64,000 bases of DNA from Amia ocellicauda. Lineage: Eukaryota > Chordata > Actinopteri > Amiiformes > Amiidae. Below are positions 1-64,000 of the stretch, in pieces (within the stretch, counting starts at the first letter, position 1; each line of letters begins with the position of its first letter). The notes under the pieces are model-generated. The model was not told where the DNA came from. It searched no databases and was given only the letters and a program-made list of their open reading frames with translations. The stretch is from assembly GCF_036373705.1 (NCBI RefSeq), contig NC_089851.1, forward strand, positions 57,145,997-57,209,996, in the 5' to 3' direction. The translations under genes were made by a program, and so were the position numbers.

Positions 1-83
1 AAACAAAACAAAACAAAACAAAACAAAACAAAACAAAACAAAACAAAACAAAACAAAACAAAACAAAACAAAACAAAACAAAA
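1..83. repeat. (AAAAC)n microsatellite, cut at window edge
   Basis: Uninterrupted pentanucleotide repeat of at least 83 bp. On the minus strand, which carries the Thr genes, it reads as repeated TTTTG. Confidence 0.97.
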
Positions 84-138
84 TCTGGATGCAGACTGCA
101 ACAAAGGAAGCACACAGAGGTGAAAACGTAAGGTTGAC

Positions 139-161
139 GGGAGCAACAAGCTCCCTGTTGC
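139..161. other. overlapping inverted repeats in cassette spacer
   Basis: Two mutually exclusive 6-bp stems overlap: GGGAGC (139-144) with GCTCCC (150-155), and GCAACA (143-148) with TGTTGC (156-161). The motif is present in every cassette, except that the copy near 52850 has one base changed (GGGATC). No function is known. Confidence 0.5.
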
Positions 162-308
162 GACTGTCCAGGGGCGGCAATGGGAATTGGACGTTGGCCG
201 TAGCGCGTGTCCTTTGGGTTCTGGTTCTTCTTTACAAACCGGCGTCTGTCCAGTTGGCTTTCCGGTTCATTACGTCCTCTGATGGCTTTACGATAAGCCT
301 ATCTTGCT

Positions 309-312
309 AAAA
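309..312 (-). terminator. first T4 downstream of tRNA-Thr(AGT)
   Basis: This is the first run of four T on the transcribed strand after the Thr(AGT) gene at 370-443, leaving a 57-nt trailer. The same layout recurs in all cassettes. Only TTT runs lie nearer to the gene. Confidence 0.5.
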
Positions 313-369
313 CTGATGGTCGACAAAGCGGAAGCACAAGCTTCGCAAGGAGCACAGAAAGCCCGCCTA

Positions 370-443
370 AGGCACCGCTGGGATTTGAACCCAGGACCTC
401 CTGTTTACTAGACAGGCGCTTTAACCAACTAAGCCACGGCGCC
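370..443 (-). tRNA. tRNA-Thr (AGT)
   Basis: A 74-nt intronless tRNA that folds as a full cloverleaf and decodes ACU (ACC through inosine at position 34). Acceptor strands are GGCGCCG and CGGTGCC with one G4-U69 wobble and discriminator T73. The anticodon arm is CCTGT-CTAGTAA-ACAGG with anticodon AGT, and the T arm is CTGGG-TTCAAAT-CCCAG. The A box is TGGCTTAGTTGG and the B box GGTTCAAATCC. No CCA is encoded, as expected in a eukaryotic nuclear gene. It differs from human tRNA-Thr-AGT at only a few sites by family knowledge. This is the reference sequence for the other AGT copies. There is no T4 within 50 nt; the first is at 309-312. Confidence 0.97.
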
Positions 444-464
444 AAATCTGCCGCTGCTGCTGCT

Positions 465-2645
465 GATAGTAGAATAACAGCAGATCACGGACCGCTGTCA
501 ATCAGGTTCTTGCCTTGCCGTCCATCCATCCATCCATCTATCTATGACTCTCAATATCTAACTCTCTTGCTTGCTATCGCTCCCCCAATGGTCAGTAGCA
601 TAGTAGCATAACAGCAGATCACGGACCACTGTCAATCAGGTGCTTGCCTTGCCATCCATCCATCCATCTGTCTATCTATCTATCTATGACTCTTGACATC
701 TAACTCTCTTGCTTGCTATCGCTCCCCCAATGGTCAGAAGCAAAGTAGCATAACAGCAGATCACGGACCACTGTCAATCAGATGCTTGCCTTGCCGTCCA
801 TCCATCCATCCATCCATCTATCTATCTATGACTCTTGATATCTAACTCTCTTGCTTGCTATCGCTCCCCCAATGGTCAGAAGCATAGTATCATAACAGCA
901 GATCACGGACCACTGTCAATCAGATGCTTGCCTTGCCGTCCATCCATCCATCCATCTATCTATCTATCTATGACTCTTGATATCTAACTCTCTTGCTTGC
1001 TATCGCTCCCCCAATGGTCAGTAGCATTGTAGCATAACAGCAGATCACGGACCACTGTCAATCAGATGCTTGCCTTGCCGTCCATCCATCCATCTATCTA
1101 TCTATCTATCTATGACTCTTGATATCTAACTCTCTTGCTTGCTATCGCTCCCCCAATGGTCAGTAGCATTGTAGCATAACAGCAGATCACGGACCACTGT
1201 CAATCAGATGCTTGCCTTGCCGTCCATCCATCCATCTATCTATCTATCTATCTATGACTCTTGATATCTAACTCTCTTGCTTGCTATCGCTCCCCCAATG
1301 GTCAGTAGCATTGTAGCATAACAGCAGATCACGGACCACTGTCAATCAGATGCTTGCCTTGCCGTCCATCCATCCATCTATCTATCTATCTATCTATGAC
1401 TCTTGATATCTAACTCTCTTGCTTGCTATCGCTCCCCCAATGGTCAGTAGCATTGTAGCATAACAGCAGATCACGGACCACTGTCAATCAGATGCTTGCC
1501 TTGCCGTCCATCCATCCATCTATCTATCTATCTATCAATGACTCTCGATATCTAACTCTCTTGCTTGCTATCGCTCCCCCAATGGTCAGTAGCATAGTAG
1601 CATAACAGCAGATCACGGACCACTGTCAATCAGGTGCTTGCCTTGCCGTCCATCCATCCATCTGTCTATCTATCTATCTATGACTCTTGACATCTAACTC
1701 TCTTGCTTGCTATCGCTCCCCCAATGGTCAGAAGCAAAGTAGCATAACAGCAGATCACGGACCACTGTCAATCAGATGCTTGCCTTGCCGTCCATCCATC
1801 CATCTATCTATCTATCTATCTATGACTCTTGATATCTAACTCTCTTGCTTGCTATCGCTCCCCCAATGGTCAGTAGCATTGTAGCATAACAGCAGATCAC
1901 GGACCACTGTCAATCAGATGCTTGCCTTGCCGTCCATCCATACATCTATCTATCTATCTATCTATGACTCTTGATATCTAACTCTCTTGCTTGCTATCGC
2001 TCCCCCAATGGTCAGTAGCATTGTAGCATAACAGCAGATCACGGACCACTGTCAATCAGATGCTTGCCTTGCCGTCCATCCATCCATCTATCTATCTATC
2101 TATCAATGACTCTCGATATCTAACTCTCTTACTTGCTATCGCTCCCCCAATGGTCAGTAGCATAGTATCATAACAGCAGATCACGGACCACTGTCAATCA
2201 GATGCTTGCCTTGCCGTCCATCCATCCATCCATCTATCTATCTATGACTCTTGTTATCTAACTCTCTTGCTTGCTATCGCTCCCCCAATGGTCAGTAGCA
2301 AAGTAGCATAACAGCAGATCACGGACCACTGTCAATCAGATGCTTGCCTTGCCGTCCATCCATCCATCCATCTATCTATCTATGACTCTTGACATCTAAC
2401 TCTCTTGCTTGCAATCGCTCCCCCAATGGTCAGAAGCAAAGTAGCATAACAGCAGATCACGGACCACTGTCAATCAGATGCTTGCCTTGCCGTCCATCCA
2501 TCCATCCATCTATCTATCTATGACTCTTGATATCTAACTCTCTTGCTTGCTATCGCTCCCCCAATGGTCAGTAGCATAGTATCATAACAGCAGATCACGG
2601 ACCACTGTCAATCAGATGCTTGCCTTGCCGTCCATCCATCCATCC

Positions 2646-2703
<58 letters not shown>

Positions 2704-2752
2704 GACTCTCGATATCTAACTCTCTTGCTTGCTATCGCTCCCCCAATGGTCA
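465..2752. repeat. satellite array A1 (142-bp monomer family)
   Basis: About 16 tandem monomers by length. Each has a conserved core (GCATAACAGCAGATCACGG to TTGCCTTGCCG), a (CATC)n(TATC)n microsatellite, then GACTCTYGATATCTAAC to CCCCCAATGGTC. Between 1041 and 1467 the period is exactly 142 bp; other monomers differ mostly by 4-bp steps. The first monomer is a distinct array-start type (ACCGCTG, GGTTCTTGCC, CTCAATATC). The last has an expanded run of about 13 TATC at 2649-2703. No gene is seen in this stretch. Confidence 0.95.
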
Positions 2753-2852
2753 CGTATGTTGCATTCAACGACAAAGAAAATCGTGTGCTGGAAATGATTT
2801 TTGGCAACTGTGAAGGAACTGCACGACTGCAGCAACCACAACACCTCTGTCT

Positions 2853-2926
2853 GTCTCTGTGGCGCAATCGGTCAGCGCGTTTGGCTGTTAACCAAAAGGA
2901 TGGTGGTTCGAATCCACCCAGGGACG
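2853..2926 (+). tRNA. tRNA-Asn (GTT)
   Basis: A 74-nt intronless tRNA decoding AAC and AAU. The acceptor stem GTCTCTG/CAGGGAC has the T4-G69 wobble, with discriminator G73. The anticodon arm is TTTGG-CTGTTAA-CCAAA with anticodon GTT, and the T arm is GGTGG-TTCGAAT-CCACC. The A box is TGGCGCAATCGG and the B box GGTTCGAATCC, both intact. The first 20 nt differ from human tRNA-Asn-GTT by at most a base or two from memory. No CCA is encoded. A T4 terminator follows at 2933-2936. The gene converges on the Thr-TGT gene 164 bp away. This is the reference sequence for the other Asn copies. Confidence 0.98.
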
Positions 2927-2932
2927 GCCCAC

Positions 2933-2936
2933 TTTT
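2933..2936 (+). terminator. Pol III T4 terminator of tRNA-Asn
   Basis: TTTT starts 6 nt after the discriminator base and is followed by a C-rich run. The same T4 lies 80-83 bases after the first base of each of the other 13 Asn copies. Confidence 0.9.
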
Positions 2937-3033
2937 CCCCCCGCCCCTTGTTATTGTTTCTACTTCTGGCGGACAGCTTGCCAGACTGTGGCTACAGTAA
3001 CCTTAAGCTGCTTGCTGTGGATGGCCATCTTGC

Positions 3034-3038
3034 AAAAA
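3034..3038 (-). terminator. first T5 downstream of tRNA-Thr(TGT)
   Basis: TTTTT on the minus strand, 52 nt beyond the 3' end of the Thr-TGT gene. A weaker TTTAT (3083-3087) lies just after the gene and might act as a non-canonical terminator. The arrangement is the same in other cassettes. Confidence 0.55.
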
Positions 3039-3090
3039 TGTATTGAGCGTTTAGAAACTTCCTTTCCATTGCCTAGGCCAACATAAACCA

Positions 3091-3164
3091 AGGCACTGCT
3101 GGGAGTCGAACCCAGGGTTTCCTGTTTACAAGACAGGCGCTTTGACCAACTAAGCCACGGTGCC
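3091..3164 (-). tRNA. tRNA-Thr (TGT), subfamily I
   Basis: A 74-nt cloverleaf with anticodon arm CCTGT-CTTGTAA-ACAGG, anticodon TGT, decoding ACA (and possibly ACG by wobble). The acceptor strands GGCACCG and CAGTGCC leave C6 opposite A67, a mismatch shared by every TGT copy in the window. The T arm is CTGGG-TTCGACT-CCCAG, discriminator T73. The A box TGGCTTAGTTGG and B box GGTTCGACTCC are intact. The sequence is close to the Thr-AGT gene beside it, so the two are probably isoacceptor paralogues. Position 26 is G here; most other TGT copies have A. Confidence 0.95.
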
Positions 3165-3206
3165 AGGACTCTCCCATTCCCCAGTGCCTACACTCAGGCG
3201 TAAGGC

Positions 3207-3237
3207 AAAAAACAAAACCAAACAAAACAAAACAAAA
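3207..3237. repeat. (AAAAC)n tract, short, with CC interruption
   Basis: 31 bp, the shortest tract in the window, identical in length to the one in cassette 9. Confidence 0.95.
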
Positions 3238-3523
3238 TCTGGATGCAGGCTGCAACAAAGGAAGCACACAGAGGTGAAAACGTAAGGTTGACGGGAGCAA
3301 CAAGCTCCCTGTTGCGACTGTCCAGGGGCGGCAATGGGAATTGGACGTTGGCCGTAGCGCTTGTCCTTTGGGTTCTGGTTCTTCTTTACAAACCGGCGTC
3401 TGTCCAGTTGGCTTTCCGGTTCATTACATCCTCTGATGGCTTTACGATAAGCCTATCTTGCTAAAACTGATGGTCGACAAAGCGGAAGCACAAGCTTCGC
3501 AAGGAGCACAGAAAGCCCGCCTA

Positions 3524-3597
3524 AGGCACCGCTGGGATTTGAACCCAGGACCTCCTGTTTACTAGACAGGCACTTTAACCAACTAAGCCACGGCGCC
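3524..3597 (-). tRNA. tRNA-Thr (AGT)
   Basis: Matches the reference at 370-443 except C25 to T, which changes the G10-C25 pair to a G-U wobble. Anticodon AGT and both promoter boxes are intact. The change is shared only with the copy at 34844-34917. Confidence 0.96.
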
Positions 3598-3618
3598 AAA
3601 TCTGCCACTGTTGCTGCT

Positions 3619-4264
3619 GATAGTAGCATAACAGCAGATCACGGACCACTGTCAATCAGATGCTTGCTTTGCCGTCCATCCATCCATCTATCTATCTATC
3701 TATCTATGACTCTCGATATCTATCTCTCTTGCTTGCTATCGCTCCCCCAATGGTCAGTAGCATTGTAGCATAACATCAGATCACGGACCACTGTCAATCC
3801 GATGCGTGCCTTGCCGTCCATCCATCCATCTATCTATCTATCTATCTATGACTCTCGATATCTAACTCTCTTGCTTGCTATCGCTCCCCCAATGGTCAGT
3901 AGCATAGTAGCATAACATCAGATCACGGACCACTGTCAATCAGATGCTTGCCTTGCCGTCCATCCATCCATCGAACTATCTATCTATCTGTCTATGACTC
4001 TCGATATCTAACTCTCTTGCTTGCTATCGCTCCCCCAATGGTCAGTAGCATAGTAGCATAACAGCAGATCACAGACCACTGTCAATCAGATGCTTGCCTT
4101 GCCGTCCATCCATCCATCTATCTATCTATCTATCTATGACTCTCGATATCTAACTCTCTTGCTTGCTATCGCTCCCCCAATGGTCAGTAGCATAGTAGCA
4201 TAACAGCAGATCACGGACCACTGTCAATCAGATGCTTGCCTTGCCGTCCATCCATCCATCTATA

Positions 4265-4295
<31 letters not shown>

Positions 4296-7200
4296 GACTC
4301 TCGATATCTAACTCTCTTGCTTGCTATCGCTCCCCCAATTGTCAGTAGCATAGTAGCATAACAGCAGATCACGGACCACTGTCAATCAGATGCTTGCCTT
4401 GCCATCCATCCATCCATCCATCTATCTATCTATCTGTCTATGACTCTCGATATCTAACTCTCTTGCTTGCTATCGCTCCCCCAATGGTCAGTAGCATAGT
4501 AGCATAACACCAGATCACGGACCACTGTCAATCAGATGCTTGCCTTGCCGTCCATCCATCCATCCATCTATCTATCTATCTATCTATGACTCTCGATATC
4601 TAACTCACTTGCTTGCTATCGCTCCCCCAATGGTCAGTAGCATAGTAGCATAACAGCAGATCACGGACCACTGTCAATCAGATGCTTGCCTTGTCGTCCA
4701 TCCATCCATCTATCTATCTATCTATCTATGACTCTCGATATCTAACTCTCTTGCTTGCTATCGCTCCCCCAATGGTCAGTAGCATAGTAGCATAACAGCA
4801 GATCACGGACCACTGTCAATCAGATGCTTGCCTTGCCGTCCATCCATCCATCCATCCATCTATCTATCAATCTATCTATCTATCTATCTATCTATGACTC
4901 TCGATATCTAACTCTCTTGCTTCCTTTCGCTCCCCCAATGGTCAGTAGCATAGTAGCATAACAGCAGATCACGGACCACTGTCAATCAGATGCTTGCCTT
5001 GCCGTCCATCCATCCATCTATCTATCTATCTATCTATGACTCTCGATATCAATCTCTCTTGCTTGCTATCGCTCCCCCAATGGTCAGTAGCATTGTAGCA
5101 TAACATCAGATCACGGACCACTGTCAATCCGATGCGTGCCTTGCCGTCCATCCATCCATCCATCTATCTATCTATCTATCTGTCTATGACTCTCGATATC
5201 TAACTCTCTTGCTTGCTATCGCTCCCCCAATGGTCAGTAGCATAGTAGCATAACAGCAGATCACAGACCACTGTCAATCAGATGCTTGCCTTGCCGTCCA
5301 TCCATCCATCTATCTATCTATCTATCTATGACTCTCGATATCTAACTCTCTTGCTTCCTTTCGCTCCCCCAATGGTCAGTAGCATAGTAGCATAACAGCA
5401 GATCACAGACCACTGTCAATCAGATGCTTGCCTTGCCGTCCATCCATCCATCTATCTATCTATCTATCTATGACTCTCGATATCTAACTCTCTTGCTTGC
5501 TATCGCTCCCCCAATGGTCAGTAGCATAGTAGCATAACAGCAGATCACGGACCACTGTCAATCAGATGCTTGCCTTGCCGTCCATCCATCCATCCATCTA
5601 TCTATCTATCTATCTATGACTCTCGATATCTAACTCTCTTGCTTGCTATCGCTCCCCCAATGGTCAGTAGCATAGTAGCATAACAGCAGATCACGGACCA
5701 CTGTCAATCAGATGCTTGCCTTGCCGTCCATCCATCCATCTATATATCTATCTATCTATCTATCTATCTATGACTCTCGATATCTAACTCTCTTGCTTGC
5801 TATCGCTCCCCCAATGGTCAGTAGCATAGTAGCATAACAGCAGATCACGGACCACTGTCAATCAGATGCTTGCCTTGCCATCCATCCATCCATCCATCTA
5901 TCTATCTATCTGTCTATGACTCTCGATATCTAACTCTCTTGCTTGCTATCGCTCCCCCAATGGTCAGTAGCATAGTAGCATAACACCAGATCACGGACCA
6001 CTGTCAATCAGATGCTTGCCTTGCCGTCCATCCATCCATCCATCTATCTATCTATCTATCTATGACTCTCGATATCTAACTCACTTGCTTGCTATCGCTC
6101 CCCCAATGGTCAGTAGCATTGTAGCATAACAGCAGTTTACAGACCACTGTCAATCAGATGCTTGCCTTGCCATCCATCCATCCATCCATCTATCTATCTA
6201 ACTATCTATGACTCTCGATATCTAACTCTCTTGCTTGCTATCGCTCCCCCAATGGTCAGTAGCATAGTAGCATAACAGCAGATCACGGACCACTGTCAAT
6301 CAGATGCTTGCCTTGCCGTCCATCCATCCATCCATCTATCTATCTATCTATCTATCTATGACTCTCGATATCTAACTCTCTTGCTTGCTATCGCTACCCC
6401 AATGGTCAGTAGCATAGTAGCATAACAGCAGATCACGGACCACTGTCAATCAGATGCTTGCCTTGCCGTCCATCCATCCATCCATCTATCTATCTATCTA
6501 TCTATCTATGACTCTCGATATCTAACTCTCTTGCTTGCTATCGCTCCCCCAATGGTCAGTAGCATAGTAGCATAACAGCAGATCACGGACCACTGTCAAT
6601 CAGATGCTTGCCTTGCCGTCCATCCATCCATCTATATATCTATCTATCTATCTATCTATCTATGACTCTCGATATCTAACTCTCTTGCTTGCTATCGCTC
6701 CCCCAATGGTCAGTAGCATAGTAGCATAACAGCAGATCACGGACCACTGTCAATCAGATGCTTGCCTTGCCATCCATCCATCCATCCATCTATCTATCTA
6801 TCTGTCTATGTCTCTCGATATCTAACTCTCTTGCTTGCTATCGCTCCCCCAATGGTCAGTAGCATAGTAGCATAACACCAGATCACGGACCACTGTCAAT
6901 CAGATGCTTGCCTTGCCGTCCATCCATCCATCTATCTATCTATCTATCAATGACTCTCGATATCTAACTCTCTTACTTGCTATCGCTCCCCCAATGGTCA
7001 GTAGCATAGTAGCATAACAGCAGATCACGGACCACTGTCAATCAGATGCTTGCCTTGCCGTCCATCCATCCATCCATCTATCTATCTATGACTCTTGTTA
7101 TCTAACTCTCTTGCTTGCTATCGCTCCCCCAATGGTCAGTAGCATAGTAGCATAACAGCAGATCATGGACCACTGTCAATCAGATGCTTGCCTTGCCGTC

Positions 7201-9142
7201 CATCCATCCATCTATCTATCTATCTATCAATGACTCTTGATATCTAACTCTCTTGCTTGCTATCGCTCCCCCAATGGTCAGTAGCATAGTAGCATAACAG
7301 CAGATCACGGACCACTGTCAATCAGATGCTTGCCTTGCCGTCCATCCATCCATCCATCTATCTATCTATCTATCAATGACTCTCGATATCTAACTCTCTT
7401 ACTTGCTATCGCTCCCCCAATGGTCAGTAGCATAGTAGCATAACAGCAGATCACGGACCACTGTCAATCAGATGCTTGCCTTGCCGTCCATCCATCCATC
7501 TATCTATCTATCTATCAATGACTCTTGATATCTAACTCTCTTGCTTGCTATCGCTCCCCCAATGGTCAGTAGCATAGTAGCATAACAGCAGATCACGGAC
7601 CACTGTCAATCAGATGCTTGCCTTTCCGTCCATCCATCCATCCATCTATCTATCTATCTATCAATGACTCTCGATATCTAACTCTCTTGCTTGCTATCGC
7701 TCCCCCAATGGTCAGTAGCATAGTAGCATAACAGCAGATCACGGACCACTGTCAATCAAATGCTTGCCTTGCCGTCCATCCATCCATCCATCTATCTATC
7801 TATCTATCAATGACTCTTGATATCTAACTCTCTTGCTTGCTATCGCTCCCCCAATGGTCAGTAGCATAGTAGCATAACACCAGATCACGGACCACTGTCA
7901 ATCAGATGCTTGCCTTGCCGTCCATCCATCCATCTATCTATCTATCTATCAATGACTCTCGATATCTAACTCTCTTACTTGCTATCGCTCCCCCAATGGT
8001 CAGTAGCATAGTAGCATAACAGCAGATCACGGACCACTGTCAATCAGATGCTTGCCTTGCCGTCCATCCATCCATCCATCTATCTATCTATGACTCTTGT
8101 TATCTAACTCTCTTGCTTGCTATCGCTCCCCCAATGGTCAGTAGCATAGTAGCATAACAGCAGATCATGGACCACTGTCAATCAGATGCTTGCCTTGCCG
8201 TCCATCCATCCATCTATCTATCTATCTATCAATGACTCTTGATATCTAACTCTCTTGCTTGCTATCGCTCCCCCAATGGTCAGTAGCATAGTAGCATAAC
8301 AGCAGATCACGGACCACTGTCAATCAGATGCTTGCCTTGCCGTCCATCCATCCATCCATCTATCTATCTATCTATCAATGACTCTCGATATCTAACTCTC
8401 TTACTTGCTATCGCTCCCCCAATGGTCAGTAGCATAGTAGCATAACAGCAGATCACGGACCACTGTCAATCAGATGCTTGCCTTGCCGTCCATCCATCCA
8501 TCTATCTATCTATCTATCAATGACTCTTGATATCTAACTCTCTTGCTTGCTATCGCTCCCCCAATGGTCAGTAGCATAGTAGCATAACAGCAGATCACGG
8601 ACCACTGTCAATCAGATGCTTGCCTTTCCGTCCATCCATCCATCCATCTATCTATCTATCTATCAATGACTCTCGATATCTAACTCTCTTGCTTGCTATC
8701 GCTCCCCCAATGGTCAGTAGCATAGTAGCATAACAGCAGATCACGGACCACTGTCAATCAAATGCTTGCCTTGCCGTCCATCCATCCATCCATCTATCTA
8801 TCTATCTATCAATGACTCTTGATATCTAACTCTCTTGCTTGCTATCACTCCACCAATGGTCAGTAGCATTGTAGCATAACAGCAGATCACGGACCACTGT
8901 CAATCAGATGCTTGCCTTGCCGTCCATCCATCCATCTATCTATCTATCTATGACTCTTGATATCTAACTCTCTTACTTGCTTTCGCTCACCCAATGGTCA
9001 GTAGCATAGTAGCATAACAGCAGATCACGGACCACTGTCAATCAGATGCTTGCCTTGTCGTCCATCCATCCATCTATCTATCTATCTATCTATGACTCTC
9101 GATATCTAACTCTCTTGCTTGCTATCGCTCCCCCAATGGTCA
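3619..9142. repeat. satellite array A2
   Basis: About 39 monomers by length. It contains a six-monomer higher-order repeat marked by TATATATC at 5741 and 6633 (period 892 bp). A tandem duplication of 1,002 bp is marked by GATCATGG at 7161 and 8163 and CCTTTCCGTCC at 7621 and 8623. The array starts with ordinary monomers, unlike most arrays. No gene is seen. Confidence 0.94.
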
Positions 9143-9242
9143 CGTATGTTGCATTCAACGACAAAGAAAATCGTGTGCTGGAAATGATTTTTGGCAACTG
9201 TGAAGGAACTGCACGACTGCAGCAACCACAACACCTCTGTCT

Positions 9243-9316
9243 GTCTCTGTGGCGCAATCGGTCAGCGCGTTTGGCTGTTAACCAAAAGGATGGTGGTTCG
9301 AATCCACCCAGGGATG
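9243..9316 (+). tRNA. tRNA-Asn (GTT)
   Basis: Matches the reference at 2853-2926 except C72 to T (9315), turning the terminal G1-C72 pair into G-U. Boxes A and B and the anticodon are intact; T4 at 9323-9326. Shared with the copy at 39265. Confidence 0.96.
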
Positions 9317-9480
9317 GCCCACTTTTCCCCCCGCCCCTTGTTATTGTTTCTACTTCTGGCGGACAGCTTGCCAGACTGTGGCTACAGTAACCTTAAGCTG
9401 CTTGCTGTGGACGGCCATCTTGCAAAAATGTATTGAGCGTTTAGAAACTTCCTTTCCATTGCCTAGGCCAACATAAACCA

Positions 9481-9554
9481 AGGCACTGCTGGGAGTTGAA
9501 CCCAGAGTTTCCTGTTTACAAGACAGGTGCTTTGACCAACTAAGCCACGGTGCC
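9481..9554 (-). tRNA. tRNA-Thr (TGT) variant
   Basis: Relative to 3091-3164: G26 to A, C48 to T (altering the G15-C48 tertiary pair) and G57 to A inside the B box (GGTTCAACTCC, still purine-57). The anticodon is TGT. It keeps the common C6-A67 mismatch. Shared with the copy at 39503. Confidence 0.93.
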
Positions 9555-9596
9555 AGGACTCTCCTATTCCCCAGTGCCTACACTCAGGCGTAAGGC

Positions 9597-9627
<31 letters not shown>

Positions 9628-9707
9628 CAAAACAAAACAAAACAAAACAAAACAAAACAAAACAAAACAAAACAAAACAAAACAAAACAAAACAAAACAA
9701 AACAAAA
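9597..9707. repeat. (AAAAC)n tract
   Basis: 111 bp, pure apart from the initial extra A run. Twenty bp (four units) longer than its paralogue in cassette 10. Confidence 0.97.
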
Positions 9708-9990
9708 TCTGGATGCAGACTGCAACAAAGGAAGCACACAGAGGTGAAAACGTAAGGTTGACGGGAGCAACAAGCTCCCTGTTGCGACTGTCCAGGGGCA
9801 ATGGGAATTGGACGTTGGCCGTAGCGCGTGTCCTTTGGGTTCTGGTTCTTCTTTACAAACCGGCGTCTGTCCAGTTGGCTTTCCGGTTCATTACGTCCTC
9901 TGATGGCTTTACGATAAGCCTATCTTGCTAAAACTGATGGTCGACAAAGCGGAAGCACAAGCTTCGCAAGGAGCACAGAAAGCCCGCCTA

Positions 9991-10064
9991 AGGCACCGCT
10001 GGGATTTGAACCCAGGACTTCCTGTTTACTAGACAGGCGCTTTAACCAACTAAGCCACGGTGCC
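9991..10064 (-). tRNA. tRNA-Thr (AGT)
   Basis: Differs from the reference by G4 to A, which improves the acceptor stem (A4-U69 instead of G-U), and by G45 to A in the variable loop. Anticodon and boxes are intact. Shared with the copy at 39993. Confidence 0.96.
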
Positions 10065-10085
10065 AAATCTGCCGCTGCTGCTGCT

Positions 10086-13000
10086 GATAGTAGAATAACA
10101 GCAGATCACGGACCGCTGTCAATCAGGTTCTTGCCTTGCCGTCCATCCATCCATCCATCTATCTATGACTCTCAATATCTAACTCTCTTGCTTGCTATCG
10201 CTCCCCCAATGGTCAGTAGCATAGTAGCATAACAGCAGATCACGGACCACTGTCAATCAGGTGCTTGCCTTGCCGTCCATCCATCCATCTGTCTATCTAT
10301 CTATCTATGACTCTTGACATCTAACTCTCTTGCTTGCTATCGCTCCCCCAATGGTCAGAAGCAAAGTAGCATAACAGCAGATCACGGACCACTGTCAATC
10401 AGATGCTTGCCTTGCCGTCCATCCATCCATCCATCCATCTATCTATCTATGACTCTTGATATCTAACTCTCTTGCTTGCTATCGCTCCCCCAATGGTCAG
10501 TAGCATAGTATCATAACAGCAGATCACGGACCACTGTCAATCAGATGCTTGCCTTGCCGTCCATCCATCCATCTATCTATCTATCTATCTATGACTCTTG
10601 ATATCTAACTCTCTTGCTTGCTATCGCTCCCCCAATGGTCCGTAGCATTGTAGCATAACAGCAGATCACGGACCACTGTCAATCAGATGCTTGCCTTGCC
10701 GTCCATCCATCCATCTATCTATCTATCTATCTATGACTCTTGATATCTAACTCTCTTGCTTGCTATCGCTCCCCCAATGGTCAGTAGCATTGTAGTATAA
10801 CAGCAGATCACGGACCGCTGTCAATCAGGTTCTTGCCTTGCCGTCCATCCATCCATCCATCTATCTATGACTCTCAATATCTAACTCTCTTGCTTGCTAT
10901 CGCTCCCCCAATGGTCAGTAGCATAGTAGCATAACAGCAGATCACGGACCACTGTCAATCAGATGCTTGCCTTGCCGTCCATCCATCCATCCATCTATCT
11001 ATCTATCTATGACTCTTGACATCTAACTCTCTTGCTTGCTATCGCTCCCCCAATGGTCAGTAGCAAAGTAGCATAACAGCAGATCACGGACCACTGTCAA
11101 TCAGATGCTTGCCTTGCCGTACATCCATCCACCCATCCATCTACCTATCTATGACTCTTGATATCTAACTCTCTTGCTTGCTATCGCTCCCCCAATGGTC
11201 AGTAGCATAGTAGCATAACAGCAGATCACGGACCACTGTCAATCAGATGCTTGCCTTGCCGTCCATCCATCCATCCATCTATCTATCTATCTATGACTCT
11301 TGATATCTAACTCTCTTGCTAGATATCGCTCCCCCAATGGTCAGTAGCATAGTAGCATAACAGCAGATCACGGACCACTGTCAATCAGATGCTTGCCTTG
11401 CCGTCCATCCATCCATCTATCTATCTATCTATCTATGACTCTTGATATCTAACTCTCTTGCTTGCTATCGCTCCCCCAATGGTCAGTAGCATAGTAGCAT
11501 AACAGCAGATCACGGACCACTGTCACTCAGATGCTTGCTTTGCCGTCCATCCATCCATCCATCTATCTATCTATCTATCAATGACTCTCGATATCTAACT
11601 CTCTTGCTTGCTATCGCTCCCCCAATGGTCAGTAGCATAGTAGCATAACAGCAGATCACGGACCACTGTCAATCAGATGCTTGCCTTGCCGTCCATCCAT
11701 CCATCTATCTATCTATCTATCTATGACTCTTGATATCTAACTCTCTTGCTTGCTATCGCTCCCCCAATGGTCAGTAGCATTGTAGCATAACAGCAGATCA
11801 CGGACCAATGTCAATCAGATGCTTGCCTTGCCGTCCATCCATCCATCTATCTATCTATCTATCTATGACTCTCGATATCTAACTCTCTTGCTTGCTATCG
11901 CTCCCCCAATGGTCAGTAGCATAGTAGCATAACAGCAGATCACGGACCACTGTCAATCAGATGCTTGCCTTGCCGTCCATCCATCCATCCATCTATCTAT
12001 CAATCTATCAATGACTCTCGATATCTAACTCTCTTACTTGCTATCGCTCCCCCAATGGTCAGTAGCATAGTAGCATAACAGCAGATCACGGACCACTGTC
12101 AATCAGATGCTTGCCTTGCCGTCCATCCATCCATCCATCTATCTATCTATCTATCTATCAATGACTCTCGATATCAAACTCTCTTACTTGCTATCGCTCC
12201 CCCAATGGTCAGTAGCATAGTAGCATAACAGCAGATCACGGACCACTGTCAATCAGATGCTTGCCTTGCCGTCCATCCATCCATCTATCTATCTATCTAT
12301 CTATGACTCTTGATATCTAACTCTCTTGCTTGCTATCGCTCCCCCAATGGTCAGTAGCATAGTAGCATAACAGCAGATCACGGACCACTGTCACTCAGAT
12401 GCTTGCCTTGCCGTCCATCCATCCATCCATCTATCTATCTATCTATCAATGACTCTCGATATCTAACTCTCTTGCTTGCTATCGCTCCCCCAATGGTCAG
12501 TAGCATAGTAGCATAACAGCAGATCACGGACCACTGTCAATCAGATGCTTGCTTTGCCGTCCATCCATCCATCTATCTATCTATCTATCTATGACTCTTG
12601 ATATCTAACTCTCTTGCTTGCTATCGCCCCCCCAATGGTCAGTAGCATAGTATCATAACAGCAGATCACGGACCACTGTCAATCAGAAGCTTGCCTTGCC
12701 GTCCATCCATCCATCTATCTATCTATCTATCTATGACTCTCGATATCTAACTCTCTTGCTTGCTATCGCTCCCCCAATGGTCAGTAGCATAGTAGCATAA
12801 CAGCAGATCACGGACCACTGTCAATCAGATGCTTGCCTTGCCGTCCATCCATCCATCTATCTATCTATCAATCTATGACTCTCGATATCTAACTCTCTTG
12901 CTTGCTATCGCTCCCCCAATGGTCAGTAGCATTGTAGCATAACAGCAGATCACGGACCACTGTCAATCAGATGCTTGCCTTGCCGTCCATCCATCTATCT

Positions 13001-13623
13001 ATCTATCTATCTATGACTCTTGATATCTAACTCTCTTGCTTGCTATCGCTCCCCCAATGGTCAGTAGCATTGTAGCATAACAGCAGATCACGGACCACTG
13101 TCAATCAGATGCTTGCCTTGCCGTCCATCCATCCATCCATCTATCTATCTATGACTCTTGTTATCTAACTCTCTTGCTTGCTATCGCTCCCCCAATGGTC
13201 AGTAGCATTGTAGCATAACAGCAGATCACGGACCACTGTCAATCAGATGCTTGCCTTGCCGTCCATCCATCCATCTATCTATCTATCTATCAATGACTCT
13301 CGATATCTAACTCTCTTACTTGCTATCGCTCCCCCAATGGTCAGTAGCATAGTAGCATAACAGCAGATCACGGACCACTGTCAATCAGATGCTTGCCTTG
13401 CCGTCCATCCATCCATCCATCTATCTATCTATGACTCTTGTTATCTAACTCTCTTGCTTGCTATCGCTCCCCCAATGGTCAGTAGCATAGTAGCATAACA
13501 GCAGATCACGGAACACCGTCAATCAGATGCTTGCCTTGCCGTCCATCCATCCATCTATCTATCTATCTATCTATGACTCTCGATATCTAACTCTCTTGCT
13601 TGCTATCGCTCCCCCAATGGTCA
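10086..13623. repeat. satellite array A3
   Basis: About 25 monomers by length. An array-start type monomer (ACCGCTG, GGTTCTTGCC) recurs internally at about 10800-10920 without a preceding tRNA cassette. Rare variants such as CCACCCATCC near 11130 and GCTAGATATCGC near 11320 make this the single-copy counterpart of the duplicated block in A10. No gene is seen. Confidence 0.94.
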
Positions 13624-13723
13624 CGTATGTTGCATTCAACGACAAAGAAAATCGTGTGCTGGAAATGATTTTTGGCAACTGTGAAGGAACTGCACGACTG
13701 CAGCAACCACAACACCTCTGTCT

Positions 13724-13797
13724 GTCTCTGTGGCGCAATCGGTCAGCGCGTTTGGCTGTTAACCAAAAGGATGGTGGTTCGAATCCACCCAGGGACG
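13724..13797 (+). tRNA. tRNA-Asn (GTT)
   Basis: Identical to the reference at 2853-2926; T4 terminator at 13804-13807. Confidence 0.98.
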
Positions 13798-13961
13798 GCC
13801 CACTTTTCCCCCCGCCCCTTGTTATTGTTTCTACTTCTGGCGGACAGCTTGCCAGACTGTGGCTACAGTAACCTTAAGCTGCTTGCTGTGGATGGCCATC
13901 TTGCAAAAATGTATTGAGCGTTTAGAAACTTCCTTTCCATTGCCTAGGCCAACATAAACCA

Positions 13962-14035
13962 AGGCACTGCTGGGAGTCGAACCCAGGGTTTCCTGTTTAC
14001 AAGACAGGTGCTTTGACCAACTAAGCCACGGTGCC
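13962..14035 (-). tRNA. tRNA-Thr (TGT), subfamily II
   Basis: Like 3091-3164 but with A at position 26. This is the majority TGT sequence and the reference for subfamily II. It keeps the C6-A67 mismatch; both boxes are intact. Confidence 0.95.
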
Positions 14036-14077
14036 AGGACTCTCCCATTCCCCAGTGCCTACACTCAGGCGTAAGGC

Positions 14078-14108
<31 letters not shown>

Positions 14109-14178
14109 CAAAACAAAACAAAACAAAACAAAACAAAACAAAACAAAACAAAACAAAACAAAACAAAACAAAACAAAA
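14078..14178. repeat. (AAAAC)n tract
   Basis: 101 bp, uninterrupted. Confidence 0.97.
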
Positions 14179-14464
14179 TCTGGATGCAGACTGCAACAAA
14201 GGAAGCACACAGAGGTGAAAACGTAAGGTTGACGGGAGCAACAAGCTCCCTGTTGCGACTGTCCAGGGGCGGCAATGGGAATTGGACGTTGGCCGTAGCG
14301 CGTGTCCTTTGGGTTCTGGTTCTTCTTTACAAACCGGCGTCTGTCCAGTTGGCTTTCCGGTTCATTACGTCCTCTGATGGCTTTACGATAAGCCTATCTT
14401 GCTAAAACTGATGGTCGACAAAGCGGAAGCACAAGCTTCGCAAGGAGCACAGAAAGCCCGCCTA

Positions 14465-14538
14465 AGGCACCGCTGGGATTTGAACCCAGGACCTCCTGTT
14501 TACTAGACAGGCGCTTTAACCAACTAAGCCACGGCGCC
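14465..14538 (-). tRNA. tRNA-Thr (AGT)
   Basis: Identical to the reference at 370-443. Confidence 0.97.
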
Positions 14539-14559
14539 AAATCTGCCGCTGCTGCTGCT

Positions 14560-15671
14560 GATAGTAGAATAACAGCAGATCACGGACCGCTGTCAATCAG
14601 GTTCTTGCCTTGCCGTCCATCCATCCATCCATCTATCTATGACTCTCAATATCTAACTCTCTTGCTTGCTATCGCTCCCCGAATGGTCAGTAGCATAGTA
14701 GCATAACAGCAGATCACGGACCACTGTCAATCAGGTGCTTGCCTTGCCATCCATCCATCCATCTGTCTATCTATCTATCTATGACTCTTGATATCTAACT
14801 CTCTTGCTTGCTATCGCTCCCCCAATGGTCAGAAGCAAAGTAGCATAACAGCAGATCACGGACCACTGTCAATCAGATGCTTGCCTTGCCGTCCATCCAT
14901 CCATCTATCTATCTATCAATCTATGACTCTCGATATCTAACTCTCTTGCTTGCTATCGCTCCCCCAATGGTCAGTAGCATTGTAGCATAACAGCAGATCA
15001 CGGACCACTGTCAATCAGATGCTTGCCTTGCCGTCCATCCATCTATCTATCTATCTATCTATGACTCTTGATATCTAACTCTCTTGCTTGCTATCGCTCC
15101 CCCAATGGTCAGTAGCATTGTAGCATAACAGCAGATCACGGACCACTGTCAATCAGATGCTTGCCTTGCCGTCCATCCATCCATCCATCTATCTATCTAT
15201 GACTCTTGTTATCTAACTCTCTTGCTTGCTATCGCTCCCCCAATGGTCAGTAGCATTGTAGCATAACAGCAGATCACGGACCACTGTCAATCAGATGCTT
15301 GCCTTGCCGTCCATCCATCCATCTATCTATCTATCTATCAATGACTCTCGATATCTAACTCTCTTACTTGCTATCGCTCCCCCAATGGTCAGTAGCATAG
15401 TAGCATAACAGCAGATCACGGACCACTGTCAATCAGATGCTTGCCTTGCCGTCCATCCATCCTTCCATCTATCTATCTATGACTCTTGTTATCTAACTCT
15501 CTTGCTTGCTATCGCTCCCCCAATGGTCAGTAGCATAGTAGCATAACAGCAGATCACGGAACACTGTCAATCAGATGCTTGCCTTGCCGTCCATCCATCC
15601 ATCTATCTATCTATCTATCTATGACTCTCGATATCTAACTCTCTTGCTTGCTATCACTCCCCCAATGGTCA
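14560..15671. repeat. satellite array A4
   Basis: About 8 monomers, with one of the four shortest arrays. It opens with the array-start monomer and a second position-specific monomer (GTGCTTGCC, CATCTGTC). A CATCCTTCC variant lies near 15470. No gene is seen. Confidence 0.94.
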
Positions 15672-15771
15672 CGTATGTTGCATTCAACGACAAAGAAAAT
15701 CGTGTGCTGGAAATGATTTTTGGCAACTGTGAAGGAACTGCACGACTGCAGCAACCACAACACCTCAGTCT

Positions 15772-15845
15772 GTCTCTGTGGCGCAATCGGTCAGCGCGTT
15801 TGGCTGTTAACCAAAAGGATGGTGGTTCGAATCCACCCAGGGACG
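15772..15845 (+). tRNA. tRNA-Asn (GTT)
   Basis: Identical to the reference inside the gene. The 5' flank has CCTCAGTCT in place of CCTCTGTCT a few bases upstream. T4 at 15852-15855. Confidence 0.98.
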
Positions 15846-16009
15846 GCCCACTTTTCCCCCCGCCCCTTGTTATTGTTTCTACTTCTGGCGGACAGCTTGC
15901 CAGACTGTGGCTACAGTAACCTTAAGCTGCTTGCTGTGGATGGCCATCTTGCAAAAATGTATTGAGCGTTTAGAAACTTCCTTTCCATTGCCTAGGCCAA
16001 CATAAACCA

Positions 16010-16083
16010 AGGCACTGCTGGGAGTCGAACCCAGGGTTTCCTGTTTACAAGACAGGTGCTTTGACCAACTAAGCCACGGTGCC
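16010..16083 (-). tRNA. tRNA-Thr (TGT), subfamily II
   Basis: Identical to 13962-14035, including C6-A67. Confidence 0.95.
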
Positions 16084-16125
16084 AGGACTCTCCCATTCCC
16101 CAGTGCCTACACTCAGGCGTAAGGC

Positions 16126-16156
<31 letters not shown>

Positions 16157-16216
16157 CAAAACAAAACAAAACAAAACAAAACAAAACAAAACAAAACAAA
16201 ACAAAACAAAACAAAA
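16126..16216. repeat. (AAAAC)n tract
   Basis: 91 bp, uninterrupted. Confidence 0.97.
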
Positions 16217-16502
16217 TCTGGATGCAGACTGCAACAAAGGAAGCACACAGAGGTGAAAACGTAAGGTTGACGGGAGCAACAAGCTCCCTGTTGCGACTGT
16301 CCAGGGGCGGCAATGGGAATTGGACGTTGGCCGTAGCGCGTGTCCTTTGGGTTCTGGTTCTTCTTTACAAACCGGCGTCTGTCCAGTTGGCTTTCCGGTT
16401 CATTACGTCCTCTGATGGCTTTACGATAAGCCTATCTTGCTAAAACTGATGGTCGACAAAGCGGAAGCACAAGCTTCGCAAGGAGCACAGAAAGCCCGCC
16501 TA

Positions 16503-16576
16503 AGGCACCGCTGGGATTTGAACCCAGGACCTCCTGTTTACTAGACAGGCGCTTTAACCAACTAAGCCACGGCGCC
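16503..16576 (-). tRNA. tRNA-Thr (AGT)
   Basis: Identical to the reference at 370-443. Confidence 0.97.
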
Positions 16577-16597
16577 AAATCTGCCGCTGCAGCTGCT

Positions 16598-18273
16598 GAT
16601 AGTAGAATAACAGCAGATCACGGACCGCTGTCAATCAGGTTCTTGCCTTGCCGTCCATCCATCCATCCATCTATCTATGACTCTCAATATCTAACTCTCT
16701 TGCTTGCTATCGCTCCCCCAATGGTCAGTAGCATAGTAGCATAACAGCAGATCACGGACCACTGTCAATCAGGTGCTTGCCTTGCCATCCATCCATCCAT
16801 CTGTCTATCTATCTATCTATGACTCTTGATATCTAACTCTCTTGCTTGCTATCGCTCCCCCAATGGTCAGAAGCAAAGTAGCATAACAGCAGATCACGGA
16901 CCACTGTCAATCAGATGCTTGCCTTGCCGTCCATCCATCCATCTATCTATCTATCAATCTATGACTCTCGATATCTAACTCTCTTGCTTGCTATCGCTCC
17001 CCCAATGGTCAGTAGCATTGTAGCATAACAGCAGATCACGGACCACTGTCAATCAGATGCTTGCCTTGCCGTCCATCCATCTATCTATCTATCTATCTAT
17101 GACTCTTGATATCTAACTCTCTTGCTTGCTATCGCTCCCCCAATGGTCAGTAGCATTGTAGCATAACAGCAGATCACGGACCACTGTCAATCAGATGCTT
17201 GCCTTGCCGTCCATCCATCCATCCATCTATCTATCTATGACTCTTGTTATCTAACTCTCTTACTTGCTATCGCTCCCCCAATGGTCAGTAGCATAGTAGC
17301 ATAACAGCAGATCACGGACCACTGTCAATCAGATGCTTGCCTTGCCGTCCATCCATCCTTCCATCTATCTATCTATGACTCTTGTTATCTAACTCTCTTG
17401 CTTGCTATCGCTCCCCCAATGGTCAGTAGCATAGTATCATAACAGCAGATCACGGAACACTGTCAATCAGATGCTTGCCTTGCCGTCCATCCATCCATCT
17501 ATCTATCTATCTATCTATGACTCTTGATATCTAACTCTCTTGCTTGCTATCACTCCCCCAATGGTCAGTAGCATTGTAGCATAACAGCAGATCACGGACC
17601 ACTGTCAATCAGATGCTTGCCTTGCCGTCCATCCATCCATCTATCTATCTATCTATCTATGACTCTTGATATCTAACTCTCTTGCTTGCTATCGCTCCCC
17701 CAATGGTCAGTAGCATTGTAGCATAACAGCAGATCACGGACCACTGTCAATCAGATGCTTGCCTTGCCGTCCATCCATACATCTATCTATCTATCTATCT
17801 ATGACTCTTGATATCTAACTCTCTTGCGTGCTATCGCTCCCCCAATGGTCAGTAGCATTGTAGCATAACAGCAGATCACGGACCACTGTCAATCAGATGC
17901 TTGCCTTGCCGTCCATCCATCCATCTATCTATCTATCTATCAATGACTCTCGATATCTAACTCTCTTACTTGCTATCGCTCCCCCAATGGTCAGTAGCAT
18001 AGTAGCATAACAGCAGATCACGGACCACTGTCAATCAGATGCTTGCCTTGCCGTCCATCCATCCTTCCATCTATCTATCTATGACTCTTGTTATCTAACT
18101 CTCTTGCTTGCTATCGCTCCCCCAATGGTCAGTAGCATAGTAGCATAACAGCAGATCACGGAACACTGTCAATCAGATGCTTGCCTTGCCGTCCATCCAT
18201 CCATCTATCTATCTATCTATCTATGACTCTCGATATCTAACTCTCTTGCTTGCTATCACTCCCCCAATGGTCA
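16598..18273. repeat. satellite array A5
   Basis: About 12 monomers. Monomer variants follow the same order as in A4 with extra monomers inserted (for example CATCCTTCC near 17358 and again near 18063), which suggests expansion by unequal exchange. No gene is seen. Confidence 0.94.
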
Positions 18274-18373
18274 CGTATGTTGCATTCAACGACAAAGAAA
18301 ATCGTGTGCTGGAAATGATTTTTGGCAACTGTGAAGGAACTGCACGACTGCAGCAACCACAACACCTCTGTCT

Positions 18374-18447
18374 GTCTCTGTGGCGCAATCGGTCAGCGCG
18401 TTTGGCTGTTAACCAAAAGGATGGTGGTTCGAATCCACCCAGGAACG
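18374..18447 (+). tRNA. tRNA-Asn (GTT), acceptor-stem variant
   Basis: Differs from the reference by G70 to A (18444), which leaves C3 opposite A70 in the middle of the acceptor stem. Anticodon, A box and B box are unaffected, so it should still be transcribed; charging or stability may be reduced. T4 at 18454-18457. Confidence 0.92.
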
Positions 18448-18611
18448 GCCCACTTTTCCCCCCGCCCCTTGTTATTGTTTCTACTTCTGGCGGACAGCTT
18501 GCCAGACTGTGGCTACAGTAACCTTAAGCTGCTTGCTGTGGATGGCCATCTTGCAAAAATGTATTGAGCGTTTAGAAACTTCCTTTCCATTGCCTAGGCC
18601 AACATAAACCA

Positions 18612-18685
18612 AGGCACTGCTGGGAGTCGAACCCAGGGTTTCCTGTTTACAAGACAGGTGCTTTGACCAACTAAGCCACGGTGCC
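18612..18685 (-). tRNA. tRNA-Thr (TGT), subfamily II
   Basis: Identical to 13962-14035. Confidence 0.95.
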
Positions 18686-18727
18686 AGGACTCTCCCATTC
18701 CCCAGTGCCTACACTCAGGCGTAAGGC

Positions 18728-18758
<31 letters not shown>

Positions 18759-18843
18759 CAAAACAAAACAAAACAAAACAAAACAAAACAAAACAAAACA
18801 AAACAAAACAAAACAAAACAAAACAAAACAAAACAAAACAAAA
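18728..18843. repeat. (AAAAC)n tract
   Basis: 116 bp, uninterrupted. Confidence 0.97.
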
Positions 18844-19129
18844 TCTGGATGCAGACTGCAACAAAGGAAGCACACAGAGGTGAAAACGTAAGGTTGACGG
18901 GAGCAACAAGCTCCCTGTTGCGACTGTCCAGGGGCGGCAATGGGAATTGGACGTTGGCCGTAGCGCGTGTCCTTTGGGTTCTGGTTCTTCTTTACAAACC
19001 GGCGTCTGTCCAGTTGGCTTTCCGGTTCATTACGTCCTCTGATGGCTTTACGATAAGCCTATCTTGCTAAAACTGATGGTCGACAAAGCGGAAGCACAAG
19101 CTTCGCAAGGAGCACAGAAAGCCCGCCTA

Positions 19130-19203
19130 AGGCACCGCTGGGATTTGAACCCAGGACCTCCTGTTTACTAGACAGGCGCTTTAACCAACTAAGCCACGGC
19201 GCC
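19130..19203 (-). tRNA. tRNA-Thr (AGT)
   Basis: Identical to the reference at 370-443. Confidence 0.97.
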
Positions 19204-19224
19204 AAATCTGCCGCTGCAGCTGCT

Positions 19225-21326
19225 GATAGTAGAATAACAGCAGATCACGGACCGCTGTCAATCAGGTTCTTGCCTTGCCGTCCATCCATCCATCCATCTA
19301 TCTATGACTCTCAATATCTAACTCTCTTGCTTGCTATCGCTCCCCCAATGGTCAGTAGCATAGTAGCATAACAGCAGATCACGGACCACTGTCAATCAGG
19401 TGCTTGCCTTGCCATCCATCCATCCATCTGTCTATCTATCTATCTATGACTCTTGATATCTAACTCTCTTGCTTGCTATCGCTCCCCCAATGGTCAGAAG
19501 CAAAGTAGCATAACAGCAGATCACGGACCACTGTCAATCAGATGCTTGCCTTGCCGTCCATCCATCCATCTATCTATCTATCAATCTATGACTCTCGATA
19601 TCTAACTCTCTTGCTTGCTATCGCTCCCCCAATGGTCAGTAGCATTGTAGCATAACAGCAGATCACGGACCACTGTCAATCAGATGCTTGCCTTGCCGTC
19701 CATCCATCTATCTATCTATCTATCTATGACTCTTGATATCTAACTCTCTTGCTTGCTATCGCTCCCCCAATGGTCAGTAGCATTGTAGCATAACAGCAGA
19801 TCACGGACCACTGTCAATCAGATGCTTGCCTTGCCGTCCATCCATCCATCCATCTATCTATCTATGACTCTTGATATCTAACTCTCTTGCTTGCTATCGC
19901 TCCCCCAATGGTCAGTAGCATAGTAGCATAACAGCAGATCACGGAACACCGTCAATCAGATGCTTGCCTTGCCGTCCATCCATCCATCTATCTATCTATC
20001 TATCTATGACTCTCGATATCTAACTCTCTTGCTTGCTATCGCTCCCCCAATGGTCAGTAGCATTGTAGCATAACAGCAGATCACGGACCACTGTCAATCA
20101 GATGCTTGCCTTGCCGTCCATCCATCCATCTATCTATCTATCTATCTATGACTCTTGATATCTAACTCTCTTGCTTGCTATCGCTCCCCCAATGGTCAGT
20201 AGCATTGTAGCATAACAGCAGATCACGGACCACTGTCAATCAGATGCTTGCCTTGCCGTCCATCCATACATCTATCTATCTATCTATCTATGACTCTTGA
20301 TATCTAACTCTCTTGCTTGCTATCGCTCCCCCAATGGTCAGTAGCATTGTAGCATAACAGCAGATCACGGACCACTGTCAATCAGATGCTTGCCTTGCCG
20401 TCCATCCATCCATCCATCTATCTATCTATCAATGACTCTCGATATCTAACTCTCTTACTTGCTATCGCTCCCCCAATGGTCAGTAGCATAGTAGCATAAC
20501 AGCAGATCACGGACCACTGTCAATCAGATGCTTGCCTTGCCGTCCATCCATCCTTCCATCTATCTATCTATGACTCTTGTTATCTAACTCTCTTGCTTGC
20601 TATCGCTCCCCCAATGGTCAGTAGCATAGTAGCATAACAGCAGATCACGGAACACTGTCAATCAGATGCTTGCCTTGCCGTCCATCCATCCATCTATCTA
20701 TCTATCTATCTATGACTCTTGATATCTAACTCTCTTGCTTGCTATCGCTCCCCCAATGGTCAGTAGCATTGTAGCATAACAGCAGATCACGGACCACTGT
20801 CAATCAGATGCTTGCCTTGCCGTCCATCCATACATCTATCTATCTATCTATCTATGACTCTTGATATCTAACTCTCTTGCTTGCTATCGCTCCCCCAATG
20901 GTCAGTAGCATTGTAGCATAACAGCAGATCACGGACCACTGTCAATCAGATGCTTGCCTTGCCGTCCATCCATCCATCCATCTATCTATCTATCAATGAC
21001 TCTCGATATCTAACTCTCTTACTTGCTATCGCTCCCCCAATGGTCAGTAGCATAGTAGCATAACAGCAGATCACGGACCACTGTCAATCAGATGCTTGCC
21101 TTGCCGTCCATCCATCCTTCCATCTATCTATCTATGACTCTTGTTATCTAACTCTCTTGCTTGCTATCGCTCCCCCAATGGTCAGTAGCATAGTAGCATA
21201 ACAGCAGATCACGGAACACTGTCAATCAGATGCTTGCCTTGCCGTCCATCCATCCATCTATCTATCTATCTATCTATGACTCTCGATATCTAACTCTCTT
21301 GCTTGCTATCACTCCCCCAATGGTCA
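19225..21326. repeat. satellite array A6
   Basis: About 15 monomers. The last-monomer types (GGAACACCGTC near 19943, GGAACACTGTC near 20650) occur inside the array as well as at its end, as if array ends had been joined. No gene is seen. Confidence 0.94.
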
Positions 21327-21426
21327 CGTATGTTGCATTCAACGACAAAGAAAATCGTGTGCTGGAAATGATTTTTGGCAACTGTGAAGGAACTGCACGA
21401 CTGCAGCAACCACAACACCTCTGTCT

Positions 21427-21500
21427 GTCTCTGTGGCGCAATCGGTCAGCGCGTTTGGCTGTTAACCAAAAGGATGGTGGTTCGAATCCACCCAGGGACG
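21427..21500 (+). tRNA. tRNA-Asn (GTT)
   Basis: Identical to the reference; T4 at 21507-21510. Confidence 0.98.
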
Positions 21501-21664
21501 GCCCACTTTTCCCCCCGCCCCTTGTTATTGTTTCTACTTCTGGCGGACAGCTTGCCAGACTGTGGCTACAGTAACCTTAAGCTGCTTGCTGTGGATGGCC
21601 ATCTTGCAAAAATGTATTGAGCGTTTAGAAACTTCCTTTCCATTGCCTAGGCCAACATAAACCA

Positions 21665-21738
21665 AGGCACTGCTGGGAGTCGAACCCAGGGTTTCCTGTT
21701 TACAAGACAGGTGCTTTGACCAACTAAGCCACGGTGCC
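21665..21738 (-). tRNA. tRNA-Thr (TGT), subfamily II
   Basis: Identical to 13962-14035. Confidence 0.95.
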
Positions 21739-21780
21739 AGGACTCTCCCATTCCCCAGTGCCTACACTCAGGCGTAAGGC

Positions 21781-21861
21781 ACAAAACAAAACCAAACAAA
21801 ACCAAACAAAACAAAACAAAACAAAACAAAACAAAACAAAACAAAACAAAACAAAACAAAA
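21781..21861. repeat. (AAAAC)n tract with two CC interruptions
   Basis: 81 bp. Two AAAACC units at its left end match the pattern in cassette 15. Confidence 0.96.
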
Positions 21862-22147
21862 TCTGGATGCAGACTGCAACAAAGGAAGCACACAGAGGTG
21901 AAAACGTAAGGTTGACGGGAGCAACAAGCTCCCTGTTGCGACTGTCCAGGGGCGGCAATGGGAATTGGACGTTGGCCGTAGCGCGTGTCCTTTGGGTTCT
22001 GGTTCTTCTTTACAAACCGGCGTCTGTCCAGTTGGCTTTCCGGTTCATTACGTCCTCTGATGGCTTTACGATAAGCCTATTTGGCTAAAACTGATGGTCT
22101 ACAAAGCGGAAGCACAAGCTTCGCAAGGAGCACAGAAAGCCCGCCTA

Positions 22148-22221
22148 AGGCACCGCTGGGATTTGAACCCAGGACCTCCTGTTTACTAAACAGGCGCTTT
22201 AACCAACTAAGCCACGGCGCC
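22148..22221 (-). tRNA. tRNA-Thr (AGT)
   Basis: Differs from the reference by C32 to T at the first base of the anticodon loop (22189). Pyrimidine 32 is retained and the anticodon is still AGT, so function is plausible. Confidence 0.95.
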
Positions 22222-22242
22222 AAATCTGCCACTGCTGCTGCT

Positions 22243-23361
22243 GATAGTAGAATAACAGCAGATCACGGACCGCTGTCAATCAGGTTCTTGCCTTGCCGTC
22301 CATCCATCCATCCATCTATCTATGACTCTCAATATCTAACTCTCTTGCTTGCTATCGCTCCCCCAATGGTCAGTAGCATAGTAGCATAACAGCAGATCAC
22401 GGACCACTGTCAATCAGATGCTTGCCTTGCCGTCCATCCATCCATCCATCCATCTATCTATCTATGACTCTTGATATCTAACTCTCTTGCTTGCTATCGC
22501 TCCCCCAATGGTCAGAAGCATAGTATCATAACAGCAGATCACGGACCACTGTCAATCAGATGCTTGCCTTGCCGTCCATCCATCCATCTATCTATCTATC
22601 TATCTATGACTCTTGATATCTAACTCTCTTGCTTGCTATCGCTCCCCCAATGGTCAGTAGCATTGTAGCATAACAGCAGATCACGGACCACTGTCAATCA
22701 GATGCTTGCCTTGCCGTCCATCCATCCATCTATCTATCTATCTATCTATGACTCTTGATATCTAACTCTCTTGCTTGCTATCGCTCCCCCAATGGTCAGT
22801 AGCATTGTAGCATAACAGCAGATCACGGACCACTGTCAATCAGATGTTTGCCTTGCCGTCCATCCATACATCTATCTATCTATCTATCTATGACTCTTGA
22901 TATCTAACTCTCTTGCTTGCTATCGCTCCCCCAATGGTCAGTAGCATTGTAGCATAACAGCAGATCACGGACCACTGTCAATCAGATGCTTGCCTTGCCG
23001 TCCATCCATCCATCTATCTATCTATCTATCAATGACTCTCGATATCTAACTCTCTTACTTGCTATCGCTCCCCCAATGGTCAGTAGCATAGTAGCATAAC
23101 AGCAGATCACGGACCACTGTCAATCAGATGCTTGCCTTGCCGTCCATCCATCCATCCATCTATCTATCTATGACTCTTTTTATCTAACTCTCTTGCTTGC
23201 TATCGCTCCCCCAATGGTCAGTAGCATAGTAGCATAACAGCAGATCACGGAACACTGTCAATCAGATGCTTGCCTTGCCGTCCATCCATCCATCTATCTA
23301 TCTATCTATCTATGACTCTCGATATCTAACTCTCTTGCTTGCTATCGCTCCCCAATGGTCA
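22243..23361. repeat. satellite array A7
   Basis: About 8 monomers. The second position-specific monomer (GTGCTTGCC, CATCTGTC) present in A4-A6 is absent. The final monomer has lost one C (CTCCCCAATGG near 23350). No gene is seen. Confidence 0.94.
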
Positions 23362-23461
23362 CGTATGTTGCATTCAACGACAAAGAAAATCGTGTGCTGG
23401 AAATGATTTTTGGCAACTGTGAAGGAACTGCACGACTGCAGCAACCACAACACCTCTGTCT

Positions 23462-23535
23462 GTCTCTGTGGTGCAATCGGTCAGCGCGTTTGGCTGTTAA
23501 CCAAAAGGATGGTGGTTCGAATCCACCCAGGGACG
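23462..23535 (+). tRNA. tRNA-Asn (GTT)
   Basis: Differs from the reference by C11 to T (23472) in the A box (TGGTGCAATCGG), making a T11-G24 wobble. Shared with the copy at 52394. T4 at 23542-23545. Confidence 0.96.
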
Positions 23536-23699
23536 GCCCACTTTTCCCCCCGCCCCTTGTTATTGTTTCTACTTCTGGCGGACAGCTTGCCAGACTGTGG
23601 CTACAGTAACCTTAAGCTGCTTGCTGTGGATGGCCATCTTGCAAAAATGTATTGAGCGTTTAGAAACTTCCTTTCCATTGCCTAGGCCAACATAAACCA

Positions 23700-23773
23700 A
23701 GGCACTGCTGGGAGTCGAACCCAGGGTTTCCTGTTTACAAGACAGGTGCTTTGACCAACTAAGCCACGGTGCC
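23700..23773 (-). tRNA. tRNA-Thr (TGT), subfamily II
   Basis: Identical to 13962-14035. Confidence 0.95.
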
Positions 23774-23815
23774 AGGACTCTCCCATTCCCCAGTGCCTAC
23801 ACTCAGGCGTAAGGC

Positions 23816-23846
<31 letters not shown>

Positions 23847-23931
23847 CAAAACAAAACAAAACAAAACAAAACAAAACAAAACAAAACAAAACAAAACAAA
23901 ACAAAACAAAACAAAACAAAACAAAACAAAA
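23816..23931. repeat. (AAAAC)n tract
   Basis: 116 bp, uninterrupted. Confidence 0.97.
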
Positions 23932-24217
23932 TCTGGATGCAGACTGCAACAAAGGAAGCACACAGAGGTGAAAACGTAAGGTTGACGGGAGCAACAAGCT
24001 CCCTGTTGCGACTGTCCAGGGGCGGCAATGGGAATTGGACGTTGGCCGTAGCGCGTGTCCTTTGGGTTCTGGTTCTTCTTTACAAACCGGCGTCTGTCCA
24101 GTTGGCTTTCCGGTTCATTACGTCCTCTGATGGCTTTACGATAAGCCTATCTTGCTAAAACTGATGGTCGACAAAGCGGAAGCACAAGCTTCGCAAGGAG
24201 CACAGAAAGCCCGCCTA

Positions 24218-24291
24218 AGGCACCGCTGGGATTTGAACCCAGGACCTCCTGTTTACTAGACAGGCGCTTTAACCAACTAAGCCACGGCGCC
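24218..24291 (-). tRNA. tRNA-Thr (AGT)
   Basis: Identical to the reference at 370-443. Confidence 0.97.
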
Positions 24292-24312
24292 AAATCTGCC
24301 GCTGCTGCTGCT

Positions 24313-26493
24313 GATAGTAGAATAACAGCAGATCACGGACCGCTGTCAATCAGGTTCTTGCCTTGCCGTCCATCCATCCATCCATCTATCTATGACTCTC
24401 AATATCTAACTCTCTTGCTTGCTATCGCTCCCCCAATGGTCAGTAGCATAGTAGCATAACAGCAGATCACGGACCACTGTCAATCAGGTGCTTGCCTTGC
24501 CATCCATCCATCCATCTGTCTATCTATCTATCTATGACTCTTGACATCTAACTCTCTTGCTTGCTATCGCTCCCCCAATGGTCAGAAGCAAAGTAGCATA
24601 ACAGCAGATCACGGACCACTGTCAATCAGATGCTTGCCTTGCCGTCCATCCATCCATCCATCCATCTATCTATCTATGACTCTTGATATCTAACTCTCTT
24701 GCTTGCTATCGCTCCCCCAATGGTCAGAAGCATAGTATCATAACAGCAGATCACGGACCACTGTCAATCAGATGCTTGCCTTGCCGTCCATCCATCCATC
24801 TATCTATCTATCTATCTATGACTCTTGATATCTAACTCTCTTGCTTGCTATCGCTCCCCCAATGGTCAGTAGCATTGTAGCATAACAGCAGATCACGGAC
24901 CACTGTCAATCAGATGCTTGCCTTGCCGTCCATCCATCCATCTATCTATCTATCTATCTATGACTCTTGATATCTAACTCTCTTGCTTGCTATCGCTCCC
25001 CCAATGGTCAGTAGCATTGTAGCATAACAGCAGATCACGGACCACTGTCAATCAGATGCTTGCCTTGCCGTCCATCCATCCATCTATCTATCTATCTATC
25101 TATGACTCTTGATATCTAACTCTCTTGCTTGCTATCGCTCCCCCAATGGTCAGTAGCATTGTAGCATAACAGCAGATCACGGACCACTGTCAATCAGATG
25201 CTTGCCTTGCCGTCCATCCATCCATCTATCTATCTATCTATCTATGACTCTTGATATCTAACTCTCTTGCTTGCTATCGCTCCCCCAATGGTCAGTAGCA
25301 TTGTAGCATAACAGCAGATCACGGACCACTGTCAATCAGATGCTTGCCTTGCCGTCCATCCATCCATCTATCTATCTATCTATCAATGACTCTCGATATC
25401 TAACTCTCTTGCTTGCTATCGCTCCCCCAATGGTCAGTAGCATAGTAGCATAACAGCAGATCACGGACCACTGTCAATCAGGTGCTTGCCTTGCCGTCCA
25501 TCCATCCATCTGTCTATCTATCTATCTATGACTCTTGACATCTAACTCTCTTGCTTGCTATCGCTCCCCCAATGGTCAGAAGCAAAGTAGCATAACAGCA
25601 GATCACGGACCACTGTCAATCAGATGCTTGCCTTGCCGTCCATCCATCCATCTATCTATCTATCTATCTATGACTCTTGATATCTAACTCTCTTGCTTGC
25701 TATCGCTCCCCCAATGGTCAGTAGCATTGTAGCATAACAGCAGATCACGGACCACTGTCAATCAGATGCTTGCCTTGCCGTCCATCCATACATCTATCTA
25801 TCTATCTATCTATGACTCTTGATATCTAACTCTCTTGCTTGCTATCGCTCCCCCAATGGTCAGTAGCATTGTAGCATAACAGCAGATCACGGACCACTGT
25901 CAATCAGATGCTTGCCTTGCCGTCCATCCATCCATCTATCTATCTATCTATCAATGACTCTCGATATCTAACTCTCTTACTTGCTATCGCTCCCCCAATG
26001 GTCAGTAGCATAGTAGCATAACAGCAGATCACGGACCACTGTCAATCAGATGCTTGCCTTGCCGTCCATCCATCCATCCATCTATCTATCTATGACTCTT
26101 GTTATCTAACTCTCTTGCTTGCTATCGCTCCCCCAATGGTCAGTAGCAAAGTAGCATAACAGCAGATCACGGACCACTGTCAATCAGATGCTTGCCTTGC
26201 CGTCCATCCATCCATCCATCTATCTATCTATGACTCTTGACATCTAACTCTCTTGCTTGCAATCGCTCCCCCAATGGTCAGAAGCAAAGTAGCATAACAG
26301 CAGATCACGGACCACTGTCAATCAGATGCTTGCCTAGCCGTCCATCCATCCATCCATCCATCTATCTATCTATGACTCTTGATATCTAACTCTCTTGCTT
26401 GCTATCGCTCCCCCAATGGTCAGTAGCATAGTATCATAACAGCAGATCACGGACCACTGTCAATCAGATGCTTGCCTTGCCGTCCATCCATCC

Positions 26494-26535
<42 letters not shown>

Positions 26536-26655
26536 GACTCTCGATATCTTACTCGCTTGCTATCGCTCCCCCAATGGTCAGTAGCATAGTAGAATAACAG
26601 CAGATCACGCACCACTGTCAATCAGGTGCTTGCCTTGCCGTCCATCCATCCATCC

Positions 26656-26701
<46 letters not shown>

Positions 26702-26967
26702 GACTCTCGATATCTAACTCTCTTGCTTCCTTTCGCTCCCCCAATGGTCAGTAGCATAGTAGCATAACAGCAGATCGCGGACCACTGTCAATCAGATGCT
26801 TGCCTTGCCGTCCATCCATCCATCTATCTATCTATCTATCTATGACTCTCGATATCTAAATCTCTTGCTTGCTATCGCTCCCCCAATGGTCAGTAGCATA
26901 ATAGCATAACAGCAGATCACGGACCACTGTCAATCAGATGCTTGCCTTGCCGTCCATCCATCCATCC

Positions 26968-27009
<42 letters not shown>

Positions 27010-27421
27010 GACTCTCGATATCTAACTCTCTTGCTTCCTATCGCTCCCCCAATGGTCAGTAGCATTGTAGTATAACAGCAGATCACGGACCACTGTCAAT
27101 CAGATGCTTGCCTTGCCGTCCATCCATCCATCCATCTATATATCTATCTATGACTCTCGATATCTAACTCTCTTGCTTGCTATCGCTCCCCCAATGGTCA
27201 GTAGCATAGTAGCATAACATCAGATCACGGACCACTGTCAATCAGATGCTTGCCTTGCCGTCCGTCCATTCATCCATCTATCAATCTATCGATCTATGAC
27301 TCTCGATATCTAACTCTCTTGCTTGCTATCGCTCCCCCAATGGTCAGTAGCATAGTAGCATAACATCAGATCACGGACCACTGTCAATCAGATGCTTGCC
27401 TTGCCGTCCATCCATCCATCC

Positions 27422-27475
<54 letters not shown>

Positions 27476-27745
27476 GACTCTCGATATTTAACTCGCTTGC
27501 TATCGCTCCCCCAATGGTCAGTAGCATAGTAGCATAACAGCAGGTCACGGACCACTGTCAATCAGATGCTTGCCTTGCCATCCATCCATCCATCCATCTA
27601 TCTATCTATCTATCTATCTATGACTCTCGATATCTAACTCTCTTGCTTGCTATCGCTCCCCCAATGGTCAGTAGCATAGTAGCATAACAGCAGATCACGG
27701 ACCACTGTCAATCAGATGCTTGCCTTGACGTCCATCCATCCATCC

Positions 27746-27783
<38 letters not shown>

Positions 27784-27903
27784 GACTCTCGATATCTAAC
27801 TCGCTTGTTATCGCTCCCGCAATGGTCAGTAGCATAGTAGCATAACATCAGATCACGGACCACTATCAATCAGATGCTTGCCTTGCCGTCCATCCATCCA
27901 TCC

Positions 27904-27961
<58 letters not shown>

Positions 27962-28523
27962 GACTCTCGATATTTAACTCGCTTGCTATCGCTCCCCCAA
28001 TGGTCAGTAGCATAGTAGCATAACAGCAGGTCACGGACCACTGTCAATCAGATGCTTGCCTTGCCGTCCATCCATCCATCTATCTATCTATCTATATTTC
28101 TATTACTCTCGATATCTAACTCACTTGCTTGCTATCGCTCCCCCAATGGTCAGTAGCATAGTAGCATGACAGCAGATCACGGACCACTGTCAATCAGATG
28201 CTTGCCTTGCCGTCCATCCATCCATCCATCTATCTATCTATCTATCTATGACTCTCGATATCGAACTCTCTTGCTTGCTATCGCTCCCCCAATGGTCAGT
28301 AGCATAGTAGCATAACAGCAGATCACGGACCACTGTCAATCAGATGCTTGCATTGCCGTCCATCCATCCATCCATCTATCTATCTATCTATCTGTCTATG
28401 ACTCTCGATATCTAACTCTCTTGCATGCTATCGCTCCCCCAATGGTCAGTAGCATAGTAGCATAACAGCAGATCACGGACCACTGTCAATCAGATGCTTG
28501 CCTTGACATCCATCCATCCATCC

Positions 28524-28561
<38 letters not shown>

Positions 28562-28681
28562 GACTCTCGATATCTAACTCGCTTGCTATCGCTCCCCCAA
28601 TGGTCAGTAGCATAGTAGCATAACAGCAGATCACGGACCACTGTCAATCGGATGCTTGCCTTGCCATCCATCCATCCATCC

Positions 28682-28741
<60 letters not shown>

Positions 28742-29317
28742 GTCTATGACTCTCGATATCTAACTCTCTTGCATGCTATCGCTCCCCCAATGGTCAGTAG
28801 CATAGTAGCATAACAGCAGATCACGGACCACTGTCAATCAGATGCTTGCCTTGCCGTCCATCCATCCATCCATCTATCTATCTATCTATCTATGAGTCTC
28901 GATATCTAACTCTCTTGCTTGCTATCGCTCCCCCAATGGTCAGTAGCATAGTAGCATAACAGCAGATCACAGACCACTGTCAATCAGATGCTTGCCTTGC
29001 CGTCCATCCATCCATCTATCTATCTATCTATCTATGACTCTCGATATCTAACTCTCTTGCTTGCTATCGCTCCCCCAGTGGTCAGTAGCATAGTAGCATA
29101 ACAGCAGATCACGGACCACTGTCAATCAGATGCTTGCCTTGCCGTCCATCCATCCATCTATATATCTATCTATCTATCTATCTATCTATGACTCTCGATA
29201 TCTAACTCTCTTGCTTGCTATCGCTCCCCCAATGGTCAGTAGCATAGTAGCATAACAGCAGATCACGGACCACTGTCAATCAGATGCTTGCCTTGCCGTC
29301 CATCCATCCATCCATCC

Positions 29318-29359
<42 letters not shown>

Positions 29360-31846
29360 GACTCTCGATATCTAACTCTCTTGCTTCCTTTCGCTCCCCC
29401 AATGGTCAGTAGCATAGTAGCATAACAGCAGATCACGGACCACTGTCAATCAGATGCTTGCCTTGCCGTCCATCCATCCATCTATCTATCTATCTATCTA
29501 TGACTCTCGATATCTATCTCTCTTGCTTGCTATCGCTCCCCCAATGGTCAGTAGCATTGTAGCATAACATCAGATCACGGACCACTGTCAATCCGATGCG
29601 TGCCTTGCCGTCCATCCATCCATCCATCTATCTATCTATCTATCTGTCTATGACTCTCGATATCTAACTCTCTTGCTTGCTATCGCTCCCCCAATGGTCA
29701 GTAGCATAGTAGCATAACAGCAGATCACAGACCACTGTCAATCAGATGCTTGCCTTGCCGTCCATCCATCCATCTATCTATCTATCTATCTATGACTCTC
29801 GATATCTAACTCTCTTGCTTGCTATCGCTCCCCCAATGGTCAGTAGCATAGTAGCATAACAGCAGATCACGGACCACTGTCAATCAGATGCTTGCCTTGC
29901 CGTCCATCCATCCATCCATCTATCTATCTATCTATCTATGACTCTCGATATCTAACTCTCTTGCTTGCTATCGCTCCCCCAATGGTCAGTAGCATAGTAG
30001 CATAACAGCAGATCACGGACCACTGTCAATCAGATGCTTGCCTTGCCGTCCATCCATCCATCTATATATCTATCTATCTATCTATCTATCTATGACTCTC
30101 GATATCTAACTCTCTTGCTTGCTATCGCTCCCCCAATGGTCAGTAGCATAGTAGCATAACAGCAGATCACGGACCACTGTCAATCAGATGCTTGCCTTGC
30201 CATCCATCCATCCATCCATCTATCTATCTATCTGTCTATGACTCTCGATATCTAACTCTCTTGCTTGCTATCGCTCCCCCAATGGTCAGTAGCATAGTAG
30301 CATAACACCAGATCACGGACCACTGTCAATCAGATGCTTGCCTTGCCGTCCATCCATCCATCCATCTATCTATCTATCTATCTATGACTCTCGATATCTA
30401 ACTCACTTGCTTGCTATCGCTCCCCCAATGGTCAGTAGCATTGTAGCATAACAGCAGTTTACAGACCACTGTCAATCAGATGCTTGCCTTGCCGTCCATC
30501 CATCCATCCATCTATCTATCTAACTATCTATGACTCTCGATATCTAACTCTCTTGCTTGCTATCGCTCCCCCAATGGTCAGTAGCATAGTAGCATAACAG
30601 CAGATCACAGACCACTGTCAATCAGATGCTTGCCTTGCCGTCCATCCATCCATCTATCTATCTATCTATCTATCTATCTATGACTCTCGATATCTAACTC
30701 TCTTGCTTGCTATCGCTCCCCCAATGGTCAGTAGCATAGTAGCATAACAGCAGATCACGGACCACTGTCAATCAGATGCTTGCCTTGCCGTCCATCCATC
30801 CATCCATCTATCTATCTATCTATCTATGACTCTCGATATCTAACTCTCTTGCTTGCTATCGCTCCCCCAATGGTCAGTAGCATAGTAGCATAACAGCAGA
30901 TCACGGACCACTGTCAATCAGATGCTTGCCTTGCCGTCCATCCATCCATCTATATATCTATCTATCTATCTATCTATCTATGACTCTCGATATCTAACTC
31001 TCTTGCTTGCTATCGCTCCCCCAATGGTCAGTAGCATAGTAGCATAACAGCAGATCACGGACCACTGTCAATCAGATGCTTGCCTTGCCATCCATCCATC
31101 CATCCATCTATCTATCTATCTGTCTATGACTCTCGATATCTAACTCTCTTGCTTGCTATCGCTCCCCCAATGGTCAGTAGCATAGTAGCATAACACCAGA
31201 TCACGGACCACTGTCAATCAGATGCTTGCCTTGCCGTCCATCCATCCATCCATCTATCTATCTATCTATCTATGACTCTCGATATCTAACTCACTTGCTT
31301 GCTATCGCTCCCCCAGTGGTCAGTAGCATTGTAGCATAACAGCAGTTTACAGACCACTGTCAATCAGATGCTTGCCTTGCCGTCCATCCATCCATCCATC
31401 TATCTATCTAACTATCTATGACTCTCGATATCTAACTCTCTTGCTTGCTATCGCTCCCCCAATGGTCAGTAGCATAGTAGCATAACAGCAGATCACGGAC
31501 CACTGTCAATCAGATGCTTGCCTTGCCGTCCATCCATCCATCCATCTATCTATCTATCTATCTATCTATGACTCTCGATATCTAACTCTCTTGCTTGCTA
31601 TCGCTACCCCAATGGTCAGTAGCATAGTAGCATAACAGCAGATCACGGACCACTGTCAATCAGATGCTTGCCTTGCCGTCCATCCATCCATCCATCTATC
31701 TATCTATCTATCTATCTATGACTCTCGATATCTAACTCTCTTGCTTGCTATCGCTCCCCCAATGGTCAGTAGCATAGTAGCATAACAGCAGATCACGGAC
31801 CACTGTCAATCAGATGCTTGCCTTGCCGTCCATCCATCCATCTATA

Positions 31847-31877
<31 letters not shown>

Positions 31878-33965
31878 GACTCTCGATATCTAACTCTCTT
31901 GCTTGCTATCGCTCCCCCAATGGTCAGTAGCATAGTAGCATAACAGCAGATCACGGACCACTGTCAATCAGATGCTTGCCTTGCCATCCATCCATCCATC
32001 CATCTATCTATCTATGACTCTTGATATCTAACTCTCTTGCTTGCTATCGCTCCCCCAATGGTCAGTAGCATAGTATCATAACAGCAGATCACGGACCACT
32101 GTCAATCAGATGCTTGCCTTGCCGTCCATCCATCCATCTATCTATCTATCTATCTATGACTCTTGATATCTAACTCTCTTGCTTGCTATCGCTCCCCCAA
32201 TGGTCAGTAGCATTGTAGCATAACAGCAGATCACGGACCACTGTCAATCAGATGCTTGCCTTGCCGTCCATCCATCCATCTATCTATCTATCTATCTATG
32301 ACTCTTGATATCTAACTCTCTTGCTTGCTATCGCTCCCCCAATGGTCAGTAGCATTGTAGTATAACAGCAGATCACGGACCGCTGTCAATCAGGTTCTTG
32401 CCTTGCCGTCCATCCATCCATCCATCTATCTATGACTCTCAATATCTAACTCTCTTGCTTGCTATCGCTCCCCCAATGGTCAGTAGCATAGTAGCATAAC
32501 AGCAGATCACGGACCACTGTCAATCAGATGCTTGCCTTGCCGTCCATCCATCCATCCATCTATCTATCTATCTATGACTCTTGACATCTAACTCTCTTGC
32601 TTGCTATCGCTCCCCCAATGGTCAGTAGCAAAGTAGCATAACAGCAGATCACGGACCACTGTCAATCAGATGCTTGCCTTGCCGTACATCCATCCACCCA
32701 TCCATCTACCTATCTATGACTCTTGATATCTAACTCTCTTGCTTGCTATCGCTCCCCCAATGGTCAGTAGCATAGTAGCATAACAGCAGATCACGGACAA
32801 CTGTCAATCAGATGCTTGCCTTGCCGTCCATCCATCCATCTATCTATCTATCTATCAATGACTCTCGATATCTAACTCTCTTGCTTGCTATCGCTCCCCC
32901 AATGGTCAGTAGCATAGTAGCATAACAGCAGATCACGGACCACTGTCAATCAGGTGCTTGCCTTGCCGTCCATCCATCCATCTGTCTATCTATCTATCTA
33001 TGACTCTTGACATCTAACTCTCTTGCTTGCTATCGCTCCCCCAATGGTCAGAAGCAAAGTAGCATAACAGCAGATCACGGACCACTGTCAATCAGATGCT
33101 TGCCTTGCCGTCCATCCATCCATCTATCTATCTATCTATCTATGACTCTTGATATCTAACTCTCTTGCTTGCTATCGCTCCCCCAATGGTCAGTAGCATT
33201 GTAGCATAACAGCAGATCACGGACCACTGTCAATCAGATGCTTGCCTTGCCGTCCATCCATACATCTATCTATCTATCTATCTATGACTCTTGATATCTA
33301 ACTCTCTTGCTTGCTATCGCTCCCCCAATGGTCAGTAGCATTGTAGCATAACAGCAGATCACGGACCACTGTCAATCAGATGCTTGCCTTGCCGTCCATC
33401 CATCCATCTATCTATCTATCTATCAATGACTCTCGATATCTAACTCTCTTACTTGCTATCGCTCCCCCAATGGTCAGTAGCATAGTAGCATAACAGCAGA
33501 TCACGGACCACTGTCAATCAGATGCTTGCCTTGCCGTCCATCCATCCATCCATCTATCTATCTATGACTCTTGTTATCTAACTCTCTTGCTTGCTATCGC
33601 TCCCCCAATGGTCAGTAGCAAAGTAGCATAACAGCAGATCACGGACCACTGTCAATCAGATGCTTGCCTTGCCGTCCATCCATTCATCCATCTATCTATC
33701 TATGACTCTTGTCATCTAACTCTCTTGCTTGCAATCGCTCCCCCAATGGTCAGAAGCAAAGTAGCATAACAGCAGATCACGGACCACTGTCAATCAGATG
33801 CTTGCCTTGCCGTCCATCCATCCATCCATCCATCTATCTATCTATGACTCTTGATATCTAACTCTCTTGCTTGCTATCGCTCCCCCAATGGTCAGTAGCA
33901 TAGTATCATAACAGCAGATCACGGACCACTGTCAATCAGATGCTTGCCTTGCCGTTCATCCATCC

Positions 33966-34023
<58 letters not shown>

Positions 34024-34072
34024 GACTCTCGATATCTAACTCTCTTGCTTGCTATCGCTCCCCCAATGGTCA
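24313..34072. repeat. satellite array A8, longest (9.8 kb)
   Basis: About 67 monomers by length and no tRNA cassette. It is a mosaic. The left part (to about 26.5 kb) resembles A1. A diverged core (about 26.5-28.8 kb) has long TATC runs and short ACTCGCTTGC monomers. A six-monomer higher-order repeat is marked by TATATATC at 29159, 30063, 30951 and 31843. The right part resembles A3 and A1 and includes a cassette-free array-start monomer near 32380. No gene is seen. Confidence 0.94.
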
Positions 34073-34172
34073 CGTATGTTGCATTCAACGACAAAGAAAA
34101 TCGTGTGCTGGAAATGATTTTTGGCAACTGTGAAGGAACTGCACGACTGCAGCAACCACAACACCTCTGTCT

Positions 34173-34246
34173 GTCTCTGTGGCGCAATCGGTCAGCGCGT
34201 TTGGCTGTTAACCAAAAGGATGGTGGTTCGAATCCACCCAGGGACG
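34173..34246 (+). tRNA. tRNA-Asn (GTT)
   Basis: Identical to the reference; T4 at 34253-34256. Confidence 0.98.
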
Positions 34247-34410
34247 GCCCACTTTTCCCCCCGCCCCTTGTTATTGTTTCTACTTCTGGCGGACAGCTTG
34301 CCAGACTGTGGCTACAGTAACCTTAAGCTGCTTGCTGTGGACGGCCATCTTGCAAAAATGTATTGAGCGTTTAGAAACTTCCTTTCCATTGCCTAGGCCA
34401 ACATAAACCA

Positions 34411-34484
34411 AGGCACTGCTGGGAGTCGAACCCAGGGTTTCCTGTTTACAAGACAGGCGCTTTGACCAACTAAGCCACGGTGCC
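34411..34484 (-). tRNA. tRNA-Thr (TGT), subfamily I
   Basis: Identical to 3091-3164 (G26), with the C6-A67 mismatch. Confidence 0.95.
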
Positions 34485-34526
34485 AGGACTCTCCCATTCC
34501 CCAGTGCCTACACTCAGGCGTAAGGC

Positions 34527-34557
34527 AAAAAACAAAACCAAACAAAACAAAACAAAA
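34527..34557. repeat. (AAAAC)n tract, short
   Basis: 31 bp with one CC interruption, as in cassette 2. Confidence 0.95.
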
Positions 34558-34843
34558 TCTGGATGCAGGCTGCAACAAAGGAAGCACACAGAGGTGAAAA
34601 CGTAAGGTTGACGGGAGCAACAAGCTCCCTGTTGCGACTGTCCAGGGGCGGCAATGGGAATTGGACGTTGGCCATAGCGCTTGTCCTTTGGGTTCTGGTT
34701 CTTCTTTACAAACCGGCGTCTGTCCAGTTGGCTTTCCGGTTCATTACGTCCTCTGATGGCTTTACGATAAGCCTATCTTGCTAAAACTGATGGTCGACAA
34801 AGCGGAAGCACAAGCTTCGCAAGGAGCACAGAAAGCCCGCCTA

Positions 34844-34917
34844 AGGCACCGCTGGGATTTGAACCCAGGACCTCCTGTTTACTAGACAGGCACTTTAACC
34901 AACTAAGCCACGGCGCC
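34844..34917 (-). tRNA. tRNA-Thr (AGT)
   Basis: C25 to T (G10-U25 wobble) as in 3524-3597; otherwise reference. Confidence 0.96.
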
Positions 34918-34938
34918 AAATCTGCCACTGTTGCTGCT

Positions 34939-36023
34939 GATAGTAGCATAACAGCAGATCACGGACCACTGTCAATCAGATGCTTGCTTTGCCGTCCATC
35001 CATCCATCTATCTATCTATCTATCTATGACTCTCGATATCTATCTCTCTTGCTTGCTATCGCTCCCCCAATGGTCAGTAGCATTGTAGCATAACATCAGA
35101 TCACGGACCACTGTCAATCCGATGCGTGCCTTGCCGTCCATCCATCCATCCATCTATCTATCTATCTATCTATGACTCTCGATATCTAACTCTCTTGCTT
35201 GCTATCGCTCCCCCAATGGTCAGTAGCATAGTAGCATAACATCAGATCACGGACCACTGTCAATCAGATGCTTGCCTTGCCGTCCATCCATCCATCGAAC
35301 TATCTATCTATCTGTCTATGACTCTCGATATCTAACTCTCTTGCTTGCTATCGCTCCCCCAATGGTCAGTAGCATAGTAGCATAACAGCAGATCACAGAC
35401 CACTGTCAATCAGATGCTTGCCTTGCCGTCCATCCATCCATCTATCTATCTATCTATCTATGACTCTCGATATCTAACTCTCTTGCTTGCTATCGCTCCC
35501 CCAATGGTCAGTAGCATAGTAGCATAACAGCAGATCACGGACCACTGTCAATCAGATGCTTGCCTTGCCATCCATCCATCCATCCATCTATCTATCTATC
35601 TGTCTATGACTCTCGATATCTAACTCTCTTGCTTGCTATCGCTCCCCCAATGGTCAGTAGCATAGTAGCATAACACCAGATCACGGACCACTGTCAATCA
35701 GATGCTTGCCTTGCCGTCCATCCATCCATCCATCTATCTATCTATCTATCTATGACTCTCGATATCTAACTCACTTGCTTGCTATCGCTCCCCCAATGGT
35801 CAGTAGCATAGTAGCATAACAGCAGATCACGGACCACTGTCAATCAGATGCTTGCCTTGCCGTCCATCCATCCATCTATCTATCTATCTATCTATGACTC
35901 TCGATATCTAACTCTCTTGCTTGCTATCGCTCCCCCAATGGTCAGTAGCATAGTAGCATAACAGCAGATCACGGACCACTGTCAATCAGATGCTTGCCTT
36001 GCCGTCCATCCATCCATCCATCC

Positions 36024-36061
<38 letters not shown>

Positions 36062-39000
36062 GACTCTCGATATCTAACTCTCTTGCTTCCTTTCGCTCCC
36101 CCAATGGTCAGTAGCATAGTAGCATAACAGCAGATCACGGACCACTGTCAATCAGATGCTTGCCTTGCCGTCCATCCATCCATCTATCTATCTATCTATC
36201 TATGACTCTCGATATCTATCTCTCTTGCTTGCTATCGCTCCCCCAATGGTCAGTAGCATTGTAGCATAACATCAGATCACGGACCACTGTCAATCCGATG
36301 CGTGCCTTGCCGTCCATCCATCCATCCATCTATCTATCTATCTATCTGTCTATGACTCTCGATATCTAACTCTCTTGCTTGCTATCGCTCCCCCAATGGT
36401 CAGTAGCATAGTAGCATAACAGCAGATCACAGACCACTGTCAATCAGATGCTTGCCTTGCCGTCCATCCATCCATCTATCTATCTATCTATCTATGACTC
36501 TCGATATCTAACTCTCTTGCTTGCTATCGCTCCCCCAATGGTCAGTAGCATAGTAGCATAACAGCAGATCACGGACCACTGTCAATCAGATGCTTGCCTT
36601 GCCGTCCATCCATCCATCCATCTATCTATCTATCTATCTATGACTCTCGATATCTAACTCTCTTGCTTGCTATCGCTCCCCCAATGGTCAGTAGCATAGT
36701 AGCATAACAGCAGATCACTGACCACTGTCAATCAGATGCTTGCCTTGCCGTCCATCCATCCATCTATATATCGATCTATCTATCTATCTATCTATGACTC
36801 TCGATATCTAACTCTCTTGCTTGCTATCGCTCCCCCAATGGTCAGTAGCATAGTAGCATAACAGCAGATCACGGACCACTGTCAATCAGATGCTTGCCTT
36901 GCCATCCATCCATCCATCCATCTATCTATCTATCTGTCTATGACTCTCGATATCTAACTCTCTTGCTTGCTATCGCTCCCCCAATGGTCAGTAGCATAGT
37001 AGCATAACACCAGATCACGGACCACTGTCAATCAGATGCTTGCCTTGCCGTCCATCCATCCATCCATCTATCTATCTATCTATCTATGACTCTCGATATC
37101 TAACTCACTTGCTTGCTATCGCTCCCCCAATGGTCAGTAGCATTGTAGCATAACAGCAGTTTACAGACCACTGTCAATCAGATGCTTGCCTTGCCGTCCA
37201 TCCATCCATCCATCTATCTATCTAACTATCTATGACTCTCGATATCTAACTCTCTTGCTTGCTATCGCTCCCCCAATGGTCAGTAGCATAGTAGCATAAC
37301 AGCAGATCACGGACCACTGTCAATCAGATGCTTGCCTTGCCGTCCATCCATCCATCCATCTATCTATCTATCTATCTATCTATGACTCTCGATATCTAAC
37401 TCTCTTGCTTGCTATCGCTACCCCAATGGTCAGTAGCATAGTAGCATAACAGCAGATCACGGACCACTGTCAATCAGATGCTTGCCTTGCCGTCCATCCA
37501 TCCATCCATCTATCTATCTATCTATCTATCTATGACTCTCGATATCTAACTCTCTTGCTTGCTATCGCTCCCCCAATGGTCAGTAGCATAGTAGCATAAC
37601 AGCAGATCACGGACCACTGTCAATCAGATGCTTGCCTTGCCGTCCATCCATCCATCTATATATCTATCTATCTCTCTATCTATCTATGACTCTCGATATC
37701 TAACTCTCTTGCTTGCTATCGCTCCCCCAATGGTCAGTAGCATAGTAGCATAACAGCAGATCACGGACCACTGTCAATCAGATGCTTGCCTTGCCATCCA
37801 TCCATCCATCCATCTATCTATCTATCTGTCTATGTCTCTCGATATCTAACTCTCTTGCTTGCTATCGCTCCCCCAATGGTCAGTAGCATAGTAGCATAAC
37901 ACCAGATCATGGACCACTGTCAATCAGATGCTTGCCTTGCCGTCCATCCATCCATCTATCTATCTATCTATCAATGACTCTCGATATCTAACTCTCTTAC
38001 TTGCTATCGCTCCCCCAATGGTCAGTAGCATAGTAGCATAACAGCAGATCACGGACCACTGTCAATCAGATGCTTGCCTTGCCGTCCATCCATCCATCCA
38101 TCTATCTATCTATGACTCTTGTTATCTAACTCTCTTGCTTGCTATCGCTCCCCCAATGGTCAGTAGCATAGTAGCATAACAGCAGATCATGGACCACTGT
38201 CAATCAGATGCTTGCCTTGCCGTCCATCCATCCATCTATCTATCTATCTATCAATGACTCTTGATATCTAACTCTCTTGCTTGCTATCGCTCCCCCAATG
38301 GTCAGTAGCATAGTAGCATAACAGCAGATCACGGACCACTGTCAATCAGATGCTTGCCTTGCCGTCCATCCATCCATCCATCTATCTATCTATCTATCAA
38401 TGACTCTCGATATCTAACTCTCTTACTTGCTATCGCTCCCCCAATGGTCAGTAGCATAGTAGCATAACAGCAGATCACGGACCACTGTCAATCAGATGCT
38501 TGCCTTGCCGTCCATCCATCCATCTATCTATCTATCTATCAATGACTCTTGATATCTAACTCTCTTGCTTGCTATCGCTCCCCCAATGGTCAGTAGCATA
38601 GTAGCATAACAGCAGATCACGGACCACTGTCAATCAGATGCTTGCCTTTCCGTCCATCCATCCATCCATCTATCTATCTATCTATCAATGACTCTCGATA
38701 TCTAACTCTCTTGCTTGCTATCGCTCCCCCAATGGTCAGTAGCATAGTAGCATAACAGCAGATCACGGACCACTGTCAATCAAATGCTTGCCTTGCCGTC
38801 CATCCATCCATCCATCTATCTATCTATCTATCAATGACTCTTGATATCTAACTCTCTTGCTTGCTATCGCTCCACCAATGGTCAGTAGCATTGTAGCATA
38901 ACAGCAGATCACGGACCACTGTCAATCAGATGCTTGCCTTGCCGTCCATCCATCCATCTATCTATCTATCTATGACTCTTGATATCTAACTCTCTTACTT

Positions 39001-39164
39001 GCTTTCGCTCACCCAATGGTCAGTAGCATAGTAGCATAACAGCAGATCACGGACCACTGTCAATCAGATGCTTGCCTTGTCGTCCATCCATCCATCTATC
39101 TATCTATCTATCTATGACTCTCGATATCTAACTCTCTTGCTTGCTATCGCTCCCCCAATGGTCA
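34939..39164. repeat. satellite array A9
   Basis: About 29 monomers. Paralogue of A2: both share a CATCGAACTATC variant (near 3970 and 35293), GATGCGTGCC variants, and the TATATATC marker (36765 and 37657, period 892). It has one copy of the 1,002-bp block that A2 carries twice. No gene is seen. Confidence 0.94.
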
Positions 39165-39264
39165 CGTATGTTGCATTCAACGACAAAGAAAATCGTGTGC
39201 TGGAAATGATTTTTGGCAACTGTGAAGGAACTGCACGACTGCAGCAACCACAACACCTCTGTCT

Positions 39265-39338
39265 GTCTCTGTGGCGCAATCGGTCAGCGCGTTTGGCTGT
39301 TAACCAAAAGGATGGTGGTTCGAATCCACCCAGGGATG
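39265..39338 (+). tRNA. tRNA-Asn (GTT)
   Basis: C72 to T (39337; G1-U72), as in 9243-9316. T4 at 39345-39348. Confidence 0.96.
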
Positions 39339-39502
39339 GCCCACTTTTCCCCCCGCCCCTTGTTATTGTTTCTACTTCTGGCGGACAGCTTGCCAGACTG
39401 TGGCTACAGTAACCTTAAGCTGCTTGCTGTGGACGGCCATCTTGCAAAAATGTATTGAGCGTTTAGAAACTTCCTTTCCATTGCCTAGGCCAACATAAAC
39501 CA

Positions 39503-39576
39503 AGGCACTGCTGGGAGTTGAACCCAGAGTTTCCTGTTTACAAGACAGGTGCTTTGACCAACTAAGCCACGGTGCC
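39503..39576 (-). tRNA. tRNA-Thr (TGT) variant
   Basis: Identical to 9481-9554 (A26, T48, A57). The base pattern just upstream differs by one change (CCAGCACTC instead of CCAGGACTC). Confidence 0.93.
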
Positions 39577-39618
39577 AGCACTCTCCTATTCCCCAGTGCC
39601 TACACTCAGGCGTAAGGC

Positions 39619-39649
<31 letters not shown>

Positions 39650-39709
39650 CAAAACAAAACAAAACAAAACAAAACAAAACAAAACAAAACAAAACAAAAC
39701 AAAACAAAA
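39619..39709. repeat. (AAAAC)n tract
   Basis: 91 bp, uninterrupted. Confidence 0.97.
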
Positions 39710-39992
39710 TCTGGATGCAGACTGCAACAAAGGAAGCACACAGAGGTGAAAACGTAAGGTTGACGGGAGCAACAAGCTCCCTGTTGCGACTGTCCAGGGG
39801 CAATGGGAATTGGACGTTGGCCGTAGCGCGTGTCCTTTGGGTTCTGGTTCTTCTTTACAAACCGGCGTCTGTCCAGTTGGCTTTCCGGTTCATTACGTCC
39901 TCTGATGGCTTTACGATAAGCCTATCTTGCTAAAACTGATGGTCGACAAAGCGGAAGCACAAGCTTCGCAAGGAGCACAGAAAGCCCGCCTA

Positions 39993-40066
39993 AGGCACCG
40001 CTGGGATTTGAACCCAGGACTTCCTGTTTACTAGACAGGCGCTTTAACCAACTAAGCCACGGTGCC
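39993..40066 (-). tRNA. tRNA-Thr (AGT)
   Basis: Identical to 9991-10064 (A4, A45). Confidence 0.96.
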
Positions 40067-40087
40067 AAATCTGCCGCTGCTGCTGCT

Positions 40088-43000
40088 GATAGTAGAATAA
40101 CAGCAGATCACGGACCGCTGTCAATCAGGTTCTTGCCTTGCCGTCCATCCATCCATCCATCTATCTATGACTCTCAATATCTAACTCTCTTGCTTGCTAT
40201 CGCTCCCCCAATGGTCAGTAGCATAGTAGCATAACAGCAGATCACGGACCACTGTCAATCAGGTGCTTGCCTTGCCGTCCATCCATCCATCTGTCTATCT
40301 ATCTATCTATGACTCTTGACATCTAACTCTCTTGCTTGCTATCGCTCCCCCAATGGTCAGAAGCAAAGTAGCATAACAGCAGATCACGGACCACTGTCAA
40401 TCAGATGCTTGCCTTGCCGTCCATCCATCCATCCATCCATCTATCTATCTATGACTCTTGATATCTAACTCTCTTGCTTGCTATCGCTCCCCCAATGGTC
40501 AGTAGCATAGTATCATAACAGCAGATCACGGACCACTGTCAATCAGATGCTTGCCTTGCCGTCCATCCATCCATCTATCTATCTATCTATCTATGACTCT
40601 TGATATCTAACTCTCTTGCTTGCTATCGCTCCCCCAATGGTCAGTAGCATTGTAGCATAACAGCAGATCACGGACCACTGTCAATCAGATGCTTGCCTTG
40701 CCGTCCATCCATCCATCTATCTATCTATCTATCTATGACTCTTGATATCTAACTCTCTTGCTTGCTATCGCTCCCCCAATGGTCAGTAGCATTGTAGTAT
40801 AACAGCAGATCACGGACCGCTGTCAATCAGGTTCTTGCCTTGCCGTCCATCCATCCATCCATCTATCTATGACTCTCAATATCTAACTCTCTTGCTTGCT
40901 ATCGCTCCCCCAATGGTCAGTAGCATAGTAGCATAACAGCAGATCACGGACCACTGTCAATCAGATGCTTGCCTTGCCGTCCATCCATCCATCCATCTAT
41001 CTATCTATCTATGACTCTTGACATCTAACTCTCTTGCTTGCTATCGCTCCCCCAATGGTCAGTAGCAAAGTAGCATAACAGCAGATCACGGACCACTGTC
41101 AATCAGATGCTTGCCTTGCCGTACATCCATCCACCCATCCATCTACCTATCTATGACTCTTGATATCTAACTCTCTTGCTTGCTATCGCTCCCCCAATGG
41201 TCAGTAGCATAGTAGCATAACAGCAGATCACGGACCACTGTCAATCAGATGCTTGCCTTGCCGTCCATCCATCCATCCATCTATCTATCTATCTATGACT
41301 CTTGATATCTAACTCTCTTGCTAGATATCGCTCCCCCAATGGTCAGTAGCATAGTAGCATAACAGCAGATCACGGACCACTGTCAATCAGATGCTTGCCT
41401 TGCCGTCCATCCATCCATCTAGCTATCTATCTATCTATCTATCTATCTATGACTCTTGATATCTAACTCTCTTGCTTGCTATCGCTCCCCCAATGGTCAG
41501 TAGCATTGCAGCATAACAGCAGATCACGGACCAATGTCAATCAGATGCTTGCCTTGCCGTCCATCCATCCATCTATCTATCTATCTATCTATGACTCTCG
41601 ATATCTAACTCTCTTGCTTGCTATCGCTCCCCCAATGGTCAGTAGCATAGTAGCATAACAGCAGATCACGGACCACTGTCAATCAGATGCTTGCCTTGCC
41701 GTCCATCCATCCATCCATCTATCTATCAATCTATCAATGACTCTCGATATCTAACTCTCTTACTTGCTATCGCTCCCCCAATGGTCAGTAGCATAGTAGC
41801 ATAACAGCAGATCACGGACCACTGTCAATCAGGTGCTTGCCTTGCCGTCCATCCATCCATCTGTCTATCTATCTATCTATGACTCTTGACATCTAACTCT
41901 CTTGCTTGCTATCGCTCCCCCAATGGTCAGAAGCAAAGTAGCATAACAGCAGATCACGGACCACTGTCAATCAGATGCTTGCCTTGCCGTCCATCCATCC
42001 ATCCATCCATCTATCTATCTATGACTCTTGATATCTAACTCTCTTGCTTGCTATCGCTCCCCCAATGGTCAGTAGCATAGTATCATAACAGCAGATCACG
42101 GACCACTGTCAATCAGATGCTTGCCTTGCCGTCCATCCATCCATCTATCTATCTATCTATCTATGACTCTTGATATCTAACTCTCTTGCTTGCTATCGCT
42201 CCCCCAATGGTCAGTAGCATTGTAGCATAACAGCAGATCACGGACCACTGTCAATCAGATGCTTGCCTTGCCGTCCATCCATCCATCTATCTATCTATCT
42301 ATCTATGACTCTTGATATCTAACTCTCTTGCTTGCTATCGCTCCCCCAATGGTCAGTAGCATTGTAGTATAACAGCAGATCACGGACCGCTGTCAATCAG
42401 GTTCTTGCCTTGCCGTCCATCCATCCATCCATCTATCTATGACTCTCAATATCTAACTCTCTTGCTTGCTATCGCTCCCCCAATGGTCAGTAGCATAGTA
42501 GCATAACAGCAGATCACGGACCACTGTCAATCAGATGCTTGCCTTGCCGTCCATCCATCCATCCATCTATCTATCTATCTATGACTCTTGACATCTAACT
42601 CTCTTGCTTGCTATCGCTCCCCCAATGGTCAGTAGCAAAGTAGCATAACAGCAGATCACGGACCACTGTCAATCAGATGCTTGCCTTGCCGTACATCCAT
42701 CCACCCATCCATCTACCTATCTATGACTCTTGATATCTAACTCTCTTGCTTGCTATCGCTCCCCCAATGGTCAGTAGCATAGTAGCATAACAGCAGATCA
42801 CGGACCACTGTCAATCAGATGCTTGCCTTGCCGTCCATCCATCCATCCATCTATCTATCTATCTATGACTCTTGATATCTAACTCTCTTGCTAGATATCG
42901 CTCCCCCAATGGTCAGTAGCATAGTAGCATAACAGCAGATCACGGACCACTGTCAATCAGATGCTTGCCTTGCCGTCCATCCATCCATCTAGCTATCTAT

Positions 43001-45779
43001 CTATCTATCTATCTATCTATGACTCTTGATATCTAACTCTCTTGCTTGCTATCGCTCCCCCAATGGTCAGTAGCATTGCAGCATAACAGCAGATCACGGA
43101 CCAATGTCAATCAGATGCTTGCCTTGCCGTCCATCCATCCATCTATCTATCTATCTATCTATGACTCTCGATATCTAACTCTCTTGCTTGCTATCGCTCC
43201 CCCAATGGTCAGTAGCATAGTAGCATAACAGCAGATCACGGACCACTGTCAATCAGATGCTTGCCTTGCCGTCCATCCATCCATCCATCTATCTATCAAT
43301 CTATCAATGACTCTCGATATCTAACTCTCTTACTTGCTATCGCTCCCCCAATGGTCAGTAGCATAGTAGCATAACAGCAGATCACGGACCACTGTCAATC
43401 AGATGCTTGCCTTGCCGTCCATCTATCCATCCATCTATCTATCTATCTATCAATGACTCTCGATATCTAACTATCTTACTTGCTATCGCTCCCCCAATGG
43501 TCAGTAGCATAGTAGCATAACAGCAGATCACGGACCACTGTCAATCAGATGCTTGCCTTGCCGTCCATCCATCCATCTATCTATCTATCTATCTATGACT
43601 CTTGATATCTAACTCTCTTGCTTGCTATCGCTCCCCCAATGGTCAGTAGCATAGTAGCATAACAGCAGATCACGGACCACTGTCACTCAGATGCTTGCTT
43701 TGCCGTCCATCCATCCATCCATCTATCTATCTATCTATCAATGACTCTCGATATCTAACTCTCTTGCTTGCTATCGCTCCCCCAATGGTCAGTAGCATAG
43801 TAGCATAACAGCAGATCACGGACCACTGTCAATCAGATGCTTGCCTTGCCGTCCATCCATCCATCTATCTATCTATCTATCTATGACTCTTGATATCTAA
43901 CTCTCTTGCTTGCTATCGCTCCCCCAATGGTCAGTAGCATTGTAGCATAACAGCAGATCACGGACCAATGTCAATCAGATGCTTGCCTTGCCGTCCATCC
44001 ATCCATCCATCTATCTATCTATCTATCTATGACTCTCGATATCTAACTCTCTTGCTTGCTATCGCTCCCCCAATGGTCAGTAGCATAGTAGCATAACAGC
44101 AGATCACGGACCACTGTCAATCAGATGCTTGCCTTGCCGTCCATCCATCCATCCATCTATCTATCAATCTATCAATGACTCTCGATATCTAACTCTCTTA
44201 CTTGCTATCGCTCCCCCAATGGTCAGTAGCATAGTAGCATAACAGCAGATCACGGACCACTGTCAATCAGATGCTTGCCTTGCCGTCCATCCATCCATCC
44301 ATCTATCTATCTATCTATCAATGACTCTCGATATCTAACTCTCTTACTTGCTATCGCTCCCCCAATGGTCAGTAGCATAGTAGCATAACAGCAGATCACG
44401 GACCACTGTCAATCAGATGCTTGCCTTGCCGTCCATCCATCCATCTATCTATCTATCTATCTATGACTCTTGATATCTAACTCTCTTGCTTGCTATCGCT
44501 CCCCCAATGGTCAGTAGCATAGTAGCATAACAGCAGATCACGGACCACTGTCACTCAGATGCTTGCCTTGCCGTCCATCCATCCATCCATCTATCTATCT
44601 ATCTATCAATGACTCTCGATATCTAACTCTCTTGCTTGCTATCGCTCCCCCAATGGTCAGTAGCATAGTAGCATAACAGCAGATCACGGACCACTGTCAA
44701 TCAGATGCTTGCTTTGCCGTCCATCCATCCATCTATCTATCTATCTATCTATGACTCTTGATATCTAACTCTCTTGCTTGCTATCGCCCCCCCAATGGTC
44801 AGTAGCATAGTATCATAACAGCAGATCACGGACCACTGTCAATCAGATGCTTGCCTTGCCGTCCATCCATCCATCTATCTATCTATCTATGACTCTCGAT
44901 ATCTAACTCTCTTGCTTGCTATCGCTCCCCCAATGGTCAGTAGCATAGTAGCATAACAGCAGATCACGGACCACTGTCAATCAGATGCTTGCCTTGCCGT
45001 CCATCCATCCATCTATCTATCTATCAATCTATGACTCTCGATATCTAACTCTCTTGCTTGCTATCGCTCCCCCAATGGTCAGTAGCATTGTAGCATAACA
45101 GCAGATCACGGACCACTGTCAATCAGATGCTTGCCTTGCCGTCCATCCATCTATCTATCTATCTATCTATGACTCTTGATATCTAACTCTCTTGCTTGCT
45201 ATCGCTCCCCCAATGGTCAGTAGCATTGTAGCATAACAGCAGATCACGGACCACTGTCAATCAGATGCTTGCCTTGCCGTCCATCCATCCATCCATCTAT
45301 CTATCTATGACTCTTGTTATCTAACTCTCTTGCTTGCTATCGCTCCCCCAATGGTCAGTAGCATTGTAGCATAACAGCAGATCACGGACCACTGTCAATC
45401 AGATGCTTGCCTTGCCGTCCATCCATCCATCTATCTATCTATATATCAATGACTCTCGATATCTAACTCTCTTACTTGCTATCGCTCCCCCAATGGTCAG
45501 TAGCATAGTAGCATAACAGCAGATCACGGACCACTGTCAATCAGATGCTTGCCTTGCCGTCCATCCATCCATCCATCTATCTATCTATGACTCTTGTTAT
45601 CTAACTCTCTTGCTTGCTATCGCTCCCCCAATGGTCAGTAGCATAGTAGCATAACAGCAGATCACGGAACACCGTCAATCAGATGCTTGCCTTGCCGTCC
45701 ATCCATCCATCTATCTATCTATCTATCTATGACTCTCGATATCTAACTCTCTTGCTTGCTATCGCTCCCCCAATGGTCA
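40088..45779. repeat. satellite array A10
   Basis: About 40 monomers. It contains a clean tandem duplication with period 1,570 bp: 40261-41830 repeated at 41831-43400. The rest parallels A3. Array-start monomers without a cassette occur near 40815 and, as a result of the duplication, near 42385. No gene is seen. Confidence 0.95.
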
Positions 45780-45879
45780 CGTATGTTGCATTCAACGACA
45801 AAGAAAATCGTGTGCTGGAAATGATTTTTGGCAACTGTGAAGGAACTGCACGACTGCAGCAACCACAACACCTCTGTCT

Positions 45880-45953
45880 GTCTCTGTGGCGCAATCGGTC
45901 AGCGCGTTTGGCTGTTAACCAAAAGGATGGTGGTTCGAATCCACCCAGGGACG
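45880..45953 (+). tRNA. tRNA-Asn (GTT)
   Basis: Identical to the reference; T4 at 45960-45963. Confidence 0.98.
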
Positions 45954-46117
45954 GCCCACTTTTCCCCCCGCCCCTTGTTATTGTTTCTACTTCTGGCGGA
46001 CAGCTTGCCAGACTGTGGCTACAGTAACCTTAAGCTGCTTGCTGTGGATGGCCATCTTGCAAAAATGTATTGAGCGTTTAGAAACTTCCTTTCCATTGCC
46101 TAGGCCAACATAAACCA

Positions 46118-46191
46118 AGGCACTGCTGGGAGTCGAACCCAGGGTTTCCTGTTTAGAAGACAGGTGCTTTGACCAACTAAGCCACGGTGCC
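46118..46191 (-). tRNA. tRNA with Thr body and TCT (Arg) anticodon
   Basis: The sequence equals the subfamily II Thr-TGT gene (13962-14035) except for one base at 46156 (c to g on +). The anticodon loop becomes CTTCTAA, anticodon TCT, which pairs with AGA (Arg). The rest of the cloverleaf, the A box and the B box are unchanged, including the family's C6-A67 mismatch. By established identity rules, ThrRS reads anticodon bases 35-36 and ArgRS favours C35, so charging could be lost or shifted. If charged with Thr it would misread Arg codons. A single-copy sequencing error or a neutral pseudogene is the alternative. Confidence 0.9.
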
Positions 46192-46233
46192 AGGACTCTC
46201 CCATTCCCCAGTGCCTACACTCAGGCGTAAGGC

Positions 46234-46264
<31 letters not shown>

Positions 46265-46364
46265 CAAAACAAAACAAAACAAAACAAAACAAAACAAAAC
46301 AAAACAAAACAAAACAAAACAAAACAAAACAAAACAAAACAAAACAAAACACAACAAAACAAAA
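46234..46364. repeat. (AAAAC)n tract, longest
   Basis: 131 bp with one ACAAC interruption near 46351, shared with cassette 12. Confidence 0.97.
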
Positions 46365-46650
46365 TCTGGATGCAGACTGCAACAAAGGAAGCACACAGAG
46401 GTGAAAACGTAAGGTTGACGGGAGCAACAAGCTCCCTGTTGCGACTGTCCAGGGGCGGCAATGGGAATTGGACGTTGGCCGTAGCGCGTGTCCTTTGGGT
46501 TCTGGTTCTTCTTTACAAACCGGCGTCTGTCCAGTTGGCTTTCCGGTTCATTACGTCCTCTGATGGCTTTACGATAAGCCTATCTTGCTAAAACTGATGG
46601 TCGACAAAGCGGAAGCACAAGCTTCGCAAGGAGCACAGAAAGCCCGCCTA

Positions 46651-46724
46651 AGGCACCGCTGGGATTTGAACCCAGGACCTCCTGTTTACTAGACAGGCGC
46701 TTTAACCAACTAAGCCACGGCGCC
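46651..46724 (-). tRNA. tRNA-Thr (AGT)
   Basis: Identical to the reference at 370-443. Confidence 0.97.
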
Positions 46725-46745
46725 AAATCTGCCGCTGCTGCTGCT

Positions 46746-47853
46746 GATAGTAGAATAACAGCAGATCACGGACCGCTGTCAATCAGGTTCTTGCCTTGCC
46801 GTCCATCCATCCATCCATCTATCTATGACTCTCAATATCTAACTCTCTTGCTTGCTATCGCTCCCCCAATGGTCAGTAGCATAGTAGCATAACAGCAGAT
46901 CACGGACCACTGTCAATCAGGTGCTTGCCTTGCCATCCATCCATCCATCTGTCTATCTATCTATCTATGACTCTTGACATCTAACTCTCTTGCTTGCTAT
47001 CGCTCCCCCAATGGTCAGAAGCAAAGTAGCATAACAGCAGATCACGGACCACTGTCAATCAGATGCTTGCCTTGCCGTCCATCCATCCATCTATCTATCT
47101 ATCTATGACTCTCGATATCTAACTCTCTTGCTTGCTATCGCTCCCCCAATGGTCAGTAGCATAGTAGCATAACAGCAGATCACGGACCACTGTCAATCAG
47201 ATGCTTGCCTTGCCGTCCATCCATCTATCTATCTATCTATCTATGACTCTTGATATCTAACTCTCTTGCTTGCTATCGCTCCCCCAATGGTCAGTAGCAT
47301 TGTAGCATAACAGCAGATCACGGACCACTGTCAATCAGATGCTTGCCTTGCCGTCCATCCATCCATCCATCTATCTATCTATGACTCTTGTTATCTAACT
47401 CTCTTGCTTGCTATCGCTCCCCCAATGGTCAGTAGCATTGTAGCATAACAGCAGATCACGGACCACTGTCAATCAGATGCTTGCCTTGCCGTCCATCCAT
47501 CCATCTATCTATCTATATATCAATGACTCTCGATATCTAACTCTCTTACTTGCTATCGCTCCCCCAATGGTCAGTAGCATAGTAGCATAACAGCAGATCA
47601 CGGACCACTGTCAATCAGATGCTTGCCTTGCCGTCCATCCATCCATCCATCTATCTATCTATGACTCTTGTTATCTAACTCTCTTGCTTGCTATCGCTCC
47701 CCCAATGGTCAGTAGCATAGTAGCATAACAGCAGATCACGGAACACCGTCAATCAGATGCTTGCCTTGCCGTCCATCCATCCATCTATCTATCTATCTAT
47801 CTATGACTCTCGATATCTAACTCTCTTGCTTGCTATCGCTCCCCCAATGGTCA
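46746..47853. repeat. satellite array A11
   Basis: About 8 monomers. It carries a TCTATATATCAATG variant near 47513 that also occurs at the end of A10 near 45440, showing that the A10 end and A11 arose by one duplication. No gene is seen. Confidence 0.94.
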
Positions 47854-47953
47854 CGTATGTTGCATTCAACGACAAAGAAAATCGTGTGCTGGAAATGATT
47901 TTTGGCAACTGTGAAGGAACTGCACGACTGCAGCAACCACAACACCTCTGTCT

Positions 47954-48027
47954 GTCTCTGTGGCGCAATCGGTCAGCGCGTTTGGCTGTTAACCAAAAGG
48001 ATGGTGGTTCGAATCCACCCAGGGACG
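47954..48027 (+). tRNA. tRNA-Asn (GTT)
   Basis: Identical to the reference; T4 at 48034-48037. Confidence 0.98.
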
Positions 48028-48191
48028 GCCCACTTTTCCCCCCGCCCCTTGTTATTGTTTCTACTTCTGGCGGACAGCTTGCCAGACTGTGGCTACAGTA
48101 ACCTTAAGCTGCTTGCTGTGGATGGCCATCTTGCAAAAATGTATTGAGCGTTTAGAAACTTCCTTTCCATTGCCTAGGCCAACATAAACCA

Positions 48192-48265
48192 AGGCACTGC
48201 TGGGAGTCGAACCCAGGGTTTCCTGTTTACAAGACAGGTGCTTTGACCAACTAAGCCACGGTGCC
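48192..48265 (-). tRNA. tRNA-Thr (TGT), subfamily II
   Basis: Identical to 13962-14035. Its sister cassette 11 carries TCT, so the anticodon change arose after these two cassettes split. Confidence 0.95.
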
Positions 48266-48307
48266 AGGACTCTCCCATTCCCCAGTGCCTACACTCAGGC
48301 GTAAGGC

Positions 48308-48338
<31 letters not shown>

Positions 48339-48413
48339 CAAAACAAAACAAAACAAAACAAAACAAAACAAAACAAAACAAAACAAAACAAAACAAAACA
48401 CAACAAAACAAAA
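48308..48413. repeat. (AAAAC)n tract
   Basis: 106 bp with one ACAAC interruption near its right end. Confidence 0.97.
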
Positions 48414-48699
48414 TCTGGATGCAGACTGCAACAAAGGAAGCACACAGAGGTGAAAACGTAAGGTTGACGGGAGCAACAAGCTCCCTGTTGCGACTGTCCA
48501 GGGGCGGCAATGGGAATTGGACGTTGGCCGTAGCGCGTGTCCTTTGGGTTCTGGTTCTTCTTTACAAACCGGCGTCTGTCCAGTTGGCTTTCCGGTTCAT
48601 TACGTCCTCTGATGGCTTTACGATAAGCCTATCTTGCTAAAACTGATGGTCGACAAAGCGGAAGCACAAGCTTCGCAAGGAGCACAGAAAGCCCGCCTA

Positions 48700-48773
48700 A
48701 GGCACCGCTGGGATTTGAACCCAGGACCTCCTGTTTACTAGACAGGCGCTTTAACCAACTAAGCCACGGCGCC
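48700..48773 (-). tRNA. tRNA-Thr (AGT)
   Basis: Identical to the reference at 370-443. Confidence 0.97.
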
Positions 48774-48794
48774 AAATCTGCCGCTGCTGCTGCT

Positions 48795-50056
48795 GATAGT
48801 AGAATAACAGCAGATCACGGACCGCTGTCAATCAGGTTCTTGCCTTGCCGTCCATCCATCCATCCATCTATCTATGACTCTCAATATCTAACTCTCTTGC
48901 TTGCTATCGCTCCCCCAATGGTCAGTAGCATAGTAGCATAACAGCAGATCACGGACCACTGTCAATCAGGTGCTTGCCTTGCCATCCATCCATCCATCTG
49001 TCTATCTATCTATCTATGACTCTTGACATCTAACTCTCTTGCTTGCTATCGCTCCCCCAATGGTCAGAAGCAAAGTAGCATAACAGCAGATCACGGACCA
49101 CTGTCAATCAGATGCTTGCCTTGCCGTCCATCCATCCATCCATCCATCTATCTATCTATGACTCTTGATATCTAACTCTCTTGCTTGCTATCGCTCCCCC
49201 AATGGTCAGAAGCATAGTATCATAACAGCAGATCACGGACCACTGTCAATCAGATGCTTGCCTTGCCGTCCATCCATCCATCTATCTATCTATCTATCTA
49301 TGACTCTTGATATCTAACTCTCTTGCTTGCTATCGCTCCCCCAATGGTCAGTAGCATTGTAGCATAACAGCAGATCACGGACCACTGTCAATCAGATGCT
49401 TGCCTTGTCGTCCATCCATCCATCTATCTATCTATCTATCTATGACTCTTGATATCTAACTCTCTTGCTTGCTATCGCTCCCCCAATGGTCAGTAGCATT
49501 GTAGCATAACAGCAGATCACGGACCACTGTCAATCAGATGCTTGCCTTGCCGTCCATCCATACATCTATCTATCTATCTATCTATGACTCTTGATATCTA
49601 ACTCTCTTGCTTGCTATCGCTCCCCCAATGGTCAGTAGCATTGTAGCATAACAGCAGATCACGGACCACTGTCAATCAGATGCTTGCCTTGCCGTCCATC
49701 CATCCATCTATCTATCTATCTATCAATGACTCTCGATATCTAACTCTCTTACTTGCTATCGCTCCCCCAATGGTCAGTAGCATAGTAGCATAACAGCAGA
49801 TCACGGACCACTGTCAATCAGATGCTTGCCTTGCCGTCCATCCATCCATCCATCTATCTATCTATGACTCTTTTTATCTAACTCTCTTGCTTGCTATCGC
49901 TCCCCCAATGGTCAGTAGCATAGTAGCATAACAGCAGATCACGGAACACTGTCAATCAGATGCTTGCCTTGCCGTCCATCCATCCATCTATCTATCTATC
50001 TATCTATGACTCTCGATATCTAACTCTCTTGCTTGCTATCGCTCCCCCAATGGTCA
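48795..50056. repeat. satellite array A12
   Basis: About 9 monomers. A GACTCTTTTTATC variant near 49866 is shared with A7 (near 23172), linking these two arrays. No gene is seen. Confidence 0.94.
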
Positions 50057-50156
50057 CGTATGTTGCATTCAACGACAAAGAAAATCGTGTGCTGGAAATG
50101 ATTTTTGGCAACTGTGAAGGAACTGCACGACTGCAGCAACCACAACACCTCTGTCT

Positions 50157-50230
50157 GTCTCTGTGGCGCAATCGGTCAGCGCGTTTGGCTGTTAACCAAA
50201 AGGATGGTGGTTCGAATCCACCCAGGGACG
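50157..50230 (+). tRNA. tRNA-Asn (GTT)
   Basis: Identical to the reference; T4 at 50237-50240. Confidence 0.98.
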
Positions 50231-50394
50231 GCCCACTTTTCCCCCCGCCCCTTGTTATTGTTTCTACTTCTGGCGGACAGCTTGCCAGACTGTGGCTACA
50301 GTAACCTTAAGCTGCTTGCTGTGGATGGCCATCTTGCAAAAATGTATTGAGCGTTTAGAAACTTCCTTTCCATTGCCTAGGCCAACATAAACCA

Positions 50395-50468
50395 AGGCAC
50401 TGCTGGGAGTCGAACCCAGGGTTTCCTGTTTACAAGACAGGTGCTTTGACCAACTAAGCCACGGTGCC
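50395..50468 (-). tRNA. tRNA-Thr (TGT), subfamily II
   Basis: Identical to 13962-14035. One 5'-flank change (CCAGAACTC). Confidence 0.95.
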
Positions 50469-50510
50469 AGAACTCTCCCATTCCCCAGTGCCTACACTCA
50501 GGCGTAAGGC

Positions 50511-50541
<31 letters not shown>

Positions 50542-50626
50542 CAAAACAAAACAAAACAAAACAAAACAAAACAAAACAAAACAAAACAAAACAAAACAAA
50601 ACAAAACAAAACAAAACAAAACACAA
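50511..50626. repeat. (AAAAC)n tract
   Basis: 116 bp; the last unit is changed to ACACAA. Confidence 0.97.
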
Positions 50627-50912
50627 TCTGGATGCAGACTGCAACAAAGGAAGCACACAGAGGTGAAAACGTAAGGTTGACGGGAGCAACAAGCTCCCTG
50701 TTGCGACTGTCCAGGGGCGGCAATGGGAATTGGACGTTGGCCGTAGCGCGTGTCCTTTGGGTTCTGGTTCTTCTTTACAAACCGGCGTCTGTCCAGTTGG
50801 CTTTCCGGTTCATTACGTCCTCTGATGGCTTTACGATAAGCCTATCTTGCTAAAACTGATGGTCGACAAAGCGGAAGCACAAGCTTCGCAAGGAGCACAG
50901 AAAGCCCGCCTA

Positions 50913-50986
50913 AGGCACCGCTGGGATTTGAACCCAGGACCTCCTGTTTACTAGACAGGCGCTTTAACCAACTAAGCCACGGCGCC
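50913..50986 (-). tRNA. tRNA-Thr (AGT)
   Basis: Identical to the reference at 370-443. Confidence 0.97.
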
Positions 50987-51007
50987 AAATCTGCCGCTGC
51001 TGCTGCT

Positions 51008-52198
51008 GATAGTAGAATAACAGCAGATCACGGACCGCTGTCAATCAGGTTCTTGCCTTGCCGTCCATCCATCCATCCATCTATCTATGACTCTCAATAT
51101 CTAACTCTCTTGCTTGCTATCGCTCCCCCAATGGTCAGTAGCATAGTAGCATAACAGCAGATCACGGACCACTGTCAATCAGGTGCTTGCCTTGCCATCC
51201 ATCCATCCATCTGTCTATCTATCTATCTATGACTCTTGACATCTAACTCTCTTGCTTGCTATCGCTCCCCCAATGGTCAGAAGCAAAGTAGCATAACAGC
51301 AGATCACGGACCACTGTCAATCAGATGCTTGCCTTGCCGTCCATACATCCATCCATCCATCTATCTATCTATGACTCTTGATATCTAACTCTCTTGCTTG
51401 CTATCGCTCCCCCAATGGTCAGAAGCATAGTATCATAACAGCAGATCACGGACCACTGTCAATCAGATGCTTGCCTTGCCGTCCATCCATCCATCTATCT
51501 ATCTATCTATCTATGACTCTTGATATCTAACTCTCTTGCTTGCTATCGCTCCCCCAATGGTCAGTAGCATTGTAGCATAACAGCAGATCACGGACCACTG
51601 TCAATCAGATGCTTGCCTTGCCGTCCATCCATCCATCTATCTATCTATCTATCTATGACTCTTGATATCTAACTCTCTTGCTTGCTATCGCTCCCCCAAT
51701 GGTCAGTAGCATTGTAGCATAACAGCAGATCACGGACCACTGTCAATCAGATGCTTGCCTTGCCGTCCATCCATACATCTATCTATCTATCTATCTATGA
51801 CTCTTGATATCTAACTCTCTTGCTTGCTATCGCTCCCCCAATGGTCAGTAGCATTGTAGCATAACAGCAGATCACGGACCACTGTCAATCAGATGCTTGC
51901 CTTGCCGTCCATCCATCCATCCATCTATCTATCTATCAATGACTCTCGATATCTAACTCTCTTACTTGCTATCGCTCCCCCAATGGTCAGTAGCATAGTA
52001 GCATAACAGCAGATCACGGACCACTGTCAATCAGATGCTTGCCTTGCCGTCCATCCATCCTTCCATCTATCTATCTATGACTCTTGTTATCTAACTCTCT
52101 TGCTTGCTATCGCTCCCCCAATGGTCAGTAGCATAGTAGCATAACAGCAGATCACGGAACACTGTCAATCAGATGCTTGCCTTGCCGTCCATCCATCC

Positions 52199-52244
<46 letters not shown>

Positions 52245-52293
52245 GACTCTCGATATCTAACTCTCTTGCTTGCTATCGCTCCCCCAATGGTCA
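51008..52293. repeat. satellite array A13
   Basis: About 9 monomers, ending in a monomer with an expanded TATC run at about 52200-52243. No gene is seen. Confidence 0.94.
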
Positions 52294-52393
52294 CGTATGT
52301 TGCATTCAACGACAAAGAAAATCGTGTGCTGGAAATGATTTTTGGCAACTGTGAAGGAACTGCACGACTGCAGCAACCACAACACCTCTGTCT

Positions 52394-52467
52394 GTCTCTG
52401 TGGTGCAATCGGTCAGCGCGTTTGGCTGTTAACCAAAAGGATGGTGGTTCGAATCCACCCAGGGACG
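52394..52467 (+). tRNA. tRNA-Asn (GTT)
   Basis: C11 to T (52404) in the A box, as in 23462-23535, although the two cassettes belong to different subfamilies. T4 at 52474-52477. Confidence 0.96.
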
Positions 52468-52631
52468 GCCCACTTTTCCCCCCGCCCCTTGTTATTGTTT
52501 CTACTTCTGGCGGACAGCTTGCCAGACTGTGGCTACAGTAACCTTAAGCTGCTTGCTGTGGACGGCCATCTTGCAAAAATGTATTGAGCGTTTAGAAACT
52601 TCCTTTCCATTGCCTAGGCCAACATAAACCA

Positions 52632-52705
52632 AGGCACTGCTGGGAGTCGAACCCAGGGTTTCCTGTTTACAAGACAGGCGCTTTGACCAACTAAGCCACG
52701 GTGCC
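52632..52705 (-). tRNA. tRNA-Thr (TGT), subfamily I
   Basis: Identical to 3091-3164. Confidence 0.95.
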
Positions 52706-52747
52706 AGGACTCTCCCATTCCCCAGTGCCTACACTCAGGCGTAAGGC

Positions 52748-52798
52748 AAAAAACAAAACCAAACAAAACAAAACAAAACAAAACAAAACAAAACAAAA
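52748..52798. repeat. (AAAAC)n tract
   Basis: 51 bp with one CC interruption. Confidence 0.96.
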
Positions 52799-53084
52799 TC
52801 TGGATGCAGGCTGCAACAAAGGAAGCACACAGAGGTGAAAACGTAAGGTTGACGGGATCAACAAGCTCCCTGTTGCGACTGTCCAGGGGCGGCAATGGGA
52901 ATTGGACGTTGGCCGTAGCGCTTGTCCTTTGGGTTCTGGTTCTTCTTTACAAACCGGCGTCTGTCCAGTTGGCTTTCCGGTTCATTACGTCCTCTGATGG
53001 CTTTACGATAAGCCTATCTTGCTAAAACTGATGGTCGACAAAGCGGAAGCACAAGCTTTGCAAGGAGCACAGAAAGCCCGCCTA

Positions 53085-53158
53085 AGGCACCGCTGGGATT
53101 TGAACCCAGGACCTCCTGTTTACTAGACAGGCGCTTTAACCAACTAAGCCACGGCGCC
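53085..53158 (-). tRNA. tRNA-Thr (AGT)
   Basis: Identical to the reference at 370-443. Confidence 0.97.
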
Positions 53159-53179
53159 AAATCTGCCGCTGCTGCTGCT

Positions 53180-56100
53180 GATAGTAGAATAACAGCAGAT
53201 CACGGACCGCTGTCAATCAGGTTCTTGCCTTGCCGTCCATCCATCCATCCATCTATCTATGACTCTCAATATCTAACTCTCTTGCTTGCTATCGCTCCCC
53301 CAATGGTCAGTAGCATAGTAGCATAACAGCAGATCACGGACCACTGTCAATCAGATGCTTGCCTTGCCGTCCATCCATCCACCCATCCATCTACCTATCT
53401 ATGACTCTTGATATCTAACTCTCTTGCTTGCTATCGCTCCCCCAATGGTCAGTAGCATAGTAGCATAACAGCAGATCACGGACCACTGTCAATCAGATGC
53501 TTGCCTTGCCGTCCATCCATCTATCTATCTATCTATGACTCTTGATATCTAACTCTCTTGCTTGCTATCGCTCCCCCAATGGTCAGTAGCATAGTAGCAT
53601 AACAGCAGATCACGGACCACTGTCAATCAGATGCTTGCCTTGCCGTCCATCCATCCATCTATCTATCTATCTATCTATCTATGACTCTTGATATCTAACT
53701 CTCTTGCTTGCTATCGCTCCCCCAATGGTCAGTAGCATTGTAGCATAACAGCAGATCACGGACCAATGTCAATCAGATGCTTGCCTTGCCGTCCATCCAT
53801 CAATCTATCTATCTATCTATCAATGACTCTCGATATCTAACTCTCTTGCTTGCTATCGCTCCCCCAATGGTCAGTAGCATAGTAGCATAACAGCAGATCA
53901 CGGACCACTGTCAATCAGATGCTTGCCTTGCCGTCCATCCATCCATCCATCTATCTATCTATCTATGACTCTTGACATCTAACTCTCTTGCTTGCTATCG
54001 CTCCCCCAATGGTCAGTAGCAAAGTAGCATAACAGCAGATCACGGACCACTGTCAATCAGATGCTTGCCTTGCCGTCCATCCATCCACCCATCCATCTAC
54101 CTATCTATGACTCTTGATATCTAACTCTCTTGCTTGCTATCGCTCCCCCAATGGTCAGTAGCATAGTAGCATAACAGCAGATCACGGACCACTGTCAATC
54201 AGATGCTTGCCTTGCCGTCCATCCATCCATCCATCTATCTATCTATCTATCAATGACTCTCGATATCTAACTCTCTTACTTGCTATCGCTCCCCCAATGG
54301 TCAGTAGCATAGTAGCATAACAGCAGATCACGGACCACTGTCAATCAGATGCTTGCCTTGCCGTCCATCCATCCACCCATCCATCTACCTATCTATGACT
54401 CTTGATATCTAACTCTCTTGCTTGCTATCGCTCCCCCAATGGTCAGTAGCATTGTAGCATAACAGCAGATCACGGACCAATGTCAATCAGATGCTTGCCT
54501 TGCCGTCCATCCATCCATCTATCTATCTATCTATCTATGACTCTCGATATCTAACTCTCTTGCTTGCTATCGCTCTCCCAATGGTCAGTAGCATAGTAGC
54601 ATAACAGCAGATCACGGACCACTGTCAATCAGATGCTTGCCTTGCCGTCCATCCATCCATCCATCTATCTATCAATCTATCAATGACTCTCGATATCTAA
54701 CTCTCTTACTTGCTATCGCTCCCCCAATGGTCAGTAGCATAGTAGCATAACAGCAGATCACGGACCACTGTCAATCAGATGCTTGCCTTGCCGTCCATCC
54801 ATCCATCCATCTATCTATCTATCTATCAATGACTCTCGATATCTAACTCTCTTACTTGCTATCGCTCCCCCAATGGTCAGTAGCATAGTAGCATAACAGC
54901 AGATCACGGACCACTGTCAATCAGATGCTTGCCTTGCCGTCCATCCATCCATCTATCTATCTATCTATCTATGACTCTTGATATCTAACTCTCTTGCTTG
55001 CTATCGCTCCCCCAATGGTCAGTAGCATAGTAGCATAACAGCAGATCACGGACCACTGTCACTCAGATGCTTGCCTTGCCGTCCATCCATCCATCCATCT
55101 ATCTATCTATCTATCAATGACTCTCGATATCTAACTCTCTTGCTTGCTATCGCTCCCCCAATGGTCAGTAGCATAGTAGCATAACAGCAGATCACGGACC
55201 ACTGTCAATCAGATGCTTGCCTTGCCGTCCATCCATCCATCCATCTATCTATCTATCTATGACTCTTGACATCTAACTCTCTTGCTTGCTATCGCTCCCC
55301 CAATGGTCAGTAGCAAAGTAGCATAACAGCAGATCACGGACCACTGTCAATCAGATGCTTGCCTTGCCGTCCATCCATCCACCCATCCATCTACCTATCT
55401 ATGACTCTTGATATCTAACTCTCTTGCTTGCTATCGCTCCCCCAATGGTCAGTAGCATAGTAGCATAACAGCAGATCACGGACCACTGTCAATCAGATGC
55501 TTGCCTTGCCGTCCATCCATCCATCCATCTATCTATCTATCTATGACTCTTGATATCTAACTCTCTTGCTTGATATCGCTCCCCCAATGGTCAGTAGCAT
55601 AGTAGCATAACAGCAGATCTCGGACCACTGTCAATCAGATGCTTGCCTTGCCGTCCATCCATCCATCTATCTATCTATCTATCTATGACTCTTGATATCT
55701 AACTCTCTTGCTTGCTATTGCTCCCCCAATGGTCAGTAGCATTGTAGCATAACAGCAGATCACGGACCAATGTCAATCAGATGCTTGCCTTGCCGTCCAT
55801 CCATCCATCTATCTATCTATCTATCTATGACTCTCGATATCTAAATCTCTAGCTTGCTATCGCTCCCCCAATGGTCAGTAGCATAGTAGCATAACAGCAG
55901 ATCACGGACCACTGTCAATCAGATGCTTGCCTTGCCGTCCATCCATTCATCCATCCATCTATCTATCTATCTATCAATGACTCTCGATATCTAACTCTCT
56001 TACTTGCTATCGCTCCCCCAATGGTCAGTAGCATAGTAGCATAACAGCAGATCACGGACCACTGTCAATCAGATGCTTGCCTTGCCGTCCATCCATCCAT

Positions 56101-59100
56101 CTATCTATCTATCTATCTATGACTCTTGATATCTAACTCTCTTGCTTGCTATCGCTCCCCCAATGGTCAGTAGCATAGTAGCATAACAGCAGATCACGGA
56201 CCACTGTCACTCAGATGCTTGCCTTGCCGTCCATCCATCCATCCATCTATCTATCTATCTATCAATGACTCTCGATATCTAACTCTCTTGCTTGCTATCG
56301 CTCCCCCAATGGTCAGTAGCATAGTAGCATAACAGCAGATCACGGACCACTGTCAATCAGATGCTTGCCTTGCCGTCCATCCATCCATCTATCTATCTAT
56401 CTATCTATGACTCTTGATATCTAACTCTCTTGCTTGCTATCGCTCCCCCAATGGTCAGTAGCATAGTAGCATAACAGCAGATCACGGACCACTGTCACTC
56501 AGATGCTTGCCTTGCCGTCCATCCATCCATCCATCTATCTATCTATCTATCAATGACTCTCGATATCTAACTCTCTTGCTTGCTATCGCTCCCCCAATGG
56601 TCAGTAGCATAGTAGCATAACAGCAGATCACGGACCACTGTCAATCAGATGCTTGCCTTGCCGTCCATCCATCCATCTATCTATCTATCTATCTATGACT
56701 CTTGATATCTAACTCTCTTGCTTGCTATCGCCCCCCCAATGGTCAGTAGCATAGTAGCATAACAGCAGATCACGGACCACTGTCAATCAGATGCTTGCCT
56801 TGCCGTCCATCCATCCATCTATCTATCTATCTATCTATCTATGACTCTCGATATCTAACTCTCTTGCTTGCTATCGCTCCTCCAATGGTCAGTAGCATAG
56901 TAGCATAACAGCAGATCACGGACCACTGTCAATCAGATGCTTGCCTTGCCGTCCATCCATCCATCTATCTATCTATCTATCTATCTATGACTCTCGATAT
57001 CTAACTCTCTTGCTTGCTATCGCTCCCCCAATGGTCAGTAGCAAAGTAGCATAACAGCAGATCACGGACCACTGTCAATCAGATGCTTGCCTTGCCGTCC
57101 ATCCATCCACCCATCCATCTACCTATCTATGACTCTTGATATCTAACTCTCTTGCTTGCTATCGCTCCCCCAATGGTCAGTAGCATAGTAGCATAACAGC
57201 AGATCACGGACCACTGTCAATCAGATGCTTGCCTTGCCGTCCATCCATCCATCCATCTATCTATCTATCTATGACTCTTGATATCTAACTCTCTTGCTTG
57301 ATATCGCTCCCCCAATGGTCAGTAGCATAGTAGCATAACAGCAGATCTCGGACCACTGTCAATCAGATGCTTGCCTTGCCGTCCATCCATCCATCTATCT
57401 ATCTATCTATCTATGACTCTTGATATCTAACTCTCTTGCTTGCTATTGCTCCCCCAATGGTCAGTAGCATTGTAGCATAACAGCAGATCACGGACCAATG
57501 TCAATCAGATGCTTGCCTTGCCGTCCATCCATCCATCTATCTATCTATCTATCTATGACTCTCGATATCTAACTCTCTTGCTTGCTATCGCTCCCCCAAT
57601 GCTCAGTAGCATAGTAGCATAACAGCAGATCACGGACCACTGTCAATCAGATGCTTGCCTTGCCGTCCATCCATCCATCCATCTATCTATCAATCTATCA
57701 ATGACTCTCGATATCTAACTCTCTTACTTGCTATCGCTCCCCCAATGGTCAGTAGCATAGTAGCATAACAGCAGATCACGGACCACTGTCAAGCAGATGC
57801 TTGCCTTGCCGTCCATCCATCCATCCATCTATCTATCTATCTATCAATGACTCTCGATATCTAACTCTCTTACTTGCTATCGCTCCCCCAATGGTCAGTA
57901 GCATAGTAGCATAACAGCAGATCACGGACCACTGTCAATCAGATGCTTGCCTTGCCGTCCATCCATCCACCCATCCATCTACCTATCTATGACTCTTGAT
58001 ATCTAACTCTCTTGCTTGCTATTGCTCCCCCAATGGTCAGTAGCATTGTAGCATAACAGCAGATCACGGACCAATGTCAATCAGATGCTTGCCTTGCCGT
58101 CCATCCATCCATCTATCTATCTATCTATCTATGACTCTCGATATCTAACTCTCTTGCTTGCTATCGCTCTCCCAATGGTCAGTAGCATAGTAGCATAACA
58201 GCAGATCACGGACCACTGTCAATCAGATGCTTGCCTTGCCGTCCATCCATCCATCCATCTATCTATCAATCTATCAATGACTCTCGATATCTAACTCTCT
58301 TACTTGCTATCGCTCCCCCAATGGTCAGTAGCATAGTAGCATAACAGCAGATCACGGACCACTGTCAATCAGATGCTTGCCTTGCCGTCCATCCATCCAT
58401 CCATCTATCTATCTATCTATCAATGACTCTCGATATCTAACTCTCTTACTTGCTATCGCTCCCCCAATGGTCAGTAGCATAGTAGCATAACAGCAGATCA
58501 CGGACCACTGTCAATCAGATGCTTGCCTTGCCGTCCATCCATCCATCTATCTATCTATCTATCTATGACTCTTGATATCTAACTCTCTTGCTTGCTATCG
58601 CTCCCCCAATGGTCAGTAGCATAGTAGCATAACAGCAGATCACGGACCACTGTCAATCAGATGCTTGCCTTGCCGTCCATCCATCCATCTATCTATCTAT
58701 CTATCTATGACTCTTGATATCTAACTCTCTTGCTTGCTATCGCTCCCCCAATGGTCAGTAGCATTGTAGCATAACAGCAGATCACGGACCACTGTCAATC
58801 AGATGCTTGCCTTGCCGTCCATCCATTCATCCATCCATCTATCTATCTATCTATCAATGACTCTCGATATCTAACTCTCTTACTTGCTATCGCTCCCCCA
58901 ATGGTCAGTAGCATAGTAGCATAACAGCAGATCACGGACCACTGTCAATCAGATGCTTGCCTTGCCGTCCATCCATCCATCTATCTATCTATCTATCTAT
59001 CTATCTATGACTCTTGATATCTAACTCTCTTGCTTGCTATCACTCCCCCAATGGTCAGTAGCATAGTAGCATAACAGCAGATCACGGACCACTGTCACTC

Positions 59101-59487
59101 AGATGCTTGCCTTGCCGTCCATCCATCCATCCATCTATCTATCTATCTATCAATGACTCTCGATATCTAACTCTCTTGCTTGCTATCGCTCCCCCAATGG
59201 TCAGTAGCATAGTAGCATAACAGCAGATCACGGACCACTGTCAATCAGATGCTTGCCTTGCCGTCCATCCATCCATCTATCTATCTATCTATCTATGACT
59301 CTTGATATCTAACTCTCTTGCTTGCTATCGCTCCCCCAATGGTCAGTAGCATTGTAGCATAACAGCAGATCACGGACCAATGTCAATCAGATGCTTGCCT
59401 TGCCGTCCATCCATCCATCTATCTATCTATCTATCTATGACTCTCGATATCTAACTCTCTTGCTTGCTATCGCTCCCCCAATGGTCA
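53180..59487. repeat. satellite array A14
   Basis: About 44 monomers. A block recurs with a period of 1,728 bp, marked by AGATCTCGG at 55615 and 57343 and by GCTATTGCTCC. CCACCCATCCATCTACC monomers recur at least five times. No gene is seen. Confidence 0.94.
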
Positions 59488-59587
59488 CGTATGTTGCATT
59501 CAACGACAAAGAAAATCGTGTGCTGGAAATGATTTTTGGCAACTGTGAAGGAACTGCACAACTGCAGCAACCACAACACCTCTGTCT

Positions 59588-59661
59588 GTCTCTGTGGCGC
59601 AATCGGTCAGCGTGTTTGGCTGTTAACCAAAAGGATGGTGGTTTGAATCCACCCAGGGACG
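59588..59661 (+). pseudogene. tRNA-Asn (GTT)-like, B-box mutated
   Basis: Two changes from the reference: C25 to T (59613, G10-U25 wobble) and C56 to T (59644). C56 is near-invariant: it pairs with G19 at the tRNA elbow and is a key base of the B box, here GGTTTGAATCC. Anticodon GTT and the T4 (59668-59671) are intact. Loss of TFIIIC binding is expected from known B-box requirements, so I call it a probable pseudogene; weak activity cannot be excluded. Confidence 0.75.
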
Positions 59662-59825
59662 GCCCACTTTTCCCCCCGCCCCTTGTTATTGTTTCTACTT
59701 CTGGCGGACAGCTTCCCAGACTGTGGCTACAGTAACCTTAAGCTGCTTGCTGTGGACGGCCATCTTGCAAAAATGTATTGAGCGTTTAGAAACTTCCTTT
59801 CCATTGCCTAGGCCAACATAAACCA

Positions 59826-59899
59826 AGGCACTGCTGGGAGTCGAACCCAGGGTTTCCTGTTTACAAGGCAGGCGCTTTGACCAACTAAGCCACGGTGCC
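59826..59899 (-). tRNA. tRNA-Thr (TGT)-like, anticodon-stem mismatch
   Basis: Subfamily I sequence with T31 to C (59868), which leaves C31 opposite A39 next to the anticodon loop, in addition to the common C6-A67 mismatch. Promoter boxes and anticodon TGT are intact. It may be transcribed but poorly folded; function is doubtful. Confidence 0.8.
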
Positions 59900-59941
59900 A
59901 GGACTCTCCCATTCCCCAGTGCCTACACTCAGGCGTAAGGC

Positions 59942-60007
59942 AAAAAACAAAACCAAACAAAACCAAACAAAACAAAACAAAACAGAACAAAACAAAACAA
60001 ATCAAAA
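59942..60007. repeat. (AAAAC)n tract, interrupted
   Basis: 66 bp with two CC interruptions, one AGAAC and one AATC change. The most degenerate tract in the window. Confidence 0.95.
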
Positions 60008-60293
60008 TCTGGATGCAGGCTGCAACAAAGGAAGCACACAGAGGTGAAAACGTAAGGTTGACGGGAGCAACAAGCTCCCTGTTGCGACTGTCCAGGGGCG
60101 GCAATGGGAATTGGACGTTGGCCGTAGCGCTTGTCCTTTGGGTTCTGGTTCTTCTTTACAAACCGGCGTCTGTCCAGTTGGCTTTCCGGTTCATTACGTC
60201 CTCTGATGGCTTTACGATAAGCCTATCTTGCTAAAACTGATGGTCGACAAAGCGGAAGCACAAGCTTCGCAAGGAGCACAGAAAGCCCGCCTA

Positions 60294-60367
60294 AGGCACC
60301 GCTGGGATTTGAACCCAGGACCCCCTGTTTACTAGACAGGTGCTTTAAACAACTAAGCCACGGCGCC
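60294..60367 (-). pseudogene. tRNA-Thr (AGT)-like, G19 lost
   Basis: Three changes from the reference: G19 to T (60349) in the A box (TGGCTTAGTTGT), G26 to A, and A44 to G. G19 forms the conserved elbow pair with C56 and belongs to the A-box consensus GG, so both folding and TFIIIC contact are likely weakened. The anticodon is AGT. Probable pseudogene. Confidence 0.7.
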
Positions 60368-60388
60368 AAATCTGCCGCTGCTGCTGCT

Positions 60389-63300
60389 GATAGTAGAATA
60401 ACAGCAAATCACAGACCGCTGTCAATCAGGTTCTTGCCTTGCCGTCCATCCATCCATCCATCTATCTATGACTCTCAATATCTAACTCTCTTGCTTGCTA
60501 TCGCTCCCCCAATGGTCAGTAGCATAGTAGCATAACAGCAGATCACGGACCACTGTCAATCAGATGCTTGCCTTGCCGTCCATCCATCCATCCATCTATC
60601 TATCTATCTATGACTCTTGACATCTAACTCTCTTGCTTGCTATCGCTCCCCCAATGGTCAGTAGCAAAGTAGCATAACAGCAGATCACGGACCACTGTCA
60701 ATCAGATGCTTGCCTTGCCGTCCATCCATCCACCCATCCATCTACCTATCTATGACTCTTGATATCTAACTCTCTTGCTTGATATCGCTCCCCCAATGGT
60801 CAGTAGCATAGTAGCATAACAGCAGATCTCGGACCACTGTCAATCAGATGCTTGCCTTGCCGTCCATCCATCCATCTATCTATCTATCTATCTATGACTC
60901 TTGATATCTAACTCTCTTGCTTGCTATTGCTCCCCCAATGGTCAGTAGCATTGTAGCATAACAGCAGATCACGGACCAATGTCAATCAGATGCTTGCCTT
61001 GCCGTCCATCCATCCATCTATCTATCTATCTATCTATGACTCTCGATATCTAACTCTCTTGCTTGCTATCGCTCCCCCAATGGTCAGTAGCATAGTAGCA
61101 TAACAGCAGATCACGGACCACTGTCAATCAGATGCTTGCCTTGCCGTCCATCCATCCATCCATCTATCTATCAATCTATCAATGACTCTCGAGATCTAAC
61201 TCTCTTACTTGCTATCGCTCCCCCAATGGTCAGTAGCATAGTAGCATAACAGCAGATCACGGACCACTGTCAATCAGATGCTTGCCTTGCCGTCCATCCA
61301 TCCATCCATCTATCTATCTATCAATGACTCTCGATATCTAACTCTCTTACTTGCTATCGCTCCCCCAATGGTCAGTAGCATAGTAGCATAACAGCAGATC
61401 ACGGACCACTGTCAATCAGATGCTTGCCTTGCCGTCCATCCATCCATCCATCTATCTATCAATCTATCAATGACTCTCGATATCTAACTCTCTTACTTGC
61501 TATCGCTCCCCCAATGGTCAGTAGCATAGTAGCATAACAGCAGATCACGGACCACTGTCAATCAGATGCTTGCCTTGCCGTCCATCCATCCATCTATCTA
61601 TCTATCTATCTATGACTCTTGATATCTAACTCTCTTGCTTGCTATCGCTCCCCCAATGGTCAGTAGCATTGTAGCATAACAGCAGATCACGGACCACTGT
61701 CAATCAGATGCTTGCCTTGCCGTCCATCCATTCATCCATCCATCTATCTATCTATCTATCAATGACTCTCGATATCTAACTCTCTTACTTGCTATCGCTC
61801 CCCCAATGGTCAGTAGCATAGTAGCATAACAGCAGATCACGGACCACTGTCAATCAGATGCTTGCCTTGCCGTCCATCCATCCATCTATCTATCTATCTA
61901 TCTATCTATGACTCTTGATATCTAACTCTCTTGCTTGCTATCACTCCCCCAATGGTCAGTAGCATAGTAGCATAACAGCAGATCACGGACCACTGTCACT
62001 CAGATGCTTGCCTTGCCGTCCATCCATCCATCTATCTATCTATCTATCTATGACTCTTGATATCTAACTCTCTTGCTTGCTATTGCTCCCCCAATGGTCA
62101 GTAGCATTGTAGCATAACAGCAGATCACGGACCAATGTCAATCAGATGCTTGCCTTGCCGTCCATCCATCCATCTATCTATCTATCTATCTATGACTCTC
62201 GATATCTAACTCTCTTGCTTGCTATCGCTCCCCCAATGGTCAGTAGCATAGTAGCATAACAGCAGATCACGGACCACTGTCAATCAGATGCTTGCCTTGC
62301 CGTCCATCCATCCATCCATCTATCTATCAATCTATCAATGACTCTCGAGATCTAACTCTCTTACTTGCTATCGCTCCCCCAATGGTCAGTAGCATAGTAG
62401 CATAACAGCAGATCACGGACCACTGTCAATCAGATGCTTGCCTTGCCGTCCATCCATCCATCCATCTATCTATCAATCTATCAATGACTCTCGATATCTA
62501 ACTCTCTTACTTGCTATCGCTCCCCCAATGGTCAGTAGCATAGTAGCATAACAGCAGATCACGGACCACTGTCAATCAGATGCTTGCCTTGCCGTCCATC
62601 CATCCATCTATCTATCTATCTATCTATGACTCTTGATATCTAACTCTCTTGCTTGCTATCGCTCCCCCAATGGTCAGTAGCATTGTAGCATAACAGCAGA
62701 TCACGGACCACTGTCAATCAGATGCTTGCCTTGCCGTCCATCCATTCATCCATCCATCTATCTATCTATCTATCAATGACTCTCGATATCTAACTCTCTT
62801 ACTTGCTATCGCTCCCCCAATGGTCAGTAGCATAGTAGCATAACAGCAGATCACGGACCACTGTCAATCAGATGCTTGCCTTGCCGTCCATCCATCCATC
62901 TATCTATCTATCTATCTATCTATGACTCTTGATATCTAACTCTCTTGCTTGCTATCACTCCCCCAATGGTCAGTAGCATAGTAGCATAACAGCAGATCAC
63001 GGACCACTGTCACTCAGATGCTTGCCTTGCCGTCCATCCATCCATCTATCTATCTATCTATCTATGACTCTTGATATCTAACTCTCTTGCTTGCTATTGC
63101 TCCCCCAATGGTCAGTAGCATTGTAGCATAACAGCAGATCACGGACCAATGTCAATCAGATGCTTGCCTTGCCGTCCATCCATCCATCTATCTATCTATC
63201 TATCTATGACTCTCGATATCTAACTCTCTTGCTTGCTATCGCTCCCCCAATGGTCAGTAGCATAGTAGCATAACAGCAGATCACGGACCACTGTCAATCA

Positions 63301-64000
63301 GATGCTTGCCTTGCCGTCCATCCATCCATCCATCTATCTATCAATCTATCAATGACTCTCGAGATCTAACTCTCTTACTTGCTATCGCTCCCCCAATGGT
63401 CAGTAGCATAGTAGCATAACAGCAGATCACGGACCACTGTCAATCAGATGCTTGCCTTGCCGTCCATCCATCCATCCATCTATCTATCTATCTATCAATG
63501 ACTCTCGATATCTAACTCTCTTACTTGCTATCGCTCCCCCAATGGTCAGTAGCATAGTAGCATAACAGCAGATCACGGACCACTGTCAATCAGATGCTTG
63601 CCTTGCCGTCCATCCATCCATCCATCTATCTATCTATCTATCAATGACTCTCGATATCTAACTCTCTTACTTGCTATCGCTCCCCCAATGGTCAGTAGCA
63701 TTGTAGCATAACAGCAGATCACGGACCAATGTCAATCAGATGCTTGCCTTGCCGTCCATCCATCCATCTATCTATCTATCTATCTATGACTCTCGATATC
63801 TAACTCTCTTGCTTGCTATCGCTCTCCCAATGGTCAGTAGCATAGTAGCATAACAGCAGATCACGGACCACTGTCAATCAGATGCTTGCCTTGCCGTCCA
63901 TCCATCCATCCATCTATCTATCAATCTATCAATGACTCTCGATATCTAACTCTCTTACTTGCTATCGCTCCCCCAATGGTCAGTAGCATAGTAGCATAAC
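60389..64000. repeat. satellite array A15, runs off window end
   Basis: About 25 monomers seen. Higher-order repeat marked by CTCGAGATC at three places (GAGATC at 61191, 62347 and 63361), with spacings of 1,156 and 1,014 bp that differ by exactly one 142-bp monomer. No gene is seen. Confidence 0.94.

Follow-up and report, generated by a model that had tools for sequence, protein, structure and literature searches.

Does a tRNA gene that combines a threonine-type body with an arginine anticodon in the genome of Amia ocellicauda represent a change of tRNA identity, or is it an ordinary mutant copy within a large tandem array? The gene lies at 46118-46191 on the minus strand of the window, by which we mean the whole 64-kb stretch of DNA that was analysed (C2:57145997-57209996, in the 63.6-Mb contig C2 of a 988-Mb genome of 385 contigs).

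A threonine-type tRNA gene with an arginine anticodon

ARAGORN identified the gene at 46118-46191 as tRNA-Arg(tct), and the 13 other genes in the same cassette slot of the window as Thr(tgt). An earlier sequence-only reading had traced this to one base, 46156, which turns TGT into TCT in an otherwise majority-type Thr gene with intact internal promoters and a sister gene at 48192 that keeps TGT, and our comparisons bear out each of these points. When the sequence common to 7 of the 14 TGT-slot genes of the window is taken as the majority TGT gene, the TCT gene differs from it only by G to C at tRNA position 35 (gene position 36). On the plus strand, 46156 is g in the TCT gene and c in 13 of 13 other TGT-slot genes. 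The relevant features are:

46118..46191, minus strand: Thr-body tRNA gene with a TCT anticodon (ARAGORN, Rfam and comparison with the majority TGT gene)
46155..46157, minus strand: anticodon TCT, with the change at 46156 (G to C on the gene strand, tRNA position 35)
46173..46184, minus strand: A-box region, TGGCTTAGTTGG, same as in the TGT genes
46129..46139, minus strand: B-box region, GGTTCGACTCC, same as in the TGT genes
48192..48265, minus strand: sister Thr(TGT) gene, with the same sequence as the majority TGT gene

The two box regions of the TCT gene were named by the box consensus, and we take them to be its A and B boxes.

The TCT gene is an intact tRNA according to both ARAGORN and the Rfam tRNA covariance model (RF00005), which scored it at 69.2 bits as compared to 69.0 bits for the majority TGT gene. 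Its body has 1 difference from the Thr-TGT body and 11 from the Thr-AGT body, and its acceptor-stem and discriminator bases are the same as in its Thr sisters. With a body of one class and an anticodon of another, the gene is an alloacceptor anticodon shift, and we confirm it as a Thr(TGT)-type tRNA gene with an arginine anticodon, the base itself being that of the assembly. The insertion of a true Arg-TCT gene into the array is ruled out by a body only one base away from Thr-TGT. We likewise reject a structural effect of the base change, as the predicted fold and energy are equal for the TCT and TGT forms, the predicted minimum being less than a full cloverleaf in either.

A tandem array of tRNA cassettes

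The window holds 43 tRNA genes, with 14 Asn(GTT) genes on the plus strand and 13 Thr(TGT), 15 Thr(AGT) and the one Arg(TCT) on the minus strand. These form Asn / Thr-TGT / Thr-AGT cassettes in tandem, separated by a satellite with a period of ~142 bp, and a search of the window revealed no closed ORF of at least 150 aa. Across the 250 kb scanned, 12,700 bases of which are N, we counted 157 tRNA genes, and the many near-identical cassettes in tandem make this a satellite-like tandem tRNA array. One literature search for such arrays gave nothing among the matches listed. Around the TCT gene, the cassette comprises:

45879..45956, plus strand: tRNA-Asn(GTT) gene of this cassette, followed at a short distance by TTTT
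46236..46364: (AAAAC)n tract that separates the two Thr genes and differs in length among cassettes
46651..46724, minus strand: tRNA-Thr(AGT) gene of the same cassette (tRNA gene call)
46747..47853: satellite between cassettes with a 138-bp period (142 bp in the window-wide arrays), from repeat analysis

Several further observations were made on these cassettes. All 14 Asn genes of the window have TTTT close behind them, and the nearest TTTT lies 52 bases downstream of the 14 TGT-slot genes and 57 bases downstream of the 15 AGT genes. Termination of the array Thr genes may therefore be inefficient or may use other signals. In the acceptor stem of the TGT-type body, C6 and A67 are mismatched in 14 of 14 TGT-slot genes, and 13 of the 15 AGT genes in the window carry G4-U69, a pair that, according to a review, allows mischarging of vertebrate tRNA-Thr by AlaRS (PMC9976931). 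We also found the same tRNA variants in cassettes ~30-31 kb apart (2852-3597 and 34172-34917; 9242-10064 and 39264-40066), which indicates a larger duplicated unit within the array.

Age of the change and the possibility of error

Over a 433-bp cassette core, the changed base is the only difference between the TCT cassette and the consensus of the 14 window cassettes. A 415-bp piece containing the TCT gene had 50 full-length matches in the 250 kb scanned, itself included, and 12 of the 49 others had a single mismatch, which must be the changed base because the query itself carries it. In the same 250 kb, a second 420-bp cassette piece had 11 other identical copies. Given 12 copies that differ from it over 415 bp by base 35 alone, the TCT change would be very young, or else an assembly error.

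A 24-base context with TCT matched once in the genome, which rules out a repeated TCT subfamily. The same context with any anticodon had 62 genome matches (TGT 56, CGT 4, TCT 1 and TAT 1). Two loci elsewhere in the genome with the same 17-base stem and TCT (L035 and L036) were rejected as not being tRNAs.

The exact TCT gene is thus a singleton, and an array as highly repetitive as this one may contain consensus errors or mis-joined copies. An assembly or sequencing error would mean that the true base is c (TGT) and that the TCT gene does not exist. However, the change is a clean substitution rather than a homopolymer indel, and the sampled cassettes contain both singleton and shared variants throughout (51 copies hold 74 distinct variants, of which 24 are singletons, with gap positions included). 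Moreover, there are other anticodon switches with at least two copies each, so it is evident that such changes do arise in the array, and we consider an error unlikely.

Other anticodon switches in the same genome

The Thr-type anticodon stem CCTGTCTNNNAAACAGG had 717 matches in the genome, compared to 5 for a reversed control, and the middle anticodon base was changed in 11 of these and the third base in 4. Reading the resulting 15 loci with non-Thr anticodons revealed 8 Thr bodies and 7 chance matches that are not tRNAs. These 8 Thr bodies, a count covering the exact anticodon stem and leaving out copies with a mutated stem, carry TCT (1), TAT (3), CTT (3) and CGA (1), and 2 of the 8 are damaged genes. 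Together with genes on Asn bodies, the switched copies other than the TCT gene include:

L031 and L032, contig C2: Thr body with TAT, intact, two copies one base apart
Third TAT gene: Thr body, 5' part lost
L038 and L039, contig C26: Thr body with CTT, intact, two identical copies
Further CTT gene: Thr body, 3' end altered
L044, contig C26: Thr body with CGA, intact
G000:C2:57212515-57212592 and 57214989-57215066, shortly past the window: Asn body with CTT (Lys), two genes

The two Asn-body CTT genes are in neighbouring cassettes 2.5 kb apart, and each has, as we read it, two mismatched acceptor pairs. An Asn-body pattern search gave 7 CTT and 30 ATT matches; the 7 CTT matches, 5 of which are known as pattern matches alone, all lie on C2 from 55.18 to 57.22 Mb. 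Some switched forms are present in two copies, as seen for Asn-body CTT, Thr-body TAT and Thr-body CTT. The TCT change is therefore not a one-off kind, since other switches occur on both Thr and Asn bodies in the arrays of this genome.

Constraint on the array tRNA genes

Variants were counted in two cassette pieces, with 50 copies of one and 51 of the other, out of several hundred cassettes. Without CpG transitions, the 226 gene sites had 31 distinct substitution variants and the 571 non-gene sites had 62 (Fisher p = 0.33, a rough value as the copies compared are related), and the tRNA genes together are therefore not visibly more conserved than the spacers. By gene, the same variants numbered 9 in 78 sites for Asn, 6 in 74 for the TGT slot and 16 in 74 for AGT, and the neighbouring spacers had 18 in 161 sites and 22 in 280, so that the TGT-slot gene with 6 in 74 compares with 18 in 161 for its neighbouring spacer. 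Strong purifying selection on the array tRNAs is not seen in these gene and spacer counts, with the caveat of position T33. The array contigs C2 and C26 yielded no T33 variant, and three pattern matches, counted unread, fall on other contigs. In contrast, position 35 was changed in 7 Thr-body copies, and 6 of 8 pattern matches for position 37, also counted unread, are on C2 or C26. This difference hints that some constraint remains on the array tRNAs, although the numbers are small.

CpG transitions behaved differently, with 13 distinct ones at 24 CpG sites in the genes (p = 0.0008 versus other changes in genes, similarly rough) and 11 distinct ones at 44 CpG sites outside the genes. Their enrichment in the genes would be consistent with methylation of the array in the germ line, without proving it.

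The sequence-only reading had also presented the gene as a naturally arising chimeric isoacceptor. As a description of the gene this holds, with a Thr body one base away from 12 copies over 415 bp. The implication that it is special or consequential is not supported, given at least 8 Thr bodies with non-Thr anticodons and no excess conservation of the sampled genes over the spacers.

Identity elements and possible charging

A review of identity elements includes G35 and U36 among eukaryotic Thr determinants in its Table 1 and lists C35, U36, A38, U20 and C20a as eukaryotic Arg determinants (PMC9976931), in agreement with the roles of C35 for ArgRS and G35/U36 for ThrRS put forward earlier for this gene. 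For mammals, plants and E. coli, the same review gives A20 and C35 as the principal Arg determinants. The TCT gene has lost G35, retains U36, A37, A38 and U73, and has all five bases of the Arg list above. Its U20 and C20a stand without A20, which makes Arg charging of its product uncertain.

An Arg-TCT query gave at least 40 matches elsewhere in the genome, and the six loci that were read have A20 and an insertion of ~15-19 bases after the anticodon, named as an intron by ARAGORN in one of them (L050) only. The TCT gene has neither A20 nor the insertion and is thus not a canonical vertebrate-type tRNA-Arg(TCT) gene. When the insertion is taken as an intron, the changed loop of the TCT gene, CUUCUAA, is the same as the loop of 5 of the 6 Arg-TCT loci, and the sixth (L050) has G at position 37. 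Because the Thr determinant G35 is lost and A20, likely the main Arg determinant, is absent, poor charging of the TCT tRNA appears likeliest from its bases, with Arg or Thr charging possible.

If the gene were expressed and its product charged with Arg, a UCU tRNA on a Thr body would constitute an identity switch adding AGA-decoding capacity. In E. coli work by Saks, Sampson and Abelson, an Arg tRNA reportedly went from UCU to UGU, a step that would mirror the change in the TCT gene. As cited in PMC3923123 and PMC3868979, the E. coli tRNA-Arg with UGU (Saks, Sampson and Abelson 1998) concerns the same two identities and, in the account of PMC3923123, rescued the loss of tRNA-Thr(UGU), but it was a laboratory rescue in a bacterium and ran in the opposite direction. 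Likewise, yeast Lys and Met tRNAs acted as Thr tRNAs after an anticodon change only, with mistranslation undetected (PMC8092322). The shared loop and the five bases on the eukaryotic Arg list (PMC9976931) also speak for such a switch. However, A20, a main Arg determinant in that review, is absent here and present in the six Arg-TCT loci, and the TCT gene is one copy among hundreds in a genome with dedicated Arg-TCT genes elsewhere. We therefore regard an Arg identity switch as highly improbable.

Alternatively, an expressed gene keeping some Thr charging would lead to misincorporation of Thr at Arg AGA codons. The unaltered acceptor-stem and discriminator bases would be compatible with this, and human tRNA anticodon mutants, including Thr AGT to AAT, segregate in people (PMC6779403). 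However, the gene has lost G35, which the review lists as a eukaryotic Thr determinant (PMC9976931), and the Arg-TCT genes would dilute whatever effect a single copy had, so this outcome strikes us as exceedingly improbable.

Relation to known systems

Anticodon shifts between identities have been reported across eukaryotes, with high redundancy proposed as a facilitator (Rogers and Griffiths-Jones 2014, PMC3923123). As in the TCT gene, a single substitution in those shifts gives a body of one identity the anticodon of another; alloacceptor shifts most often affect the middle base (35), which fits the change of base 35 here, and the reported Asn/Lys shifts from GTT to CTT fit the Asn-body CTT genes. 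Those shifts were found by synteny between related species, whereas we compared copies within one genome. When every kind of anticodon switching is counted, isoacceptor changes among them, it is reported for 58 of 68 eukaryotes surveyed (PMC3868979), and identity-changing switches have been described in yeast strains and in further species, three of them fish (PMC8092322).

In zebrafish, 60% of predicted tRNA genes are on chromosome 4, where CpG methylation is near-complete, and in early embryos most of the tRNA genes of this species lack a signal of open chromatin (PMC11574265). Like the array here, the chromosome 4 clusters contain very many repeated tRNA genes on one chromosome (PMC11574265, PMC11417395). 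For the zebrafish Thr-AGT/TGT/CGT group, isodecoder usage shifts in development (PMC11574265, PMC11417395), whereas the present array is known from its sequence. A possibly related case comes from a 2010 survey that depicts Arg(TCT) and Thr(AGT/TGT) genes clustered together with TCT pseudogenes (PMC2888827): TCT-anticodon genes stand among Thr(AGT/TGT) genes, as one does here, though the legend of its Figure 4 gives neither body identity nor species. That survey places R-T and K-N pairs among the most frequent in Danio and reports nearly all Danio pairs as parallel, whereas the Asn genes here are opposite to the Thr genes (PMC2888827).

Origin and meaning of the TCT gene

We consider it likely that the TCT gene is a neutral, recent anticodon mutation in one redundant copy of a very large tRNA array, and that it is probably silent. 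A point mutation would have hit the middle anticodon base of one Thr(UGU) copy in the Asn/Thr/Thr tandem array. We infer that the change is neutral because there are hundreds of redundant copies, most of them probably silenced, and it would thus have been neither selected nor purged. Silencing of the array is suggested by analogy with zebrafish chromosome 4 and by the CpG transitions, which are frequent in the array both inside and outside genes. If transcribed, the TCT tRNA would read AGA/AGG, and it would most likely be poorly charged and swamped by true Arg-TCT tRNAs.

Against silencing, zebrafish egg and early-embryo tRNAs have been tied to repetitive clusters (PMC11417395), and the array genes may therefore be active. 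Taken further, the array would be a reservoir of anticodon drift in redundant copies (TCT, TAT, CTT and CGA on Thr bodies and CTT on Asn bodies), with some of the switched forms spreading as their cassettes are copied and some undergoing transcription in the female germ line. We give this joint proposition very little credence; if it were true, eggs would contain chimeric tRNAs of ambiguous charging as a small pool.

On the preferred reading, that of a neutral mutation in a redundant copy, the TCT gene is an ordinary mutant copy and a known kind of event, and the set of switched copies tells more than the TCT gene by itself. Automated anticodon-based tRNA counts can misname array copies, and for the 250 kb scanned they gave one 'Arg' and two 'Lys'. 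The array names a few switched genes as candidates for expression, and it offers a natural count of the anticodon changes that occur once redundancy removes constraint.
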